Below, piece by piece: positions 1 through 64,000 of a DNA stretch of 64,000 bases. This stretch comes from an uncultured Sphingomonadaceae bacterium (GTDB taxonomy: Bacteria; Pseudomonadota; Alphaproteobacteria; Sphingomonadales; Sphingomonadaceae). Numbering within the stretch: the stretch's first letter is position 1; each line of letters starts with the position of its first letter. Under the pieces are notes generated by a model. It made no database searches. It was not told where the DNA came from and saw only the letters and a list, made by a program, of their open reading frames with translations. Position numbers and translations under genes: made by a program. Where the stretch lies: the NCBI GenBank assembly GCA_947493955.1, contig CANLSQ010000002.1:372001-436000 (forward strand). Direction: 5' to 3'.

Positions 1-759
1 TCAGATGATTTCTTCATGGACGAAGCACCGCACCGCGCCGAGCTTCCCGCGCTCTACAATCAATATCGCCGAACCCGGGGCGAACCGGAGTTCCTGCATT
101 CGCTTGAAAACGAGCGCTGCCTCCTCTTCCCACTCTTCATCACATCTTTCGTGCTCTACGATTACCTGATCGACAACGCATTTTTCGGCGCAAAGCAGGT
201 CATCATCGGTTCGGTCTCCTCAAAGACTGGCTTTGGCCTCGCGCACCTGCTCAAGAACGATCTTGAGGTGAGCCAAAAAGTCGTCGGACTGACCTCGGTT
301 GGTAATGTGAAATTCGTCGAAAGCCTGGGCTGCTGCGACCAGATTGTGACCTATGGCGATGAGGACGAGATTGATGCGAGCCTTCCATCTGCGTGGGTGG
401 ATATGTCAGGTGATGGCCCGCTCACCAGCAAATTACATCGACTATTGGGCGACAATATGGTGGAAAGCTGCATCGTCGGTGCAACCCACTGGGAAGCGGA
501 GCGCAAGCGAGAGAAGAACTTACCCGGCGTTTCCCCGACGTTCTTCTTTGCCCCCGGGCACATTGCCAAACGCGACGCCGAATGGGGAGCAGGCGAAATC
601 TGGCGACGCGGTTCTGAGGCCGGTGCCGAAATTGCCAAATCGGTGTCGGATCAGATAACCGTCGAGAGGATATCTGGCGCGAACGAAGTCGCTGCGATCT
701 GGAGAGAAATGCTTGAAAACAATGTTTCACCAAACCGCGGTATTATGATTGCGATCTAA
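1..759 (+). CDS. DUF2855 family protein, 5' end missing
   Basis: The reading frame is open from the first base of the window, so the visible part (about 252 codons) is the C-terminal two thirds of a longer gene; DUF2855 proteins are usually about 360 residues. The segment around positions 197-260 (VIIGSVSSKTGFGLAHLL) resembles the nucleotide-binding beta-alpha turn of MDR-type reductases, which DUF2855 proteins are thought to resemble. No substrate can be assigned. It is followed 25 bases later by an EF-hand gene on the same strand. An internal ATG at base 16 exists, but there is no reason to use it as the start. Confidence 0.7.
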   Translation, partial: SDDFFMDEAPHRAELPALYNQYRRTRGEPEFLHSLENERCLLFPLFITSFVLYDYLIDNAFFGAKQVIIGSVSSKTGFGLAHLLKNDLEVSQKVVGLTSVGNVKFVESLGCCDQIVTYGDEDEIDASLPSAWVDMSGDGPLTSKLHRLLGDNMVESCIVGATHWEAERKREKNLPGVSPTFFFAPGHIAKRDAEWGAGEIWRRGSEAGAEIAKSVSDQITVERISGANEVAAIWREMLENNVSPNRGIMIAI

Positions 760-784
760 CCACGTCTAACAAAGGAGAGTAGCT

Positions 785-1087
785 ATGCGTCTTTCAATTC
801 TAGTGTCAATTTCTACCCTGGCGATGGCAGCTCCGGCTCTCGCCCTAAACGCCGCCGCAGACAACAAAGCCGCCCAGGAAAATTTCAGTCAGGCCGATGG
901 TAATGAGGACGGCCAGCTGACAAAGTCGGAGTTTCGGAAATTCATCAATGCCAATGCGGCCGACGATATTGGCCGGGCGTCGATGATCAAACGCTTCGGC
1001 GCCTATGATACAGCTTTTGGAAGAGTAGACGCAAACAAGGATGGCCTTGTAACTCCAAAAGAACTCGCCGCTTCACAAGGGAAATAA
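785..1087 (+). CDS. Small secreted EF-hand protein
   Basis: This 100-residue protein begins with a cleavable signal peptide (about residues 1-20, hydrophobic core ending APALA). Two canonical EF-hand calcium loops follow: DGNEDGQLTKSEF (about residues 38-50) and DANKDGLVTPKEL (about residues 81-93), each with acidic residues at loop positions 1, 3 and 12 or close to it. It is probably a periplasmic calcium-binding protein. The start has a good ribosome site (AAGGAGAG, 770-777). It lies between the DUF2855 gene and a GST with a gap of only four bases to the latter, so the three may be co-transcribed. Confidence 0.8.
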   Translation: MRLSILVSISTLAMAAPALALNAAADNKAAQENFSQADGNEDGQLTKSEFRKFINANAADDIGRASMIKRFGAYDTAFGRVDANKDGLVTPKELAASQGK

Positions 1088-1091
1088 TGTG

Positions 1092-1700
1092 ATGACACTC
1101 AAACTGCACTTTGCTCCCGACAGCCGGATCAGCTGGCTGCTTGAAGAGCTGGAACTGCCCTATGAGCTTAACGCCATGGCTTTTCATCCCAGGGATCTGA
1201 AATCGGATGAGCATCGCGGTCGGCATCCGCTAGGCCGTATTCCGGTGCTAGAGGATGGCGATGTGTCGATTTACGAGTCTGGCGCGATTGTGGAATATAT
1301 CCTCGAGCGTCATAAAAACGGTGGTTTGAAACCGGCGGTCGATGATCCGAATTTCCCCTATTACCTGCAATGGTTTCACTATTGCGAAGGCATGGTGATG
1401 CCGCCGGTTAACACTATTGTTGTGCACACCCTGCTGCTCCCACCCGATCGTCAAGACGCAACGGTGCGCGATCAGGCCAAGCGCTTGCTGACAAAGGCTT
1501 GGGCACCCGTAGATGAAGCTCTCCAAGGAAAGGATTATCTGATCGGTGATTTTTCGGGAGCCGATATCATGCTCGGTCATGCTGCTTTTATGAGCAACCG
1601 CCTGGGCTGCGTGACTGATGATATGCCGAACCTGAAGGCCTATGTGCAGCGGATTACTGAAAGACCGGCCTTTGCCAAGGCGATCGCTATGGGAACCTAG
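1092..1700 (+). CDS. Glutathione S-transferase family protein
   Basis: A 202-residue cytosolic GST. The N-terminal thioredoxin-like domain (about 1-77) has the cis-Pro segment GRIPVLEDGD and the glutathione-binding ESGAIVEYI motif; the all-helical C-terminal domain has the SGADIMLGHAAF motif typical of the family. The active-site region near residue 10 (APDSRISWLL) has a serine. A GTG at 1089 is also possible, but AAGGGA at 1077-1082 is better spaced for the ATG at 1092. The physiological substrate cannot be read from the sequence. Confidence 0.85.
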   Translation: MTLKLHFAPDSRISWLLEELELPYELNAMAFHPRDLKSDEHRGRHPLGRIPVLEDGDVSIYESGAIVEYILERHKNGGLKPAVDDPNFPYYLQWFHYCEGMVMPPVNTIVVHTLLLPPDRQDATVRDQAKRLLTKAWAPVDEALQGKDYLIGDFSGADIMLGHAAFMSNRLGCVTDDMPNLKAYVQRITERPAFAKAIAMGT

Positions 1701-1709
1701 GCTAGAGAC

Positions 1710-2411
1710 CTAATCACCAAAAAATGAATAGCGCGGGCCTCTTGGCTTGGGCGTTTTATGTTCCTCCGGTAATTTGCAAAGCCGGTTCATTTTTGTCACC
1801 GAACCATCGGCATATTCCCACACGAGCTGCTCGCCATCCATATAGCGGCGCACAACCACCGGACCCCAGCCGAAGGCATTGAAATCCAGCCTGCCATCCC
1901 GCCATTTCATGCTGGCAGAGGTGCGGTTGCAATATTCTTTATCACCTAAGGTAAAGAGCACCGAGCCTTCAGTGTCATTTGAATTGAAATCGCCAGTTTT
2001 GTTAGTCCCGGAATCGTGGATAATCCCGGCAGCGGTTATGACCGTGCGGTCGCCGCATTGCTCGACTCGTTCGACATGGCCGATCTTGGCATTTTCGCCG
2101 CCACCTGCACCAATCCACAGTCCGCGCATATCGACCGCACCCTCGACAAGGGGCTCGGTACATTCGGCCAATATCGGAAGCGGGAAATGGTCATAGGCAC
2201 AGCCCGGTGTATTCCCCTTAGGGATGTCCGCCGCCATTTTTCCGCTGCCATCAAGTTCGGGCATTTCGCAATAGTTGATGGTGCTGCCGTCCCCCGCCAA
2301 TGTTTCCGGATCAGTTGTAAGCGGTGGCCTCGGTGAGAAAAAAGCAAGCCAGAACAGGAACAGAAAGAGTAGCAGTAAAGTGCTTGAAATGCGGAGCATC
2401 CATTTTTTCAC
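1710..2411 (-). CDS. Hypothetical exported or membrane-anchored protein
   Basis: A 233-residue protein with a strongly hydrophobic N-terminal segment (about residues 7-27, rich in Leu and Phe), then a Cys-rich soluble part expected in the periplasm. There is no lipobox, so it is either anchored by the N-terminal helix or cleaved. No family is recognised. The start at 2411 is GTG; an ATG at 2399 is an alternative. It lies downstream of the sulfatase on the same strand with an 18-base gap, so it may be the last gene of the DJ-1/DUF4345/sulfatase operon. Confidence 0.6.
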   Translation of the reverse strand: MKKWMLRISSTLLLLFLFLFWLAFFSPRPPLTTDPETLAGDGSTINYCEMPELDGSGKMAADIPKGNTPGCAYDHFPLPILAECTEPLVEGAVDMRGLWIGAGGGENAKIGHVERVEQCGDRTVITAAGIIHDSGTNKTGDFNSNDTEGSVLFTLGDKEYCNRTSASMKWRDGRLDFNAFGWGPVVVRRYMDGEQLVWEYADGSVTKMNRLCKLPEEHKTPKPRGPRYSFFGD

Positions 2412-2429
2412 ATCAAGTTCCCATGTTGT

Positions 2430-4226
2430 TCATTGTATGCGTCTTGCGCGTGCGTAAAGGACGAATGGCGATACAAACAGTAACAAGAGAATGCCGATCA
2501 GGATCGCAGGTCCTGCCTGTTCGCGCAGTCCGTTGAGAGCGACTTGCTGCTGCGCATTGAAGCCCTTTGGAACAGGGAGCACACCATTTTCTTTCGTGTA
2601 CCGGACGTAGGCATTGAGCATTTCCTGAAAGCGCTTCGGCTCGCTTTTTGACAGATCCCGCGTTTCGCCGGGGTCGTCCACAATGTTGTATAGATACCAT
2701 TGCCCATCGCCTACCGGGCCCCGGTTGAGGACAATCTTGTAATCCCCTTGAAACAGTGCGCTGTTTCCGCCCAGTTCATAGCCAATCGGTTCATCCAGCT
2801 CGTATATGCGGTCTTGTTCACCGTTGATCAGCGGGACAAGGCTGCGCCCGGTCATGGCCTCCACTTCCCGGCCTCCATAACGCAAGGCACCAAATCTTGG
2901 CAGAGGTTTCTCCGCACCGGCCAGCTCGAGGATGGTGGGCGCGATATCGGTGGCAAAAGCGAAGGCACTGGTCATCGCAGATTGCGATGGCAGGACCTCA
3001 CCGGCAATGATCAGCGGCACGCGCATACCGCCTTCGCCGGAATAGAATTTGTAGTAGGACAAAGGCGAAGCGGCAGCGCTTGCGAAGCTGGGGCCGATGC
3101 TATTGAAACTGCCTTTCAGGCCGAGTGTTTCATAGTCATTTTTATAGTCTTGCCGCGCAAGCGTAAATCGGGTCAGCGCCGTATTGGGGTCGGCAGGACC
3201 GCTGGGTTCCGCACCGTTGTCTGAGGTGAAAACAAATATCGTATTCTCATATTCGCCAATGTCTTTCAGATAGGCGATCAGGCGGCCCATGTGGAAATCC
3301 ATCGCCTCGACCATCGCTGCATAGACCGCCATGCGTTTGGCCTGATACTTCTTCTGCTCTGGCGAGAGGTTATCCCAATCCGCGGTGGTCTGCATATCAA
3401 CCATCGCGCTGTTCTTTGGAACCAGACCAAGTTCAACAGCTTTCAGATAACGTTGTCGCCGTAACTGGTCCCAACCGCCATCATAGGTTTCCATATAGCG
3501 ATCGATAAATTCCTGCGGCGCCTGTACTGGTAGATGCACGGCCTGAAACGGAACATAGGCCAGAAACGGTGCGCCATCGCCTGCATTGCTGTCGATAAAT
3601 TCGATGGTCTTGTTGATCAGAAAGCGCGACGAATAGAAATCATCGGGGAGCGTGGTCCGTTTGCCGTCGGCAAACCAGTTGGCCTGCTCATAGATTGGCA
3701 GATAGGGTTTTTGTTCCCAATTATCCGCGCCGGAATCGGCCATGATGAAGCTGCGCTCAAAGCCGCGCGCGCTGGGCAGCAAATCGGGCGTCATCCCGAG
3801 ATGCCATTTGCCGGCGATATAGGTGTGATAGCCCTGATCCTGCAAAAGCGTCGCGATGGTCACGACATTGCGACCCAAAACGCCGCGATAATGGGAGTAT
3901 TGTGTCTGCTCGGGCGGGAGCATTTCAGGGATATTCGGAACCCCCGCCCGATGACTATCAACACCGGTCAGCAGCATCGCCCGCGAAGGCGCGCAACTGC
4001 CAGCAGTGTGATAGTTGGAAAAGCGCAAGCCCTTGGCCGCCAGCGCAGATATGGTCGGCGTGTTGATCTCGCTGCCATAGGGCGCGGTATCGGTGAAGCC
4101 GAGATCATCAGCGAGAATGAAAACAATATTGGGACGCGATGATTGGGCAGATGCCGGTTGACTAATACCCATGAAAAGCGCTGCCGCCAGAGCCGCATGA
4201 AAAGTCTTGAGAGCACGCTCCATCAT
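2430..4226 (-). CDS. Arylsulfatase-type sulfatase, exported
   Basis: A sulfatase of the alkaline-phosphatase superfamily, about 598 residues. After a signal peptide (residues 1-28, cleavage near ASAQ) come the metal-binding ILADDLGF motif and the sulfatase signature CAPSR with Cys78, the residue normally converted to formylglycine by a maturation enzyme not seen here. The C-terminus carries a hydrophobic segment (AILIGILLLLFVSPFVLY) and a basic tail, suggesting inner-membrane anchoring. The frame stays open 58 codons further upstream, but that part overlaps the DUF4345 gene; the ATG at 4226 (or 4223) overlaps its stop codon and puts the signal peptide first. The sulfate ester substrate is unknown. 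Confidence 0.85.
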   Translation of the reverse strand: MMERALKTFHAALAAALFMGISQPASAQSSRPNIVFILADDLGFTDTAPYGSEINTPTISALAAKGLRFSNYHTAGSCAPSRAMLLTGVDSHRAGVPNIPEMLPPEQTQYSHYRGVLGRNVVTIATLLQDQGYHTYIAGKWHLGMTPDLLPSARGFERSFIMADSGADNWEQKPYLPIYEQANWFADGKRTTLPDDFYSSRFLINKTIEFIDSNAGDGAPFLAYVPFQAVHLPVQAPQEFIDRYMETYDGGWDQLRRQRYLKAVELGLVPKNSAMVDMQTTADWDNLSPEQKKYQAKRMAVYAAMVEAMDFHMGRLIAYLKDIGEYENTIFVFTSDNGAEPSGPADPNTALTRFTLARQDYKNDYETLGLKGSFNSIGPSFASAAASPLSYYKFYSGEGGMRVPLIIAGEVLPSQSAMTSAFAFATDIAPTILELAGAEKPLPRFGALRYGGREVEAMTGRSLVPLINGEQDRIYELDEPIGYELGGNSALFQGDYKIVLNRGPVGDGQWYLYNIVDDPGETRDLSKSEPKRFQEMLNAYVRYTKENGVLPVPKGFNAQQQVALNGLREQAGPAILIGILLLLFVSPFVLYARARRIQ

Positions 4227-4627
4227 TTCGGGTTTTGCGATTGATCTGCGGTCAATTTTTTGGCTGCGATGAGCAACAATGTGCCGATGACAATTTCCGG
4301 CACGATCAACGGCATCACCAAAGACGCGCCGTGAAACAGCCACGCCAAAATACGGAAAACCGCGATGGCATAGACCAGCAACGATGTGGCGAGAAACCAC
4401 TCGCGCTTCTTCGTGACAATACCAAGCAGGACAAATAGCCCCATGCCAAGAAACAATCCGCCTACATCGCCAATCTGGCTGCTAAGCGCTGCGCCGTTGA
4501 ACAAGGACATGTTCAAGGCTTCCGCCGCTCCAGATGGCGCAACCGCCCACCGCAGGCCCATGACCAGAAAATTGAGGGCAATCAGTACAGTTAGAACCCA
4601 GAGGATAGTGCGCAGCGCCTTTCTCAT
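4223..4627 (-). CDS. DUF4345-like four-helix membrane protein
   Basis: A 134-residue integral membrane protein with about four predicted helices (roughly residues 6-27, 46-68, 74-96, 100-120) and a short hydrophilic C-terminal tail. Size and topology match DUF4345-type small membrane proteins; no catalytic residues are apparent and no function is known. Its ATG overlaps the stop of the upstream DJ-1-like gene by four bases, and its own stop overlaps the sulfatase start, so all three are translationally coupled. Confidence 0.65.
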   Translation of the reverse strand: MRKALRTILWVLTVLIALNFLVMGLRWAVAPSGAAEALNMSLFNGAALSSQIGDVGGLFLGMGLFVLLGIVTKKREWFLATSLLVYAIAVFRILAWLFHGASLVMPLIVPEIVIGTLLLIAAKKLTADQSQNPK

Positions 4628-5511
4628 TCTGCAGTTTCCTCATCTTCCGATGCCGAAGCGGCAGGTAGATTTGAGATGATCTCCATCATTCTGTGTGCTG
4701 TCACATGGCCGCTATTCTGGTTCTGTCCGGTCACAAAGCGTTTTTCGTCATCCACAACAACATGGGTCGCAAACATGTCGCGAAAGGCAGTGTTGCTTTC
4801 ATAAAGCGCGCCTGCCTTGCGAAGCTCCGTCTCCGGATGCATCGGGGTCATGCTTATTCCCAGTTCCTTGATCTGTTTATCACTGACGCCGGTCATTTTC
4901 CGCCCGGCTATGACAGCTTTGCCGTCCTCGTCCTTGGCGTTGATCAAACCCAGTGCGCCGTGACACACCGAGCCGATGACCGGTCTCTTGGCAAAATAGG
5001 CTTCGCTGATTTTCTCTCCCAGCTTTTTGGAATAACCAAGATCATAAGCCGCACCCCAGCCGCCTGAGATGAAAATGGCATCATATTGCGTGAAATCCAG
5101 ATCATCGATTTGGATACTGTTCTTGATCTTGCCCTGAAGAACCGGGTCTTCCAGATAGCGTTTGTCCTCGGCCGTGATAACCATCCGGCCTAGGGTCTGT
5201 GGATCAACGGGAATTACGCCGCCCTTGATGCTCGCAACGTCCACATCCATCCCGGCGTCGAGAAAACCATAATAGGGATGGGTAAACTCCGATGCCATAA
5301 CCCCGGTGGGGTCGCCCGTCGTCTCACCCGGCTTGTTGAGCACGCCATGATTGGTGGCGATGATCAGCGCCTTTTTGCCGGGCAATTCATAAGTCGGTCC
5401 GTCATATTCAGGATGCATTCCGAGCGCGTGCACGATGGACGGAGCAGCCATCACCAATATAGCTACTGTGAGGGCCAACAGGCCAAAGATGGTGAGCAGT
5501 TTCTTTTTCAT
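4624..5511 (-). CDS. Membrane-anchored DJ-1/PfpI (Hsp31-like) family protein
   Basis: A DJ-1/PfpI-superfamily protein of 295 residues with an N-terminal membrane segment (about residues 3-27) not present in cytosolic Hsp31/YhbO relatives. The nucleophile elbow is seen as GSVCHGALGLI, preceded by FISGGWGAA. Family members act as glyoxalase III or deglycase-type enzymes or chaperones; here the catalytic domain should face the periplasm. The ATG at 5511 is preferred over 5523 because GAGG lies 6-9 bases upstream. It is the first gene of an operon with the DUF4345-like protein and the sulfatase. Confidence 0.75.
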   Translation of the reverse strand: MKKKLLTIFGLLALTVAILVMAAPSIVHALGMHPEYDGPTYELPGKKALIIATNHGVLNKPGETTGDPTGVMASEFTHPYYGFLDAGMDVDVASIKGGVIPVDPQTLGRMVITAEDKRYLEDPVLQGKIKNSIQIDDLDFTQYDAIFISGGWGAAYDLGYSKKLGEKISEAYFAKRPVIGSVCHGALGLINAKDEDGKAVIAGRKMTGVSDKQIKELGISMTPMHPETELRKAGALYESNTAFRDMFATHVVVDDEKRFVTGQNQNSGHVTAHRMMEIISNLPAASASEDEETAE

Positions 5512-5557
5512 GGCGGGCCTCATGGTTGGAGATACTCTTGACGGCCATCATCCAATA

Positions 5558-5581
5558 TGACACAATTAGTGTCAATATAAT
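5558..5581. promoter_or_regulatory. Palindromic candidate operator and -10-like box in a divergent spacer
   Basis: TGACAC-AATTA-GTGTCA (5558-5574) is a perfect 6+6 palindrome in the spacer between the leftward DJ-1 operon and the rightward acyl-CoA synthetase. A TATAAT follows at 5576-5581 on the plus strand, and TTGACA is read on the minus strand at 5575-5570. The geometry suits a dimeric TetR/GntR-type regulator controlling one or both genes. No regulator gene is adjacent; binding is inference. Confidence 0.45.
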
Positions 5582-5649
5582 ATTTCCTCTCATAATTTCC
5601 TCAGTTGACGCTAAACAGTTTCTTCCATGAAAATTCTGGAGATTGAAAA

Positions 5650-7428
5650 ATGCTGAAAAGCTTCAAGAGAAATTTTGTTTTTGCCAGACGCGTTTCCAGT
5701 GTTCTACGCAGCATAAAGGACTTGCAGCCGGACTCGCCCGTAACAATGGCCGATGAGTTTGAAGCCACAGTCGATCGTTCACCGGATACCGCCGTTTTCG
5801 TCTTTGAAGGACAAACTCTAACATATCGCGCTTTTGATGAGCGCGCTAATCAGATTGCCAACTGGGCCATCGAGCAAGGTTTTCAATCTGGCGACACCAT
5901 TGCGTTGATCATGGAAAATCGCCCGGATTTTGTGGCGACCTGGTTCGGCCTATCGAAAATCGGTGTGATTACTGCGTTGATTAATACCAATCTGGAAGGT
6001 GTCGGGCTCAAACATTGCGTCGGCATTGTGGACAGCAAGGCAATTATAGCAGCCGGCGTTCAGGCCGAGCGAGCCGAAGGCATAAGGGATACGCTTGCTG
6101 ATGACATCGTGATCTGGGACTTTGACGGCAAAATTGGAAAAAACCTGCAAACCCAGCTTGCAAAGCAAAGCACAGATCGCCCCGATCCGGCAATTCGTTC
6201 GCATATTCGCGGTTCTGACACTTGTCTGTATATTTATACATCGGGCACCACCGGTCTGCCAAAAGCGGCAAAAATCACGCAGATGCGCATCCGCGGTACA
6301 TCGCGTACAGCGATTGCGTTAAGCGGAGTTAAAGCCGGAGACCGCGTCTATAATGTTCTCCCGCTCTATCATATTACCGGCGGAGGCATGGGCATTACCG
6401 GCCCGCTTTACGTGGGCGCAACCGTCATATTGCGGCGCAAATTTTCAGCCTCCGCTTTTTGGGATGACGCGACCGATAATGGTGCGAACCTGTTCGTTTA
6501 TATTGGTGAGCTTTGCCGCTATTTGATCAATGCTGAACCGCATCCCAAAGAAACAAGCCATCAACTGCGCGCCGGTTTTGGCAACGGCTTGCGTGGTGAC
6601 GTATGGCGAAACTTCGTTGATCGGTTCCAGATTTCAACCATGCACGAGATTTATGGCTCAACGGAGGGCAATGTGGCGCTCGTCAATTTTGACGGAAAAA
6701 TTGGTGCCGTCGGCCAGATGCCCAAATGGATTGAAAAGAAGATGGGCATTGCCTTTGTGAAATTTGATGTCGTCGAAGAACAGCCTATCCGCGACGCAAA
6801 CGGATTTTGCATCAAGACAGATACTGATGAACCCGGTGAGGCTCTTGGGCGAATTGGGACCAGCGGGCGCGAATCATTCTCGGGCTATCATGAAAAGAAA
6901 GCCACCGAATCCAAAATTCTCACCAATGTTTTTGAACCCGGCGACCGCTGGTTTCGAACCGGAGACCTCATGCGCCGTGATGCCGAAGGCTATGTCTATT
7001 TTGTTGACCGTATCGGTGACACATTTCGCTGGAAAGGGGAGAATGTAGCAACAAACGAAGTCTGTGATGCCTTATCCAAATATCCGGGCATTGATCTCGC
7101 CAATGTTTACGGTGTGGAGGTTCCTGAAACAGAGGGACGTGCGGGCATGGCGGCCATCACCGCAGGCAAAGGATTTGATATTGGCGGGCTGCGTGAGCAT
7201 TTGGCAGCGCATCTTCCAGTTTATGCAATACCGCTGTTCATCCGCATTCAGCCGGAAGCAGAGACCACTGGCACGTTTAAATTCCGCAAGGTTGAGCTGG
7301 TGAAGGAAGGCTTTGATATTGATGCAGTGAAAGATCCGATTTGGTTCCTTGAACCGGGACAACAGGACTTCATCAAACTCGGTGCCGACCAGTATGACCG
7401 CATAAAAAATGGTGGCTATCGCTTCTAA
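5650..7428 (+). CDS. Long-chain (very-long-chain type) acyl-CoA synthetase
   Basis: A 592-residue AMP-binding enzyme that activates fatty acids to acyl-CoA through an acyl-adenylate. The P-loop-like motif YTSGTTGLPKAAK lies near residues 198-210, IYGSTEGN is the second AMP motif, and TGDLMRRDAEGYVYFVDR with FRWKGENVATNEV is the signature of the FATP/very-long-chain branch rather than of the FadD type. A ribosome site GGAG precedes the ATG. A GST gene follows after 27 bases, likely in the same transcript. It may feed degradation of fatty acids made by alkane oxidation (a CYP153 lies 19 kb away), but that link is inference. Confidence 0.88.
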   Translation: MLKSFKRNFVFARRVSSVLRSIKDLQPDSPVTMADEFEATVDRSPDTAVFVFEGQTLTYRAFDERANQIANWAIEQGFQSGDTIALIMENRPDFVATWFGLSKIGVITALINTNLEGVGLKHCVGIVDSKAIIAAGVQAERAEGIRDTLADDIVIWDFDGKIGKNLQTQLAKQSTDRPDPAIRSHIRGSDTCLYIYTSGTTGLPKAAKITQMRIRGTSRTAIALSGVKAGDRVYNVLPLYHITGGGMGITGPLYVGATVILRRKFSASAFWDDATDNGANLFVYIGELCRYLINAEPHPKETSHQLRAGFGNGLRGDVWRNFVDRFQISTMHEIYGSTEGNVALVNFDGKIGAVGQMPKWIEKKMGIAFVKFDVVEEQPIRDANGFCIKTDTDEPGEALGRIGTSGRESFSGYHEKKATESKILTNVFEPGDRWFRTGDLMRRDAEGYVYFVDRIGDTFRWKGENVATNEVCDALSKYPGIDLANVYGVEVPETEGRAGMAAITAGKGFDIGGLREHLAAHLPVYAIPLFIRIQPEAETTGTFKFRKVELVKEGFDIDAVKDPIWFLEPGQQDFIKLGADQYDRIKNGGYRF

Positions 7429-7455
7429 TCTTCCTCAGTCGAAAGAACTGCATCA

Positions 7456-8598
7456 ATGACCAAACCCCATATTCTCTACGGCATGGCCGGATCGCTCTAT
7501 ACGGGCAAAGTTCGCGCCTATATGCGGCAGAACCACATCCCCTTTGTTGAGAACAAGGCTGGCGGAAAACGATTTAACGAGCAGATTGTGCCGAAGGTTG
7601 GGCGCTGGATTATTCCGGTGATTGAGACGCCAGAAGGGGAATTGGTGCAGGACGGCACGGTCATTCTTGATCATTTTGAAGCTAGCGGCGCGAGCAGAAA
7701 ATCCATTTATCCGAAAACGCCTGTGATGCGCGCTGTGGCGCATCTATTTGAGCTGTTTGGCGGGGAGGGGTTGCTGCGTCCAGCCATGCATTATCGCTGG
7801 AACTTTGACGAGGTAAACTTGTCCTTCCTGCGCGATACCTTTCGCGATGTGCTGCCCGACGGTCTTGGTCCGGAGGGACAGGCAGCTGCTTTTGACCATG
7901 CCAGCGGACGGATGCGAAAAGCGGCCTTGGCTTTTGGGGTAACACCGGAAACATTTGCGACCGTGGAAGAGAGCTATACCGATTTTCTCGGTCGCTTTAA
8001 CGCGCATTTGCAACAGACGCCGTTCCTGCTCGGCGGCCATCCGACCATCGGTGACTTTGGCCTGTTCGGACCGCTCTATCCGCATCTGGCGCGCGATCCC
8101 AAGCCCCTCCATTTGATGCAGACCAGCGCGCCAAGGGTGTTCCGCTGGACCGAACGAATGAACATGACGGAGACATTTATCGACGAAGAGATGGAACAGG
8201 CTGACGGCAAGCTATTTGCTGATGACAAAATCCCTGGCACGCTGAAATCCCTGATGGAATTCGTTGCCGATGAATATCTGGGCGAGATCACGGCCCATGT
8301 TGAATTCTCCAACGAGTGGCTGGAGAAAAATTCGGAAGTCGATCCCAGCAAAATGCGACTTGGCCGGGGAATCGGCATGACCAGTTTTAACTGGCGCGGA
8401 CATGAGATCACGACAGCGGTAATGCCCTATCGCTTTTTCCTGCTCCAGCGCCTGACGGATTGGGTCGACGGCCTGGACGGGCCAGATCAACAGTTGGTTC
8501 GTGCGCTTTTTGCCGAAACCGGCCTCGAACCAATTCTCGACCTGAAAACCAGCCGCCGGGTTGAACGGAAGAACCACCTGGAAATCTGGGCGGATTGA
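7456..8598 (+). CDS. Glutathione S-transferase with C-terminal extension
   Basis: A 380-residue protein. Residues 1-80 form a GST thioredoxin-like domain (segment WIIPVIETPEGE with the cis-Pro, then DGTVILDHFE), and the helical GST C-domain follows (GGHPTIGDFGLFGPLY, about residues 195-210). About 130 more residues follow this, making it far longer than a typical 200-230-residue GST. The N-terminal active-site region (GMAGSLYTGKVRAY) has Ser/Tyr but no Cys. Substrate unknown; the position behind an acyl-CoA synthetase is not informative. Confidence 0.75.
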   Translation: MTKPHILYGMAGSLYTGKVRAYMRQNHIPFVENKAGGKRFNEQIVPKVGRWIIPVIETPEGELVQDGTVILDHFEASGASRKSIYPKTPVMRAVAHLFELFGGEGLLRPAMHYRWNFDEVNLSFLRDTFRDVLPDGLGPEGQAAAFDHASGRMRKAALAFGVTPETFATVEESYTDFLGRFNAHLQQTPFLLGGHPTIGDFGLFGPLYPHLARDPKPLHLMQTSAPRVFRWTERMNMTETFIDEEMEQADGKLFADDKIPGTLKSLMEFVADEYLGEITAHVEFSNEWLEKNSEVDPSKMRLGRGIGMTSFNWRGHEITTAVMPYRFFLLQRLTDWVDGLDGPDQQLVRALFAETGLEPILDLKTSRRVERKNHLEIWAD

Positions 8599-9089
8599 TC
8601 AACAGACCTACGCTTTCGGGAGATAGCGGACGTCAGGACGTAGACAATCCTGTCAATGTTAAGTCTGGACCTGGGCCGGTTCCTGACTGGCAACTTTTGG
8701 ACGGCTGGGCGTAGAAACCTGACCTCTATAACATCTAACCCGTTTGAGCCACTCACTCACAGCCTTGTGGTGCAGCCCATCCTTCGCGACCGCTTGGATC
8801 ATTGCCCAATGCTACTTGGATATCGCAAAGTCGCTCAGGCCTGCACGCATCAGGTCATGTGTCTGGTTCTTCAGCGCAGCCAGCATTAAGTCATCCTCGT
8901 CTGACGGGAAAAGTCGCCAACGGACAATAGCCCTGATGTTATCATCTCGAAGTCGATTCTGATTACGGCAATCAGAAAATCGCCAGCGAGATTCATCGCG
9001 TATTCGTTGGTTCGCATAGCGACACAACTCCGGCGCTTTGGCCGCTGCCTTTTGACAATTCAGGAGGCGATTGAAATCGGGGAAAGAAA
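8599..9089. other. 490-base gene-poor stretch next to tRNA-Thr
   Basis: No convincing gene is seen. Short frames exist on both strands (for example minus strand 8812-9089, which is open through the tRNA, and plus strand 8656-8889), but none has a recognisable domain or a good ribosome site. The stretch lies on the 3' side of the tRNA-Thr gene, a classic integration position, and is long compared with the other gaps here. It may be an eroded remnant of an integrated element. No repeat of the tRNA 3' end was found in the window. Confidence 0.4.
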
Positions 9090-9164
9090 TGGTGCTGCTA
9101 GGGAGAATTGAACTCCCGACCTCGTCATTACCAATGACGCGCTCTACCACTGAGCTACAGCAGC
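9090..9164 (-). tRNA. tRNA-Thr (anticodon GGT)
   Basis: The minus strand folds into a standard cloverleaf. The acceptor stem GCTGCTG pairs with TAGCAGC (last pair G-U), the D arm is GCTC-AGTGGTA-GAGC, the anticodon arm is CGTCA-TTGGTAA-TGACG with anticodon GGT, and the T arm contains GTTCAATTC. Discriminator A and an encoded CCA (9092-9090) complete the 3' end. It reads ACC and ACT codons. Confidence 0.95.
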
Positions 9165-9276
9165 ACTAGTTTCATTGCGAGAAGCCATCTGCTTCGGGCC
9201 CCGCGCCTATGGCGAAAGGGTTAAGGACTTGTCAAGCGCAGTTGCAATTTTCCTGTTTCGCTGGCAAATATTATCT

Positions 9277-9414
9277 ATGCCTAAGCCACAGCCCAAGTCA
9301 GAAAAGCGTCGCAAGGAGGTCGAGAAAGCCGATCGCCTTGCGGAACAATTGCGAGCCAATTTGCGGCGACGCAAAACACAGGCCAAGGATTTGAAATCGG
9401 CTGACCCGGAGTAA
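9277..9414 (+). CDS. Small basic protein, 45 residues
   Basis: A short, strongly charged, probably helical protein (MPKPQPKSEKRRKEV at the start, then LRANLRRRKTQAKD), ending at a TAA at 9412. Proteins of this size and composition, with a Leu-Arg-Ala-Asn-Leu-x-Arg-Arg-Lys core, are common in sphingomonads and often occur near housekeeping genes; this is recalled, not checked. The frame is open upstream to 9175, but the ATG at 9277 begins the conserved-looking part. No clear ribosome site precedes it. It could bind nucleic acid; function unknown. Confidence 0.5.
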   Translation: MPKPQPKSEKRRKEVEKADRLAEQLRANLRRRKTQAKDLKSADPE

Positions 9415-9433
9415 AGACCCGCATAGCGGATCG

Positions 9434-9919
9434 CTAGACAGTAACCGCAGTCCGTTCCGGTTCGATAATCTCAAAATCTGTAACGGCCTCAATGAAGCTT
9501 TGTGCCACGGGGGCAACTTCTTCTGTCGCCGGATCAAACCAGACATAAGTCAGCTTAACGACGTTCAGCAATGTATTTTCCCGCACAATATGAGCGATGG
9601 CGGAATAGCTAGTCCGGCCGAATCGGGTGATACGCAGGCAGACATCGATCAGATCATCGGCCTTGGCGGGCGCCCGGAAATCAACTTCAGCATGGCGCAC
9701 CCAGTTATCTCCGCCAAATAGCTCCAGAAACTTGCCAGGCGAATCTTCATTGCCCGTGGCGCCGACGAGCTCGCGAAAATATTCGGTCACGCCGATATCC
9801 GCAAAAGCGAGGTAATTCGCGTTGAACACAATGCCCTGCATATCAGCCTCGGCATAGCGCACACGGACAGGAGTGATCAGGCGAAAGCCGGCGCGCGGGT
9901 CGTTAGTATCTGTTGTCAT
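9434..9919 (-). CDS. Acyl-CoA thioesterase (hotdog fold, 4HBT family)
   Basis: A 161-residue single-domain hotdog protein. The 4-hydroxybenzoyl-CoA thioesterase signature is near the N-terminus: VRYAEADMQGIVFNANYLAF, with the catalytic Asp in the AEADMQGIV segment, followed by FREL and a WVRHAEVDFRAPA strand. It probably hydrolyses an acyl-CoA thioester in the cytoplasm. It stands alone on the minus strand next to pepP, with about 75 bases between them. Confidence 0.8.
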   Translation of the reverse strand: MTTDTNDPRAGFRLITPVRVRYAEADMQGIVFNANYLAFADIGVTEYFRELVGATGNEDSPGKFLELFGGDNWVRHAEVDFRAPAKADDLIDVCLRITRFGRTSYSAIAHIVRENTLLNVVKLTYVWFDPATEEVAPVAQSFIEAVTDFEIIEPERTAVTV

Positions 9920-9994
9920 GAAGTAATTTGTCCGTTGATATTGGTACTCTGCCTATGGCGCAAAGCAGGTCAGCATTCAGATTGAAGCGGTAGA

Positions 9995-11782
9995 TTAAAG
10001 GCGCGCGCATTGCTCCTTGAGCCAATCATGCACATCGCCTTCGACCTGCGGTCCGATAATATCCAGCACTTGCGCATGATAATCGTCCACCCATTGGCGC
10101 TGGCTGTCGGACAATATAGCGACATCAATCAGCCGCCGGTCGAGCGGCGCAAATGTCAATGTTTCAAAACCCAGCATGTCCTGTTCTGCCCCAGCGACTT
10201 CCCGCTCTTCGACAAGGATCAGGTTTTCAATCCGAATACCAAAAGCATCATCCTTGTAATAGCCCGGTTCATTGGAGCAGATCATGCCTGCAACCAGGGG
10301 TTCGGCAAATCCACCAAAAGCAGCGATCCGTTGTGGTCCTTCGTGCACCGACAGATAGGCACCTACCCCATGGCCTGTGCCATGGGCATAATCGACGCCA
10401 TCGGCCCAAAGGTATTGCCGCGCCAATATGTCGAGCTGCCCGCCCGTGGTGCCTTTGGGGAAGACCGCCTTTGCCAGCGCTATATGCCCTTGCAGCACCT
10501 GCGTATAGCGCTTGATCATTTCCGCCGTAGGTTCACCGACCGCCATAGTTCGCGTCACATCGGTCGTACCATCGCGATATTGCCCACCGCTATCAACCAG
10601 ATAGAGTGTACCGGTTTCAATCTTGCGGTTGGTTTCCTCATTCACGCTATAATGACAAAGCGCTCCATTGGGTCCTGCGCCGGAAATCGTACGGAAAGAC
10701 AGATCCATCAACTTGTCGGATTTTCCCCGAAATTCTGCGAGTTTGGCGGCGACCGACAGTTCGTCTTGACCACCTTTCGGTGCTTCCTGTGCAAACCAGT
10801 GCAAAAATTGACTGAGCGCCGCGCCATCGCGAGCCTGAGCTGCTTTGTGGCCGTTGACTTCGGTTTCGTTTTTAATCGCTTTGGCCAATATGGTCGGATC
10901 GCGCTTTTTGACGATATGAGCGCCAGCGCCTTCCAGCTGCTCAAATATCGCGGCTACCGATCGCTCCGGATCGACGCCGATCTTCTTGGCGCCATATTCC
11001 GCCAATGCGTCGGGAAATTCGCTGTAGTCGCGGAGTGCAACCGCGTTACCCAGATGCACCCTGACCTCATCCGTCAATTTTTCTGGCGCAACAAACAACT
11101 CTGCATTGCCATCCGCTTTGACAATCGCATAACCACGCGGGACCGGGGTATTGTTAATATCCTTCCCACGAATATTAAATGCCCAAGCGACCGAATCGAG
11201 CGCAGCGATGACGGTTGCATCCAGACCTTCCTCTTTCAACCAGGCGGCAATATCTGCACGCTTGTCCGCCGCGCTTTTCCCGGCAAATTCATCAGGCTGA
11301 ACATCAAGCTTGGCGAGCGATGGCTCTGGCTGATCTTCCCAGACCGCGTCAATAGGGTTGGGCTCTACGGCGAGAAGCTTGGCACCGTTCTTTGCCAGCT
11401 TAGCCTTGGCCGATTTCGCCCAATCCTGCGTATGCAGCCATGCGTCATAGCCAATCGATGAGCCTTCCGGCGCATTTTCGCCCAGCCAGTCAATGACGCT
11501 TTTATCCGCGATGCCGACATATTCATAAAGATGGCCATCGACCTGATCACGCACCTGAATAGTATAACGTCCATCCACAAAAATCGCAGCTTTGTCCTTC
11601 AGCACGACCGCAGAACCGGCGGAGCCGCCAAAACCCGTGAGCCAGGACAGACGCTGGGCATAGTCGCCGACATATTCGCTCATATGCTCGTCACAAATCG
11701 GGATGACAAAGCCATCAAGATTATCTTTGGCCATTTGCTCGCGCAGGGCGGCAAGCCGCGCTTCATAAGTGGACATCAACAT
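9995..11782 (-). CDS. Xaa-Pro aminopeptidase (aminopeptidase P, M24B)
   Basis: A metallopeptidase of about 595 residues that removes N-terminal residues preceding proline. It has the long three-domain arrangement of eukaryote-like aminopeptidase P: two creatinase N-terminal domains and a C-terminal pita-bread domain. Metal ligands are visible in LVDSGGQYRDGTTDVTRT (two Asp), the GTGHGVGAYLSVHEGP segment (His) and CSNEPGYY (Glu). The ATG at 11782 is preferred because AAGGAG lies 11 bases upstream; the open frame extends 13 codons further. It is divergent from the oligopeptidase B gene. Confidence 0.9.
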   Translation of the reverse strand: MLMSTYEARLAALREQMAKDNLDGFVIPICDEHMSEYVGDYAQRLSWLTGFGGSAGSAVVLKDKAAIFVDGRYTIQVRDQVDGHLYEYVGIADKSVIDWLGENAPEGSSIGYDAWLHTQDWAKSAKAKLAKNGAKLLAVEPNPIDAVWEDQPEPSLAKLDVQPDEFAGKSAADKRADIAAWLKEEGLDATVIAALDSVAWAFNIRGKDINNTPVPRGYAIVKADGNAELFVAPEKLTDEVRVHLGNAVALRDYSEFPDALAEYGAKKIGVDPERSVAAIFEQLEGAGAHIVKKRDPTILAKAIKNETEVNGHKAAQARDGAALSQFLHWFAQEAPKGGQDELSVAAKLAEFRGKSDKLMDLSFRTISGAGPNGALCHYSVNEETNRKIETGTLYLVDSGGQYRDGTTDVTRTMAVGEPTAEMIKRYTQVLQGHIALAKAVFPKGTTGGQLDILARQYLWADGVDYAHGTGHGVGAYLSVHEGPQRIAAFGGFAEPLVAGMICSNEPGYYKDDAFGIRIENLILVEEREVAGAEQDMLGFETLTFAPLDRRLIDVAILSDSQRQWVDDYHAQVLDIIGPQVEGDVHDWLKEQCARL

Positions 11783-11859
11783 CGGCTGCGAAACTCCTTG
11801 AATTAGTGACTTACCAAACACATAGGTGTTTTAGACGATTTCCGCCACCGATTTCAAAG

Positions 11860-14034
11860 ATGAGAGGCGTTATGAAACAGATATTATTCCCCCTCCTGCT
11901 TGCCGCCAATCTGGCTGCTGCTCCCGCTTTCGCTGAATCTCCAACAACAGAAGAGACCATGACAAAGAAAATGGAAAAACCACCTGTCGCCGAGCAGCGA
12001 CCCCATAGTTACGAACACCATGGCTATACGATCAGCGATCCCTATCACTGGCTCAAAGACCAAAGCTATCCGAAGATCGATGACGAAGATGTGCTCGATT
12101 ATCTGAAAGAGGAGAATAAGTGGTTTGAACAGAATATGGCCGGCCAGAAAGCGCTGACCAACGAGCTGTTCAAGGAGATGAAAGCGCGGATCAAGGAAGA
12201 CGAAAGTTCGGTCCCGCAAAAGGATGGCGACTGGATTTACTGGACCGCCTTTGACGAAGGCGCGCAATATAAGAAATGGTATCGCAAACCCGTCGCCGAC
12301 GGTGATGACATTCTGATCCTTGACGAAAATGCACTAGCGGAAGGGAAAGAATATTTCCGCCTTGGCGCATTTTCCGTGTCTCCAGATGGCAAACTGCTTG
12401 CCTATTCCTATGATGATAATGGATCGGAACGGTTTGACGTGCATTTTCGTGTGCTGGCGACCGGGGAAGAATTGCCTGACGTCATTCCAGGGACTCTATC
12501 CAGCCTTGTCTGGTCGGCTGATTCCAAAAGCCTGCTTTATGGCTTGGCCAATGAAAACTGGCGCACTGACAACGCACGGCTGCATGTTCTGGGCACCGAT
12601 ATCAAGGATGATCTGGAACTCTACAAAGAGGAGCAAGACGGCTTTACCGTCGGCATAGGCCTAACCCAGTCAGAAAAGTTTATCGTCATCGCAACTGGCG
12701 ACAATGAAACCAGCGAAGTGCGATTGGTGCCGACCGACAATCCGACCGCGGAGCAGATTCTGATTTCACCGCGCCAAAAAGGGCGTGAATATTCCGTCGA
12801 GGAGCATGACGGAACGCTTTATATTCTCACCAATGATGATCATGTGAATTTCCGGCTGGCGACGGCTTCGCTTGATAATCCCGGCGAATGGACGACACTG
12901 ATCGCCGGGTCAGACGAGTTTTACCTGACCGATATGACGGCCTTTAAGGATTTCTATGTCACCGAAGGCCGCGAAAACGGTCTCGATCAGGTAGAGATAC
13001 GCTCATACACCGATCCAACAAAGGTGGAGCGTATCGCTTTTCCCGAGGCAAGCTACAATACCGGGTTAGATGACAATCCAGAATATGATGTGGCAAAGCT
13101 CAGGCTGAGCTACGAATCGATGGTCACACCGGATACAGTGTATGACTACACGCTTGCCGACAAAAAACTTGCAACGCTGAAGGTGCAGGAAATTCCTTCC
13201 GGCTACGATGCCGCTCAATATACTACCGAGCGTCTCACCATAAGGGCACGCGACGGTGCGATGGTACCGGTATCACTGGTTTACAAGAATGGTACAAAAC
13301 TCGACGGCAGCGCACCACTGCACCTCTACGCTTATGGGGCCTATGGCTACGCCGTGCCACCAAGCTTTTCCACCACAAGGCTATCCCTGGTCGACCGCGG
13401 ATTCATCTATGCCATCGCGCATATCCGCGGCGGTGATGATCTGGGGCGCGACTGGTATCTGCAGGGCAAGTTGATGCAGAGGACCAATACATTCAACGAT
13501 TTTGTCGATGTTGCCAAAGGACTGGCAGATAAAGGCTATACCACCAAGGGGCGGATCAGTGCTTCGGGCGGCTCGGCCGGTGGCGAGCTAATGGGCGCGG
13601 TTGTTAACAGTGATCCTGCTCTATGGGGCGCAGTTGTGGCTCATGTGCCTTTTGTCGACGTGCTGAATACCATGCTGGATGAAAGCCTGCCGCTCACGCC
13701 CGGTGAATGGCCGGAATGGGGCAATCCGATCACCGACAAGGCGGCCTTTGAATATATCCGCAGCTATTCCCCCTATGATCAGGTCAACGCGCAAGACTAT
13801 CCACCGATGCTTATCACCGGCGGTCTTAATGATCCGCGTGTGACCTATTGGGAACCAGCCAAATGGGCGGCCAAGCTGCGCGCAACCAAGACGGATGACA
13901 ATATCCTGTTGCTCAAAACCAATATGGGGGCGGGCCATGGCGGCAAATCCGGTCGCTGGAACCGGATCGAGGAAATCGCAGAGGAGTTTGCGTTTATCCT
14001 GTGGCAGATGGGTATGACCGAATCCGAGAAATGA
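11860..14034 (+). CDS. Oligopeptidase B-type prolyl oligopeptidase (S9A), exported
   Basis: A serine peptidase of about 725 residues. The signal peptide (residues 5-26, KQILFPLLLAANLAAAPAFA) implies export, unlike cytosolic PtrB. A seven-bladed propeller domain is followed by an alpha/beta-hydrolase domain with the nucleophile elbow SGGSAGG (Ser572), the Asp in GLNDPRV and the His in MGAGHGGKSGR. The GGELMG segment after the serine favours the oligopeptidase B branch, which cuts after basic residues. The ATG at 11872 is an alternative start. It is coupled by a four-base overlap to a downstream thioesterase. Confidence 0.88.
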   Translation: MRGVMKQILFPLLLAANLAAAPAFAESPTTEETMTKKMEKPPVAEQRPHSYEHHGYTISDPYHWLKDQSYPKIDDEDVLDYLKEENKWFEQNMAGQKALTNELFKEMKARIKEDESSVPQKDGDWIYWTAFDEGAQYKKWYRKPVADGDDILILDENALAEGKEYFRLGAFSVSPDGKLLAYSYDDNGSERFDVHFRVLATGEELPDVIPGTLSSLVWSADSKSLLYGLANENWRTDNARLHVLGTDIKDDLELYKEEQDGFTVGIGLTQSEKFIVIATGDNETSEVRLVPTDNPTAEQILISPRQKGREYSVEEHDGTLYILTNDDHVNFRLATASLDNPGEWTTLIAGSDEFYLTDMTAFKDFYVTEGRENGLDQVEIRSYTDPTKVERIAFPEASYNTGLDDNPEYDVAKLRLSYESMVTPDTVYDYTLADKKLATLKVQEIPSGYDAAQYTTERLTIRARDGAMVPVSLVYKNGTKLDGSAPLHLYAYGAYGYAVPPSFSTTRLSLVDRGFIYAIAHIRGGDDLGRDWYLQGKLMQRTNTFNDFVDVAKGLADKGYTTKGRISASGGSAGGELMGAVVNSDPALWGAVVAHVPFVDVLNTMLDESLPLTPGEWPEWGNPITDKAAFEYIRSYSPYDQVNAQDYPPMLITGGLNDPRVTYWEPAKWAAKLRATKTDDNILLLKTNMGAGHGGKSGRWNRIEEIAEEFAFILWQMGMTESEK

Positions 14035-14429
14035 GCGAGCATATTCTCGAGATTACAGCCCAACCGGAGGATATTGACGAGCTGGGTCACGTCAATAACG
14101 CGGTTTGGGTTCGCTGGATCCAGGAGCTCGCGACGGCCCATTGGCAGGCCGTTGCACCGCCGGAATATATTGAGCGCTACATCTGGGTCGTAACCAGACA
14201 TGAAATTGACTATCGTGGCAACGTCGTTGCTGGCGAAAAGGTAAAGGGCCGCACCTGGATTTCAGACCCGCCCAAAGGTGCGCGTTTCTGGCGTAATGTC
14301 AGTTTTGCAGGAGCAGATGGCAAGTTGAAGGTATCTGCCAAAACCAACTGGGCCATTATTGATCAGAAAAGCGGCAGACCGGTGCGGGTGCCGCAGACGC
14401 TCGCAGACTTGTTCCTGCCGCCCGAATAA
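14031..14429 (+). CDS. Acyl-CoA thioesterase (4HBT family)
   Basis: A 132-residue hotdog protein with the signature DIDELGHVNNAVWVRW near residues 14-29 (Asp and His-Val-Asn-Asn), followed by a central strand RHEIDYRGNVVAGEK, typical of FadM/YbgC-like thioesterases. Its ATG overlaps the stop of the oligopeptidase gene (ATGA), so translation is coupled. The start at 14031 is chosen over the longer open frame for this reason. Substrate unknown. Confidence 0.8.
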   Translation: MSEHILEITAQPEDIDELGHVNNAVWVRWIQELATAHWQAVAPPEYIERYIWVVTRHEIDYRGNVVAGEKVKGRTWISDPPKGARFWRNVSFAGADGKLKVSAKTNWAIIDQKSGRPVRVPQTLADLFLPPE

Positions 14430-14433
14430 GCGC

Positions 14434-15408
14434 TCAGGGCGCTGGTATTGGAGTTACTGGAGCCAGCGGCGAAGGTTGATCAACCCTTTCTCCTTCTGCG
14501 GTACGCAGCTGCTGCGGTTCCAGTATCGCTGCCGTTTCTATGACATCCAACGCCCGGCGCGCTTCATTATAACGCCGTGCTTTTTCCATCCATTGACTGG
14601 TCAGCTCATCACCATTGTCTGTGCCCGGCAATTTTTCGATCTCTGCAATCGCAGCATCGATATTACCGTTTTCTACATAACGCTTCGCACGGATGAGTCG
14701 TTGCTGTGGCACCGGAGACGGCGTTCCATCACGGCGGATCACGAATAGTTCGGACATTTCCCGCTTGAAATCCGTCCAAAACCCTTCGCCGCTGGAACCG
14801 CTTGTCAAAGACGGGCCGATATCATCAAGACCCGTCGCCAACTCTTCCAGAGTCACTGGCTCACGGGATGCATTCACAATCGTTGTTACCGCCTTTGGCT
14901 GGGCATCACCAAAGCGCAGACGAAGCTGTGATTCAATATAACCCAGCGGAGACCCGCGGTCGAGCGCCCGGCGAGCTGCAAAAGCAATCAGCAAACCTTC
15001 AGCCCGCGCCGCGTTGCCGGACGCTGCCTGCGCTTGCACATTGATCCGCGACAGCCGGTCTTCAAGGTCTGCGACCCGCACCGCCAACGCTCGCTCTTTG
15101 TCGGGCGTCAGCGCGGGAATTTCTGTTGGCACGGGTTTTACCGGTGGCGGCGGCAATACCGTCCCGTCCGCATCAATCCGTTTCGCCAATGCCGAGGCAG
15201 GGTCGTCAGCAACCGCCGTCGGAGTGGTCTTGGCTCCGGTTGCAGCAACAGCACTTTCCGTGCCGGTCTCAAAAGGGTTGTAGCGCGAAAAAACCCAGCC
15301 GGTGAGAATTGCCCCGCCGACAAATGCAACGACCATCAGGACCAGAACATTGCGGGTCAAATTGCTTTTTCCCCCTGACGAAGCGATTTTTTCATAGTCC
15401 CGACTCAT
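14434..15408 (-). CDS. Alphaproteobacterial Mic60 (mitofilin-like) inner-membrane protein
   Basis: A 324-residue protein with one N-terminal transmembrane helix (about residues 20-41), a Pro-rich linker, a coiled-coil-like stretch around residues 105-125 (RALAVRVADLEDRLSRI), and a C-terminal helical part (about 170-300) consistent with the mitofilin signature. In alphaproteobacteria a Mic60 homologue is commonly encoded next to hemD, as here (60 bases). Bacterial Mic60 has been linked to bending of the inner membrane and contacts with the outer-membrane assembly machinery. The identification rests on context and architecture more than on conserved residues. Confidence 0.65.
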   Translation of the reverse strand: MSRDYEKIASSGGKSNLTRNVLVLMVVAFVGGAILTGWVFSRYNPFETGTESAVAATGAKTTPTAVADDPASALAKRIDADGTVLPPPPVKPVPTEIPALTPDKERALAVRVADLEDRLSRINVQAQAASGNAARAEGLLIAFAARRALDRGSPLGYIESQLRLRFGDAQPKAVTTIVNASREPVTLEELATGLDDIGPSLTSGSSGEGFWTDFKREMSELFVIRRDGTPSPVPQQRLIRAKRYVENGNIDAAIAEIEKLPGTDNGDELTSQWMEKARRYNEARRALDVIETAAILEPQQLRTAEGERVDQPSPLAPVTPIPAP

Positions 15409-15468
15409 TCGATTTTCCTACATCCTGCCAGCGCCTTCTGCGCCAACCGCCAATATCAGATATTATGC

Positions 15469-16152
15469 TCAATGCAGACATAGTCGCCCAGCCAGAGACA
15501 GTAAAGCATCGTCCGTGGGCCGCTCCGCAGCCTGCACTGTTTTCCAGCCGTCTCCGGCGGCCTCGGCGATATTGGGTGATAGAGCTGCTATATCATTCGC
15601 CGACCGATCGATACCCAGACGGTCCATCTCTTGGACCAAGGTCTTCGCCGCGCGAACGGAATAGAGCAAAACCACGTGACCCTGTCTTAGCGCTGCACGT
15701 GCCTTTCCCCCTAATGGCATAGCACGGGCCTGATAGACACGGCGCAGGACAAGCTCACGCCCGGAAATCGTTGTTTTGACGTGATCCTTACCGGTCAGGC
15801 GCAGGATTTTCCGGTACCGATCAGAGGGAAGTGACCGCAGCAGCTCTTCCGCGCCGCCCCCTCCGATTTCCGCGACATCCAGACCGGACTGCCGGGCAAT
15901 CCGGGCCGTTGCTTTCCCCACAGCCAGTACGGGTAATTTCCTGCATTTCTCGAGCGCAGAGCCAGCATATTTGACCGCATTGGCACTTGTCAGCATCAAA
16001 GCATCAAACTGGGAAGCCGGCGGTGCCTCCCAGGCTATTGGTTCGATTTCAAATAGTGGATCGACAATGGTCGATAAACCCATTTTTTTGGCCTTCTCCG
16101 CGGTTTCGCGAGCACCCTCAATCGGCCGCAGAATAATCAGCGACCGGGTCAT
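15469..16152 (-). CDS. hemD: Uroporphyrinogen-III synthase
   Basis: A 227-residue HemD-type enzyme that cyclises hydroxymethylbilane to uroporphyrinogen III with inversion of ring D. The family is poorly conserved, but the N-terminal ILRPIEGARETAEKAKKMG, the central LMLTSANAVKYAG, and LLYSVRAAKTLVQEM in the second half are typical. Its start overlaps the hemC stop by four bases. That coupling secures the assignment, since HemC makes its substrate. Confidence 0.88.
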   Translation of the reverse strand: MTRSLIILRPIEGARETAEKAKKMGLSTIVDPLFEIEPIAWEAPPASQFDALMLTSANAVKYAGSALEKCRKLPVLAVGKATARIARQSGLDVAEIGGGGAEELLRSLPSDRYRKILRLTGKDHVKTTISGRELVLRRVYQARAMPLGGKARAALRQGHVVLLYSVRAAKTLVQEMDRLGIDRSANDIAALSPNIAEAAGDGWKTVQAAERPTDDALLSLAGRLCLH

Positions 16153-17108
16153 CGGCCAAAAATGGTTTTCAATTCTGTACTGGCCTGCCCCAACAGCTTA
16201 CGCGCTAGCAGTGCCGGAGCCGCAACGTCTCCTGCATCAAACTCGGATTCTCCGCTGATGCACTCGCTGCCGTCAGGCAGCAATATTTCTGAACGAAGAT
16301 GGATTCTCATACCGTCAACAGTCGCTGAGGCTGCAACCGGACTATGACAATCGGCAGTGAGTTCTTTCAGGAACGACCGTTCTGTCGTCACCGCGCGTGA
16401 TGTGTTTGAGCAGGATATTTCTTTGAGAACACGGCGCAAATGGCTGGAATCGGATAATGTTTCGATACCTATCGCACCTTGAGCCGGTGCTGGCAGCATT
16501 ACATCCGGAGATATATCAATGCCGATGTCATCCATGTCCAAACGATTCAGGCCAGCGGCAGCCAACAAGGTGGCGTGATACTCACCATCTTGGATTTTCT
16601 GCAGCCTCGTCTGAACATTGCCGCGAATAAGCCGGATATCAAGATCGCTACGATGCCGCAGCAATTGGGCCTTGCGCCGCGGAGAAGCGGTACCGACGAT
16701 CGCAGCTTGCGGTAGATCGTCGATAGATCTCGCACCGATCAGTCTGTCGTGGGTATCCGCCCGCTCCATCATGGCCGCGATGATGAAAACGTCTGGCCGC
16801 ACGGTTTCGACATCTTTCATGCTGTGAACGGCGCAATCAATATCTCCGTCATGGAGCGCCCGGTCGAGTTCCTTGGTCCAAAGTGCTTTACCGCCAAGTT
16901 CTGCCAGTGCACGATCCTGTATCTTGTCACCGGTTGCCACCATGGGCACCAGCTCGACCTGGTCCGGCCGCCAGCCATGCGCGGATAATATCGCCGAAGC
17001 CGCCATTTCGGCCTGCGCCATAGCCAGCGGAGATTGGCGCGTACCGATCCGCAAGGGCCGATCAATGCCCGCTAATTTTTCCCGTTTGCTAACACCGTCA
17101 CCCGTCAT
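16149..17108 (-). CDS. hemC: Hydroxymethylbilane synthase (porphobilinogen deaminase)
   Basis: A 319-residue enzyme that polymerises four porphobilinogens. Visible family features are IGTRQSPLAMAQA (residues 21-33), the VHSMKDV loop with the catalytic Asp region, RGNVQTRLQKI, and Cys254 in ELTADCHSPVAA, which carries the dipyrromethane cofactor. The ATG at 17108 gives the family length; the frame is open 31 codons upstream without support. It lies divergent from tsaD with only 41 bases between them, so their promoters must overlap or sit in the neighbouring genes. Confidence 0.95.
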   Translation of the reverse strand: MTGDGVSKREKLAGIDRPLRIGTRQSPLAMAQAEMAASAILSAHGWRPDQVELVPMVATGDKIQDRALAELGGKALWTKELDRALHDGDIDCAVHSMKDVETVRPDVFIIAAMMERADTHDRLIGARSIDDLPQAAIVGTASPRRKAQLLRHRSDLDIRLIRGNVQTRLQKIQDGEYHATLLAAAGLNRLDMDDIGIDISPDVMLPAPAQGAIGIETLSDSSHLRRVLKEISCSNTSRAVTTERSFLKELTADCHSPVAASATVDGMRIHLRSEILLPDGSECISGESEFDAGDVAAPALLARKLLGQASTELKTIFGR

Positions 17109-17149
17109 GGCCCTTGTCCTAATCCCACCATGGCTTAAGTAAAAGGAAT

Positions 17150-18184
17150 ATGAGTATAATTTTGGGCATTGAATCAAGCTGCGATGAGACAGCGGCGGCA
17201 TTGGTCACGTCAGATCGGGAGATTTTAGCCCATAAACTGGCGGGTCAGGAAGAGGCGCACGCCCCCTTTGGCGGTGTGGTGCCAGAGATTGCTGCCCGCG
17301 CCCATGCCGAGATCATAACGCCGCTGATCGACGCAGCCCTTGCCGAAGCCGGTCTGACGCTGGATAAAGTCGATGCAGTCGCAGCGACCGCCGGACCAGG
17401 GCTGATTGGCGGTGTGATGGTCGGATTGGTCACCGGCAAAGCGCTAGCGATGGCAGCTGATAAACCGCTCGTGGCGGTCAATCATCTTGAAGGTCATGCG
17501 CTTTCTCCGCGTCTCGCCAATGCTGATCTCGACTTCCCCTATCTGCTGCTGCTCGCCTCGGGTGGCCATTGCCAGATTTTGCGCGTGGATGGCGTCGGAC
17601 AATATCGCCGGCTGGCTACGACAATTGATGATGCAGCGGGTGAAGCTTTTGACAAGACAGCAAAAATATTGGGTCTTGGCTATCCCGGCGGGCCGAAGGT
17701 CGAAGCGCTGGCCCAAACCGGCGATGCCTCAGCGGTACCACTGCCCAGGCCGCTCAAAGGATCGAAAGAACCGCATTTCTCTTTTGCGGGGCTCAAGAGC
17801 GCGGTGGTCAGAGCCCATCAAAGCGGTGAGCACCGGCCGGAAGATATTGCTGCTGCGTTCCAGCAAGCGACGGTTGATTGCCTGCAAAACCGGCTGGAAA
17901 AGGCGATAGACGACCATGGAAGAGTATCCCATCTTGTGGTTGCCGGCGGCGTTGCGGCCAACGGTCCTATTCGAGCGATGCTGGAGCAATTGGCAACGGA
18001 TCATGGCATGCAATTTACTGCGCCTCCCTCATGGCTATGCACCGACAATGCAGCCATGATCGCCTGGGCGGGCGCCGAGCGTTTCGCAGCGGGTTTCACC
18101 GACCCGCTTGATTTTGTCGCTCGCCCCCGATGGCCGCTCGATCCGACAGCCGAAAAAGCGCGCGGGGCAGGTGTGAAAGCATGA
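17150..18184 (+). CDS. tsaD: tRNA N6-adenosine threonylcarbamoyltransferase
   Basis: A 344-residue Kae1/TsaD protein that transfers threonylcarbamoyl to A37 of ANN-decoding tRNAs, together with TsaB and TsaE. Seen: the N-terminal LGIESSCDETAAALV, metal ligands His112 and His116 in NHLEGHALSPR, ATAGPGLIGG, and the ATP-binding KILGLGYPGGP and VVAGGVAANG segments. The ATG is preceded by an AAAGGAA site. The stop overlaps the gpsA start (ATGA). Confidence 0.96.
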   Translation: MSIILGIESSCDETAAALVTSDREILAHKLAGQEEAHAPFGGVVPEIAARAHAEIITPLIDAALAEAGLTLDKVDAVAATAGPGLIGGVMVGLVTGKALAMAADKPLVAVNHLEGHALSPRLANADLDFPYLLLLASGGHCQILRVDGVGQYRRLATTIDDAAGEAFDKTAKILGLGYPGGPKVEALAQTGDASAVPLPRPLKGSKEPHFSFAGLKSAVVRAHQSGEHRPEDIAAAFQQATVDCLQNRLEKAIDDHGRVSHLVVAGGVAANGPIRAMLEQLATDHGMQFTAPPSWLCTDNAAMIAWAGAERFAAGFTDPLDFVARPRWPLDPTAEKARGAGVKA

Positions 18185-19176
18185 CCAAAGCCCAAGCAAG
18201 AATCGGTGTAATCGGGGCCGGCGCATGGGGCACTGCGCTCGCGCAGGTGCTATCGGAAGGGCAGGATGAGCTGTTGCTTTGGGCGCGCGAGCCCGAAGTA
18301 ATCGCACAGATCAACGAAAGCCACGAGAATCAGACCTTCCTGGCCGGCTATCCGCTGCGGCAGAATATTCGCGCCACAAAAAATATGGGCGAACTTGCGT
18401 CTTGTGAGGCCTTGCTGATCGTTACACCTGCTCAGCACTTACGGGCCAGTCTAATGGATCTTCCCGATAGCAAAGCCGCCCTGGTCCTGTGCAGCAAAGG
18501 TATTGAAGAAGCGACCCGGCAATTGATGAGCGAGGTTGTTCAGGATATACGCCCCGATAATCCGCTGGCGGTTCTATCCGGACCAACATTTGCCCATGAA
18601 GTCGCCCAGGGACTGCCAACCGCCTTGACGCTGGCCTGCGACAGTGAAGCGCTGTGGGACAGGCTCAATCCGCTGATCTCCAAACCTTCTTTCCGTCCCT
18701 ATTATTCGGACGATATAGCTGGTGCGGAAATTGGCGGGGCGGTGAAAAACGTCCTCGCTATTGGTTGCGGCGTAGTCGAGGGCGCCGGCCTCGGTCAAAA
18801 CGCGCGTGCCTCGATTATTAGTCGCGGCTTTGCCGAAATGCTTCGCTATGGCGCAGCGCGCGGGGCACGTGCAGAAACCCTGTCTGGCCTTTGTGGCCTG
18901 GGCGATCTCGTCCTGACTTGCTCATCCGATAGTTCGCGCAATTTCTCGCTGGGCAAAGGATTGGGCAGGGGGCAGTCTGCAAAGGCGCTTTTATCAGACC
19001 GCGCAACCGTTGCAGAAGGCGCCTTTACCGCGGCGGTGTTGCAACGTGATGCAAAAGCGCGAGATATTGATATGCCGATTGTCGACGCGGTTTGTGCCTT
19101 GCTTGCTGGCGAAACCGATTCAAAATCCATCGTTGCTCAACTGATGCGCCGTCCTCTGGTCTCAGAGCAGCGCTAG
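18181..19176 (+). CDS. gpsA: Glycerol-3-phosphate dehydrogenase [NAD(P)+]
   Basis: A 331-residue enzyme that reduces dihydroxyacetone phosphate to sn-glycerol 3-phosphate for phospholipid synthesis. The Rossmann motif GVIGAGAWGTALAQV is at the N-terminus, followed by LCSKGIE, LSGPTFAHEVAQGLPTA and GGAVKNVLAIGCGVVEG, then the GLCGLGDLVLTCSS signature. The ATG at 18181 overlaps the tsaD stop; the open frame is longer but unsupported. The tsaD-gpsA pairing is common in alphaproteobacteria. Confidence 0.96.
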   Translation: MTKAQARIGVIGAGAWGTALAQVLSEGQDELLLWAREPEVIAQINESHENQTFLAGYPLRQNIRATKNMGELASCEALLIVTPAQHLRASLMDLPDSKAALVLCSKGIEEATRQLMSEVVQDIRPDNPLAVLSGPTFAHEVAQGLPTALTLACDSEALWDRLNPLISKPSFRPYYSDDIAGAEIGGAVKNVLAIGCGVVEGAGLGQNARASIISRGFAEMLRYGAARGARAETLSGLCGLGDLVLTCSSDSSRNFSLGKGLGRGQSAKALLSDRATVAEGAFTAAVLQRDAKARDIDMPIVDAVCALLAGETDSKSIVAQLMRRPLVSEQR

Positions 19177-19272
19177 TACAAAAGATGACAAGCCCGGTTG
19201 AGTGGGGTAAAGCCCGTCTTTGCATTTTAACCCGCATTTTTTGAATAGCTTTACCAGCCGGAGATTTGTTTT

Positions 19273-20838
19273 TTGACCAGCCCGGAATCATCAGGCGCAT
19301 CTTCCGGCACGTCATCAGAGCCGATGACGGGCAAGGAATCAGCCGCCGATGGCGCACCTTCCGCAGCGTTAGGCGAGCAAGATGGTAAAGAAGATATCGC
19401 GGCGCTAGCCAAAGGTGGTCGGACCAATGTTTTCGGGTTCTTACTGCGGTTAGCGGCCCGGTTGCCCTTCTTGTTCATCGCCGGACGGATTTACGGGGCG
19501 GAAGCCTTGGGCCGCTTTGCTTACGCCATATTGATCGTGGAATTTGCAGCGCAGCTGGCGACCCTCGGTTTGAAGCGCGGGTTGGCCGAGCAACTTAGCC
19601 GCACGAAACGACCGCATGTTCATGTTGTTTGGGATGGACTGCTGGTTAGTCTATTCGCATCGATGTTGGCGGCGGTGTTGCTAATCCTGGTGCCTCAAAT
19701 CATGTTTCCGAACAGTGAAATTAACGGCCTCGACCGATTTTTACCGCTCGTGATCTTCACCATTGCAGGCGCAGATATTGCGCTTGCCGCCTTGGCCTAT
19801 CGCTATGACATCGCTTCGACTGTCCGTGCCCGGTCCATCGTAGAGCCGTGGACGATCAGCATCGCCGCCTTTCTGTTCTCCTACTACTCGCTGCGCGACG
19901 GTTTGATCCTCTCCTATGTTGTATCGATGATTGCGGCCTTGCTCGCATCGCTCTGGCCCTTGTTCAAAAGCTACGGCCTGCCATGGGGTTGGCGGCCCAA
20001 ACCGATCGCTATCGCCAAGCTGGCACGACGCAATATGCCGCTTGCTGCCGCCGATGCCGCCGAATGGGGATCGCGGCGTCTGGACCTTGCCATTCTCGGC
20101 CTTTTTGCCTCTCCTGCCATTGTCGGCATCTACTATATCGCGCAACAGGTCGCGAGCCTGCCACAGAAGCTTAAAACCAGTTTTGACCCGATATTGGGAC
20201 CCGTCATTACCCGCAATCTGGAGGCGGGCAATATGAAGGCTATCGCCAATCAGGTCAGTCAGGTCGGGTTCTGGATCATCGCCGCGCAAGCCGGAATCGC
20301 GCTGGCCCTTGCCATTCCCGGCGAAGCAGTGATGGGCTTGGTTGGCCCTAATTTTGTTGGCGGTACTGGCGCGCTGGCCTTCCTGTTGGCCGCAGAAGCT
20401 GTGGCTGCAACCGCTGTGGTTAGCGAAGCCGCGCTCGTCTATATCGCACGTCACCGCAACCTGCTCATCTCGCTATCAATGCTGCTATTGCAGGCCGCGC
20501 TAAGCGTCGCCTTCATTCAGATCTGCATGCGGCTGGGCTGGCCACCACTGTTTCAAGCGGCCTCGGTCGCTGCGGCGCTAATGGTTGCGCTGGCCTATGC
20601 TTCGGTGGTTAAAGCGATCTTCCTGTCAAAGCTGCTCAAGGCGCCGGTCAATGGGTGGCGCTGGTCGCTGATCATTGCCGTTATGGCTGCTACCGCTGTG
20701 GGCTATCTCGCCACTTATCTGCCGGAATGGGCAGAGTTGATCATCGGCATCCCGATGATTTTGGGAAGTTACGCGTGGGTTATCTGGAAATGGGGTTTTG
20801 GGCCGGAAGACCGCAAACTGTTCAAAATGAAAAGTTAA
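19273..20838 (+). CDS. Polysaccharide/oligosaccharide flippase (MATE/MurJ-like, Wzx type)
   Basis: A 521-residue multi-spanning protein with about 12-14 predicted helices after a hydrophilic, Ser/Gly/Ala-rich N-terminal tail of about 55 residues. The segment GRTNVFGFLLRLAARLPFLF followed by RIYGAEALGRFAYA is typical of O-antigen or teichuronic-acid exporter-type flippases, which move lipid-linked glycans across the inner membrane. No ATG opens the frame: TTG at 19273 has GGAG nine bases upstream and is preferred; ATG at 19324 would remove the first 17 residues. No glycosyltransferase gene is adjacent. Confidence 0.75.
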   Translation: MTSPESSGASSGTSSEPMTGKESAADGAPSAALGEQDGKEDIAALAKGGRTNVFGFLLRLAARLPFLFIAGRIYGAEALGRFAYAILIVEFAAQLATLGLKRGLAEQLSRTKRPHVHVVWDGLLVSLFASMLAAVLLILVPQIMFPNSEINGLDRFLPLVIFTIAGADIALAALAYRYDIASTVRARSIVEPWTISIAAFLFSYYSLRDGLILSYVVSMIAALLASLWPLFKSYGLPWGWRPKPIAIAKLARRNMPLAAADAAEWGSRRLDLAILGLFASPAIVGIYYIAQQVASLPQKLKTSFDPILGPVITRNLEAGNMKAIANQVSQVGFWIIAAQAGIALALAIPGEAVMGLVGPNFVGGTGALAFLLAAEAVAATAVVSEAALVYIARHRNLLISLSMLLLQAALSVAFIQICMRLGWPPLFQAASVAAALMVALAYASVVKAIFLSKLLKAPVNGWRWSLIIAVMAATAVGYLATYLPEWAELIIGIPMILGSYAWVIWKWGFGPEDRKLFKMKS

Positions 20839-20859
20839 TCGGTCGATAGTCCGGCCGAT

Positions 20860-21858
20860 TTAACCCAGGCGCTGTTTCACCAATTCCCGCAAATCCGCCT
20901 CGGGCCGCGCACCATAGTGGGAAATCACCTCTGCTGCGGCAATCGCACCGATGGTCAGGCAATCTTCCATCGAGCGCTCCTCAATATAGCCGCTGAGGAA
21001 ACCGGCGGCGAACAAATCGCCAGCCCCTGTCGTATCGACAATCTTTTCAACTGGTTCGGCTCCCACTGCAAAGGTCTCTGCATTCTGAACTGCGATTGCG
21101 CCCTTTTCGCTGCGCGTCACAACCAAAGTTTCAACCTGGGCAGCGGTTTGTGCCACAGCAGCATCAAAGTCCTCGGTTTCGCATAGTGATTTGATTTCTG
21201 CCTCATTGGCGAAAAGAATATCGATCATGCCGTCTTTGATCAGACGCGTGAAATCATCCCGATGCCGTTCGATGCAAAATCCATCCGAAAGCGTGAATGC
21301 TACCTTGCGATCATTTTTGCGGGCGAGATCAATGGCCAGAGCCATTGCCGCTTTAGGCTCATCGGCATCCCACAAATAGCCCTCAAGATAGAGAATTGCA
21401 CCGCTGGCAATCAGATCGGCATCGACAGAGGCAGGGGGCAAAAATTGGGAAGCGCCCAAAAAAGTGTTCATGGTGCGCTGCGCGTCGGGCGTCACCAGGA
21501 TCAGACAGCGTGCTGTCGGCGGTTCCTTGCCGAGCGGCGGTACATCGAAATCAATGCCGGTGGCGCGGATATCATGCGTGAAGACTTCACCGAGCTGATC
21601 ATCTGCAACCTGCGCAATCAAGGCACATTGCCGACCAAGCGTTGATGCGCCGGCCAGTGTATTCGAACCGGAACCGCCACTGATTTCGCGCGCCACGCCC
21701 ATGTCGCGATAGAGTTGTGTCGCCCGCTCCGCATCAATCAGCGTCATGGAGCCCTTGTTGAGCTGCTCCTCTTCCAGAAACGCATCGTCTGCCTGCGCAA
21801 TCACATCAACAATGGCATTGCCGACGGCAACAATATCGTAACGGGCTTCGGTGGTCAT
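20860..21858 (-). CDS. PfkB-family carbohydrate kinase, adenosine kinase-like
   Basis: A 332-residue ribokinase-fold enzyme. Seen: the N-terminal VAVGNAIVDVIAQ, SGGSGSNTLAGASTLG (substrate glycines), and the C-terminal signature DTTGAGDLFAAGFLSGY with the catalytic Asp. The arrangement matches alphaproteobacterial adenosine kinase-like proteins that phosphorylate a nucleoside or sugar. The second ATG (21858) is chosen because AAGGAC ends seven bases before it, while the first ATG is only one base from that site. Confidence 0.85.
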   Translation of the reverse strand: MTTEARYDIVAVGNAIVDVIAQADDAFLEEEQLNKGSMTLIDAERATQLYRDMGVAREISGGSGSNTLAGASTLGRQCALIAQVADDQLGEVFTHDIRATGIDFDVPPLGKEPPTARCLILVTPDAQRTMNTFLGASQFLPPASVDADLIASGAILYLEGYLWDADEPKAAMALAIDLARKNDRKVAFTLSDGFCIERHRDDFTRLIKDGMIDILFANEAEIKSLCETEDFDAAVAQTAAQVETLVVTRSEKGAIAVQNAETFAVGAEPVEKIVDTTGAGDLFAAGFLSGYIEERSMEDCLTIGAIAAAEVISHYGARPEADLRELVKQRLG

Positions 21859-21965
21859 AAACATGTCCTTATATGGCGAGCAGATAAGCGCTGTCCGTTA
21901 AGGGCAAGCCGCTACAGGTTCAAGCAGAATTGACCCGAAGAGTAATTTCATGACATGGGTTTGGG

Positions 21966-22664
21966 ATGATTGACGCCTTTCTTCTCTCCATCGGCCAGCT
22001 ATCGGACCGAAGGATATTGTCGCTGCTCTTGAAGGTGTTCATCATCTCCTTGCTGCTCCTGGCTGTTTTCGGTGTGGGAGCCTATTTTCTGCTCGCATGG
22101 ATACTGTCGCTCACCGCACTGAATGATGGCGGATGGTGGGCGGCGGCGGCAGCGGCGATTATCACGGCGCTCACCGCCATATTTCTTTTTCGCGTCATTG
22201 CGATCTTTGTGCTCAACATTTTTTCCGATGATATCGTCGATGCTGTTGAGGCGCAGCACTATCCATCCCGAGCAGAACTGGCTAAACCGCCAGGCTATAT
22301 GCTTGGCTTGAAAATGGGGCTGGCATCAGTTGGCCGGGCCATCGGTTATAATCTCTTGGCATCACCCATTTATGTCATGTTGCTGATTACCGGCATTGGC
22401 GCACCGATTGCCTTTTTTGCGGTCAATGCGATCCTGATCGGACGGGATTTACAGGATATGGTTGCCGCCCGCCATATCGGCGATGTTGCGCGGATGGATG
22501 AGGCGTGGCGGATCAACAAGGTAACCCGCTTTGGGCTCGGCCTGACCACTGCGCTGTTGCTTGCGGTCCCGTTTGTCAATTTTCTTGCGCCGGTTTTGGG
22601 AGCCGCTATGGCTACGCATCTGGTTCACAAGAAACGTGAAACTGCTCTGGAAGAAAGCAACTGA
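21966..22664 (+). CDS. EI24/CysZ-like membrane protein
   Basis: A 232-residue inner-membrane protein with four to six hydrophobic segments (about residues 18-45, 55-80, 120-150, 185-212), size and layout of the EI24 domain family that includes the sulfate transporter CysZ. No cysteine biosynthesis gene is nearby, so a role in sulfate uptake is not supported by context. A lipoprotein gene starts one base after its stop, suggesting one transcript. Confidence 0.7.
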   Translation: MIDAFLLSIGQLSDRRILSLLLKVFIISLLLLAVFGVGAYFLLAWILSLTALNDGGWWAAAAAAIITALTAIFLFRVIAIFVLNIFSDDIVDAVEAQHYPSRAELAKPPGYMLGLKMGLASVGRAIGYNLLASPIYVMLLITGIGAPIAFFAVNAILIGRDLQDMVAARHIGDVARMDEAWRINKVTRFGLGLTTALLLAVPFVNFLAPVLGAAMATHLVHKKRETALEESN

Positions 22665-22665
22665 C

Positions 22666-23034
22666 ATGATTCGCAAGCTCATCATTCTGTCCGCCATTCC
22701 GGCTCTGTCCGCTTGTGTTTCCGGCAGTGCGGTGACGACACCGACAAGCTTGCCCACCGCAGCGGAATCTCCGCTTAGCAATGTTCAGGGGCTGGAACTG
22801 GTCATGGGTAAAACCGCCAATCAGCTGAAACGGCTATTCGGTAATCCCCAGGCAGATGTGGCAGAGCCGCCCGCAAGGAAACTACAATTTTCCAGCGGCG
22901 CCTGTGTGCTGGATGCTTATCTCTACCCGGAAAAAACTGGTGGTGAGGGCAGGGTTACCCACATTGACACCAGACGCAGCGACGGAGCGGAAGTGGACCG
23001 CGTGTCATGCGTCAACGCGCTGCGGGTGCGTTAG
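22666..23034 (+). CDS. Small lipoprotein, unknown function
   Basis: A 122-residue protein with a lipoprotein signal peptide; the lipobox LSAC places the acylated Cys near residue 17. The mature part (LVMGKTANQLKRLFGNPQ, then an SSGACVLDAYLY strand) is reminiscent of the small BamE/SmpA-like fold, with two cysteines that could form a disulfide, but this is only a resemblance. Its last 23 bases overlap the end of queG on the opposite strand. Confidence 0.65.
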   Translation: MIRKLIILSAIPALSACVSGSAVTTPTSLPTAAESPLSNVQGLELVMGKTANQLKRLFGNPQADVAEPPARKLQFSSGACVLDAYLYPEKTGGEGRVTHIDTRRSDGAEVDRVSCVNALRVR

Positions 23035-24160
23035 GCTGACCTGATTCCCATTCCAAAAGAACATCAGTATCTTGCTCCTTTGACATCCGTTCTTCTTTCT
23101 CACGATCGAATTGAGTGGAATCAAGCTGCGACAATGCCCAGATCGCCGATCCCCGCACGACGCGATCCTCATCATCCAGCAAAGCCGTAACCGACGGAAC
23201 CAAGGATACATCTCCACTATTCCCCGCCGCGATCAGGCTGTTGCGAACCATGCGGTTACGGCCAGACCGCTTGATCGGTGATCCAGAAAATATCTGCCGA
23301 AAACCTGCATCATCCATGGCAAGCAAATCGGCAAGGGCGGGCGCTGCCAATTCGGCGCGAGGTAGAAACGCCTTGTTCGCCGCAGCGGATTCGGCAAATT
23401 TATTCCATGGGCAGACCGCCAGACAATCGTCACAACCGTAAATATGATTACCTATAGCCTTGCGATATTGGAGCGGAATAGGGCCTTTGGACTCGATCGT
23501 CAGATAGGAAATGCAAGCCTTGGCATCCAGCCGGTAAGGCTCCGGAAAGGCATTGGTCGGGCAGATATCCTGACACGCAGAACAACTGCCGCAGCGATCC
23601 TGCCCCCCGGTCGAGGCTTCTAATTTCAGGGTCGTATAAATCGCGCCGAGAAACAACCAGCTGCCATGGCCCTGGCTGACCAGATTGGTATGCTTGCCCT
23701 GCCATCCCAGACCGGCTGCTTCGGCGAGCGGTTTTTCCATCACGGGCGCTGTATCTACGAAAACCTTCACCTCACAATCTACTTGATCGACCAACCAACG
23801 CGCGGTGCGTTTCAGTGCCTTTTTGACCACATCATGGTAATCCTTGCCCTGCGCATAAACCGATATGCGGCCGCGATCCGGTATTTTTTCAAGGGCAAAC
23901 GGATCGCGCGCTGGGGCATAGCTCATCCCCAGCATGATCACCGAGCGCGCCTCCGGCCAGAGATTTTCCGGGCTCGCTCGCTCGTCAGCCCGGCTCTCCA
24001 TCCAGATCATGTCGCCATGCTGGCCGCCCGAGAGCCAGTCCCGCAAACGCTTGGCTGTGACTGGCGCCAAAGCGGCGGGCGCAATACCAAAGGCGGCGAA
24101 GCCCTCTTCTCGCGCCATTTTTTCCAGGCTTTGGGTTATTCTTAACTTGTCATCAGGCAT
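23012..24160 (-). CDS. queG: Epoxyqueuosine reductase
   Basis: A 382-residue enzyme that performs the last step of queuosine synthesis on tRNA, using cobalamin and two [4Fe-4S] clusters. Cluster ligands are seen in CGSCSACQDICPTNA and CDDCLAVCPWNKFA, in the middle of the protein. The C-terminal part contains a HEAT-like repeat (LLDDEDRVVRGSAIWALSQL) that binds tRNA. The cytoplasmic protein is divergent from the ABC transporter genes and convergent with the lipoprotein gene. Confidence 0.95.
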   Translation of the reverse strand: MPDDKLRITQSLEKMAREEGFAAFGIAPAALAPVTAKRLRDWLSGGQHGDMIWMESRADERASPENLWPEARSVIMLGMSYAPARDPFALEKIPDRGRISVYAQGKDYHDVVKKALKRTARWLVDQVDCEVKVFVDTAPVMEKPLAEAAGLGWQGKHTNLVSQGHGSWLFLGAIYTTLKLEASTGGQDRCGSCSACQDICPTNAFPEPYRLDAKACISYLTIESKGPIPLQYRKAIGNHIYGCDDCLAVCPWNKFAESAAANKAFLPRAELAAPALADLLAMDDAGFRQIFSGSPIKRSGRNRMVRNSLIAAGNSGDVSLVPSVTALLDDEDRVVRGSAIWALSQLDSTQFDREKEERMSKEQDTDVLLEWESGQPNAPAAR

Positions 24161-24204
24161 AGCAATTCACTATCACCGACCGCGCCCCATTAGGAAAGCC
24201 GTAA

Positions 24205-25173
24205 ATGACTTCCCACGCACAAGTAAATACCCCCAATAATGCCATAGAAGCTCACCATATCGTCAAAAGATTCGATGGCGAAACGGCGGTCGATGGTATC
24301 GACCTGACCATCAAGAAAGGGAGCATTTTCGGCATATTGGGGCCCAACGGCGCAGGCAAGACCACGACATTACGCATGCTGCTTGGCATTATTGACCCCG
24401 ATGAAGGCGAACGGTTTTTGCTCGGTTCTCCCGATCCGATTAGCAAAGCCCATCAGGTCGGCTATCTCCCGGAAGAACGCGGCCTGTATCAATCCATGAA
24501 GGCCTATGACGCCATTGCTTTCATGGGCGCATTGCGCGGCTTGCCGCTCGCCGAAGGGCGTAAGCGCGGTCGGCAGATGATGGAGGAGCATGGTCTCGGC
24601 GATGCAGCCAACAAGCAGATCCGCCAACTGTCCAAAGGCATGGCTCAAACGGTTCAATTGCTCGGAACGATTGTTCACGAACCGGACTTGATCATTCTCG
24701 ACGAGCCTTTTTCCGGTCTTGATGCGCTCAACCAGGGTAAGCTGGAACGCCTGATCCGCGGACAGGCAGACAAAGGCGTAACAGTCATTTTCTCCACGCA
24801 CGTTATCGCCCATGCCGAACGTTTATGCGAAGAAATCGCTATTGTCGCGAACGGCAAAATTCCCTTTACCGGCAAGGTATCAACGGCCCGCGACAGGCTG
24901 CGCCCACAAGTACATCTGGAAACCCGCAATCTTGAAGGGCCTTGGCGCACCGCCATTCCTGACGATTGCGAACCACTGGGCCACAACTGGCATTTCACTC
25001 TGCCTGAAAGCGGGGTCGAGCCCCTGCTTCGCGCACTGATAGAGGGTGATGCCGGCATTCAGTCGCTGTCCATTGAACGGCCGGGCCTGCATGACGCGTT
25101 TGTCCATATCGCGGGGGAAGCGGTCGCCAAGAAGATGGAAGAGGATAACGCTCTGGAAGGAGAATCAGCATGA
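24205..25173 (+). CDS. ABC transporter ATP-binding protein (NatA-like)
   Basis: A 322-residue ATPase. Walker A GPNGAGKTTTL is near residues 51-61, the signature segment reads QLSKGMAQTVQL (a variant of LSGGQ, as in NatA/DRA-type exporters), and Walker B is LIILDEPFSGLD. An extra C-terminal domain of about 100 residues is typical of this group. Its stop overlaps the start of the permease gene. The pair probably exports sodium or a small toxic compound; the substrate cannot be read from the sequence. Confidence 0.85.
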   Translation: MTSHAQVNTPNNAIEAHHIVKRFDGETAVDGIDLTIKKGSIFGILGPNGAGKTTTLRMLLGIIDPDEGERFLLGSPDPISKAHQVGYLPEERGLYQSMKAYDAIAFMGALRGLPLAEGRKRGRQMMEEHGLGDAANKQIRQLSKGMAQTVQLLGTIVHEPDLIILDEPFSGLDALNQGKLERLIRGQADKGVTVIFSTHVIAHAERLCEEIAIVANGKIPFTGKVSTARDRLRPQVHLETRNLEGPWRTAIPDDCEPLGHNWHFTLPESGVEPLLRALIEGDAGIQSLSIERPGLHDAFVHIAGEAVAKKMEEDNALEGESA

Positions 25174-26369
25174 TAGAAACCGTCCGTGCCTCTTTTGTCA
25201 TTGCTCGCCGGGACTTTGCCGCGATTATCTTTTCCAAGTCCTTTTTCTTCTTTCTATTGGGGCCACTTTTCCCGCTGATCATCGGGATAGCAGCCGGGGG
25301 ACTGGGCCAGCAGGTCCGACAGGATATCGATAGACCTGTTATCGGCGTAGCTCTTGAAGAAACCGAGGCTGCGAAACTGGCTGATGCGCGCTCGGCGCTG
25401 GCAAAAAGTCTGGGCAATGGAGCAATACCGGAATTGCTGGTACTGGAAGGTGCTGACCCGTCGGATCCCGACATAAGGGCGAAACTTGACACCGCGTCCA
25501 AACCTCTCACTGCGATTATTTCAGGATCGTTGGAGGCTCCGCTGCTCACCGGGTCAGAGGGCGACGTCAAACGGTGGAGCGGCAAAGTCGCGCTTCTTTC
25601 AGAAACCGCCCTCTCAGGATCCAATCCCATTGAGGTTAAAACTGATTTTGTCGCCGCAACCGGAAGCTCCAAAAAGCGGACACAGATCGCCACGGCACAG
25701 GGCGGGCAGATTATCCTTATCCTGCTCACCATGATCTTGGCCGGCATGGTTCTGTCCAATCTGGTGGAAGAAAAGACCAACAAGATTATCGAGATTCTTG
25801 CTGCCGCCATTCCTATGGATGCGATCTTCCTCGGCAAGCTGTTTGCGATGCTGGGCATGGCATTGGTCGGCATTACGGTCTGGTCAACACTGGGCTTTAT
25901 CGGCGCTTCGGTTATTTTGTCCGGCATGCCCAGTCTGCCAGCCCCGGCAGTGGGCTGGCCGTTATTCTGCGTCCTGATGGTCCTCTATTTTTCCATGGCT
26001 TATCTGCTTCTGGGTTCTTTATTTTTGGGCATCGGCGCGATGGCAACCACTGTTCGGGAAGTGCAGACACTGTCCATGCCTGTCACTATGGGGCAGCTAT
26101 TAGTGTTCTTTCTGGCCGCCTTTACAGTGACCAAATTGGGCGAGCCGGTCGAATGGTTCGCGGTCGTTTTTCCGTTCAGTTCTCCTTTCGCAATGATCGC
26201 GCGGGCGGCGCAGATGGACAATGTTTGGCAGCATGGCGTGGCGTTAATCTGGCAGGCTATGTTCACGCTGATCATCATCCGCTTCAGCGTGATGTTGTTC
26301 CGCCGCAATGTGATGAAGTCAGGTAACAGCGGACGGAAGAAAAACCTTTTGGCACGGATTCGCGGCTAA
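25170..26369 (+). CDS. ABC-2 type permease (NatB-like)
   Basis: A 399-residue permease: one helix near residues 20-42, a large extracytoplasmic domain (about 45-170), then a cluster of five or six helices (180-385). This is the ABC-2/NatB layout. Conserved NLVEEKTNKIIEIL after the second helix is the family hallmark. It is translationally coupled to the ATPase by a four-base overlap. Two such half-transporters would pair with two ATPases. Confidence 0.85.
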   Translation: MIETVRASFVIARRDFAAIIFSKSFFFFLLGPLFPLIIGIAAGGLGQQVRQDIDRPVIGVALEETEAAKLADARSALAKSLGNGAIPELLVLEGADPSDPDIRAKLDTASKPLTAIISGSLEAPLLTGSEGDVKRWSGKVALLSETALSGSNPIEVKTDFVAATGSSKKRTQIATAQGGQIILILLTMILAGMVLSNLVEEKTNKIIEILAAAIPMDAIFLGKLFAMLGMALVGITVWSTLGFIGASVILSGMPSLPAPAVGWPLFCVLMVLYFSMAYLLLGSLFLGIGAMATTVREVQTLSMPVTMGQLLVFFLAAFTVTKLGEPVEWFAVVFPFSSPFAMIARAAQMDNVWQHGVALIWQAMFTLIIIRFSVMLFRRNVMKSGNSGRKKNLLARIRG

Positions 26370-26418
26370 GTTGCGAACGGAAATACTCCTGTGATTCCCG
26401 CCATTTGGCGAAAGTCCG

Positions 26419-26434
26419 TTGACATTGCTGTCAA
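26419..26434. promoter_or_regulatory. Palindrome upstream of the P450 gene
   Basis: TTGACA-TTGC-TGTCAA is a perfect 6+6 palindrome 67 bases before the P450 start. Its left half reads as a -35 box, and a weak -10 candidate (around 26442) lies at usual spacing, so a protein bound here would block the promoter. No regulator gene is adjacent. The operator function is inference. Confidence 0.4.
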
Positions 26435-26501
26435 TAAAGGCAGACTAAACGGGTTTTGAAACGCAACCGATTGCCCAAAACGGTAACGGCAGGAGAGAAT
26501 C

Positions 26502-27815
26502 ATGGCCACCAGTCCCGTCCTAGACGCATCAACCCTTACCACTTCCCCCACCGCTTCGGAGGCTTTGGAAGCTTGGTATAAAGATAATCCGCCAGTTGCG
26601 GATCCAAATGCCAATCCCCGTGATGTCAGTAAAGCGGATCTCTACAGCAAGGATTTATGGCGGGCGCCTTTTGCCGAGATGCGCGCCAATGCGCCGATTA
26701 ACAAGGTCGAAGATTCGGATTATGGCCCTTATTGGAATATCTGTGATCATAAGACGATCCAGCATGTCGAGGCGCTGCCTGAACTCTATTCTTCCGATGT
26801 GAATAATGGCGGCATAACCATTGCCGAAGAACGCGAAGATTCCGATTTTCAATTGCCGATGTTCATCGCCATGGACCGTCCCAAACATACTGGACAACGC
26901 CGCACCGTAGCCCCGGCCTTCACGCCGACGGAAATGAAGCGGATGGAAGATGAGATCCGTCATCGCACAGCCGAAGTGCTCGACAGCTTGCCATGGGACA
27001 AAGAATTTGACTGGGTCGACAAGGTATCTATCGAGCTGACCACTGGCATGCTGGCGATTCTTTTCGGATTCCCTTGGGAAGACCGCCGGCTGCTGACCTA
27101 TTGGTCGGACTGGGCCGGCGATGTGGAATTGTCACTCGCGCCGGAGCTTGACGAACAGCGGCAGAAAATTCTCTATGAAATGGGTGCTTATTTTCAAAAT
27201 CTCTGGAACGAACGGGTCAATGCTGAGCCGACACCCGATTTAATTTCCATGATGATCCATAGCGAAGCCATGAAAGACATGGATCAGATGGAATTTATGG
27301 GCAATCTCGTGCTGCTGATCGTAGGTGGCAATGACACGACCCGTAACACCATGTCCGGCCTGGCTTATGGTCTCGACCAGTTTCCTGATCAGCGGCAAAA
27401 ATTGCAGCAGAACCCAGACCTTATTCCCAATGCGGTGCAGGAAATCATCCGTTGGCAGACACCGCTGGCGCACATGCGGCGGACGGCGACCGAGGATGCA
27501 GATCTGTTCGGACATGATATCAAGAAGGGCGATAAGCTCATCATGTGGTATATTTCGGCCAATCGAGACGAGAGTGTATTTCCCGACGCCGATAAGCTGA
27601 TCGTGGATCGCGAAAATGCGCGTCGCCATCTCGCCTTTGGCTATGGCATCCATCGCTGTGTCGGAGCGCGCCTCGCCGAGCTTCAGATTCGTATCTTGCT
27701 CGAAGAAATGGCCAACCGGCGGATGCAGGTCAATCTGACCGGAGAGATGAAGCGGGTCCACGCCTGTTTCGTTCATGGCTTCCGCAAAATGCAGGTAAAG
27801 CTTTCCAAATATTAG
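26502..27815 (+). CDS. Cytochrome P450, CYP153-type alkane/fatty-acid terminal hydroxylase
   Basis: A 437-residue soluble class I P450. The oxygen-activation segment of helix I is VGGNDTTRNTMSG (Asp278, Thr279), the ExxR motif lies in VQEIIRW, and the haem loop is HLAFGYGIHRCVGARLAE with Cys386. LTTGMLAILFGFPWEDRRLL and the GNDTTRN segment match CYP153A enzymes, which hydroxylate the terminal carbon of medium-chain alkanes, alcohols or fatty acids. These usually need a ferredoxin and a ferredoxin reductase; neither is next door, although a 2Fe-2S ferredoxin is at 47.7 kb. A GGAG ribosome site precedes the ATG. Confidence 0.85.
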   Translation: MATSPVLDASTLTTSPTASEALEAWYKDNPPVADPNANPRDVSKADLYSKDLWRAPFAEMRANAPINKVEDSDYGPYWNICDHKTIQHVEALPELYSSDVNNGGITIAEEREDSDFQLPMFIAMDRPKHTGQRRTVAPAFTPTEMKRMEDEIRHRTAEVLDSLPWDKEFDWVDKVSIELTTGMLAILFGFPWEDRRLLTYWSDWAGDVELSLAPELDEQRQKILYEMGAYFQNLWNERVNAEPTPDLISMMIHSEAMKDMDQMEFMGNLVLLIVGGNDTTRNTMSGLAYGLDQFPDQRQKLQQNPDLIPNAVQEIIRWQTPLAHMRRTATEDADLFGHDIKKGDKLIMWYISANRDESVFPDADKLIVDRENARRHLAFGYGIHRCVGARLAELQIRILLEEMANRRMQVNLTGEMKRVHACFVHGFRKMQVKLSKY

Positions 27816-27914
27816 GTTCGGACTGGCACCCGATAAGCCCTTGTTCAGCCAACAAATTGTAACCATCTTTGCCTGACGACCGAATATCAGTCGAACAGCA
27901 GAGAAAGATGGAAC

Positions 27915-28421
27915 ATGACAGGTCTTAGCAGACGCAAACTTGTGACCGCCGGATTGATCGGCACAGGTGCTTATGGTGTGGCGAGCTTTACCAGCATATT
28001 CGGCAGTGTAGCGAGCGCCAAATCGGGCAAGAAATTCAAGATTACCCGCACGCCGGCAGAATGGAAAAAGCGGCTAGGCCCGGCGCGCTATCGGATTTTG
28101 CGTCAAGCGGGTACGGAACGCGCCTTTTCCAGTCCTTTGGACAAGGAAAAACGACAAGGCATATTTGCCTGTGCGGGCTGCAACCTTGGACTCTATTCGT
28201 CCAAGACCAAATTTGACAGTCGCACCGGCTGGCCGAGTTTCTGGGCTCCGATCAAAGGCCGTGTGGGTACATCAACCGACTATAAAATCGGCTATCCGCG
28301 AACCGAAGTGCATTGCAGTCGCTGCGGCGGGCATCTCGGACATATTTTCAGTGATGGTCCAAAACCGACGGGCGAGCGCCATTGTATCAATGGCTTGGCG
28401 CTAAAATTCATTCCGGCTTAA
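27915..28421 (+). CDS. msrB: Peptide-methionine (R)-S-oxide reductase, Tat-exported
   Basis: A 168-residue MsrB that repairs methionine-R-sulfoxide. Residues 1-37 form a twin-arginine signal (SRRKLVTAGLIG with Arg6-Arg7), so the enzyme should act in the periplasm. Zinc ligands are Cys86, Cys89, Cys134 and Cys137; the catalytic Cys157 lies in GERHCINGLALKF. The GWPSFW segment is conserved. Export of MsrB by Tat fits a folded zinc enzyme; its reductant would have to be supplied in the periplasm. Confidence 0.92.
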   Translation: MTGLSRRKLVTAGLIGTGAYGVASFTSIFGSVASAKSGKKFKITRTPAEWKKRLGPARYRILRQAGTERAFSSPLDKEKRQGIFACAGCNLGLYSSKTKFDSRTGWPSFWAPIKGRVGTSTDYKIGYPRTEVHCSRCGGHLGHIFSDGPKPTGERHCINGLALKFIPA

Positions 28422-28433
28422 ACCGACAAATTC

Positions 28434-28817
28434 TTAGCCGCCGGCTTCGGGTGCTTCCACCTGTTGCCAGAATTCCAGCTTGACTCCGTCACAATCGAGA
28501 ATCCAGGCGAATTTGCCATAACCTTCATCGACTTGCCCCAGAATTTCGAGACCTTTGGCTTTCAGTTGTTCGACATATGCGTCCAGATCATCGACGCGCA
28601 GATTGATCATGAATTTCGCCTCGCTGGGCTCAAGATAGTCAGTATCCGGAGAAAAATGACTGATCAGGCTATAAGGTTTATCACCCTTTTCAGTGGCCCA
28701 ACTGAGCATCGGCCCATATTCTCCGTCCAACCCGAGAAATTCCTTATACCATTGCCGCGTTGCCGCCGGATCTTTCACTATGTGAAACACTCCGCCTAGT
28801 CCGGTTATCTCAGCCAT
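28434..28817 (-). CDS. VOC-superfamily (glyoxalase-like) protein
   Basis: A 127-residue protein with the paired beta-alpha-beta-beta-beta units of the vicinal oxygen chelate fold: ITGLGGVFHIVKDPAATRQWYKEFLG at the start and LDCDGVKLEFWQQV at the end. It may bind a metal through His and Glu, but the substrate is unknown. A very good ribosome site (GGAGGA) precedes the ATG. It is convergent with msrB. Confidence 0.75.
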   Translation of the reverse strand: MAEITGLGGVFHIVKDPAATRQWYKEFLGLDGEYGPMLSWATEKGDKPYSLISHFSPDTDYLEPSEAKFMINLRVDDLDAYVEQLKAKGLEILGQVDEGYGKFAWILDCDGVKLEFWQQVEAPEAGG

Positions 28818-28868
28818 AAGTCTTCCTCCGTCCCGGTTTTGCCAATCTATACAGATAGCTATCCTATT

Positions 28869-30665
28869 TTACATTCCGTTACGCAACTCTTTCGGTACCA
28901 CGCGCCACAGCACCAGATCACTGTCCCGTAATGGGACAGATCGCAGCCAATCGGGCTGCTCCCCCTCCGACAATCGGGCCCAAAGACCATCGGGATGCTT
29001 GCCAGCATAGAGCTTCAATTCGGACTCTTCTGGGCATATCGCAATATAGTCTATGTTTCTTGCGGCCAATATGTCCCGCGCCAATGCAGGTTTTGACGTA
29101 AAAATACGGATGTGGTCAGCCATGGCAGCATCGTTGCGATGATGACTAGTGGCTAGCACATTATGCGGTGTCTGCACCAGTATCTGAGGGCCAAAATCAA
29201 ACGGGGCAACAATATTGGAACGCGGCAATGCGTTAAGCCGCGCTAGCGACTCCGCTGAATCGCAAGCTGGTGCGACATCCGACTTTGCAGCTTTCTTGTC
29301 ATCACCAGTTTCCTGATTGCCACTGGCAGCATTCACAAGCCCCAGAGCCAACGGGCCGGGCAGGATCAGAAATACGACCGCCACAGTCGCTAATATCCGC
29401 TTGGCTGGACGCTCTATCTTGCGCGCAGCGCGAAAAGCATGATGAACCGCCCAGCCCACTAAGGGCAGAGCATAGACGGCCGCCACCGCTGCGGCGCGTT
29501 GCACCAGCAAGGACACCAAAAACGCCCAGACCAAAGCATAAGCCAATAGAAAGAGCCTGTCCTTGTCCGCTGCATCAGGCCGTTTCCAAAGGATGTATAT
29601 CAAGCAACCAAGACCAACGATGATCGATCCGCCAAATAGTGATACAATCTCTTTTCCCGGTTGATCCCAGATCGGCAGTCCTTCCCGCACACTGACCAGC
29701 CAGTAATCGCGTACCAGCGGGTCCAGCTCACCAAAGGCACTGCCAACGCATTGCGGCGCACTGGTATAGAATATGCTCAACGCCGCTATTCCGGAAAATC
29801 CGAGAGCGGTTAAGCGCACCAGCCACGAAACCGGTGTAAACTTTATCGCCGGCAGAATGATAATCGCGCCTGCAAAACAGGCCAACAAATGTGCCGGGGC
29901 GATCGCGTCACAATAGTTTCGCACCACATCAAACTGGCCGTGATTGAGCAGATAAAGTATAATGCTGTTGCCCAGAAATCCGGCGAGCGTCCAGAACAAC
30001 CGAACGCCTTCATCAAGCGAAATGATCCAGCGCCAGGCCAGCAACGCGATGAATGCGACGGAAAGCGGCAAACCTTCCAACGAGATAGACAACCACAATG
30101 CAAGTGCGGAACCCATGACGAGCCCCGCCTTGCGCTTTTCGGGCCAGAACATCGTCCACAGGGCGACCAGTGCCAACACAATTTGCCACCCGTGATGATC
30201 AATCCGCATGGGCCGTAGCTGCGCGATAACCGGGACAGCGGTGGCCGTCAAAGCCGCAGATAGAAGTGCAATCTTGCGGTCAAAAAGCTGTTCCGTGATC
30301 CTAGCGACCAACCACATGGCGACGCCAAGCGCTATCAAGGGGATTATGGTCATAGCAGCCGTTTCGGCCGCAGCGGGACCGATGATTGGGCCAAGCGCCA
30401 GAACCACTAATGCCAGAGGCAGCTCGATCAGGCGCGGCCAGTGCATCGGCTGGCTATCCGGCGATGCGATGCGATACTGGGTTGTGTCAAACCAGCTTTG
30501 GCCAGCCAGCCAGTCGCGCAGCTGTACCTGACGCAGCTGATCATCCGGGCCCCAGCCGATGCCTGATGCAATCTGTTCGAAAGACACAGCGCTGATCACC
30601 GCGGAAACGGCAAGCCAGATCAGAAATAACGGAAGTTTGCCACGCAAACGGTCGGTCACGGTCAT
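28869..30665 (-). CDS. Polytopic membrane protein, GT-C glycosyltransferase-like
   Basis: A 598-residue protein with about 11-13 predicted helices and a C-terminal soluble domain (about residues 470-598). Its first extracytoplasmic loop (WGPDDQLRQVQLRDWL, then PMHWPRLIELPLALV) and the later RPMRIDHHGWQI segment, with acidic residue and His pair, resemble the loops of STT3/PMT-type GT-C enzymes that use polyprenyl-linked sugars. Sphingomonad homologues are often just labelled membrane proteins. It is last in a four-gene operon; its start overlaps the preceding stop by four bases. The GT-C call is an inference. Confidence 0.5.
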   Translation of the reverse strand: MTVTDRLRGKLPLFLIWLAVSAVISAVSFEQIASGIGWGPDDQLRQVQLRDWLAGQSWFDTTQYRIASPDSQPMHWPRLIELPLALVVLALGPIIGPAAAETAAMTIIPLIALGVAMWLVARITEQLFDRKIALLSAALTATAVPVIAQLRPMRIDHHGWQIVLALVALWTMFWPEKRKAGLVMGSALALWLSISLEGLPLSVAFIALLAWRWIISLDEGVRLFWTLAGFLGNSIILYLLNHGQFDVVRNYCDAIAPAHLLACFAGAIIILPAIKFTPVSWLVRLTALGFSGIAALSIFYTSAPQCVGSAFGELDPLVRDYWLVSVREGLPIWDQPGKEIVSLFGGSIIVGLGCLIYILWKRPDAADKDRLFLLAYALVWAFLVSLLVQRAAAVAAVYALPLVGWAVHHAFRAARKIERPAKRILATVAVVFLILPGPLALGLVNAASGNQETGDDKKAAKSDVAPACDSAESLARLNALPRSNIVAPFDFGPQILVQTPHNVLATSHHRNDAAMADHIRIFTSKPALARDILAARNIDYIAICPEESELKLYAGKHPDGLWARLSEGEQPDWLRSVPLRDSDLVLWRVVPKELRNGM

Positions 30666-32032
30666 TCCCCGCTTTCAGACTTTCCCTTGGCTTTCAAATA
30701 TAGCCATGGCACACGCTCCGGATCAAACTGGGACCGGTTGTGCCTGTCAAAATAGGGCGGCATGTGATCACCGACAATCAATATATCCGCGTCGGGGAAA
30801 TCGCTGGCCGTGATCTCCTGAACCAGCGCTTTGTCAATATCGTCAAAAATCGCAAATTGGCGGCAGATCATCGGAAAATCGCTGGCCAGTTCGGCTGACA
30901 CTCTATGACAGTCATCAGCGTTCAAATTGAGACCCGTCGGCACCGGCAGATGGGCATTCAGCGTCAACCAATAGAGAAAAGTAGGTTGTTTGGCCCGTTT
31001 CAAATTCTCGGCAAGCATGGACGGAATCTGTCTATCGCAAGCGCCGGCAAAAACACCGCCGCACCATTCTGCGCCTCTTTCCTGAAGCTCTGGCCAGAAT
31101 TCACGCGTCTGAAACCCGATATTCGGATACCATTGCGTGCGCTTGAAAAACTCGCCTTTAAAACTGTGCATCGCGTGCGTGGCATAGCCTTTTTTCGCAA
31201 GCATGGCGGGCAGGCAGTTCAGCTTTGCGGCATCTGCAGCATCGAGCAACTCATAATAATCGCCCCATTTTCCGCACATTTCGCGAAATTCACCTGCGGT
31301 GGTGCTGTTATAATAGAGGCTGGTTCCCTGGCTCACATCATAGCGTGCCTGAATGGCGCTATTGTCATAATAGGCGAACAGCTTGTCTGACATAACCTTA
31401 TTGTCATGGGGTACGCCAAGCGATTCCACCATGATCAGGACCAGATGGCGCTTCCCATCAGCGCGACTCGCAAAACCGGATTTCTCCGCAGCGGATTCAA
31501 AATTGGCGCCAATTGGAGCTTCGCGAAAATAGTGACCGCGCATGCTCTGTCCCATTGCAAAATCGGTGGCAGCCAGACCAAAAATTAAAACACCGCCGAG
31601 CAAAATATATAGCGGTTTCGAAAAGTTCGTATCGCGCTTTAGCAGAAACCAGCTTGCCACCAATATGCCGAGAATCACGATCGCAGCCGCAATATATTCT
31701 ACCGAATTGGATGGCCTTATCTCGGCCAGGAATTGCATCGAATAGAGGAGCGAACTCATCCCGAGATTGAACAAACCTGCCACAAAGGAAAGAATGGAAT
31801 AGGCCATGATACCGGTAAAGGCAGCCCATTGAATGAAGCGCGGCATGCGCTTGACGACCAAGCCGACAAGGCCAGCCAAAGCAATTTCAAAATAGCGCGG
31901 CGGCGCACCGACAAACCACATTGCCATAAACGGGATATTGGCCAAACCAAGCCAGATTAATGACCAGTTGAGAAACCTTTTCAAATCTGCTGACAGGCCA
32001 GCCCGTGGGGCTTCCATTGTAAGTGCCGTCAC
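30662..32032 (-). CDS. LTA-synthase/phosphoethanolamine-transferase-like membrane enzyme
   Basis: A 456-residue protein: about five N-terminal helices (residues 20-165) and a C-terminal alkaline-phosphatase-fold domain outside the membrane. The metal-binding LVLIMVESLG is followed by NSTTAGEFREMCG, where a Thr would be the nucleophile, and by VGDHMPPYF with Asp and His ligands. In relatives these domains transfer phosphoglycerol or phosphoethanolamine from a phospholipid to a glycan or lipid. Four cysteines near CGKWGDYYELL and WCGGVFAGACD may form disulfides. It is coupled to gtrA upstream and to the GT-C-like gene downstream. Confidence 0.7.
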   Translation of the reverse strand: MTALTMEAPRAGLSADLKRFLNWSLIWLGLANIPFMAMWFVGAPPRYFEIALAGLVGLVVKRMPRFIQWAAFTGIMAYSILSFVAGLFNLGMSSLLYSMQFLAEIRPSNSVEYIAAAIVILGILVASWFLLKRDTNFSKPLYILLGGVLIFGLAATDFAMGQSMRGHYFREAPIGANFESAAEKSGFASRADGKRHLVLIMVESLGVPHDNKVMSDKLFAYYDNSAIQARYDVSQGTSLYYNSTTAGEFREMCGKWGDYYELLDAADAAKLNCLPAMLAKKGYATHAMHSFKGEFFKRTQWYPNIGFQTREFWPELQERGAEWCGGVFAGACDRQIPSMLAENLKRAKQPTFLYWLTLNAHLPVPTGLNLNADDCHRVSAELASDFPMICRQFAIFDDIDKALVQEITASDFPDADILIVGDHMPPYFDRHNRSQFDPERVPWLYLKAKGKSESGE

Positions 32033-32481
32033 CGGAATACTCCAAATTTCCGCGTCAGATAGACCGCAAAAAAGCTTACAAAAACCGCTGCGCCTTTGGC
32101 GATAACCGGCAAAGTCCCGAGATCAGTTAGCCAGCTGACAATACTGACCGTGATACCGAGGCCAAGAATGGCCGTGGCAATGAACCCCACACGCTGCAAT
32201 TGCAAAGCAGCGCCTTCTCTGGTTTTGCCCGGAAATACAAAGCTTGATGAAATCAGCCAGTGCACGACTATCCCCGCCGAATAGCCTGCCGCCGATGCCC
32301 ATCCAGGGTCGGACGCGAAAGCGACCAGAACCATGAACAGGGCAACATCAAAGGCAAGGCTGACAATGCTCGCCAGCAAATAGCGGGTGATGGAAAAACG
32401 GTTCAGCAAAGCCAGTGGCCCGGGCAGATTTCCTACCCAGAGCCCGACGGTAGACCGTCTATCCTGGCCGCTACGCTCCAT
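32029..32481 (-). CDS. GtrA family membrane protein
   Basis: A 150-residue protein with four predicted helices (about residues 28-48, 58-78, 90-112, 122-142) and the family features RYLLASIVSLAFDVALF and a C-terminal YLTRKFGVF. GtrA-like proteins are thought to flip polyprenyl-phosphate sugars for O-antigen or cell-wall glycosylation. It starts five bases after the flavoprotein stop and overlaps the next gene. The usual partner, a GtrB-like polyprenyl-phosphate glycosyltransferase, is not in the operon. Confidence 0.8.
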   Translation of the reverse strand: MERSGQDRRSTVGLWVGNLPGPLALLNRFSITRYLLASIVSLAFDVALFMVLVAFASDPGWASAAGYSAGIVVHWLISSSFVFPGKTREGAALQLQRVGFIATAILGLGITVSIVSWLTDLGTLPVIAKGAAVFVSFFAVYLTRKFGVFR

Positions 32482-32486
32482 CTCGC

Positions 32487-34049
32487 TTAAGCCGCCTTGG
32501 AAGGCTTGGTTGCCGCTGCGTCGTCTTCAATCCGGGTCGGAACATTGCGCATGCTTTCCAGCGCGGCTGCCCGGTCTTCGGAAATCACGGTTTCAGCGCC
32601 TTCATCACCGGCTTCATGATATTCGGCATCTTCGTTGACGTTCCAAACATTCCATTTGCGCGATCCAGCTTCGATATTCTCAACCGTCAGCATTGCAGTC
32701 ATCATCGCGTGATCCTGATTGTTATAGCGATGCATACCGTTGCGACCGACCATGTGCAGTGTCGGGAAGCGCTCTTCAAGATCGCTGCGCATGGCTTCGA
32801 CATTTTCCTCATAGCTGTCATCATAGACCGGATAGGCTTTTTCCTGACGCACGACAGCGCCGCCCACGACATCTTCGGGCTTACACAGGCCAAGGATTGC
32901 CATTTCTTTCTTGGCCAGCTCGACCAGGTCTTCATCGGTCGACGACCACAGGCCATCATTTTCAAAACAGAAATATTCCAGACCGACACAGGCAATCGAT
33001 TCATCCGGCACCATTTCAGGGGACCAGCTACGGAAATTCTGTACGCGGCCAACCTGCACCCGGTCATCATGGATATAGATCCAGTTATCCGGGAACAGGT
33101 CTTCGGATTTGACCATCAGAGCTACGGTCAGGAAGTCGCGATAGTTCAGTTCCTGCGCTTCCGGCAAAGACTGAGGAAGCGGGTGAATACGGGTGGCCAG
33201 TTCACGCATCGGTGCGGAGCTGATTACATGTTTGGCATTGATAACCGTCTCGCCATCTTCAGTTGCAGCCGACACGCGCCAGTTGCCATCGGCATCCTGC
33301 GCCAGTTGCTTCAGACTGTGTCCCATCAACACTTCATTGCCCTTGGACCGCACGAAATCACGCGCCGCATCCCACATCATGCCGGGGCCGAGGCGAGGAT
33401 AGCGAAAGGTTTCCAGAAGGGTCTTGGTTTCCATGCCGTCATTAGGTTTCTTGTTGAGACCCAGGGAGCGTTTCAAGCCATCGACAACAGCGCCCCAAAG
33501 GCTCAGGCCCTTGATACGCTGTGCTGCCCAATCGGCAGACATTTCGTCGCAAGGCATGCCCCATACTTTCTCAGTATAGGTTTTGAAGAAGATGGAATAG
33601 AGCTTCCAGCCAAACTGGTTGACCGTCCAGTCTTCAAAGCTTTTGACATTTTTATTCGGGAAGACTTTCGCCTTGGCATAGCTGATCATGCACAAGGTCG
33701 AACGCCAGATGCCGAGATTCCACAGGGCTTCAAACGCGCGCAGCGGATAGCTGTAAAATTTGCCTTCATAATAGATGCGGCTCATCCGCGGCCGCTGGAT
33801 AAAGTCGTCGGGCAGGATTTCGTTCCACAGATCAACGACTTCCTTGGATTTGGAGAAAAACCGGTGACCGCCAATGTCGAAACGAAAACCTTCATATTCC
33901 ACCGTCCGGCTGATCCCGCCGACATAGTTCGGATCTTTTTCGATCACTTTGACGGAATAGCCTTTCTTGCTCAGCAGATAAGCGGCGGTCAGGCCCGCTG
34001 GCCCTGCGCCGATAATGGCTACATCTACGGGGTTGGTCGCTTCGGTCAT
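32487..34049 (-). CDS. FAD-dependent oxidoreductase, UDP-galactopyranose-mutase/amine-oxidase superfamily
   Basis: A 520-residue flavoprotein. The N-terminal dinucleotide fold is [21 protein letters not shown] with Glu in VIEKDP, then [20 protein letters not shown], a layout shared by UDP-galactopyranose mutase-like enzymes and protoporphyrinogen oxidase. The C-terminal [20 protein letters not shown] completes the FAD site. Given the following GtrA and transferase genes, a sugar-nucleotide or lipid-linked sugar substrate is more likely than haem. First gene of the operon; AGGGAC ribosome site upstream. Confidence 0.75.
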
Positions 34050-34315
34050 ATAATTGGTCCCTGTTCAAAAACACGGCACTCGACAGCGCCAGTTCATGTT
34101 TCAGCAACCGGAGTGAACGAAATTGGTTAGCGATAAGTTAACGCATGTGTAAATTTGGCCATAAGTGGCGGAAAAATGTTGAAATTCCGCAATTCCTGAA
34201 ATAAATGCGGTTTCGCAAAGGCAAAATGCCATTGCCCACACTCGGAGCTTTTTTGTTAGAGAATGTAACAACCAGCTGATTTGAAACCCGTTTAGCGTTT
34301 CAAATCAAAGCAGCG
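34050..34315. other. Divergent intergenic region between glycan operon and TopAI-YjhQ genes
   Basis: About 265 bases without a gene, AT-rich in its centre. It must hold the promoter of the leftward flavoprotein operon and that of the rightward toxin operon. The only strong structure is the inverted repeat at 34277-34307. No convincing promoter pair of -35/-10 boxes stands out by eye. Confidence 0.5.
34277..34307. repeat. Perfect 11+11 inverted repeat upstream of the toxin operon
   Basis: TGATTTGAAAC (34277-34287) and GTTTCAAATCA (34297-34307) are perfectly complementary around a nine-base centre (CCGTTTAGC). It lies nine bases before the small upstream ORF and 77 bases before the toxin start. 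No T-run follows, so it is not an intrinsic terminator; an operator or an RNA hairpin in the leader are both possible. Confidence 0.6.
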
Positions 34316-34375
34316 ATGAAACCGGTGCGCCTGGCGCATGGGCTGTTTTATCGCATGTTATGGTTTAATCTCTGA
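34316..34375 (+). CDS. Candidate 19-codon leader peptide ORF (uORF)
   Basis: ATG at 34316 opens 19 codons (MKPVRLAHGLFYRMLWFNL) that end with TGA at 34373, nine bases before the toxin ATG. The toxin itself has no strong ribosome site (only TGAG, which overlaps the uORF stop), so re-initiation or coupling is plausible. In E. coli, topAI is reported to be controlled by a leader ORF that senses stalled ribosomes; position is the only similarity claimed here. A short ORF of this size can arise by chance and its own ribosome site is weak. Confidence 0.4.
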   Translation: MKPVRLAHGLFYRMLWFNL

Positions 34376-34384
34376 GTAAATATA

Positions 34385-34642
34385 ATGAACATTTCCAAAG
34401 CCGAGCAACGCGTGCTTCACGCGCTCGCTCAAGGCGGGCATATCCGCCATAAACGTAATAAAAACAGCAAGATCGATGAAGTGATGTGTGTGACCCGGGA
34501 CGGTTACATATTGTCCGACTGCACGCTTGACGTCTTTGCGCGTCTCCGGCGCAGGCGGCTGATCATGTCCCGAAGGGGTAGCCCCTATCGCATCTCTCAT
34601 CTCGGCAGGGTGTCTGTACGCCCTCAACTCGACAACAGATAA
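34385..34642 (+). CDS. YjhX/TopAI-family toxin (topoisomerase I inhibitor family)
   Basis: An 85-residue UPF0386 protein collinear with E. coli YjhX (TopAI): the N-terminal [18 protein letters not shown], central [13 protein letters not shown] and C-terminal QLDNR all match the family as recalled. E. coli TopAI binds topoisomerase I and blocks its activity; overproduction halts growth. The winged-helix-like fold and basic surface ([13 protein letters not shown]) fit this. A GNAT gene follows nine bases later, as yjhQ does in E. coli. Preceded by an inverted repeat and a uORF. Confidence 0.85.
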
Positions 34643-34651
34643 GGAAAAACA

Positions 34652-35143
34652 ATGAACCAACCCAAGCACAATCCGATCAGGCCGGCCGTCCCTGGCGACA
34701 TCCCGGCTTTGAAGCGGGTCATCGACGCAACCGATATGTTTCCCTCTGAAATGCTCGACGATATGATCGCCGACTTTTTCAACGATAAGGAAAATGATGA
34801 AATATGGCTTACTTTTGACAGCAGTGATGATCAGAATAATGCCAAGGCCATTGCCTATTGTAGGCCGGAAGAGATGACCGACAGGACGTGGAATCTGCTC
34901 CTCATCGCGGTCGATCCTGATTTTCAGGGCGAAGGCATCGGAGCCGCCCTGATGAGCCATATCGAAGATCATCTGGCCGCCCGGGGGCAGCGTGTTCTGA
35001 TAGTGGAAACATCAGGAACGGACGCCTTGGCTCGCACCCGTGAATTTTATCGGCTATGCCAATATGATCAGGAATCACGCATTCGTGATTTCTACGCAGA
35101 TGGTGACGACAAGATCACTTTCCGGAAAGCTCTGCAGAGCTAG
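34652..35143 (+). CDS. GNAT acetyltransferase, probable YjhQ-like antitoxin
   Basis: A 163-residue GNAT protein. The acetyl-CoA-binding motif A is LIAVDPDFQGEGIGAALM (about residues 88-105, pyrophosphate loop QGEGIG), followed by EDHLAARGQRVLIVETS and the motif B-like REFYRLCQY. In E. coli the neighbour of TopAI, the acetyltransferase-like YjhQ, counteracts the toxin. Here the same order and nine-base spacing are kept. A start with AAGGAAAAACA upstream is good. Whether acetylation or binding neutralises the toxin is unknown. Confidence 0.8.
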   Translation: MNQPKHNPIRPAVPGDIPALKRVIDATDMFPSEMLDDMIADFFNDKENDEIWLTFDSSDDQNNAKAIAYCRPEEMTDRTWNLLLIAVDPDFQGEGIGAALMSHIEDHLAARGQRVLIVETSGTDALARTREFYRLCQYDQESRIRDFYADGDDKITFRKALQS

Positions 35144-35200
35144 GATTTCTTGATCAAGCGCTCGGCCTGTCTCGCGACGGGTCGGGCGTTTCGTTGTGTT

Positions 35201-36529
35201 TCAATCCACCAGATCATCCGGCAGCATCGGCTCGCTCAGCAATTTTTCCATCGCTTTCCAGCGCCACACCGGAGCATCGCCCTGTTTCTCGACCCAGGCC
35301 TTCACCATGTCCTGGCCAAGGCCATAGTTGATCACATAGCTGCGATACTGATCATTAAATGACAGGGATTGTTCAGCCCGTTCGCGGCTAACCAGTTGGT
35401 ATTTCTGGATCAGGGCCAGCGCTTCATCGCGGGTAACAGTCTTGTCGAGATAGGCCTGCGCAATGACAAACCGTGCGCCTTTCAGCTCGCTCAGTGCCTG
35501 TTGCAGCTTGAAATAGTCTGCCGCGGTGTCTGGATCCAGTCCCGCCAACGGGTAAAGCACATCGCGCTCAAACGTCAGACGCTCCTCTCCCGGAAACGCC
35601 AGATCAATGCCATAATTGGCCGAACCCTCGGCGATGAGCGATTGCGGCGAGTAGAGTGGGTAGACGGAAAATTCCTGCCAGCCAAGCTCACGCGTCAGGC
35701 GTTGTTCGAGCAACATGTTGTAGACATGGTGACCGGGATAGCCTTCGTGACAGCCCAGATCGACGGCGCGGCTGATCCGGATCGGCAGATCGGTGTTGAT
35801 CTGGATCAGGCTCTGAAAATTGCCCTGATAATAATTATAGCCACTCCAGCTTTTGCCAGTAACAAATTCCATTTTGAAATTTTCATCGGCCGGTAGCGCA
35901 ATATGCGCCGCCGTCCGGCGCTTGCATTCCGCAATCGCGACATCAAAAACTGGTTTCAGGCGGTCGGTTGGTATCGTGAAGCGTTCTTGATAGGCCTCGA
36001 CCCGTTTATGTAAGGGGCCTTCACCGGGCACCAGTGCCTCAATCGTCTCCAGTGCCGCATCATAACTGTTTAGTGGTGCGAATTTGGGGGTTACGCCGAA
36101 CAGGCCTTTAGCCTCTTTGGCAAAGGGGAAAACCTCACCCTGCATCATCGCGTGCCGGGTCAGAGCTGCTTCCAGTTGCGCCGACAGGAAGCGTTTACGC
36201 GCTTCCACCAGAGCATCGTCGCTGGTAGGCAGTGCATCAAGCCGCAGCATCAGGTCAACTATACCGTTGCCCAACTCCCGCATATCACGAGGCTTGGCTT
36301 TGGCTGCTGCTGACCAATCCGCCGGACCATAATAAGCATCGACATAACCTGCTTCCTGCTCTCCCAATTCCAATGTGAGCTGCACATAGTCGCTTGCGAT
36401 ACTGTCCAGGGCAGTGCTGCGTGCAACCTTCTCCGTCGCCACGTCGGCGGGTGAGACAGTATTTTGCGGCGCTGCGCAGCTGCACAGCAACAGCATCAAG
36501 GCAAGGCCGCTCTTGCCTCGAAATGCCAT
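35201..36529 (-). CDS. DUF885 family lipoprotein (metallopeptidase-like)
   Basis: A 442-residue protein with a lipoprotein signal; the lipobox LLCSC gives an acylated Cys near residue 18. The DUF885 motif GCHEGYPGHHVYN (about residues 263-275) contains an HExxxxH-like zinc-ligand pattern, with a downstream Glu in LIAEGSANYG. These proteins resemble gluzincin peptidases but most lack a known substrate. The start shares one base with the nhaA stop (TAATG), so the two are coupled. Confidence 0.8.
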   Translation of the reverse strand: MAFRGKSGLALMLLLCSCAAPQNTVSPADVATEKVARSTALDSIASDYVQLTLELGEQEAGYVDAYYGPADWSAAAKAKPRDMRELGNGIVDLMLRLDALPTSDDALVEARKRFLSAQLEAALTRHAMMQGEVFPFAKEAKGLFGVTPKFAPLNSYDAALETIEALVPGEGPLHKRVEAYQERFTIPTDRLKPVFDVAIAECKRRTAAHIALPADENFKMEFVTGKSWSGYNYYQGNFQSLIQINTDLPIRISRAVDLGCHEGYPGHHVYNMLLEQRLTRELGWQEFSVYPLYSPQSLIAEGSANYGIDLAFPGEERLTFERDVLYPLAGLDPDTAADYFKLQQALSELKGARFVIAQAYLDKTVTRDEALALIQKYQLVSRERAEQSLSFNDQYRSYVINYGLGQDMVKAWVEKQGDAPVWRWKAMEKLLSEPMLPDDLVD

Positions 36530-37776
36530 TATGCCGCTTTGGCCGGTTCAGCCGCCAGCTCGTCTTCATCGGCTGTCGGTTGCGGCGCAAAGCGCAGGAT
36601 ACAAAAACCGACGACCGCAGAAAGGAAGGAGCCCATCAGCACGCCAATTTTGGCCTCTTCTATCAAAAGCGCCTCGCCCGGGAAGGCAAGCGCACCTATG
36701 AAAAGGCTCATCGTGAAACCAATACCGCAGAGCATGGAAACGCCATAGACCTGCAGCCATGTCGCCCCGCCAAGGCGCTGCGCAAAACCTGATTTTACCG
36801 CAATCCAGACACTGGCAAAAATACCGACCTGCTTGCCCAGGAACAAACCAGCGGCAATGCCCAACGGCAATGGCGCAAATATCTGCTCCACGCCCAAGCC
36901 TTCGAGTGATACACCGGCATTGGCAAAACCGAATATTGGCACGATCAGAAACGCGCTCCAAGGCGCGATTCCATGCTCCAGTCTGTGTAGTGGAGAGTCT
37001 TCTGCATCGGGCGAACCCGGCGTCACGACAATTGGTATCGCCATCGCCGCCAGCACGCCAGCAATGGTCGCATGTACGCCGGACAGCAAAACAGCAAACC
37101 AGAGCAATAGAGCGAAAAACAAATAGGCAATCAGTGATTTTACACCGGCCTTGTTCATCGTATACATGATACCCAATATCACTGCCGAAGCGAGCAAGGC
37201 TGCGCCGTTGATTTCCGCCGTATAGACCAGAGCGATAATGGCGACGGCACCCATATCATCAACAATTGCAACAGTGACCAGGAACAGCTTGAGCGACGTC
37301 GGCGCCCGAGGTCCAAGCAGTGCCAGCACGCCAATAGCAAAGGCAATATCTGTTGCCGCCGGTATCGCCCAGCCATTATAGAGTTCCGGCATGTCGCGAA
37401 CGATGGCGAGATAAATCAAAGCCGGAACCACCATACCGGCCGCAGCCGCGAGCACCGGCAGGCGCCGTCGCTCCCAGGTGTTCAGCCTGCCATCGACAAA
37501 TTCACGTTTGATTTCAAGGCCAACCAGCAGGAAGAATATCGCCATCAATCCGTCATTAATCCACAAATGCGGCGTCATCGGCCCGAGTTTTTTGGATAGC
37601 ACTGGTCCCTTCAACTCATGCAGGAAATGATGGTACATGTCATAGAGCGGACTGTTTGCGACGATCATCGCCAGCGCTGCTGCAACCATCAGCAATATGC
37701 CGCCCGCTGCTTCGCTTTCCAAAAAATTACGCAGCGCAGAGTCAGTTCCCGTTCGCGCTTGTTTCTCAGAGGACAT
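36529..37776 (-). CDS. nhaA: Na+/H+ antiporter NhaA
   Basis: A 415-residue antiporter with about 12 helices. Seen: the N-terminal FLESEAAGGILLMVAAALAM, the LLVGLEIKREFVDG segment, PAATDIAFAIGVLALLG with the transport Asp region, and IVDDMGAVAIIALVY, which holds the paired aspartates that bind Na+. It expels Na+ in exchange for two protons and is pH regulated in E. coli. A DUF885 lipoprotein is co-transcribed; this fits a marine lifestyle. Confidence 0.95.
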   Translation of the reverse strand: MSSEKQARTGTDSALRNFLESEAAGGILLMVAAALAMIVANSPLYDMYHHFLHELKGPVLSKKLGPMTPHLWINDGLMAIFFLLVGLEIKREFVDGRLNTWERRRLPVLAAAAGMVVPALIYLAIVRDMPELYNGWAIPAATDIAFAIGVLALLGPRAPTSLKLFLVTVAIVDDMGAVAIIALVYTAEINGAALLASAVILGIMYTMNKAGVKSLIAYLFFALLLWFAVLLSGVHATIAGVLAAMAIPIVVTPGSPDAEDSPLHRLEHGIAPWSAFLIVPIFGFANAGVSLEGLGVEQIFAPLPLGIAAGLFLGKQVGIFASVWIAVKSGFAQRLGGATWLQVYGVSMLCGIGFTMSLFIGALAFPGEALLIEEAKIGVLMGSFLSAVVGFCILRFAPQPTADEDELAAEPAKAA

Positions 37777-37887
37777 AAAGGGCCTTTTGTTGATCTATAT
37801 CTTGCGTAAACCCATGCGCAGACGCGCCTGCAAAATCAAGGGGAAGTGTTGGTTCAACCTTTTTTTGGTGTGCCACGGCTTTGATAT

Positions 37888-39504
37888 CTATTCCCTATTG
37901 CGGATCGATAGATTGTCGAAATGCTGCAATAATATAGCGGCGAGATGATCCAACCTGGCCTCTTCACGCTTGTTTCCGTCTGAGGTATCGCCTTCCAGCC
38001 AATCCGACAACCGTTCGGCAATCTCTGGGGGTACCAACCGAATGTCGGGGACTTCAATGTCCAATATGTCTCGCGGCTCCAGCTTCATAAGGCCGCTCGC
38101 AAAGCGCCGGACATGGTCGGCAATCCTGTGCTGCATCATATCGCTGTTCAGTAGGGCCGCCAAAGCGCGAATCTGTCGGACTGTCAGGCCTTTGGGATAG
38201 AGGCCATGGAAACAGGTCAGCGTCTTTACACTCGCAGCATTGTGAACGAAGCGCATTCGACCACGCCCAAAAGTACTTGCCCAAATTGGCGCAGCTTCAC
38301 GCGTTTCGGCTGCATACCAAATTTTCTTGGTTCGCGGCCCGTGCTTTAGCGGGATGCCTTCGCACTCACCGCGCCGGATGTAGTCCGCTTCAGCAGGTGT
38401 CAGATTGCCCTTTGGATTGAACAAAAAACACGCTTGCCCTGCTTCCGCCAGCTCATCGAAATCCGTACCGGTAAAACAGATATCTGCGACCTGCGCAGTC
38501 TTCCCGATACAGCGATCCATTCGTCCCGTTTCAAGCCCATGCTGCTCTGCTTCATCCCGGCTCAGCAGGAAGAAACTATTCGCCCCGGTGGCAATTCCGC
38601 GCTTGGTCGTCACCAGATCACCAAGCTTTACGCTGCCTTCTGCACGGGGTGCGACCGACCGGGAAATCAGTGCGTCCCATTTTTTGCGTGATCGCAGCAC
38701 GTCGGTCGGCAAGCGCTGGTGCACCACGTCAGGGGCATGCTCCAACTCCGTCAACGACGTCACGACTTTTCCAACCGGCACATAGTGGCTTTGTAACAGT
38801 TCAGGAACGCTACTGTCTTTCTCGATCAGCAATATCGAGGCGGTTGCCATATTGTCCGCAAATGCATGACCCGCGCAATCGATGGTCACCAACTCGCGGA
38901 GCAGCCCATTATTCAGCAGGTAGGCTTTTAGCGGTTGCCCGTAATTGGCTGACATCCATTCCGCTGGAATGATAATCGCAGCGCGACCGCCTTCGTTCAA
39001 CTGTTCGCAAATCTTGACCACGAAATAGACATAGAGATTGGATTGTCGGCTGAACTTTTGCCCCGACAATTGATCAATATGTTCAGCTATCAGAGGATCA
39101 AGATCATATTCGCGGTGGATGATGTATGGCGGATTGGCAATAATCGCATCAAATCGTTCGCCCTGGTCGCTCGCCAGGAAATCCTGGTGATATAGCGCAG
39201 CACCCTGCAACCTCTTTTGCGCCAGCTCGAGTGCCAGCGGATCAATATCATAACCGGTAAACGCACACCCGACCGATCGCCGCTGAGACGCATTGATCAG
39301 CACACCGGTACCGACCGCCGGATCGAGCACCGTGCGGGGCGAAGCAGTTTGGATCCAGTCGACCATAATGTTCGCATAGGATGCAGGCGTAAAAAACTGA
39401 CCCCGCTGTTTTCGTTGCCTCCGGCTGGTCGCTTCAATGAACTGGCCTTCCGGTGACAACTGGAGGTCCGCTTCTTGTTCAAATAAAGATGTCAGGCCAA
39501 CCAT
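37888..39504 (-). CDS. Solitary N6-adenine DNA methyltransferase (TaqI/Eco57I-like)
   Basis: A 538-residue amino-methyltransferase. SAM-binding motif I is VLDPAVGTGVLINAS (residues 59-73), motif IV is NPPY (124-127) in IIANPPYIIHREYDL, and the N-terminal RGQFFTPASYANIMVDW is typical of gamma-class enzymes such as M.TaqI and Eco57I. The C-terminal 200 residues should be the target-recognition domain. No endonuclease gene is adjacent, so it is either an orphan methylase or has its nuclease elsewhere. Recognition sequence unknown. A TetR gene lies upstream on the same strand. Confidence 0.8.
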   Translation of the reverse strand: MVGLTSLFEQEADLQLSPEGQFIEATSRRQRKQRGQFFTPASYANIMVDWIQTASPRTVLDPAVGTGVLINASQRRSVGCAFTGYDIDPLALELAQKRLQGAALYHQDFLASDQGERFDAIIANPPYIIHREYDLDPLIAEHIDQLSGQKFSRQSNLYVYFVVKICEQLNEGGRAAIIIPAEWMSANYGQPLKAYLLNNGLLRELVTIDCAGHAFADNMATASILLIEKDSSVPELLQSHYVPVGKVVTSLTELEHAPDVVHQRLPTDVLRSRKKWDALISRSVAPRAEGSVKLGDLVTTKRGIATGANSFFLLSRDEAEQHGLETGRMDRCIGKTAQVADICFTGTDFDELAEAGQACFLFNPKGNLTPAEADYIRRGECEGIPLKHGPRTKKIWYAAETREAAPIWASTFGRGRMRFVHNAASVKTLTCFHGLYPKGLTVRQIRALAALLNSDMMQHRIADHVRRFASGLMKLEPRDILDIEVPDIRLVPPEIAERLSDWLEGDTSDGNKREEARLDHLAAILLQHFDNLSIRNRE

Positions 39505-39551
39505 CCCACAAGGGATAAATGACCGGCAGCGAATGTCGAGCTATTTGATAA

Positions 39552-39583
39552 ACGCGCCGCGATCGATTTCGATAGCGGCGCGT
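39552..39583. terminator. Strong hairpin between TetR and methyltransferase genes
   Basis: ACGCGCCGC (39552-39560) and GCGGCGCGT (39575-39583) pair perfectly, and an inner ATCG/CGAT extends the stem across one mismatch. The hairpin sits between the end of the TetR gene (39650) and the start of the methyltransferase (39504), both leftward. There is no T-run, so Rho-independent termination is doubtful; it could also shield mRNA ends or act in the methylase leader. Confidence 0.45.
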
Positions 39584-39649
39584 CAGATTAATCAGCCCTT
39601 CGGGCAAAGGTCATTCAGCACCTGCCGGAAGCAGGAACCTCTATCCCAT

Positions 39650-40321
39650 CTAACTTGCCGGCTCACTATTCTTCAAAGGCAACCGCTTCACGAAGATATC
39701 CGCAATTTCCTTCGGCGTGAACACCGGCGGCTGTTTCAAATTGGATTCAGCATTGCCGTCGTCGCCGACACAGGCGTTCACGGCCAACAACAACGATTCC
39801 GCCAAAGGCGCGGGATCAGTCTGTTCAATATCACCCTTGAGCATCAGGTTGAGCAGAAAATGTTCAATCTTGAGACGCAAAGGATCATCAATGCGATGCG
39901 TATATTGCTCTTCTATCCATTGAAAAGAGAGCCGGTCACGCGCACGCGATGCCCTGAGCTCCAAGCTTTCCGGAGATAGAAGGATTGCGATACCGAGCTC
40001 ACAAAACCGGTGCAGCATCTGTTCAACCGGTTGATCGGGATCGAACTGAATTTCTGCCAATGCGAGATCAATTTTCTCGAAAAGCTCCAGTCGGGAAGCG
40101 CAATATAATTCTTCACGATTGGCAAACTGATTATAGACGGTGCGCCGAGAAACACCTGCCTCTTCCGCAACTACCTCCATCGCAAATTCACTAAAGCTCT
40201 GGTCACATAGCTTCCGCCGTGCTGCATCCAAAATCAGGCGGCGAGATGACGCGGGCCGCCAAGCGGATCCTTCTGCATTGGCATCCGTCTTCTCATTCGT
40301 AGACTTTACTCTGACTACCAT
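39650..40321 (-). CDS. TetR family transcriptional regulator
   Basis: A 223-residue regulator. The N-terminal helix-turn-helix (about residues 25-70) is SSRRLILDAARRKLCDQSF followed by VAEEAGVSRRTVYNQFANREELY, classic TetR. The C-terminal helical domain would bind an inducer. The second ATG (40321) is used because AGGAG lies six bases upstream; an ATG at 40339 would add six residues. A 10-base palindrome (40379-40388) upstream may be its operator. Confidence 0.85.
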   Translation of the reverse strand: MVVRVKSTNEKTDANAEGSAWRPASSRRLILDAARRKLCDQSFSEFAMEVVAEEAGVSRRTVYNQFANREELYCASRLELFEKIDLALAEIQFDPDQPVEQMLHRFCELGIAILLSPESLELRASRARDRLSFQWIEEQYTHRIDDPLRLKIEHFLLNLMLKGDIEQTDPAPLAESLLLAVNACVGDDGNAESNLKQPPVFTPKEIADIFVKRLPLKNSEPAS

Positions 40322-40378
40322 TTTACGCTCCTGTATCATTATCGGCCGGGGGGTCGACCTTTCAAATGCACGTCGGGG

Positions 40379-40388
40379 TTTACGTAAA
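40379..40388. promoter_or_regulatory. TTTACGTAAA palindrome, candidate TetR operator
   Basis: A perfect 10-base palindrome 58 bases upstream of the TetR start. A partial second copy (TGATGTAAAA, 40390-40399) overlaps its right side. The location suits autoregulation by the neighbouring TetR protein, but short palindromes like this also occur by chance. Confidence 0.35.
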
Positions 40389-40401
40389 ATGATGTAAAAT
40401 A

Positions 40402-40432
40402 TCTCGACCTATTCTGCGAACAGATGTCGAGA
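40402..40432. repeat. 7+7 inverted repeat
   Basis: TCTCGAC (40402-40408) and GTCGAGA (40426-40432) are perfect reverse complements with 17 bases between them. The half-site distance of about two helical turns would suit a dimeric regulator binding on one DNA face. Role unknown. Confidence 0.35.
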
Positions 40433-40705
40433 ACCGACAAAAAGGCGCAGGAACAACCAACGACATCCTCAAGCGAATGAACGACGCGCAGCAGCAATTT
40501 CGTTCGCTCTCCATCTGACTATTGCCACAGTTAGGGCTACCCTATTCCAGCGATCGCAACAGATACACGGCAAATGGAATTGCGGCCATTGCCGCACTAC
40601 AGGTCTCTAAGTCGGCACGGTTGCGCTCATTGTTCAGGCGGTTTTAATATCAACCATCCTAACATTCCTCTCCCTGCGGATCGAACCCCTCTTGAGGTTC
40701 AGACA

Positions 40706-41509
40706 ATGACCCCGATCACCGTGCTGATTAGCGATGACGAGCCCTTGGCCGTCTCCCGTCTGGTAGAGCTTTTGAACCGGATGGAGGGTGTATCAGTCGT
40801 CGGCCAGGCTTTCGATGGCAAGGAAACACTGGAACTAGTCGAAAAACTCGGCCCAAAGCTCATACTGCTTGATATTGAAATGCCGGGTTTAGACGGTTTT
40901 GATATTGTAGAACATCTCTCATCTTCGCTTCGTGACAAGGCAAGTACAGCACCGCTGGTAATTTTTGTAACGGCCTACCCGCAATTTGCGATCCGTGCCT
41001 TTGAAACCGGCGCACTGGATTTTATCCCGAAACCGGTACGTTATGCCCGTCTGGTAGACGCAATTGACCGCGCGCGCATAGCCTGTGCGGACCGAGAAGC
41101 TGGCCAGCGGTTAGCGCTACTCGGCAAAACGCTCGACCAATTAAGGAAGGAACGATCCAGAGCGGTGGATGAAAACCACTATCTTTGGGTTCCCCGACAA
41201 GGCGAAATGGTGCGGGTGGATTACGATGATATCAACTGGGTGAAAGCTGAAGGGGAATATGTCCACCTATACACAGATGGGAAATCCTATCTTTATCGCC
41301 GAATGATCGGTGATTTTGTCGATCGCAATGGTGCGATGGGCTTCTTGCGTGTGCACCGATCTGCAGCCGTGAATATAACCAGAATCGCAGCAATAAAGCG
41401 GAGCAGCAATGGCGGCCGCATGCTCCGACTAATCAACGGTGATGAAATCCCGGTTGGTAGAAAATATGCAAAGAATGTCATGGCCATCATTTCATCCGAA
41501 ATCGAATGA
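40706..41509 (+). CDS. LytTR-type response regulator
   Basis: A 267-residue two-domain regulator. The receiver domain (about residues 1-125) has Asp10-Asp11, the phospho-acceptor Asp56 in LILLDIEMPGLDGF, and Lys in FIPKPV. The LytTR DNA-binding domain (about 160-265) has WVPRQGEMVRVDYDDINWVKAEG and LRVHRSAAVNITRI. No histidine kinase gene is adjacent; in sphingomonads such LytTR regulators often work with membrane kinases located elsewhere. GAGG precedes the ATG. A TonB receptor gene begins 190 bases downstream. Confidence 0.88.
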   Translation: MTPITVLISDDEPLAVSRLVELLNRMEGVSVVGQAFDGKETLELVEKLGPKLILLDIEMPGLDGFDIVEHLSSSLRDKASTAPLVIFVTAYPQFAIRAFETGALDFIPKPVRYARLVDAIDRARIACADREAGQRLALLGKTLDQLRKERSRAVDENHYLWVPRQGEMVRVDYDDINWVKAEGEYVHLYTDGKSYLYRRMIGDFVDRNGAMGFLRVHRSAAVNITRIAAIKRSSNGGRMLRLINGDEIPVGRKYAKNVMAIISSEIE

Positions 41510-41699
41510 ATTTTCGTTTCGAACCAATGTTGCAGAACAAATTACGTTATAAAAAAATCTAATCTTCACAATAGTGTAGACCCACCGTTGCACTTAAACT
41601 TCATTGAATTGGGAATATTCGAAATACTGTCATATTTGATTGCTGAACTGCTCTTTCTATTTATTTGGTTGCCCCTGTATTTAACCAAGGGAGCCAGCA

Positions 41700-44564
41700 A
41701 TGCGGCCGAATTTCAGAACGCAAACCATAAAAAAATGCCTAACTTCAGTAGCCATAGTCGCTGTTGCGGTCTCGGCAACAACAGCCAACGCGCAAGATCA
41801 GGAAGGCGCAGAAACCGATGACGCTGCGGATGTGATTGTCGTTACAGGGTCGAGAATCACCAATCCCAATCTGGAACTTTCCAGTCCGGTTACCGTGTTG
41901 GGTCGCGATCAAATTGACCTTGCCCCTTCGTTGACAGCCGAAGAGTTGATCAGGGATTTGCCCGGAGTAGTTGCGGGCATTGGTTCGTCTGTCAATAACG
42001 GCAATGATGGTTCGTCCGAGGTTAACTTGCGCGGACTGGGAAGCAACCGCAACCTTGTCCTCATTGACAATAGTCGTGTGGTACCGGCTGGATTAACAGG
42101 GGTTACCGATACCAATGTCATCCCATTGGCGTTGATAGAACGGGTCGATATTGTGACCGGGGGAGCCGGCACCGTCTACGGCGCGGATGCCATATCGGGC
42201 GTGGTCAATTTCGTGTTGAAACAGGATTTTGAAGGCGCTGAAATCTCAGCCAGCTATGGGCTCACAGAAAGCAGTGATGCCGGTGTATTCCGGACTGATC
42301 TGACCATCGGCGGTAATTTTGCAGACGATCGCGGCAATGCAGTGCTGAACATCGGATATCACAGTTCCGATCCCCTCTTCCAGGCGGATCGCAGCTTCGG
42401 TGTGGACTCGATCAGTTCGGTCTCCGGCAATCCTTTCGGATCCGGAACATCGGTACCGACCGCCATTAACGGGATGCAATATGATCCAAATACCGACTCT
42501 TTGGTCGCCCCGTTTAATACGTTTAACTTCAATCCGTTCAATCTCTATCAAACGCCGCTGGAACGGATCAACATATTCGGTGCTGCGCATTATGAAGTGG
42601 CTGACGGCATAGAAGTTTACGGCAAGGGACTGTTTTCCAACAACAAGGTTGATATTCGGGCAGCGCCATCTGGGTTGTTTGGCACCACCTATAATCTCCC
42701 GCTTAGCAATCCGTTCCTGACCGACAACCTTCGCAACCAGATATGTGCGCAGCAGGGCGTAGGAATCTCTCAGGCAGAATGCGATGCAGCAGCTGGCGTT
42801 ACCGATCCCAGCGATCCTGCTTTTCGCGCTCCGGCGGTGACAATTAACCGCCGGCTGGTTGAACAGGGCAATCGCGAAGAAACCATCGAATCCAATGTAT
42901 TTCAGATCGAAGCCGGTGTTCGCGGCACTATTGTCGATAATATCGAATGGGATGTCCATGCCACACATGGCCAGTCCGAACGTGTCCGCAGTCAGAGGAA
43001 CAATGGCTTGCGATCCCGTGTTCAGCAGGCGCTTTTCGCCATTGATGCGGATAACTGTGTAGATTCATCCAATGGCTGCGTTCCGCTCAATCTATTCGGT
43101 CCAACTGGCCAGGATATCTCCCCGGATTTCGCTGCCTTCTCGGCACCGCCGGTATCTTTGACGACAAAGACCGAGTTGACCGTAGTTACCGGGTCAGTTT
43201 CCGGTGACGCCGGCTTTGCCTTACCCTGGGCCGGTACGCCTCTCAATTTTGCCCTTGGCGTCGAATATCGGGAGAATATCGCATCAATTAATCCCGATAT
43301 TGCAACTGGCACGGTCGATGAAGTACTCGGCAATGGTGAGGCCTTTTTGGCCCAATCCGGTCGCTATAGTGTGAAGGAAGTCTTTGGTGAAATCGTTGCA
43401 CCTATTGTCGAAGATCGTCCGTTTTTCAAAAGCCTGACGCTTGAGCTTGGCGGTCGCTATTCTGATTACTCCAACACAGGCGGCAATTTCACCTGGAAAG
43501 CCGGCGGCAGCTGGGAACCAGTCGATGGCCTGAAGCTGCGTGGTATCTATCAGCGCGCAGTTCGGTCTCCCAATATCGAAGAGCTTTTTGAGCCTCCGGT
43601 TACAGGATTGGACAATCTCGCCGTCGACCCGTGTGCCGGCGCCAATCCTGTTGGTAATGCAGAACTCACAGCAATATGTATTGCTCAGGGTGCGCCTGCC
43701 GGCGCCATCGGTTCCATTCCGGTCCCATCCGCAGGTCAAATCAACTTTACCGGCGGTGGCAACCCTGATCTGGATGTTGAAAAAGCCACGACCATTACCT
43801 TTGGTGCGATTATCCAGCCGGCTGTTATTCCCGGCTTGACCATATCGGTCGACTATTATGATATCGAGATCAAAGACGCCATTTCACGGACAACGGTTGG
43901 GGACGTCATTCAACCCTGTTTCAATCCGCCCAACGCTGCCGATCCTGCTTGTGCGCTGGTTATCCGCAATCCCTTGAACGGCAGTCTGAATGGCGGTGCA
44001 AGTGATACGCCCGGCGTTCTGCTTGATCTGTCTAATCTTGGGCGACTGGAAACATCAGGAATTGATTTCAACATCAATTATAGCCGGGATCTCGACTTTG
44101 CCACTCTGGGACTGCAGGTGAACGGCAACTATACGTTTGACAGAAAGTTCCAGGCCACACCAACTAGCGTAAACCGTGAATGTGTGGGCTTTTACAGCGT
44201 CAATTGCGAGAGCATCCAGCCCGAATTCCAGGCGAACAGCCGGATTTCGCTGTCACGCGAGGAAGGATCCATTTCCCTGGGTTGGAAATATATTTCGAGT
44301 CAGGAAGTCGAGCCTTCATTGCAGGGTAGCTTTCTTCCAGAATTCGAAAGCATCGGCTCCTATAATATTTTCGATCTGGTGCTGCAAACGACGCTCATGG
44401 ATACGCTGGATCTGACGTTCGTGGTCGACAATCTGTTTGACAAGAAACCACCGCTGGTTGGGAATACCATTGGCGCGACCGAGTTTAACAACGGCAACAC
44501 ATATCCATCTACATATGATGCCCTAGGACGTCGCTATACCATTGGTGCGAAGCTCACTTTCTAA
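41700..44564 (+). CDS. TonB-dependent outer-membrane receptor
   Basis: A 954-residue receptor. A signal peptide (about residues 1-31, ending ANA) is followed by the plug domain starting ADVIVVTGSRITNPNLELSS, with NLRGLGSNRNLVLIDNSR and GAGTVYGADAISGVVNFVLK as family hallmarks, and a 22-strand barrel ending in a C-terminal aromatic residue (AKLTF). Several Cys pairs in extracellular loops are typical of the sphingomonad group that imports oligosaccharides or peptides. Substrate unknown. It is translated from AAGGGAG. A strong terminator follows. Confidence 0.9.
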   Translation: MRPNFRTQTIKKCLTSVAIVAVAVSATTANAQDQEGAETDDAADVIVVTGSRITNPNLELSSPVTVLGRDQIDLAPSLTAEELIRDLPGVVAGIGSSVNNGNDGSSEVNLRGLGSNRNLVLIDNSRVVPAGLTGVTDTNVIPLALIERVDIVTGGAGTVYGADAISGVVNFVLKQDFEGAEISASYGLTESSDAGVFRTDLTIGGNFADDRGNAVLNIGYHSSDPLFQADRSFGVDSISSVSGNPFGSGTSVPTAINGMQYDPNTDSLVAPFNTFNFNPFNLYQTPLERINIFGAAHYEVADGIEVYGKGLFSNNKVDIRAAPSGLFGTTYNLPLSNPFLTDNLRNQICAQQGVGISQAECDAAAGVTDPSDPAFRAPAVTINRRLVEQGNREETIESNVFQIEAGVRGTIVDNIEWDVHATHGQSERVRSQRNNGLRSRVQQALFAIDADNCVDSSNGCVPLNLFGPTGQDISPDFAAFSAPPVSLTTKTELTVVTGSVSGDAGFALPWAGTPLNFALGVEYRENIASINPDIATGTVDEVLGNGEAFLAQSGRYSVKEVFGEIVAPIVEDRPFFKSLTLELGGRYSDYSNTGGNFTWKAGGSWEPVDGLKLRGIYQRAVRSPNIEELFEPPVTGLDNLAVDPCAGANPVGNAELTAICIAQGAPAGAIGSIPVPSAGQINFTGGGNPDLDVEKATTITFGAIIQPAVIPGLTISVDYYDIEIKDAISRTTVGDVIQPCFNPPNAADPACALVIRNPLNGSLNGGASDTPGVLLDLSNLGRLETSGIDFNINYSRDLDFATLGLQVNGNYTFDRKFQATPTSVNRECVGFYSVNCESIQPEFQANSRISLSREEGSISLGWKYISSQEVEPSLQGSFLPEFESIGSYNIFDLVLQTTLMDTLDLTFVVDNLFDKKPPLVGNTIGATEFNNGNTYPSTYDALGRRYTIGAKLTF

Positions 44565-44583
44565 CTGCTCTCATAAATCAAAC

Positions 44584-44619
44584 AAAAAAGGCGGCCATGA
44601 AAAGTGGCCGCCTTTTTTT
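44584..44619. terminator. Bidirectional intrinsic terminator after the TonB receptor
   Basis: GGCGGCCA (44590-44597) pairs with TGGCCGCC (44605-44612) around a seven-base loop, preceded by A6 and followed by T7. It ends the receptor transcript and, read on the other strand, also the convergent SDR transcript ending at 44648. Confidence 0.92.
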
Positions 44620-44647
44620 GCGCAATGGTTATCGTAATAAACGTCAT

Positions 44648-45424
44648 CTAGGGCCGTGAAATCATCCCTCCATCAAGCGCGATCGTCTGGCCAATCAACC
44701 AGGATGATGCCCTTGAACACAGATAAAGAGCGGTACCGGCAATATCCTCGGGTGCACCCATGCGTCCGCGCGGAATCTGCGAAATGGCCATCTTGGTCAT
44801 TCCATCATTTTCAACAATCTGCTTGGTCATGTTGCTCGGGAAAAATCCGGGTGCAATGGCATTTACATTGATATGATAAGACGCAAGGTCAGTGGCCAGA
44901 TGCTCGGTCAAATGAATGACCCCCGATTTACTCGCGGAATAGGCGTAGGTCGGCATGCCGGAATTTCTTATGCCGTTGATCGACGCAATATTTATGACCC
45001 TTGCCGGATCATCTGCATTGCCGGATGCTTTCAGCAGCGGCAGGAATTTCTGGGTCGCAAAGAATATCGCCTTGATATTGATATCCATGACCTTGTCCCA
45101 TCCCTTTTCGGGGAAATCCTCAATTGGCGCAGCCCAATTGGCACCGGCATTGTTGATCAGGATATCAACCTTGCTTTCCCGTTCGCTTACCGCCGCAACA
45201 AAGGCCTCTATGCCTTCGACATTCGACAGATCGGCAGGAATGGCGATACATTCACCCAGCTTGGAAAGCTCTTCGGCCATGGCCATCAACCGCTCTTCCT
45301 TACGGGCGGTAATATAGACTTTCGCGCCGTTCTCCACCAAGCCGCGCGCCATCATGGCGCCGATACCGCTCGATCCACCAGAAACAACGGCAACTTTCCC
45401 GCTTACGTCAAATAGGTTCTTCAT
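44648..45424 (-). CDS. Short-chain dehydrogenase/reductase
   Basis: A 258-residue classical SDR. It has the cofactor motif VVSGGSSGIGAMMARG (TGxxxGxG variant, starting with Ser instead of Thr), INNAGANW, and the active-site AYSASKSGVIHLTEH with Tyr and Lys. The C-terminal IGQTIALDGGMI is typical. An Arg after the second beta strand (ITARKEERL) suggests NADP(H). The longer open frame runs through the tRNA-Tyr gene and is not coding; AGGGA precedes the ATG at 45424. Confidence 0.87.
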   Translation of the reverse strand: MKNLFDVSGKVAVVSGGSSGIGAMMARGLVENGAKVYITARKEERLMAMAEELSKLGECIAIPADLSNVEGIEAFVAAVSERESKVDILINNAGANWAAPIEDFPEKGWDKVMDINIKAIFFATQKFLPLLKASGNADDPARVINIASINGIRNSGMPTYAYSASKSGVIHLTEHLATDLASYHINVNAIAPGFFPSNMTKQIVENDGMTKMAISQIPRGRMGAPEDIAGTALYLCSRASSWLIGQTIALDGGMISRP

Positions 45425-45560
45425 GTCTGTTTCCCTGTCCTGATTTTGATGGGAGCACCCTTTCCACAGCCCGGAGCGCTTGTCACGCGTGATGAGCGAT
45501 TGGTTTGGATAAATATCAGAAGATTCAGGGACTGCCGCTCGGGCAACACCCAGCCCATAC

Positions 45561-45588
45561 GTCCTCCTACGCCAAGGCTTCGGCGGAC
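45561..45588. repeat. Palindromic GC-rich intergenic segment
   Basis: GTCC...GCC-AAGGCTTC-GGC-GGAC forms a nested short palindrome. Together with the hairpin at 45649-45677 it resembles the CG-rich intergenic repeats often seen near tRNA genes in sphingomonads and rhizobia (recalled, not checked). Only one copy of each was noticed in the window. Confidence 0.35.
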
Positions 45589-45648
45589 AGCCTTCGTTGC
45601 CAAAATCAAAAATAGGTAACAATCGAAAGCTAGAAAAATACCGGCCTG

Positions 45649-45677
45649 CCAGCCGAAGCCCGAAGGGCGAAGGCTGG
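45649..45677 (-). repeat. Hairpin abutting the tRNA-Tyr CCA end
   Basis: CCAGCC-GAA-GCCC-GAA-GGGC-GAA-GGCTGG folds into a stem with a GAA internal loop on both sides and a GAA apical loop. Its right arm overlaps the encoded CCA of tRNA-Tyr (45677-45675), so on the minus strand the primary transcript could form either this hairpin or the tRNA acceptor end. It may serve as terminator or processing signal. Confidence 0.5.
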
Positions 45678-45760
45678 TGGACAGGATAGGATTCGAACCT
45701 ATGTACGCTTGCGCGGGCAGATTTACAGTCTGCTGCCTTTAACCACTCGGCCACCTGTCC
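45675..45760 (-). tRNA. tRNA-Tyr (anticodon GTA)
   Basis: An 86-base class II tRNA on the minus strand. Acceptor GGACAGG pairs with CCTGTCC, discriminator A, encoded CCA. The anticodon arm is CAGAC-TGTAAAT-CTG with anticodon GTA. The long variable arm (CCCGCGCAAGCGTAC) identifies a tyrosine tRNA; the T arm is AGGTTCGAATCCT. It reads UAU and UAC codons, whose wobble base queG product queuosine would modify. Confidence 0.95.
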
Positions 45761-45908
45761 ATTTGGTTGCCTGTCTTGACCGTTTTTCGGCAAGATGCGG
45801 CTCAATGACGAAAGCATAGCCCGGTGTCAATGCCTGCCCCTCCAAAATCACATATTTACCATGCAAAAAAAAGGATGTGCCATCGCTGCCGAGCCGTTAA
45901 AGAACGAT

Positions 45909-46661
45909 ATGGCACGCAAAAACAGATCTGTGAAGAAAACCGGCGGCGGTTTGAAATTCTGGGGAAAGCATGCGGTGGAGGCCGCACTTGCCAACCCGCA
46001 TCGCTTCACAAAGAAAATATCGGGGACCAGGGAAGCCCTGGCAACACTTGACCTTCCACAGGATCTGGCCGTGGTATATAGCGACGTCGCCGATCTCGGC
46101 CGGGTCATTCCGCGTGATGCACCGCATCAGGGAATGGTGCTTGATGTGGATCCTCTACCGGAGATCTGGCTGGGTGACATGCTCGACAAAGCGGCTGAAA
46201 AGGGCCGGCCGATATTGGTGCTGGATCAGGTAACCGATCCTCACAATGTCGGCGCGATCCTGCGTTCAGCCGCGGCCTTTGACGCGGCCGCCATTGTGAC
46301 ACAGGATCGTCATGCGCCACCTGAATCAGGGACATTGGCGAAATCAGCCTCTGGCGCACTGGAAATTGTGCCCTGGGTGCGCGTTGTCAATCTGGCGCGG
46401 GCGCTGGATGAAATTGCCGAGGCGGGATATTGGCGCATCGGCATGGCCGGTGAAGCCGAGCAAACACTGGGCAGTGTCATGGGGCAAAGCAAACTGGCAT
46501 TGGTTATGGGCGCTGAGGGCGAAGGCCTGCGTCAAAATGTCGCGGCCCATTGCGACGCTCTCGCACGGCTTCCGATGGCACCGCAAATGGAAAGTCTGAA
46601 CGTATCCAATGCAGCAGCCATCGCTCTTTACGCAGAATATACACGAGACCGGGAGAATTAG
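45909..46661 (+). CDS. rlmB: 23S rRNA (guanosine-2'-O)-methyltransferase RlmB
   Basis: A 250-residue SPOUT methyltransferase that modifies G2251 of 23S rRNA. The N-terminal substrate-binding domain contains GKHAVEAALANP. The trefoil-knot SAM site is formed by DPHNVGAILRSAAAF, LVMGAEGEGLRQ and PQMESLNVSNAAAIALYAE. The ATG at 45909 gives the usual length; a longer frame starts at 45795, close to the tRNA. It is divergent from tRNA-Tyr. A lipoprotein gene follows without a gap. Confidence 0.93.
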   Translation: MARKNRSVKKTGGGLKFWGKHAVEAALANPHRFTKKISGTREALATLDLPQDLAVVYSDVADLGRVIPRDAPHQGMVLDVDPLPEIWLGDMLDKAAEKGRPILVLDQVTDPHNVGAILRSAAAFDAAAIVTQDRHAPPESGTLAKSASGALEIVPWVRVVNLARALDEIAEAGYWRIGMAGEAEQTLGSVMGQSKLALVMGAEGEGLRQNVAAHCDALARLPMAPQMESLNVSNAAAIALYAEYTRDREN

Positions 46662-47591
46662 ATGAAACAGATGTTCAAATTTGTAGCCGCCCTATCGGCC
46701 CCCTTGCTGTTATCGGGTTGCTTTTTATTGCCCGGCAAATTTAATGCGAACCTGAAGATCCTTGACGGTGATCGCTATGAGTTTGGCTATACCGGCCAAA
46801 TTCAAATGACCATGCCTGATGATGGAAAATTGAAGAAACCCGACAATGACCCGTTTGACCCGGCCAAGCTGAAATGCCGCGATCTCGTTTACAAAAGCAA
46901 TGGTGAGGTGAATGCCGAGCGCCCTGTTTATGGGGATGACTATGATCGGTATGGAAAAGATGCCGACCCTTCGATTGATACCAGCGAACTTGCATATGAC
47001 ATCGTTGATCGTGACTGCACCGAGGACGAAATCACCAAAAGAAAAGATCAATATGATCGCGCACAAGCCCGCAAGCTAAAGCGATATGAAGAAGAGACCG
47101 CGATGGCAGGCGCATTTTTCGGCGGCCCTATTCCGGGGGATGACGACAGCATGGCTGCCTTTGCCAAGAAATTGAGCAAATATCAGGGCTGGAAAAAGGT
47201 CGAGCATGCCGGCGGCAATATCTTCGATGTCGAATATAGCGAATCCGGCCCTATCGGCAATTATTTCAGCTTCCCGGTCTTACCAGATGCACAGATGCAA
47301 TATCCGTTCTTCCAGCTCATCCGGCGCAGCGATGGCGCGATCGAAATGTTGACCCCCGGCATTGCTGGGCAAGGCAGCCTGTTTAACGTGATGATGATGA
47401 AAGAAAGCGGAGGTAAAGCGCCGAAAATTTCTGAAATTGATGGTGTTTTGACCGTCGAAACCAATGGAACGGTCGTCAACAATAACAGCGTTGATGGCTT
47501 TACCGAAAATGGTGACCGGAAGGTGATGAGCTGGAACATCGGCAAGAATGCCCAATCCGAAGACGGGCCGCGTGCGCTGATCAGATTCTGA
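46662..47591 (+). CDS. Hypothetical lipoprotein
   Basis: A 309-residue protein with a lipoprotein signal; lipobox LLSGC gives an acylated Cys near residue 20. The mature part is hydrophilic, mixed alpha/beta, and has no domain recognised by eye. It starts directly after the rlmB stop codon (TAG-ATG), so it is co-transcribed with it. It is ended by a strong hairpin with a T-run. Function unknown. Confidence 0.75.
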   Translation: MKQMFKFVAALSAPLLLSGCFLLPGKFNANLKILDGDRYEFGYTGQIQMTMPDDGKLKKPDNDPFDPAKLKCRDLVYKSNGEVNAERPVYGDDYDRYGKDADPSIDTSELAYDIVDRDCTEDEITKRKDQYDRAQARKLKRYEEETAMAGAFFGGPIPGDDDSMAAFAKKLSKYQGWKKVEHAGGNIFDVEYSESGPIGNYFSFPVLPDAQMQYPFFQLIRRSDGAIEMLTPGIAGQGSLFNVMMMKESGGKAPKISEIDGVLTVETNGTVVNNNSVDGFTENGDRKVMSWNIGKNAQSEDGPRALIRF

Positions 47592-47610
47592 CTGAATATA
47601 TGTGACGCAC

Positions 47611-47641
47611 AAAAAAGGGGAGCTCAGCGGCTCCCCTTTTT
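47611..47641. terminator. Bidirectional intrinsic terminator
   Basis: GGGGAGC (47617-47623) pairs with GCTCCCC (47630-47636) around a six-base loop; A6 before and T5 after, so it works on both strands. It ends the lipoprotein transcript from the left and the ferredoxin transcript from the right. Confidence 0.92.
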
Positions 47642-47659
47642 GCATGGATTTCGCCCAGC

Positions 47660-47977
47660 TCAGTCTTCTTCCGCGATTTTCACTTTCAGACCGTCAAGAT
47701 CGTCATTCAATTCGATCTGGCAGCTCAGGCGGGAAAACTCATCCCGGTGATCACTGCTTTCCAATAGATCATCTTCGTCTTCACTCATCGCAGGCAGCTT
47801 GTCTTTCCAGTCCGCATCGACATGCACATGGCAGGTCGCGCAGGAACAGCAGCCGCCACATAGTGCCAGCAGTTCGTCAAAGCCGTTATCGCGGATCGCT
47901 TCCATGACGTTCATACCGCTATCGACGGTAACCGCTTTTTCTTCTCCGGTACGACCGGTGACGTGGATGGTTGGCAT
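47660..47977 (-). CDS. 2Fe-2S ferredoxin, adrenodoxin type
   Basis: A 105-residue electron carrier. Cluster ligands are in [15 protein letters not shown] (CX5CX2C pattern) and a fourth Cys further on in [10 protein letters not shown]. The spacing matches bacterial class I P450 partners such as putidaredoxin. An acidic patch ([16 protein letters not shown]) is typical of this type. It could serve the CYP153 at 26.5 kb, but it is 20 kb away and may equally serve other enzymes. Confidence 0.9.
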
Positions 47978-48080
47978 ATAAACCCCTTAAGCTGTTTTCA
48001 TTCAAAATCCGGCACGCTATGTCCGCTCGATCAAAAAGAATCAAGAGGCCAAACGGCCTGTAAGCTGAGGCAGAGCCGCA

Positions 48081-48698
48081 ATGGGCCTATCAAAAAAGAC
48101 GATAAAGACCAGCCTTGATGCGGTCAGCAAAGTCGAGCCGGTCCTCGGCAAGGCCATCGAAGCAGCCGGTTATCCCGAACCACGCATCAACCCGAAAGGT
48201 TACCAGACATTGCTCAGGACCATTGTTGGTCAGCAGGTCAGTGTGGCTTCGGCAGCCTCTGTCTGGAACAAGCTGGAAGCAAAACTGGGCGCGGGCTGTC
48301 CGGCAGAAGCGCTGATCGCAACCGACTTTGATGAATTGCGCGCTTGCGGCCTGTCACGTCAGAAACAGGGCTATGCGCGCAGTCTGGCGGAGTTGATTTT
48401 GTCCGGCGGATTGGACCTCAACAACTTGCCGGATGACGATGAGGAGGCCATTGCGCGGCTCACCCAGGTCAAGGGCATTGGCCGCTGGTCGGCGGAAATC
48501 TATCTGCTGTTTGCATTGGGCCGTCCCGATATCTGGCCTGCTGGCGATCTCGCCATTCAGGCCGGAGTTGGCGACATATTGGGCCATGACACGCGGCCAT
48601 CAGAACAGGACTTGAGAGAGATTGCGCTGCCCTGGTCGCCGCATCGTGGGTCGGTCGCAATTTTCATCTGGCATCATTACAACACAATGGTGATGTAG
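48081..48698 (+). CDS. DNA-3-methyladenine glycosylase II (AlkA-type, HhH-GPD)
   Basis: A 205-residue base-excision repair glycosylase lacking the N-terminal domain of E. coli AlkA. Seen: TIVGQQVSVASAASVWNKL, the helix-hairpin-helix VKGIGRWSAEIYLL with the GPD loop WPAGDLAIQAGV holding the catalytic Asp. It removes alkylated bases. It is convergent with the secreted papain-like gene. Confidence 0.88.
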   Translation: MGLSKKTIKTSLDAVSKVEPVLGKAIEAAGYPEPRINPKGYQTLLRTIVGQQVSVASAASVWNKLEAKLGAGCPAEALIATDFDELRACGLSRQKQGYARSLAELILSGGLDLNNLPDDDEEAIARLTQVKGIGRWSAEIYLLFALGRPDIWPAGDLAIQAGVGDILGHDTRPSEQDLREIALPWSPHRGSVAIFIWHHYNTMVM

Positions 48699-48716
48699 CT
48701 TTCGAACAGCCGGACG

Positions 48717-49244
48717 CTATTTCTTCAGCATGGGGTTCAGCGCCATCACTTCTTCCATGAAGGATCGCGGTTTTTTCCAGAATTTGGTTTTCGCATTGAA
48801 CTGATAACCCAATATCGCAATCGCCTCGCTGGCAAAATGGACACAATTGCGCTTGTTGAGGCTGTAGCTTTTCTGAGGCTTGTCGCGCCATTTTTTAACC
48901 AGCGCCATCAACTCACGATATTTGTTATCGCCAACGGTCACCGTGAAATGCGGATTGCTGTTGGTGATATATTTGGGCTTGGGCGTCTCAACCTTGCCCT
49001 TGACCGATCCCCATAAAATTCCGGGCGAGATATTGACCGCGGTGAAGCCAAAGCTGGTATCCACGGTCTCGCCGTTCTGCAGCTTGCCTTTCATCACAAA
49101 AAAGGCGTGCGGAAAATTTTTGCCAAAATCATGGGAGTAAAAGGTCACTGCCACTTGTGCCTGTGCAGGCATGGCGGTCATGAAGAACGGGATCAGAATG
49201 GCCAGAAGACGCAGCCGGAACCTTACAAAAAACTGTCTTGTCAC
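48717..49244 (-). CDS. Secreted papain-like (permuted NlpC/P60 or LRAT-like) protein, tentative
   Basis: A 175-residue protein with a signal peptide (about residues 1-29, ending AQAQ). The early His in NFPHAFFVM and later Cys in LNKRNCVHFASEAI have the His-then-Cys order of circularly permuted papain-like hydrolases. This family link is inferred from the motif only. The start is GTG, directly after the stop of the ABC permease gene, so it is the third gene of that operon. Substrate unknown. Confidence 0.5.
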   Translation of the reverse strand: MTRQFFVRFRLRLLAILIPFFMTAMPAQAQVAVTFYSHDFGKNFPHAFFVMKGKLQNGETVDTSFGFTAVNISPGILWGSVKGKVETPKPKYITNSNPHFTVTVGDNKYRELMALVKKWRDKPQKSYSLNKRNCVHFASEAIAILGYQFNAKTKFWKKPRSFMEEVMALNPMLKK

Positions 49245-50792
49245 TTACTGATCTTTCCCGTTCCTGATCTGCTCATCCAGCCAGCGCGCCGCCTGTCTGG
49301 GGGAGCGCTTGTCGGCTTCACGATCGACCTTATAATTGGCCTCTCGCATATTTTCCACAGTGATCGCGCCGACCAGCGGCTTGATCGCGTTGATGAGCCT
49401 TTCATCACCGCTGCGGTCTTCAGAAACCAGTATCATCGCCTCATAGGACGGCACCGCACCTTTCGTGTCTTCGAGCACGACAAATCCATTGGCCGCTATG
49501 CGGCCGTCCGAAGAAAAGGCCGAGATCACATCCACTTCTCGGCTCGATAGAGCGGGATACATGAAGGTCGGATTAAACGAGCGCGATTCTTTAAACCGGA
49601 TTGGATAGGCGGCCTTGACCATCTCCCATTCCGGGCGTTCGAGAAATTCAAGATCGGTGCCAAATGCAAAGTCGGAAGAAATGCGGGCAAGGTCATCAAG
49701 TGTCGTGAGCCGTCTGCTTGCCGCATCTTCAGGACGTACCGCAAAGGCATATGTATTTTCAAACCCCAGAGCACCCAGCATGGTCACGCCATGCTCAGAC
49801 GCACTCCATTGCGCAATTTCATTCACCATGTCATCGGCAGGCACCGTATCTGTCCGTTTCATCTGGTTGGTCCAGATCGTACCGGAATAGTCGACATAAA
49901 CATCGATATCTCCCGACGCCACCGCCTGAAACACCACGGCCGAACCGAGACCGTTCTGATAACGGACCTCATAGCCCGCTTCCTCCAGCCGCGAACCGAT
50001 AAGCCGCGCCAATATGAACTGTTCGGAAAAACCTTTCGCGCCGATCACCACGACGTCGCCACGCGCGGCCAGCATTGGTAACAACGCAATGGCCAGGCCG
50101 ATACCGATAACCGCCCCGCTGCCCCACACCACAAGCTTCCGGCGATCCCGGATAGCGCGCTCGATCAGGCCAAGCAGCGTATCTACGATAATCGCCAGTC
50201 CTGCAGAGGCGAAACAACCGGTAAGCACCAATGTCCAGTTTTGAGTCTGCAGGCCGGCAAAGATCAGATCACCGAGACTGGCCTGCCCCACGGTTGTGGA
50301 CAATGTCGCGGCTCCGATAGTCCAGACCGCAGCGGTGCGGATACCGGCCATGATCGTCGGCGCTGCGAGCGGTGCTTCCACCAGACGCAGCTTTTGTGCC
50401 GCCGTCATACCGAGTCCGTCCGCCGCCTGTTTTGCAGCCGGAGCCACGCCAGTCAGTCCAGTGACCGCGTTGCGCAAAATTGGCAGCAGCGCATAAAGCG
50501 TAAGCGCAAGCAAGGCCGGTAAAAAGCCAAGCGCAGATATCTCTCCGCCGAGTAAAGCCGAAAGCCCCAGCAGAACGGGATAGAATAACGCGAGCAAGGC
50601 CAATGCCGGAATCGTCTGGACCAGACTGGCAAAACCCAGAATGACCGCAGCCACTTTCGGCGCCCGCGCCGCCCATATGGCCAAGGGTAAACACAAGGCC
50701 ATGGCGAGCAGCAAAGCGGAGAAACTCAGCTGCACATGGGCCGCCAGCAATTCCGGAACCCGTACAAAGGCCTGTTGCCATGCCTCCGTCAT
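49245..50792 (-). CDS. OpuC/EgtU-like permease fused to substrate-binding domain
   Basis: A 515-residue fusion. Residues 1-210 are a ProW-type permease with five or six helices and the EAA-like loop AADGLGMTAAQKLRLVEAPL. Residues about 235-515 are an OpuAC-type periplasmic binding domain beginning GDVVVIGAKGFSEQFILARL. Such fusions bind quaternary ammonium compounds such as glycine betaine, choline or, in the recently described EgtU, ergothioneine. The ligand cannot be told here. Start overlaps the ATPase stop. Confidence 0.82.
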   Translation of the reverse strand: MTEAWQQAFVRVPELLAAHVQLSFSALLLAMALCLPLAIWAARAPKVAAVILGFASLVQTIPALALLALFYPVLLGLSALLGGEISALGFLPALLALTLYALLPILRNAVTGLTGVAPAAKQAADGLGMTAAQKLRLVEAPLAAPTIMAGIRTAAVWTIGAATLSTTVGQASLGDLIFAGLQTQNWTLVLTGCFASAGLAIIVDTLLGLIERAIRDRRKLVVWGSGAVIGIGLAIALLPMLAARGDVVVIGAKGFSEQFILARLIGSRLEEAGYEVRYQNGLGSAVVFQAVASGDIDVYVDYSGTIWTNQMKRTDTVPADDMVNEIAQWSASEHGVTMLGALGFENTYAFAVRPEDAASRRLTTLDDLARISSDFAFGTDLEFLERPEWEMVKAAYPIRFKESRSFNPTFMYPALSSREVDVISAFSSDGRIAANGFVVLEDTKGAVPSYEAMILVSEDRSGDERLINAIKPLVGAITVENMREANYKVDREADKRSPRQAARWLDEQIRNGKDQ

Positions 50793-51589
50793 GTCTTTTT
50801 CGCTCCGTCCGTATTGCCCAGCGCGATGAGATGCGCCGCCTGCGCACGGGGAATGGCGACCAAGGCTTCGGCTTCATCGCCGACACTGCCCGACAACAGT
50901 TCCGCTGGCGTCGCATCTGCCTTGATCTGACCCGCCTCCATCACCAATATCCGGTCGGCAAGATAAAGCGCCTCGGCCATGTCATGGGTGACGATTATCG
51001 TTGTCAGGCCCAGCTTCTCATGCAGCGCTTTATATTGACCAGCCAGGCTGTCTCGCGTGACCGGGTCCAGCGCGCCAAAGGGTTCATCCATAAGCATCAA
51101 GCCCGGCCGCGTTGCCAGCGCCCGGGCGACACCGACCCTTTGCTGTTGTCCGCCACTCAATTGATGCGGCATCCGGCCAGCCATTTCCTGAGGGAGTTCG
51201 ACTAATTCAAGCAATTCGGCGACACGTTCTGCTCGTCCATCCTTCTCACCTGCCAGCTCGAGCCCAATCGCGATATTGCGCGAAATCGTCATATGCGGGA
51301 AAAGACCAATATTCTGGAAAACATAACCAATCCGGCGGCGCAAGACATGGGGATCAATGGCCCTCACATTGTCATCCGCGATCAAAACCTCACCCGCGGT
51401 GGGGTCGACCAGCCGGTTGATCATTTTCAACAAAGTGGACTTGCCCGATCCGGATAACCCGACCAGCGCAACAAAACTGCCCGCCGCGATCTCCAGCGAA
51501 ATATCGTCCACGGCCGTAACCGTACCATAACTACGCCTGACATTTTTCAGGCTGATCGCCGGACCGGAGGCAGAAGAGGTTGAAATCAT
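50789..51589 (-). CDS. ABC ATPase of quaternary-amine type (OpuCA/ProV/EgtV-like)
   Basis: A 266-residue ATPase: Walker A GLSGSGKSTLLKMI, signature LSGGQQQRVGVARAL, Walker B LMLMDEPFGALDPVTR. It lacks the CBS domains of ProV, as do EgtV-type ATPases, so osmotic gating is less likely. ATG at 51589 is used; a GTG at 51598 is alternative. First gene of the three-gene operon. Confidence 0.85.
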   Translation of the reverse strand: MISTSSASGPAISLKNVRRSYGTVTAVDDISLEIAAGSFVALVGLSGSGKSTLLKMINRLVDPTAGEVLIADDNVRAIDPHVLRRRIGYVFQNIGLFPHMTISRNIAIGLELAGEKDGRAERVAELLELVELPQEMAGRMPHQLSGGQQQRVGVARALATRPGLMLMDEPFGALDPVTRDSLAGQYKALHEKLGLTTIIVTHDMAEALYLADRILVMEAGQIKADATPAELLSGSVGDEAEALVAIPRAQAAHLIALGNTDGAKKT

Positions 51590-51707
51590 TATAGTCACTA
51601 TTGGCCAGCTTTACTCAATATGTCCAATCGCTCTTGACCTGATCGCCAAAAACCGCTCGAACAAACATTAATGTCAATAAGACAAAGATGAGAGGGCGAG
51701 AACAAAA

Positions 51708-52541
51708 ATGGCATATCAGAGCGGACAGAAATCAATCTTCATCACCGGCGGCGCGTCAGGACTGGGCCGCGAAGTCGCTCGCTATTTCGCGGGCAAGGGA
51801 TGGTATATCGGTATTGCCGATATCAATGATGCCGGGATGGCTGAAACCGCATCGCTGCTGCCCGAAGGGCAAAGTTCGATCCACAGGCTGGATGTAACAG
51901 ATCGCGCCAACTGGAAATCTGCCGTTGCCGACTTCGGCGAAATTACCGGCGGAACGATGAATGTTCTGTTCAACAATGCCGGCATCGGAGAAGGCGGCCC
52001 GATTCAGGAGATGACCGACGAGGATATCGACCTGATGATCGCGATCAATTTTACCGGTTGCATCAGCGGCACACGAGCCTGTTTTGAAATGCTTAAGAAC
52101 ACGCCCGACAGCTGTGTGCTCTATACGGCTTCGGCTGCCGGTATCTACGGTGTGGCCGACCTCAGCGTCTATAGTGCAACCAAATTTGCCGTACGCGGCC
52201 TTGCGGAATCGCACGATCTGGAATTTAACAAATATGGCATCAAGTCCCGTTCATTGATGCCCGGCTTTGTTGACACCAATATCATCTCGGATGTGGTGGA
52301 AGGCACCAATCAGACGGGCAAGGAGCGGCTGGAAGAAAGCGGTGTGCTTGTCAGTCCGGTGTCTATTATTGGCCCGGCAGCGTGGGAAGCCGTCCATGGC
52401 AAAAAGGTCCATACACCGGTCAATAAAATGGCAAAGCAACTGGCTTTCGCTGCGCGGTGGATGCCAGGCCGGCTGCGCAAACAATCCGTCGAGCTCGCTG
52501 ATCTTGGCAATGTTCTCGCTGGGGTTGACGATAAAAGCTAG
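51708..52541 (+). CDS. Short-chain dehydrogenase/reductase
   Basis: A 277-residue classical SDR with [17 protein letters not shown] (TGxxxGxG), [10 protein letters not shown], and the active-site [14 protein letters not shown] segment with Tyr and Lys. Asp in IADINDAG after strand 2 indicates NAD(H). The C-terminal part is longer than usual and includes a basic stretch. Its stop overlaps the stop of phhB on the opposite strand. Confidence 0.87.
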
Positions 52542-52834
52542 AGAATATCCTCAATGGTTTTCGCCAGATCAATATCGCGCTGAGACAATCCGCCATTTTC
52601 ACCGGCATCATGGGTGGTCAATGTGATGTCGACATTATTATAGACATTAAACCACTCGGGATGATGATCCGCTTTCTCGGCGTGAATCGCCACGCGGGTC
52701 ATAAAGGCATAGGCTTCGGTGAAATCGGCAAATTTGAACTTGCGGCTTATCGCATCACGTTTGCCATCATATTCCCAGCCGGGTAGGCTCGCCAGAGCGG
52801 CCTGCCGTTCAGCATCATTCAGTTGAGCAACCAT
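52538..52834 (-). CDS. Pterin-4a-carbinolamine dehydratase
   Basis: A 98-residue enzyme of the PCD/DCoH family that dehydrates 4a-hydroxytetrahydrobiopterin. The family motif is [21 protein letters not shown] with the three active-site His residues, and [17 protein letters not shown]-like end. No phenylalanine hydroxylase gene is nearby, as usual outside Pseudomonas. It is convergent with the SDR and divergent from ccmA. Confidence 0.92.
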
Positions 52835-52888
52835 GTTTCGATACTCCTTGCTTGGCTTTGGCGCCGTTTCATGGCTTAAGTCTTCCTC

Positions 52889-53527
52889 ATGAACCGAGGG
52901 GCGTCAACCAAAATGCGGATAGACGGCGGCGATAATCTGCGCGCCGAAGCCCTTTCGTGCGTGCGCGGCGACAAATTGCTATTTCGCGATCTGAATTTTA
53001 CGCTGGAACCCGGACAGGCCGGGCTGGTCACCGGACCCAATGGAGTCGGTAAATCCAGCCTGCTGCGACTAATTGCGGGATTGCTGGAGCCTTTTTCCGG
53101 CACCATCCATGTTCCGACATCGGTTGCCATATGTGATGACCGGATGGCTCTTGATGAAAATCTGCCCCTGCAAGACGCGCTCCGGTTTTGGGCCAGTCTG
53201 GATGACAGGCTAGAAGGTGATTGTGCCGACGCCATGGGCGCTGCTGATATGGGCCATCTCGCCGAAGTGCCCATCCGCTATTTTTCAACCGGCCAGCGCC
53301 AGCGCGCGCGGCTTGCCCGCACTTTTCTGACAGCAGCCGATCTGTGGCTACTGGACGAACCTGCCAATGGTCTGGATACAGCATCGGTGGAGCTGCTTGG
53401 ACAAAGCCTGCAAGCCCATCTGAAGCGCGGCGGCATGATCCTCGCCGCCAGTCATATCGCGCTGCCGATTTCCTTCAACCTTCAACTTGAACTCACTGCG
53501 CTGGAAGAGATGGAGACGCCGCAATGA
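52889..53527 (+). CDS. ccmA: Cytochrome c biogenesis ATP-binding protein CcmA
   Basis: A 212-residue ATPase, short as CcmA usually is. Walker [15 protein letters not shown], signature [13 protein letters not shown] (FSxGQ variant), Walker [13 protein letters not shown]. With CcmB it drives release of haem from the CcmE-CcmC complex in system I cytochrome c maturation. ATG at 52889; an ATG at 52913 is possible. Start of ccmB overlaps its stop. Confidence 0.92.
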
Positions 53528-54174
53528 TCGGCGCGCTCAAAATGATGATCTGGCGTGATGTCCGGCAAAGCTACGCCAGCGGCGGCACTTGGCTACCCGT
53601 GATTTTCTATCTCTCGGCGGCGACCCTGTTTCCTTTTGCAGTGGGGCCGGACCGCGACCTGCTGCTCCAGACCGGTGGCGGCATATTGTGGATCGCGGCA
53701 TTGCTTGCGACCCTCCTGCCGCTCGACAGGTTGGTGCAGCCGGATCTTGATAGCGGCTTCCATGACCAATTGCTCGTGCGCGGCATTGCCGATGAGCTCA
53801 TCGCCTTTGCCAGACTGATCTCGCATTGGTTGGCTTTTGGGCCGCCATTGCTGTTCGCAGCTTTACTGGCCAGTGGTCTAATGGGCTTGGAAGGCCCGCC
53901 GCTGATCACCCTGCTCGCCAGCTTGGCGATTGCCACTCCTGCTCTCGCGGGCCTCGCAGTAATGATCGCAGCCCTGACGGCGGGCCTGAAAGGTGCCGGT
54001 GCTTTGGGTGGATTGCTGCTGGTGCCGCTGGCCATTCCGTTGCTGATCTTTGGAGCCGGTAGCTTGGCCGATCAAAGCGGAAGCGCGCTGCTGTTCCTCA
54101 GCGCGGTATCACTATTGCTGGTCGCAATCACGCCCTTTGCTGCAGGTGCTGCATTAAAAGCAATGCGGGAATAA
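53524..54174 (+). CDS. ccmB: Haem exporter permease CcmB
   Basis: A 216-residue protein with six predicted helices: ALKMMIWRDVRQSYASGG at the start is a CcmB hallmark, followed by GGILWIAALLATLLPLDRL and the remaining helices (about residues 95-215). Coupled to ccmA by four bases. ccmC, ccmD and ccmE do not follow; the rest of the system must be elsewhere. Confidence 0.92.
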   Translation: MIGALKMMIWRDVRQSYASGGTWLPVIFYLSAATLFPFAVGPDRDLLLQTGGGILWIAALLATLLPLDRLVQPDLDSGFHDQLLVRGIADELIAFARLISHWLAFGPPLLFAALLASGLMGLEGPPLITLLASLAIATPALAGLAVMIAALTAGLKGAGALGGLLLVPLAIPLLIFGAGSLADQSGSALLFLSAVSLLLVAITPFAAGAALKAMRE

Positions 54175-54176
54175 GC

Positions 54177-54935
54177 CTAAATACCACCGTCGGTGACTTC
54201 GTAACCGGCCTCTTCCAGACCGGACTTCAGCGCCGCCGTACAGGTCGCCAGCTCCTCCGCATCGGTGGATCGAACCACAAAGTTTGCGCCGACAGTACCG
54301 TTGCGGAAAAACGGATAGCTGCCAATCTGGCAGCCGTCATGCGCGTTTTCGGCGGCGGTCAGAACATCGGCAATTTCGCTTTCCGGCGCCCACGCCCCTA
54401 GTGTTGCGGAGAGCAGCGGCGCGCCGCCTTCCAATGTGCCGGTCAATGCATCCAGCATACCGGCTGTTATATGCGGGACACCAGCCATCAGATACAGATT
54501 GTCGATCTTTATTCCGGGCGCGCCAGACATGCGATTTTCGATCAGTTCCGCACCATCGGGCACGCGCGCCATCCGCAAGCGGCCTTCATTAATCCCGCCT
54601 TTGTCAGCATAATAGCGTTCCAATATCGCCCGTGCGGTCGGATGGATAATCACATCGACCCCCAACGCCTTGGAGATGGCATCCACCGTGATATCATCAT
54701 GGGTCGGACCAATGCCGCCAGTGGTGAACAGATAATCGTTGCGCGCCCGTAAGATGTTCACCGCTTCGGCAATGGCGTCCATATCGTCGGCAATCACCCG
54801 CACTTCGCCCAGCCTGATGCCCTGCACGTTCAGCCACTTGGCGATTTGCGCGATATTCTTGTCCTGCGTACGGCCAGAGAGAATCTCGTCACCAATGACG
54901 ATCAGGGCGGCTGTGTAAATGCGGGCTGTGTTCAT
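54177..54935 (-). CDS. CinA-type molybdopterin-binding protein
   Basis: A 252-residue competence/damage-inducible CinA N-terminal domain protein (MoaB/MogA fold): ALIVIGDEILSGRTQDKN, TTGGIGPTHDDITVDA and GAPGIKIDNLYLMAGVP. Such single-domain proteins lack the NMN deamidase part. Start at 54935 (the first residues match the family); an open frame extends 12 codons upstream. Some relatives act on ADP-ribose or cofactors; the role here is unknown. Confidence 0.85.
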   Translation of the reverse strand: MNTARIYTAALIVIGDEILSGRTQDKNIAQIAKWLNVQGIRLGEVRVIADDMDAIAEAVNILRARNDYLFTTGGIGPTHDDITVDAISKALGVDVIIHPTARAILERYYADKGGINEGRLRMARVPDGAELIENRMSGAPGIKIDNLYLMAGVPHITAGMLDALTGTLEGGAPLLSATLGAWAPESEIADVLTAAENAHDGCQIGSYPFFRNGTVGANFVVRSTDAEELATCTAALKSGLEEAGYEVTDGGI

Positions 54936-55049
54936 GGCCCTTGGATATAGAGCAGTTCGGCAAATCATCAACGGCCATTTGCAATTTGGTAAGGTCCGGC
55001 AATTAAACTGCGCTGGGGTGCATCAGATCCTCTCCAACGGGAGAATATT

Positions 55050-55712
55050 ATGACCATTCAATTGGGACAATTTGGTTTTGAAGCGGCGTGGCATGATGAT
55101 GACGCAACCCTCTCCATTTCCCAAGACGGCCCACGCTTGATCATAGACGAAAATGCCGCACCACCGGGCATGGTCTCGCTCATGGCCGGCTTCGCTTTTG
55201 CACTGGCGTTCATCGCTTTCGGGTTGTTTGTTATCACTTGGGACATGGATGCTGCGAGCGAGCCCCTGCGCTATCCTGTTGCCGGTCTTTTTGCGCTGGT
55301 TGGTCTCGGTCTGTTATGGCTGATGCTCAGCCGCAAAAACAATATCAGGCGGGTGATCGCGGACAGCGACACGCAGACGATCGAATATGGTCGGATCGTT
55401 GCTGGCAAAAATGCTGACTGGAATTATCGCCAAAAAGGCGTTTTTGATTACCGTCGGGCCGAAAGATTCGATACCGGTTATGTGGATCACACCGCACCGG
55501 GCGCTGAACGCACTTTAACGGGTCTGTATGTCAAAGCGCCAGAAGGACCGCGCGGCGGCTTACTGGTGATGGGTGCGCTCTATGAAATCGAAATCGTGAT
55601 CGATTATATCTACCGGCATATGAGTGATTCTGCCCAGGCCGGGAATGATTTCGATGACCAGGGTAACAGCCTGCCACGCAGTTTCGTTCCGCAAAACCGG
55701 AATGATCGCTGA
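55050..55712 (+). CDS. Hypothetical two-helix membrane protein
   Basis: A 220-residue protein with two central helices (about residues 40-63 and 75-93), a short hydrophilic N-terminal part and a C-terminal cytoplasmic or periplasmic domain rich in beta strands. Good GGGAGA ribosome site. No family recognised. It is divergent from the CinA gene and precedes map by 66 bases. Confidence 0.65.
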   Translation: MTIQLGQFGFEAAWHDDDATLSISQDGPRLIIDENAAPPGMVSLMAGFAFALAFIAFGLFVITWDMDAASEPLRYPVAGLFALVGLGLLWLMLSRKNNIRRVIADSDTQTIEYGRIVAGKNADWNYRQKGVFDYRRAERFDTGYVDHTAPGAERTLTGLYVKAPEGPRGGLLVMGALYEIEIVIDYIYRHMSDSAQAGNDFDDQGNSLPRSFVPQNRNDR

Positions 55713-55778
55713 TCCCCATCCCAAATTTCTGCCAAAATTCTCATGGTCAAACCTACCAATTATCCATATATGTGACCT

Positions 55779-56606
55779 ATGACTGACTATCTGACTGTAG
55801 AAGATACCACCCCGCAAAGCCGCACCGGCGCAATTAAGCTGCACGGTCCGGAAGGCTTTGAGGGCATGCGCAAGGCCGGCCGGCTGGCCGCTGAAATTCT
55901 CGATGGGCTGGTGCCGCACGTTGTGCCGGGCGTGACCACTGGCGCGCTTGACGACATGGTCCGTCAACATGCTTTCCGCGAAGGTGCCGTGCCTGCGACC
56001 CTCGGCTATCGCGGTTTTACCCATAGTTGCTGCACCTCGATCAACCATGTCGTGTGCCATGGGATTCCGGGCGACAAGAAACTCAAGGAAGGCGATATCG
56101 TGAATATTGACGTGACCGTTATCGTCGATGGCTGGCACGGTGACACCAGCCGCATGTTCGTGATTGGCAAGACACCTGTGAAAGCTTCCAGACTGGTCCA
56201 GACCACCTATGAATGTCTGATGCTGGGCATTGAACAAGCCAAGCCGGGCAATCGCATGGGCGATGTGGCGCACGCAATCCAGACCCATGCCGAAGGTAAT
56301 CGATATAGTGTAGTGCGCGATTTTTGCGGCCATGGTCTAGGTCAAATGTTCCATGATGCCCCGGAAGTTGTCCATGCCGGGCGGCCCGGTACGGGGCCGG
56401 AACTGCGTCCCGGCATGTTCTTCACCATCGAGCCGATGATCAATATCGGCAAATATGCCGTGAAGATGCTGGAGGACGGCTGGACAGCCGTCACGCGGGA
56501 CCGCTCTTTGTCGGCCCAGTTTGAACATAGCATCGGGATCACCGAAACCGGCTGCGAGATTTTCACCAAAAGCCCTGCCGGTCTGGATTGCCCGCCTTAC
56601 GCATAA
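55779..56606 (+). CDS. map: Methionine aminopeptidase, type I
   Basis: A 275-residue metallopeptidase that removes N-terminal Met from nascent proteins. Metal ligands are visible in VNIDVTVIVDGWHGDTSRMF (two Asp), CGHGLGQMFHDAPEV (His), TIEPMINIG (Glu) and the C-terminal Glu in FEHSIGITE. The SCCTSINHVVCHGIPG segment is the type I signature. The enzyme lacks an N-terminal zinc finger. Confidence 0.95.
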   Translation: MTDYLTVEDTTPQSRTGAIKLHGPEGFEGMRKAGRLAAEILDGLVPHVVPGVTTGALDDMVRQHAFREGAVPATLGYRGFTHSCCTSINHVVCHGIPGDKKLKEGDIVNIDVTVIVDGWHGDTSRMFVIGKTPVKASRLVQTTYECLMLGIEQAKPGNRMGDVAHAIQTHAEGNRYSVVRDFCGHGLGQMFHDAPEVVHAGRPGTGPELRPGMFFTIEPMINIGKYAVKMLEDGWTAVTRDRSLSAQFEHSIGITETGCEIFTKSPAGLDCPPYA

Positions 56607-56696
56607 ACAAGCATCAGCCTTGACCGCAGCGCTGAAATTTAGCTAGTCAGTTAAATCAGGTTTTACCCATGAAGGTAAAATCGGCTCGGGAGAAAT

Positions 56697-58853
56697 ATGA
56701 TGCGCCGTCTGGGACTCTTTTTTGCAACCTGTTTGCTGGCCGCTTGCCAGAGCCAGACGGGCGATGATGCTAGCGTATCAGCTGACGGCGCAGAATGGAG
56801 CAATATCGGCTTTAGCGCCAAAGAACAGCGGCACAGTCCTCTTGACCAGATTAATGACAGCAATGTCGGCGAACTCGGCATTGCCTGGTTCAAGGATTTA
56901 CCTGACGCACGCGGTCAGGAAGCGACCCCCGTGGTTGTCGATGGCAAAATGTATATCTCCACAGCCTGGTCCAAAGTCTTTGCCTATGATGCAAAAACCG
57001 GCGAGGAACTCTGGTCCTATGATCCCGAGGTGCCTGGCGAAAAGGCCGTGGATGCCTGCTGCGATGTCGTCAATCGCGGCGTAGCCATTTCTCGCGGCAA
57101 ACTGTTTTTCGGCACGATTGATGGCCGCCTGATTGCGCTGGATGCTAATACCGGCGCGAGGTTGTGGGAAAAGCAAACCACCGACAATAGCAAACCCTAC
57201 ACAATTACCGGCGCGCCGCGTGTGGTCAAAAATATGGTGATCATCGGCAATGGCGGCGCCGAATTTGGCGTGCGCGGTTATCTGACCGCTTATAATGTAT
57301 CGGACGGTTCCCAGAAGTGGCGGTTTTACACGGTTCCCAACCCTGAAGGTGAAGCGGATGGGGCGGCGAGCGACGAGATTTTCGCCAAAGCCGCCAACAA
57401 GACCTGGGGTGATGGAGAATGGAAAGAATCCGGCGGCGGCGGAACGGTTTGGGACAGCATCGTCTATGATGAAGAACTCGACCAGCTTTATTTCGGTGTT
57501 GGCAATGGCAATCCGTGGAATCACGGGCTGCGTTCCGGAGGAGAGGGTGATAACCTGTTCCTGTCATCCATTGTTGCGGTAAACCCCGATACCGGCAAAT
57601 ATCTCTGGCATTATCAGGAAACACCCGCCGAGACCTGGGACTATACCGCTACGCAGCACATCATTATCGCCGAGATTGACTGGCCCAAAGAAACCGAAGA
57701 TGGTGAAGCCACGGCCTTGACGGAAAAGCGCAAGGTGCTGTTCCACGCCCCCAAAAACGGCTTTTTCTTTGTCATCGACCGGACCAATGGCCGGTTGATG
57801 AGCGCAGAACCGTTTGTCGACAATATCAACTGGGCCGAAGGCTATGATCTCGAAACCGGGCGGCCAATCGAAAATCCGGAGGCACGTTTCTATAAAACGG
57901 GCAAGCCATTTGTCTCTATTCCAGGCGCTCTCGGCGCGCATAATTGGCACCCGATGAGCTACAATCCGAAGAGCGGACTGGTTTATATCCCGGCCCAGCA
58001 AATCCCGCAGGGGTACGAAGTACCAACCTCTGATCTGGATAAAAAGCGTGAGCGGCTTGGCTTTAATGTTGGCATCGGCTGGGCGATTGGCCAGCTGCCC
58101 GATGACAAGGATGTTTACAGGGCGGCGATTGCTGCCACAACCGGCAAGCTCGTCGCCTTTGACCCTAAAGCGGGCGAGGTCGCATGGTCAGTTGATTATC
58201 CCGCTGCCTGGAATGGCGGCACCATGACAACCGCTGGCAATCTGGTGTTTCAAGGCACTAGTGTTGGCCTGTTCAAGGCCTTTGCGGCGGATAGCGGTGA
58301 AGAACTGTTGAGCATGGACATGCAGTCCGGCATTGTGGCTGCGCCTTCAACCTACATGATAGATGGCGAACAATATGTCGCGTTCCTAACCAGCAAGGGC
58401 GGCGCCTTTCCGCTGGTTGCCGGCGTGGCTGGCGGGGCATCGCGGATGGTGCCAAATATCCCGCGGCTGGTTGTGATGAAACTCGGCGGTAAGACCGCTC
58501 TGCCTGCATTGCCGGAAAAAGGTGAAGTCGTTTGGGATCCACCGGAGCCAACTGGAACACCGAAACAGGTTGCCGAGGGCAAAGCACTCTATGGTCGCTT
58601 CTGTCTGGTCTGTCATGGCGATAGCGCTGTGGGCAATGGCTTTACGCCTGATCTGCGTATCTCGGGCACTCTGGGCAGCGATGAAGCCTGGGCTTCTATT
58701 ATCGCTGGCGGCGCATTGAAGCAGCATGGCATGGTCAGCTTCTCATCGCAGTTAAAGCCTGATCAGGTCGAGGCGCTGCGCCATTATGTGATTGATCGCT
58801 CCAATTGGACCAAGGCCAATGTCGCCGACGTCAGTGCGCCAATTGCCCGATAG
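56697..58853 (+). CDS. PQQ-dependent quinohaemoprotein dehydrogenase, lipoprotein
   Basis: A 718-residue type II quinohaemoprotein: an eight-bladed PQQ propeller (about residues 30-600) followed by a C-terminal cytochrome c domain with CLVCH (Cys636, Cys639, His640). Vicinal Cys121-Cys122 (DACCDVV), which form the disulfide ring near PQQ, are present, as is the Asp in TWDYTATQ, the usual catalytic base. A lipobox LLAAC (Cys17) should anchor it to a membrane, unusual for this soluble enzyme class. It oxidises alcohols or other donors and passes electrons to haem. PQQ synthesis genes are not nearby. Confidence 0.9.
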   Translation: MMRRLGLFFATCLLAACQSQTGDDASVSADGAEWSNIGFSAKEQRHSPLDQINDSNVGELGIAWFKDLPDARGQEATPVVVDGKMYISTAWSKVFAYDAKTGEELWSYDPEVPGEKAVDACCDVVNRGVAISRGKLFFGTIDGRLIALDANTGARLWEKQTTDNSKPYTITGAPRVVKNMVIIGNGGAEFGVRGYLTAYNVSDGSQKWRFYTVPNPEGEADGAASDEIFAKAANKTWGDGEWKESGGGGTVWDSIVYDEELDQLYFGVGNGNPWNHGLRSGGEGDNLFLSSIVAVNPDTGKYLWHYQETPAETWDYTATQHIIIAEIDWPKETEDGEATALTEKRKVLFHAPKNGFFFVIDRTNGRLMSAEPFVDNINWAEGYDLETGRPIENPEARFYKTGKPFVSIPGALGAHNWHPMSYNPKSGLVYIPAQQIPQGYEVPTSDLDKKRERLGFNVGIGWAIGQLPDDKDVYRAAIAATTGKLVAFDPKAGEVAWSVDYPAAWNGGTMTTAGNLVFQGTSVGLFKAFAADSGEELLSMDMQSGIVAAPSTYMIDGEQYVAFLTSKGGAFPLVAGVAGGASRMVPNIPRLVVMKLGGKTALPALPEKGEVVWDPPEPTGTPKQVAEGKALYGRFCLVCHGDSAVGNGFTPDLRISGTLGSDEAWASIIAGGALKQHGMVSFSSQLKPDQVEALRHYVIDRSNWTKANVADVSAPIAR

Positions 58854-58981
58854 ATAATGCGTCTCAGGCCTGCCTAATATTTAGGCAGAGCATCGCAAAA
58901 ATGCCCGTTTTTTGGGCGGCATTGAAACTGCCACGGTTTAGCTTTAGCAGTTTACCGGCGATTCTTTTCACGATTCCAAAC

Positions 58982-58997
58982 TGGCATGGTAATTGAA
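58982..58997 (+). promoter_or_regulatory. Sigma-54-like site upstream of glnB
   Basis: TGGCATG-GTAA-TTGAA has the -24 GG and a G at -12 but lacks the C of the -12 GC, so it matches sigma-54 only partly. Its place, 79 bases before glnB, suits nitrogen control by NtrC. No NtrC site was recognised. Confidence 0.25.
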
Positions 58998-59052
58998 TTG
59001 TAGCGGGCAAGTGCGCCCGATTTTGGTGCTGCATAAGCATGCCAGAACTTGA

Positions 59053-59415
<363 letters not shown>

Positions 59416-59487
59416 GGCAGCGCGATAAAGAGCGAAGCGACGCAATTTAACTTTCAATAAATTCAAAACAAACCAAGGGACGAAATA

Positions 59488-60900
59488 ATGGGCAATACTA
59501 CTGCAGACATCATGAAAATGATCAAGGAGCATGAGATCGAGTGGGTCGACGTGCGTTTCACTGATCCACGCGGCAAGTGGCAACATCTGTCCATGTGCGC
59601 CGAAGTTGTAGACGAAGATGTTCTGGAAGAAGGCTTCATGTTTGATGGATCATCCATCGAAGGCTGGAAAGCGATTAACGAGTCCGACATGATCCTGCGC
59701 CCTGATCTTGATGCAGTATATATGGATCCGTTTTCAGCCACACCAATGATGGTATTGGTCTGTAATATTGTCGAGCCCGGTGATGGTTCGCTTTATGGCC
59801 GCGACCCACGCTCCACCGCGGTGCGCGCCGAAGCCTATCTGAAGTCCACCGGCATCGGTGACACCGTCTATGTCGGACCAGAGCCGGAATTTTTCATGTT
59901 CGACGATGTGAAATTTGAAGATGGCTATGACCGCAGCGGCTATAAAATTGACGATGTCGAGCTGCCGACCAACACTGGCCGTGACTATGACATTGGCAAT
60001 ATGGGTCATCGCCCGCGTGCCAAGGGCGGCTATTTCCCGGTTGCTCCTGTCGACAGCGCCATGGACATCCGCGGCGAGATGGTTGCCACAATGATGGAAA
60101 TGGGTCTGCCCATGGACAAGCATCACCACGAAGTGGCCGCTGCGCAGCATGAGCTGGGTATTACTTTTGGCACACTGGTCGAAACCGCTGACCGGACGCA
60201 AGTCTATAAATATGTCGTGCAGCAGGTTGCTCACGCCTATGGCAAAACCGCAACCTTCATGCCAAAGCCTATCAAGGACGATAACGGTTCCGGCATGCAC
60301 ACCCACATGTCGATCTGGAAAGAAGGCAAACCGCTTTTTGCCGGCAATGAATATGCCGGCCTGTCCGAAACCTGCCTCCACTATATTGGCGGCGTGATCA
60401 AACATGCCAAGGCATGTAACGCTTTCACCAATGCCACGACCAACAGCTACAAGCGTCTGGTTCCAGGCTTTGAGGCACCGGTGCTGCTGGCTTATTCCAG
60501 CCGCAACCGTTCTGCCTCTTGCCGTATTCCATATGGCGCAGGCGACAAGGCCAAGCGCGTTGAATTCCGTTTCCCGGATGCACTGGCCAACCCGTATCTG
60601 TCGGCTTCCGCTCTGCTGATGGCTGGCCTCGATGGTATCGAAAACAAAATCCACCCTGGCGACGCGATGGACAAAAACCTCTATGACTTGCCACCAGCAG
60701 AACTGGCTGAAGTGCCAACCGTTTGTGGCTCGCTACGCGAAGCGCTGGAAGCATTGGAAGCGGATCACGAATTCCTGCTCAAAGGCGACGTTTTCACCAA
60801 GGATCAGATCGACGCTTATGCCGAATTGAAATGGGAAGAAGTCAGCCGTCTGGAAACCACGCCAGCGCCTGTCGAATTTGACATGTACTATTCCAGCTGA
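59488..60900 (+). CDS. glnA: Glutamine synthetase type I
   Basis: A 470-residue dodecameric enzyme converting glutamate and ammonia to glutamine. Seen: [17 protein letters not shown], the metal site [22 protein letters not shown], the ATP-binding [13 protein letters not shown] segment, and the adenylylation Tyr399 in [10 protein letters not shown]. Adenylylation makes it a beta-subtype enzyme controlled by GlnB and GlnE. A T-run hairpin follows. Confidence 0.97.
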
Positions 60901-60921
60901 TCCTGTCGATCAGATTGGACT

Positions 60922-60959
60922 AAAAAAGCCCGGGGCAAGAAATTGCTCCGGTTTTTTTT
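60922..60959 (+). terminator. Intrinsic terminator after glnA
   Basis: CCGGGGCAA (60930-60938) pairs with TTGCTCCGG (60943-60951, one G-T pair) around a GAAA loop, with A6 before and T8 after. It ends the glnBA transcript. Confidence 0.9.
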
Positions 60960-60965
60960 GCTGCG

Positions 60966-60981
60966 TTTGACACGGGTCAAA
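60966..60981. promoter_or_regulatory. Palindrome upstream of the ClbS-like gene
   Basis: TTTGAC-ACGG-GTCAAA is a perfect 6+6 palindrome 61 bases before the ATG at 61043. TTGACA (60967-60972) within it could be a -35 box, but no good -10 box follows at the right distance. Regulator unknown. Confidence 0.3.
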
Positions 60982-61042
60982 TCATTGTTTGTCCAAGCCA
61001 GCTATCGTCAACCTACGGCCAGAAAGCCATAGGAGAATGAAG

Positions 61043-61543
61043 ATGGTTGCACATAGCAAGGAGGAGCTAGTCACAGTGATGACGAAAGAATATGCCAAGC
61101 TGGAAAAGCTGATCGGGGACATCGACGAAAAGCTCGCCCTGACCCCGCATCCAGAGGATGATATCACAATCAAAGACACTATCGCACATCGGGTCCACTG
61201 GAATGACCTTTTCTTTGGCTGGTATGCAGATGGCCTGGCTGGTCGGCCTGTTCATGTCCCGGCCAAAGGATACAAGTGGAACCAGCTCAAAGAATATAAC
61301 GCCAAAGTCCGGCAGGAAACCGCAGATCAATCCTGGGACGAAGCCAAAGCCAAGCTGTTCGAAGCGCATGCCCGGCTAGCCAAATTCATCGATGAGCGTG
61401 ACGATAAACAGCTATATGGCCCACGTAAATATGACTGGCAGGGCAAGTACCCGCTAGGCCGCTGGGCGGAGTCAACCGGACCCAGCCATTACCGGTCCGC
61501 TGCGAAATATATTCGCCAGATCAAAAAGGCATTGGCTGATTGA
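61043..61543 (+). CDS. ClbS/DfsB family four-helix protein
   Basis: A 166-residue member of DUF1706: HSKEELVTVMTKEYAKLEKLI at the start, then VHWNDLFFGWYADG and KGYKWNQLKEYN, with the GRWAESTGPSHYRSAAKYIRQ end. ClbS in E. coli protects DNA from colibactin by hydrolysing its cyclopropane; most family members have no known substrate and are called damage-inducible. AGGAG is seven bases before the ATG at 61043. The longer open frame from 60989 lacks a site. Confidence 0.85.
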   Translation: MVAHSKEELVTVMTKEYAKLEKLIGDIDEKLALTPHPEDDITIKDTIAHRVHWNDLFFGWYADGLAGRPVHVPAKGYKWNQLKEYNAKVRQETADQSWDEAKAKLFEAHARLAKFIDERDDKQLYGPRKYDWQGKYPLGRWAESTGPSHYRSAAKYIRQIKKALAD

Positions 61544-61545
61544 AC

Positions 61546-61860
61546 TCAGCGCCCCAGAATAGGGTGCAGCATCGTCAGGAATTTAAGCTCTGTCCCGGCC
61601 CGGCGATGCTCTGACAAAGCCTGATAGTCGGGATCATTATACCAGGCCGTCGCTGCCTCCGCGCTGGGAAATTTGAACAGGACTACGCGACCCTCGGGCG
61701 GTGCGCTGCCTTCAAAGGTAGTGCTGTCGTCATCAAAGGTAATGAACGTCCCGCCATGTTTTTTCAGAATCGGGAAAAAGCCTTTTTCATAGACGCGATA
61801 TTTGGCCGGATCATGGACGGTGAAATTGGCCATTACGTGAACGGGTGCTGCGTCGCTCAT
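61546..61860 (-). CDS. DUF1330 family protein
   Basis: A 104-residue ferredoxin-like dimeric fold protein: VMANFTVHDPAKYRVYEKGF at the start and RVVLFKFPSAEAATAWYNDPDY at the end of the fold are the DUF1330 hallmarks. No enzyme activity is established for the family. Its ATG overlaps the CoA-transferase stop by four bases (ATGA), so it is the second gene of that operon. Confidence 0.88.
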   Translation of the reverse strand: MSDAAPVHVMANFTVHDPAKYRVYEKGFFPILKKHGGTFITFDDDSTTFEGSAPPEGRVVLFKFPSAEAATAWYNDPDYQALSEHRRAGTELKFLTMLHPILGR

Positions 61861-63074
61861 GATGCATCCTCCGTTTTGGGTAGCCCGACCGCGTCGCGGA
61901 TTTCATCATTGTCCGCGCCCAGTGTCGGCGGATCGGCATAGATATTGGCGGGGCTGGCAGAATAGTGGACAGGATGTTTGATCGAGCGATATTTGCCGAT
62001 CTTCTCGCCTTCACGCTCGGTCCAGAAACCGACTTGCTGGAGATGCGGATCTTCAAGCACATCGGCCATCTGGTTATAGCGCATCGCGGGAATATTATGC
62101 TCGTCGAGCAGTTCCAGCCATTCATCCGTTGTCTTGGTCGAGGCAATTTCCTCGATCAACGCATAGAGCGCGGTAATATTCTTGGTGCGTTCGGAATAGG
62201 TGGCAAAGCGCGGTTCTTCAAACACTCCTGGCTTGCCGCCCAGCTCGAAAAAGGTTTCCCATTGCCCGTCGCTATAAGGAACGAGGCCGATATAACCGTC
62301 CTTGGTCGGATAAGGCTTGCGATTGGGATTAATCGAACGCGTGTAGGCGAGGCGGCCATTGCCGGGAATGAAGGTTTCACCCCATAGATTCTCGACCATA
62401 TTGAACCAGGTAAAGGCTTCGAACATCGGTACCTGAACAAACTGGCCCTCGCCGGTTTTTTCCTTGTGATACATGGCCGCCAGCGTCGCGTTGACGGCGA
62501 ATAGCCCGATGGTTTTGTCCGCGACCAGCGACGGCATATAAAGCGGCCGTCCGCTATCGCCGCGCTTTTCAAACAGCGACGCAAAGCCGGAGGAACATTG
62601 GATCAAGTCATCATAAGCCTGCCGGTGGGAATATTCACCGCCTTGGCCAAAGCCCGCGCAATGAACATAAACAATGCCCGGGTTGATTGCCTTGACCGAC
62701 TCATAATCCAGCCCCAGCCGCTCCATTCCGGCGAGCCGAACATTATGGAAAAACACATCGGCATGTTTGAGCAGTTCTACGATCACCGCCTTGTCGGCTT
62801 CTTCCTTAGCATTGAGTGTGATCGATTTCTTGTTGCGGTTGAGCGACGTGAAAATCGGCCCGAGATCGCCGGTTGGACTGTCACCGGCATGGCGCATCAT
62901 GTCGCCCGGAAACTTGCCGCTGTCATTTTCCACCTTGATGACTTCCGCGCCCATGTCGGCAAAATTCAGGGTCGCAAAAGGCCCCAGAACGACAGTGGAC
63001 ATGTCCAGTATCTTCAGGCCCTTTAGCGGCCCGGTTGGTTCGACATCCCATTGCAGTTCCGGCCATCCGCTCAT
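61857..63074 (-). CDS. Class III CoA-transferase (CaiB/BaiF family)
   Basis: A 405-residue enzyme that moves CoA between carboxylic acids. Seen: GLKILDMSTVVLGPFATLNFADMGAEVIKVE at the N-terminus, LNRNKKSITLNAKE, the DVFFHNVRLAGMERLGLDYE segment and QAYDDLIQCSSGFASLF, with the catalytic Asp in DDLIQ. Substrate not assignable. The ATG at 63074 has GAGG eight bases upstream; a TTG precedes it. Divergent from the thiolase-like gene, typical of fatty- or steroid-acid catabolism clusters. Confidence 0.88.
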   Translation of the reverse strand: MSGWPELQWDVEPTGPLKGLKILDMSTVVLGPFATLNFADMGAEVIKVENDSGKFPGDMMRHAGDSPTGDLGPIFTSLNRNKKSITLNAKEEADKAVIVELLKHADVFFHNVRLAGMERLGLDYESVKAINPGIVYVHCAGFGQGGEYSHRQAYDDLIQCSSGFASLFEKRGDSGRPLYMPSLVADKTIGLFAVNATLAAMYHKEKTGEGQFVQVPMFEAFTWFNMVENLWGETFIPGNGRLAYTRSINPNRKPYPTKDGYIGLVPYSDGQWETFFELGGKPGVFEEPRFATYSERTKNITALYALIEEIASTKTTDEWLELLDEHNIPAMRYNQMADVLEDPHLQQVGFWTEREGEKIGKYRSIKHPVHYSASPANIYADPPTLGADNDEIRDAVGLPKTEDAS

Positions 63075-63168
63075 CAACTTATCCTCAAATTATTAGGTGC
63101 ATGAATATGCGTGTCTGTTATCAGTTTTAATCGATCGATGAACTGTTTATTTTGAGGGACTTTCACGC

Positions 63169-64000
63169 ATGACAATTTCGGACCGCCAAGCACCTGTTCT
63201 TATTGGTGTGGGGGAAGCCAGCGGGCAATCCCTGAAGCAGGCATTGGGACTGGAATGGCCCTCGCCGGTGGACCTGGCTTCGGCCGCGGCAAAAGCCGCG
63301 CTGGCCGATAGCGGCGCTGCGGAAAATCTTGGCGCGTCAATTGATTGCCTGCTTGCCACCCGTCTGTTCTATGACAGCGGCGTTGGGCATGACTATGGCT
63401 CGCCGGACAATTTCCCCGATGCGATTGCGCAGGCGGCTGGTCTTAATCCGGCGCAGCTGATTTATGGCGATGTCGGCGGTCAAAGTCCGCAAAAACATTT
63501 GAACGAGCTGGCGGTCCAGCTACACGAAGGGAAAATCAAGGCAACTCTTCTGTGCGGTTCGGAATCCATCGGCACGGTGAAGCGCGCCAAGAAGGCTGGC
63601 CATGCAATGGATTGGAACCAGCCTTCGGATCGCGACTATATCGACAAGCGCACCGAATTTCCGGTCCTCACCATGTATGAATTCCGCCACGGGATTATCT
63701 CCATGCCGATGGCTTATGGCCTGCTGGAAAACGCGCGCCGCAGCCGCCTCGATATGGACCGGGCCAGCTACGCAGCAGACATGGCCGAGCTTTGGTCTGC
63801 CTTTTCCTCGGTTGCATCCACGCGTGAACATGCGCAATTTGCAAAGGACTGGAGCGCAGAAAAATTGCTGCAGGATGGCGACGGCAACTATCAGCTCAAT
63901 GATCCCTATCGCCGCTGGATGGTGGCACAGGATGCGGTCGCTCTGGGCGGAGCCGTCGTCATGACGACTGCAGGTCATGCGGAAGATCTCGGCATATCCG
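63169..64000 (+). CDS. Thiolase-like acyl-CoA acetyltransferase (SCP2-thiolase type), 3' end missing
   Basis: The frame opens with ATG at 63169 (MTISDRQAPVLIGVGEASGQ) and stays open to the window end, about 277 codons; the real protein is probably near 500 residues. AAAAALADSGAAE and LLCGSESIGTVKRAKKAG are like the acetyl-CoA acetyltransferase proteins often found with CoA-transferases in sphingomonads. The usual thiolase active-site Cys is not obvious in the visible part (position 124-130 has no Cys-Gly motif), so it may be a noncatalytic thiolase-like protein. Divergent from the CoA-transferase gene. Confidence 0.7.
   Translation, partial: MTISDRQAPVLIGVGEASGQSLKQALGLEWPSPVDLASAAAKAALADSGAAENLGASIDCLLATRLFYDSGVGHDYGSPDNFPDAIAQAAGLNPAQLIYGDVGGQSPQKHLNELAVQLHEGKIKATLLCGSESIGTVKRAKKAGHAMDWNQPSDRDYIDKRTEFPVLTMYEFRHGIISMPMAYGLLENARRSRLDMDRASYAADMAELWSAFSSVASTREHAQFAKDWSAEKLLQDGDGNYQLNDPYRRWMVAQDAVALGGAVVMTTAGHAEDLGIS

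Follow-up and report, generated by a model that had tools for sequence, protein, structure and literature searches.

A likely ToiL-related leader open reading frame upstream of topAI in an alphaproteobacterium

The question raised by the locus investigated in this study is which element of its leader would govern expression of topAI, a toxin gene encountered here in an alphaproteobacterium. The locus is contained in the window, a stretch of 64,000 nucleotides from an uncultured Sphingomonadaceae bacterium, and its features reside on the forward strand unless stated otherwise. At 34385–34642 it encodes an 85-residue protein that a sequence-only reading had taken for a YjhX-like toxin, an assignment confirmed by PF09857 (138.6 bits, spanning residues 1–85 of 85), with 47% identity to TopAI of E. 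coli. The same reading had correctly placed a GNAT acetyltransferase gene behind it (34652–35143; PF00583, E 5e-10), which occupies the place of yjhQ and is followed by a terminator-like stem of 16 pairs (35156–35191) as the probable end of the operon. The next gene (35201–36529) is located on the opposite strand, and yjhP, as third operon gene, is thus absent at the locus. With a YjhX family toxin gene in first and a GNAT gene in second position, the arrangement resembles the TopAI–YjhQ pair of E. coli (PMC4666372), whereas the similarity of the GNAT protein to YjhQ is weak (26% identity over 86 residues, E 3e-5). Topoisomerase I was reported as the target of TopAI (Yamaguchi and Inouye, 2015; PMC4666372) and is the presumed target also here, where the genome contains one match to the topoisomerase I family; the concluding remarks of a different study (PMC12121999) name TopAI a DNA gyrase inhibitor. 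Among 31 same-genus relatives, not counting the window's own genome, PF09857 is present in 13, and the same oxidoreductase gene adjoins topAI in all 14 genus relatives whose loci were compared. Further downstream in the window, a gene resembling Eco57I-type N6 DNA methylases (37888–39504, reverse strand; PF07669, PF02384), possibly a restriction-modification element, adjoins a gene for an NhaA antiporter.

The region preceding topAI offers few conventional signals. Inspection by eye revealed a weak GAG as its only ribosome site, in line with the initial impression that a strong site is lacking, and a promoter scan found no sigma-70-like promoter. The sequence-only reading had assigned the role of leader to a 19-codon ORF with ATG start (34316–34375), whose stop is separated by nine bases from the topAI ATG at 34385, and it had proposed coupling of the two genes across this gap. 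Both the ORF and its spacing exist, but neither is a property of the genus, as reflected in a comparison of 15 distinct leaders comprising the window, 13 same-genus relatives and L031, which was counted as same genus owing to its near-identical protein. In these leaders, the ATG (at -69) is found in three and the TGA (at -12) in the window alone, where the ORF is complete. Its start position reads ACG, ATA or AAG in most relatives, the stop region CTGAG of the window is CCGAG in most of them, and the frame is free of stops from -75 to topAI in 12 of 14 relatives. A clear Shine-Dalgarno sequence in front of the ORF was not found. Three leaders (L006, L014 and L015) contain an ATG one codon further up at -72, which in L014 is closed in frame by a TAA at -6, suggesting that a similar ORF has arisen once more via other changes. 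The window-specific changes that create the 19-codon ORF fall at paired positions of the leader structure described below, namely a U-A pair of P4 found in the window only and a G-U pair of P1, with the ATG being made by a paired change within an arm of P4. We judge it to be a chance ORF and have rejected it as sensor, since it is unconserved among the 14 genus relatives. The coupling argument is lost for the same reason, and we consider it scarcely credible that this ORF would act as a sensor coupled to topAI.

A more plausible leader ORF is found about 60 bases further upstream. This uORF at 34253–34279 starts with TTG, 132 nucleotides before topAI, and encodes in eight codons (TTG TTA GAG AAT GTA ACA ACC AGC TGA) the peptide MLENVTTS. 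Its Shine-Dalgarno sequence CGGAG is located five bases upstream of the start (CTCGGAG-N5-TTG, 34241–34279). In E. coli K-12 (NC_000913.3), toiL (ATG CTG GAG AAT GTA ATC ATC CGA TAA) encodes MLENVIIR and starts 139 nucleotides upstream of topAI. Within the first seven residues, positions 1–5 are identical and positions 6–7 are TT compared to II, whereas the start codons (TTG and ATG) and the last residues (Ser and Arg) differ. All 15 genus leaders share the TTG, the length of eight codons and the TGA; 14 conform to MLE[NI][VA][TI][TI][SNR] and one (L013) reads MSEIASNR, with the final Arg seen elsewhere mostly missing in the genus. The resemblance of the uORF to ToiL is in our view close to certain, and we regard it on grounds of sequence comparison as a probable homologue of ToiL and as the likely leader ORF of the locus. 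This comparison supports the proposal that a leader ORF precedes an alphaproteobacterial topAI and that the family as a whole would be under such control, although the wrong ORF had been named and the leader ORF is recognisably ToiL rather than independent of the E. coli system. The case illustrates how readily the wrong uORF is chosen when only one genome is considered and TTG is not taken into account as a start codon.

The properties of the E. coli system provide the framework for interpreting this region. A recent study (Baniulyte and Wade, 2025; PMC12121999) describes toiL as translated and as required for induction by ribosome-targeting antibiotics, with this one uORF sensing many of these compounds, and it places Rho-dependent termination within untranslated topAI. 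The first seven residues of ToiL are reported there as conserved, a statement made for bacteria having the topAI-yjhQP operon, and the structure comparison was limited to TopAI proteins that are at least 50% identical to the E. coli protein, a threshold above the value found for its counterpart in the window. With the E. coli leader, the window shares an eight-codon uORF that is preceded by a ribosome site and found at similar distance from topAI, a peptide beginning with MLENV and a predicted pairing of the topAI ribosome site with the uORF region, whereas the inner hairpins differ and yjhP does not adjoin. In its arrangement, the leader can also be likened to antibiotic-sensing leader ORFs of the ermCL and ermBL kind (named in PMC12121999), where a ribosome stalled on a short ORF frees a hidden downstream ribosome site, although the downstream gene here encodes a growth inhibitor instead of a resistance protein. 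Among the titles and opening parts of abstracts surveyed, in a literature collection covering a minority of subscription papers, none described toiL in alphaproteobacteria or ahead of a topAI that lacks yjhQ. A term search of the main text of a paper on tetracycline in S. meliloti (PMC12218461) retrieved neither topAI, toiL nor topoisomerase.

The distribution of such uORFs was addressed in 153 loci whose topAI is complete at its start, and these provided 141 distinct leaders after removal of 12 whose last 150 leader bases were the same as those of another locus, mostly as a consequence of one genome being fetched twice. Left out before counting were two topAI matches without N-terminus (L124, L125) and three partial or broken genes (L156–L158). 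A sample of the class of genome G653 contained PF09857 in 2 of 369 genomes, both among the loci already counted. An MxE-type pattern, defined after the leaders had been inspected (start-x-[E/G]-[I/L/N]-[V/A], stop at 5–12 codons, 80–200 nucleotides upstream of topAI), was detected in 105 of 141 leaders, compared to 9 of 6654 equally sized control windows, which were taken half-overlapping from the same loci and included the reverse strands of the leaders. Its variation is illustrated by the peptides MSEIAGNR in Sphingopyxis, MLEIVTTR in Serratia, MLEIAVIW in Acinetobacter and MSE[IL]VTR in Parvularculaceae. Among the remaining 36 leaders, a scan identified in 34 cases a short ORF preceded by a motif that resembles a ribosome site, with one chosen by hand where there were several candidates, and in two (L135, L142) a short ORF was assigned by eye. 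A tail of the [EQ]xR type is found in 23 of the 36, compared to 13 of the 6654 control windows. A bare ribosome site followed by an ORF of 5–12 codons is present in 120 of 141 leaders but also in 723 of the 6654 control windows, and the 13 leaders without an [EQ]xR-type tail are thus weaker cases, although some of them still look ToiL-like, such as MSSEIVLG in L116, MLETVGTR in L132, the SENV-containing peptides of L122 and L123 and MLENRVK in L099. Since toiL-like leaders precede most of the compared topAI genes, control of topAI by such uORFs looks widespread, as judged from their sequences.

Several leaders deviate from the predominant form. In one group (L016–L025, L114, L135–L146, L151 and L152), the uORF upstream of topAI is of another style, ending mostly in SETR, ESR or QTR and lacking the MxE start. 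In L116 and L132 the leaders are unusually long, with the uORFs starting 223 and 241 nucleotides upstream of topAI, and the uORFs MLNWSSQTR of L135 and MLSLSQTR of L142 are not preceded by a clear ribosome site. Across the 141 chosen uORFs, the start codon is ATG in 122 and TTG in 19, and a final Arg is found in 86, encoded by CGC (58), CGG (14), CGA (12), AGA (1) and CGT (1).

The uniformity of the third codon, which is GAG in 101 of the 141 uORFs and the synonymous GAA in only three, raises the possibility that the conserved stretch is an RNA pairing motif instead of a translated ORF, all the more as many leaders show pairing between this stretch and the topAI site. Against this, the first in-frame stop follows at codons 5–10 in all 105 core matches, compared to 14 and 21 in the other two frames and to 18 of 194 chance core matches in control windows. 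Moreover, in 106 MxE-type uORFs codons 2 and 5 are most variable at their third position, as is typical of coding sequence, and toiL of E. coli is translated according to the cited study. We thus regard a role exclusively in pairing as very unlikely. The near invariance of GAG and the behavior of codons 3 and 4, which do not vary in a coding-like manner, indicate that there is also a constraint at the level of the RNA.

The leader has a predicted branched structure. The fold of the window leader has an energy of -50.9 kcal/mol (z -3.27), a value equaled by 1 of 200 shuffles. In this structure, the 5' strand of a helix termed P1 (ACTCGGAG, 34240–34247), which contains the CGGAG Shine-Dalgarno sequence of the uORF, pairs with a 3' strand (CTCTGAGT, 34370–34377) that overlaps the weak GAG in front of topAI as well as the stop of the 19-codon ORF. 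A further helix is predicted between AACCA in the 3' half of the uORF (34270–34274) and TGGTT at 34361–34365. Between these strands reside the hairpin P3 (34277–34307), whose 5' arm starts with the stop codon of the uORF, and the stem-loop P4 (34313–34354) with outer arms at 34313–34320 and 34347–34354. In the 15 genus leaders, P1 is 97.1% paired, with changes on one side only, the AACCA helix 94.7%, P3 99.3%, with two pairs showing changes on both sides, and the outer helix of P4 86.7%, again with two such pairs. The genus structure obtained with RNAalifold comprises 43 pairs with 95.2% of cells paired, compared to 93.4% in shuffles and at most 49.8% in slid versions. Pairs changed on both sides amount to 7, compared to 3.1 in shuffles, of which 2 of 500 reach 7, and the covariation score of 0.135 (0.106 in shuffles) is reached by none of 500, whereas further pair types show no excess (22 compared to 21.7). 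As a structure derived from the same alignment of related sequences can exceed shuffles, we take these values as support and not as proof.

P3 coincides with the perfect inverted repeat of 11+11 bases (34277–34287 and 34297–34307, with 9 nucleotides between the arms) that had been described in the sequence-only reading, and it is retained upon alignment of the relatives, whereas the 19-codon uORF is not. Alternatively, the repeat could be a DNA operator at which a repressor exerts most of the control over topAI, an arrangement known from many toxin-antitoxin operons. Its conservation in the genus would equally agree with this role, and the paired changes preserve a palindrome in the DNA as well as a hairpin in the RNA. 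However, the repeat is located inside a conserved leader, following the stop of the uORF, and a genome search tolerating up to three mismatches located it only once. It was thus rejected as operator of a regulon, though it might serve self-control, and we consider repression at this site unlikely. The branched structure, together with terminator-like matches at 34325–34339 and 34329–34343, would also fit an RNA that binds a metabolite or protein, or an attenuator formed by P4, where the short ORF merely assists. In a search of Rfam, the leader did not show a match at gathering score, with one sub-threshold match on the other strand being at chance level. The run of T following P4 is short and broken, and the inner hairpins appear by eye to be limited to the genus, whereas the uORF is common beyond. 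These features render a binding RNA or attenuator quite improbable.

In contrast to the inner hairpins, the pairing between the uORF region and the ribosome site of topAI is a predicted feature of many leaders. Over the 141 leaders, the mean number of expected pairs between both regions is 8.35 compared to 1.45 in shuffles, and this number exceeds the values of 95% of 60 shuffles for 101 leaders and for 25 of 36 representatives of clusters defined greedily at 65% leader identity, some of which are mixed. This test is partly hand-chosen, because the uORFs of the 36 leaders outside the MxE-type were assigned by scan or eye. For the window, 7.58 pairs are predicted compared to 0.97 in shuffles, of which 3% are as high. 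The total pairing of the topAI site is less distinctive, with 0.70 compared to 0.59 in shuffles over the 141 leaders, 32 of which are beyond 95% of their shuffles, and it is ordinary in the window (0.61 compared to 0.55, with 42% of shuffles as high). The center of the pairing relative to the uORF start is at -7 in the window and thus on the Shine-Dalgarno sequence of the uORF, and at +9 in E. coli. When 30 nucleotides were blocked in the calculation, the probability that the topAI site is unpaired, averaged over the 141 leaders, increased from 0.29 in the free state to 0.51 for a block at the uORF start and 0.42 at its stop, compared to 0.31 for a block elsewhere, with increases of at least 0.2 in 72, 48 and 5 leaders, respectively. 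In the window, a start block raises the probability from 0.32 to 0.74 and a block elsewhere raises it to 0.48, whereas it stays at 0.31 upon a stop block. Contrary to expectation, in E. coli the start block reduces the value from 0.34 to 0.29, whereas the stop block raises it to 0.48.

Collectively, we find it quite probable that the region constitutes an alphaproteobacterial toiL-topAI operon working by a toiL-like leader mechanism. The conservation of the uORF, its frame signature, its likeness to ToiL, the structure and the pairing of the site are founded on comparison and prediction, whereas translation of the uORF, silencing of topAI and induction by stalled ribosomes are what we infer from E. 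coli. In such a mechanism, ribosomes would clear the uORF quickly if there is no stress and P1, with P3 and P4 lying between its strands, would form and hide the weak ribosome site of topAI, which would leave the gene silent. Ribosomes that stall at the start or the early codons of the uORF would prevent formation of P1, thus opening the site and permitting synthesis of the putative topoisomerase I inhibitor. Compared to E. coli, the lock would have shifted onto the uORF's own ribosome site.

A second feature concerns the partner gene of topAI. An iterated profile applied to ORFs within 900 nucleotides of topAI, in the 132 loci with at least 700 nucleotides of downstream sequence, identified a GNAT-like ORF in 43 (40 on the same strand and 3 on the other strand only), whereas in 89 such an ORF was not found within this distance and the uORF is kept. 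This absence is limited by profile and distance, as a divergent GNAT gene might have escaped the profile or a copy might reside elsewhere in the genome; anywhere in the fetched stretches, GNAT-like ORFs were found in 46 of 141 loci. In two of the 89 loci, Pfam assigns the next gene to an ABC transporter (L055) and to UbiD (L038), and in L046, which is outside the 132 due to its short flank, to the beta-lactamase family. Within the genus, the GNAT gene is present in 11 of 14 relatives, whereas the other three (L006, L008 and L010) carry topAI at the same chromosomal site and keep the uORF, with no detectable GNAT gene. By eye, a hairpin resembling a terminator is seen shortly 3' of topAI in two of them (L006 and L008). 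These observations suggest that it is the leader, more than a GNAT antitoxin, that accompanies topAI.

Extending this view, the conserved unit might consist of uORF and topAI rather than of toxin and antitoxin. In this case, TopAI of Alpha- and Gammaproteobacteria would act as a brake on topoisomerase I that is silenced by its leader and induced by stalled ribosomes, the GNAT protein would be optional, and both the sensor peptide (MxE..., ..SETR, ..ESR) and the position of the lock would have been adjusted differently from lineage to lineage. We advance this combined proposal tentatively, as it falls somewhat short of being probable in all its parts. While toiL is known from E. coli, what appears to be new, as judged from sequence, is an alphaproteobacterial variant with wide range. 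By tracing the toiL uORF into alphaproteobacteria, this analysis supplies naturally occurring versions of both the sensing peptide and the lock, and our findings point to a widely kept circuit that would link translation stress to the control of DNA supercoiling.
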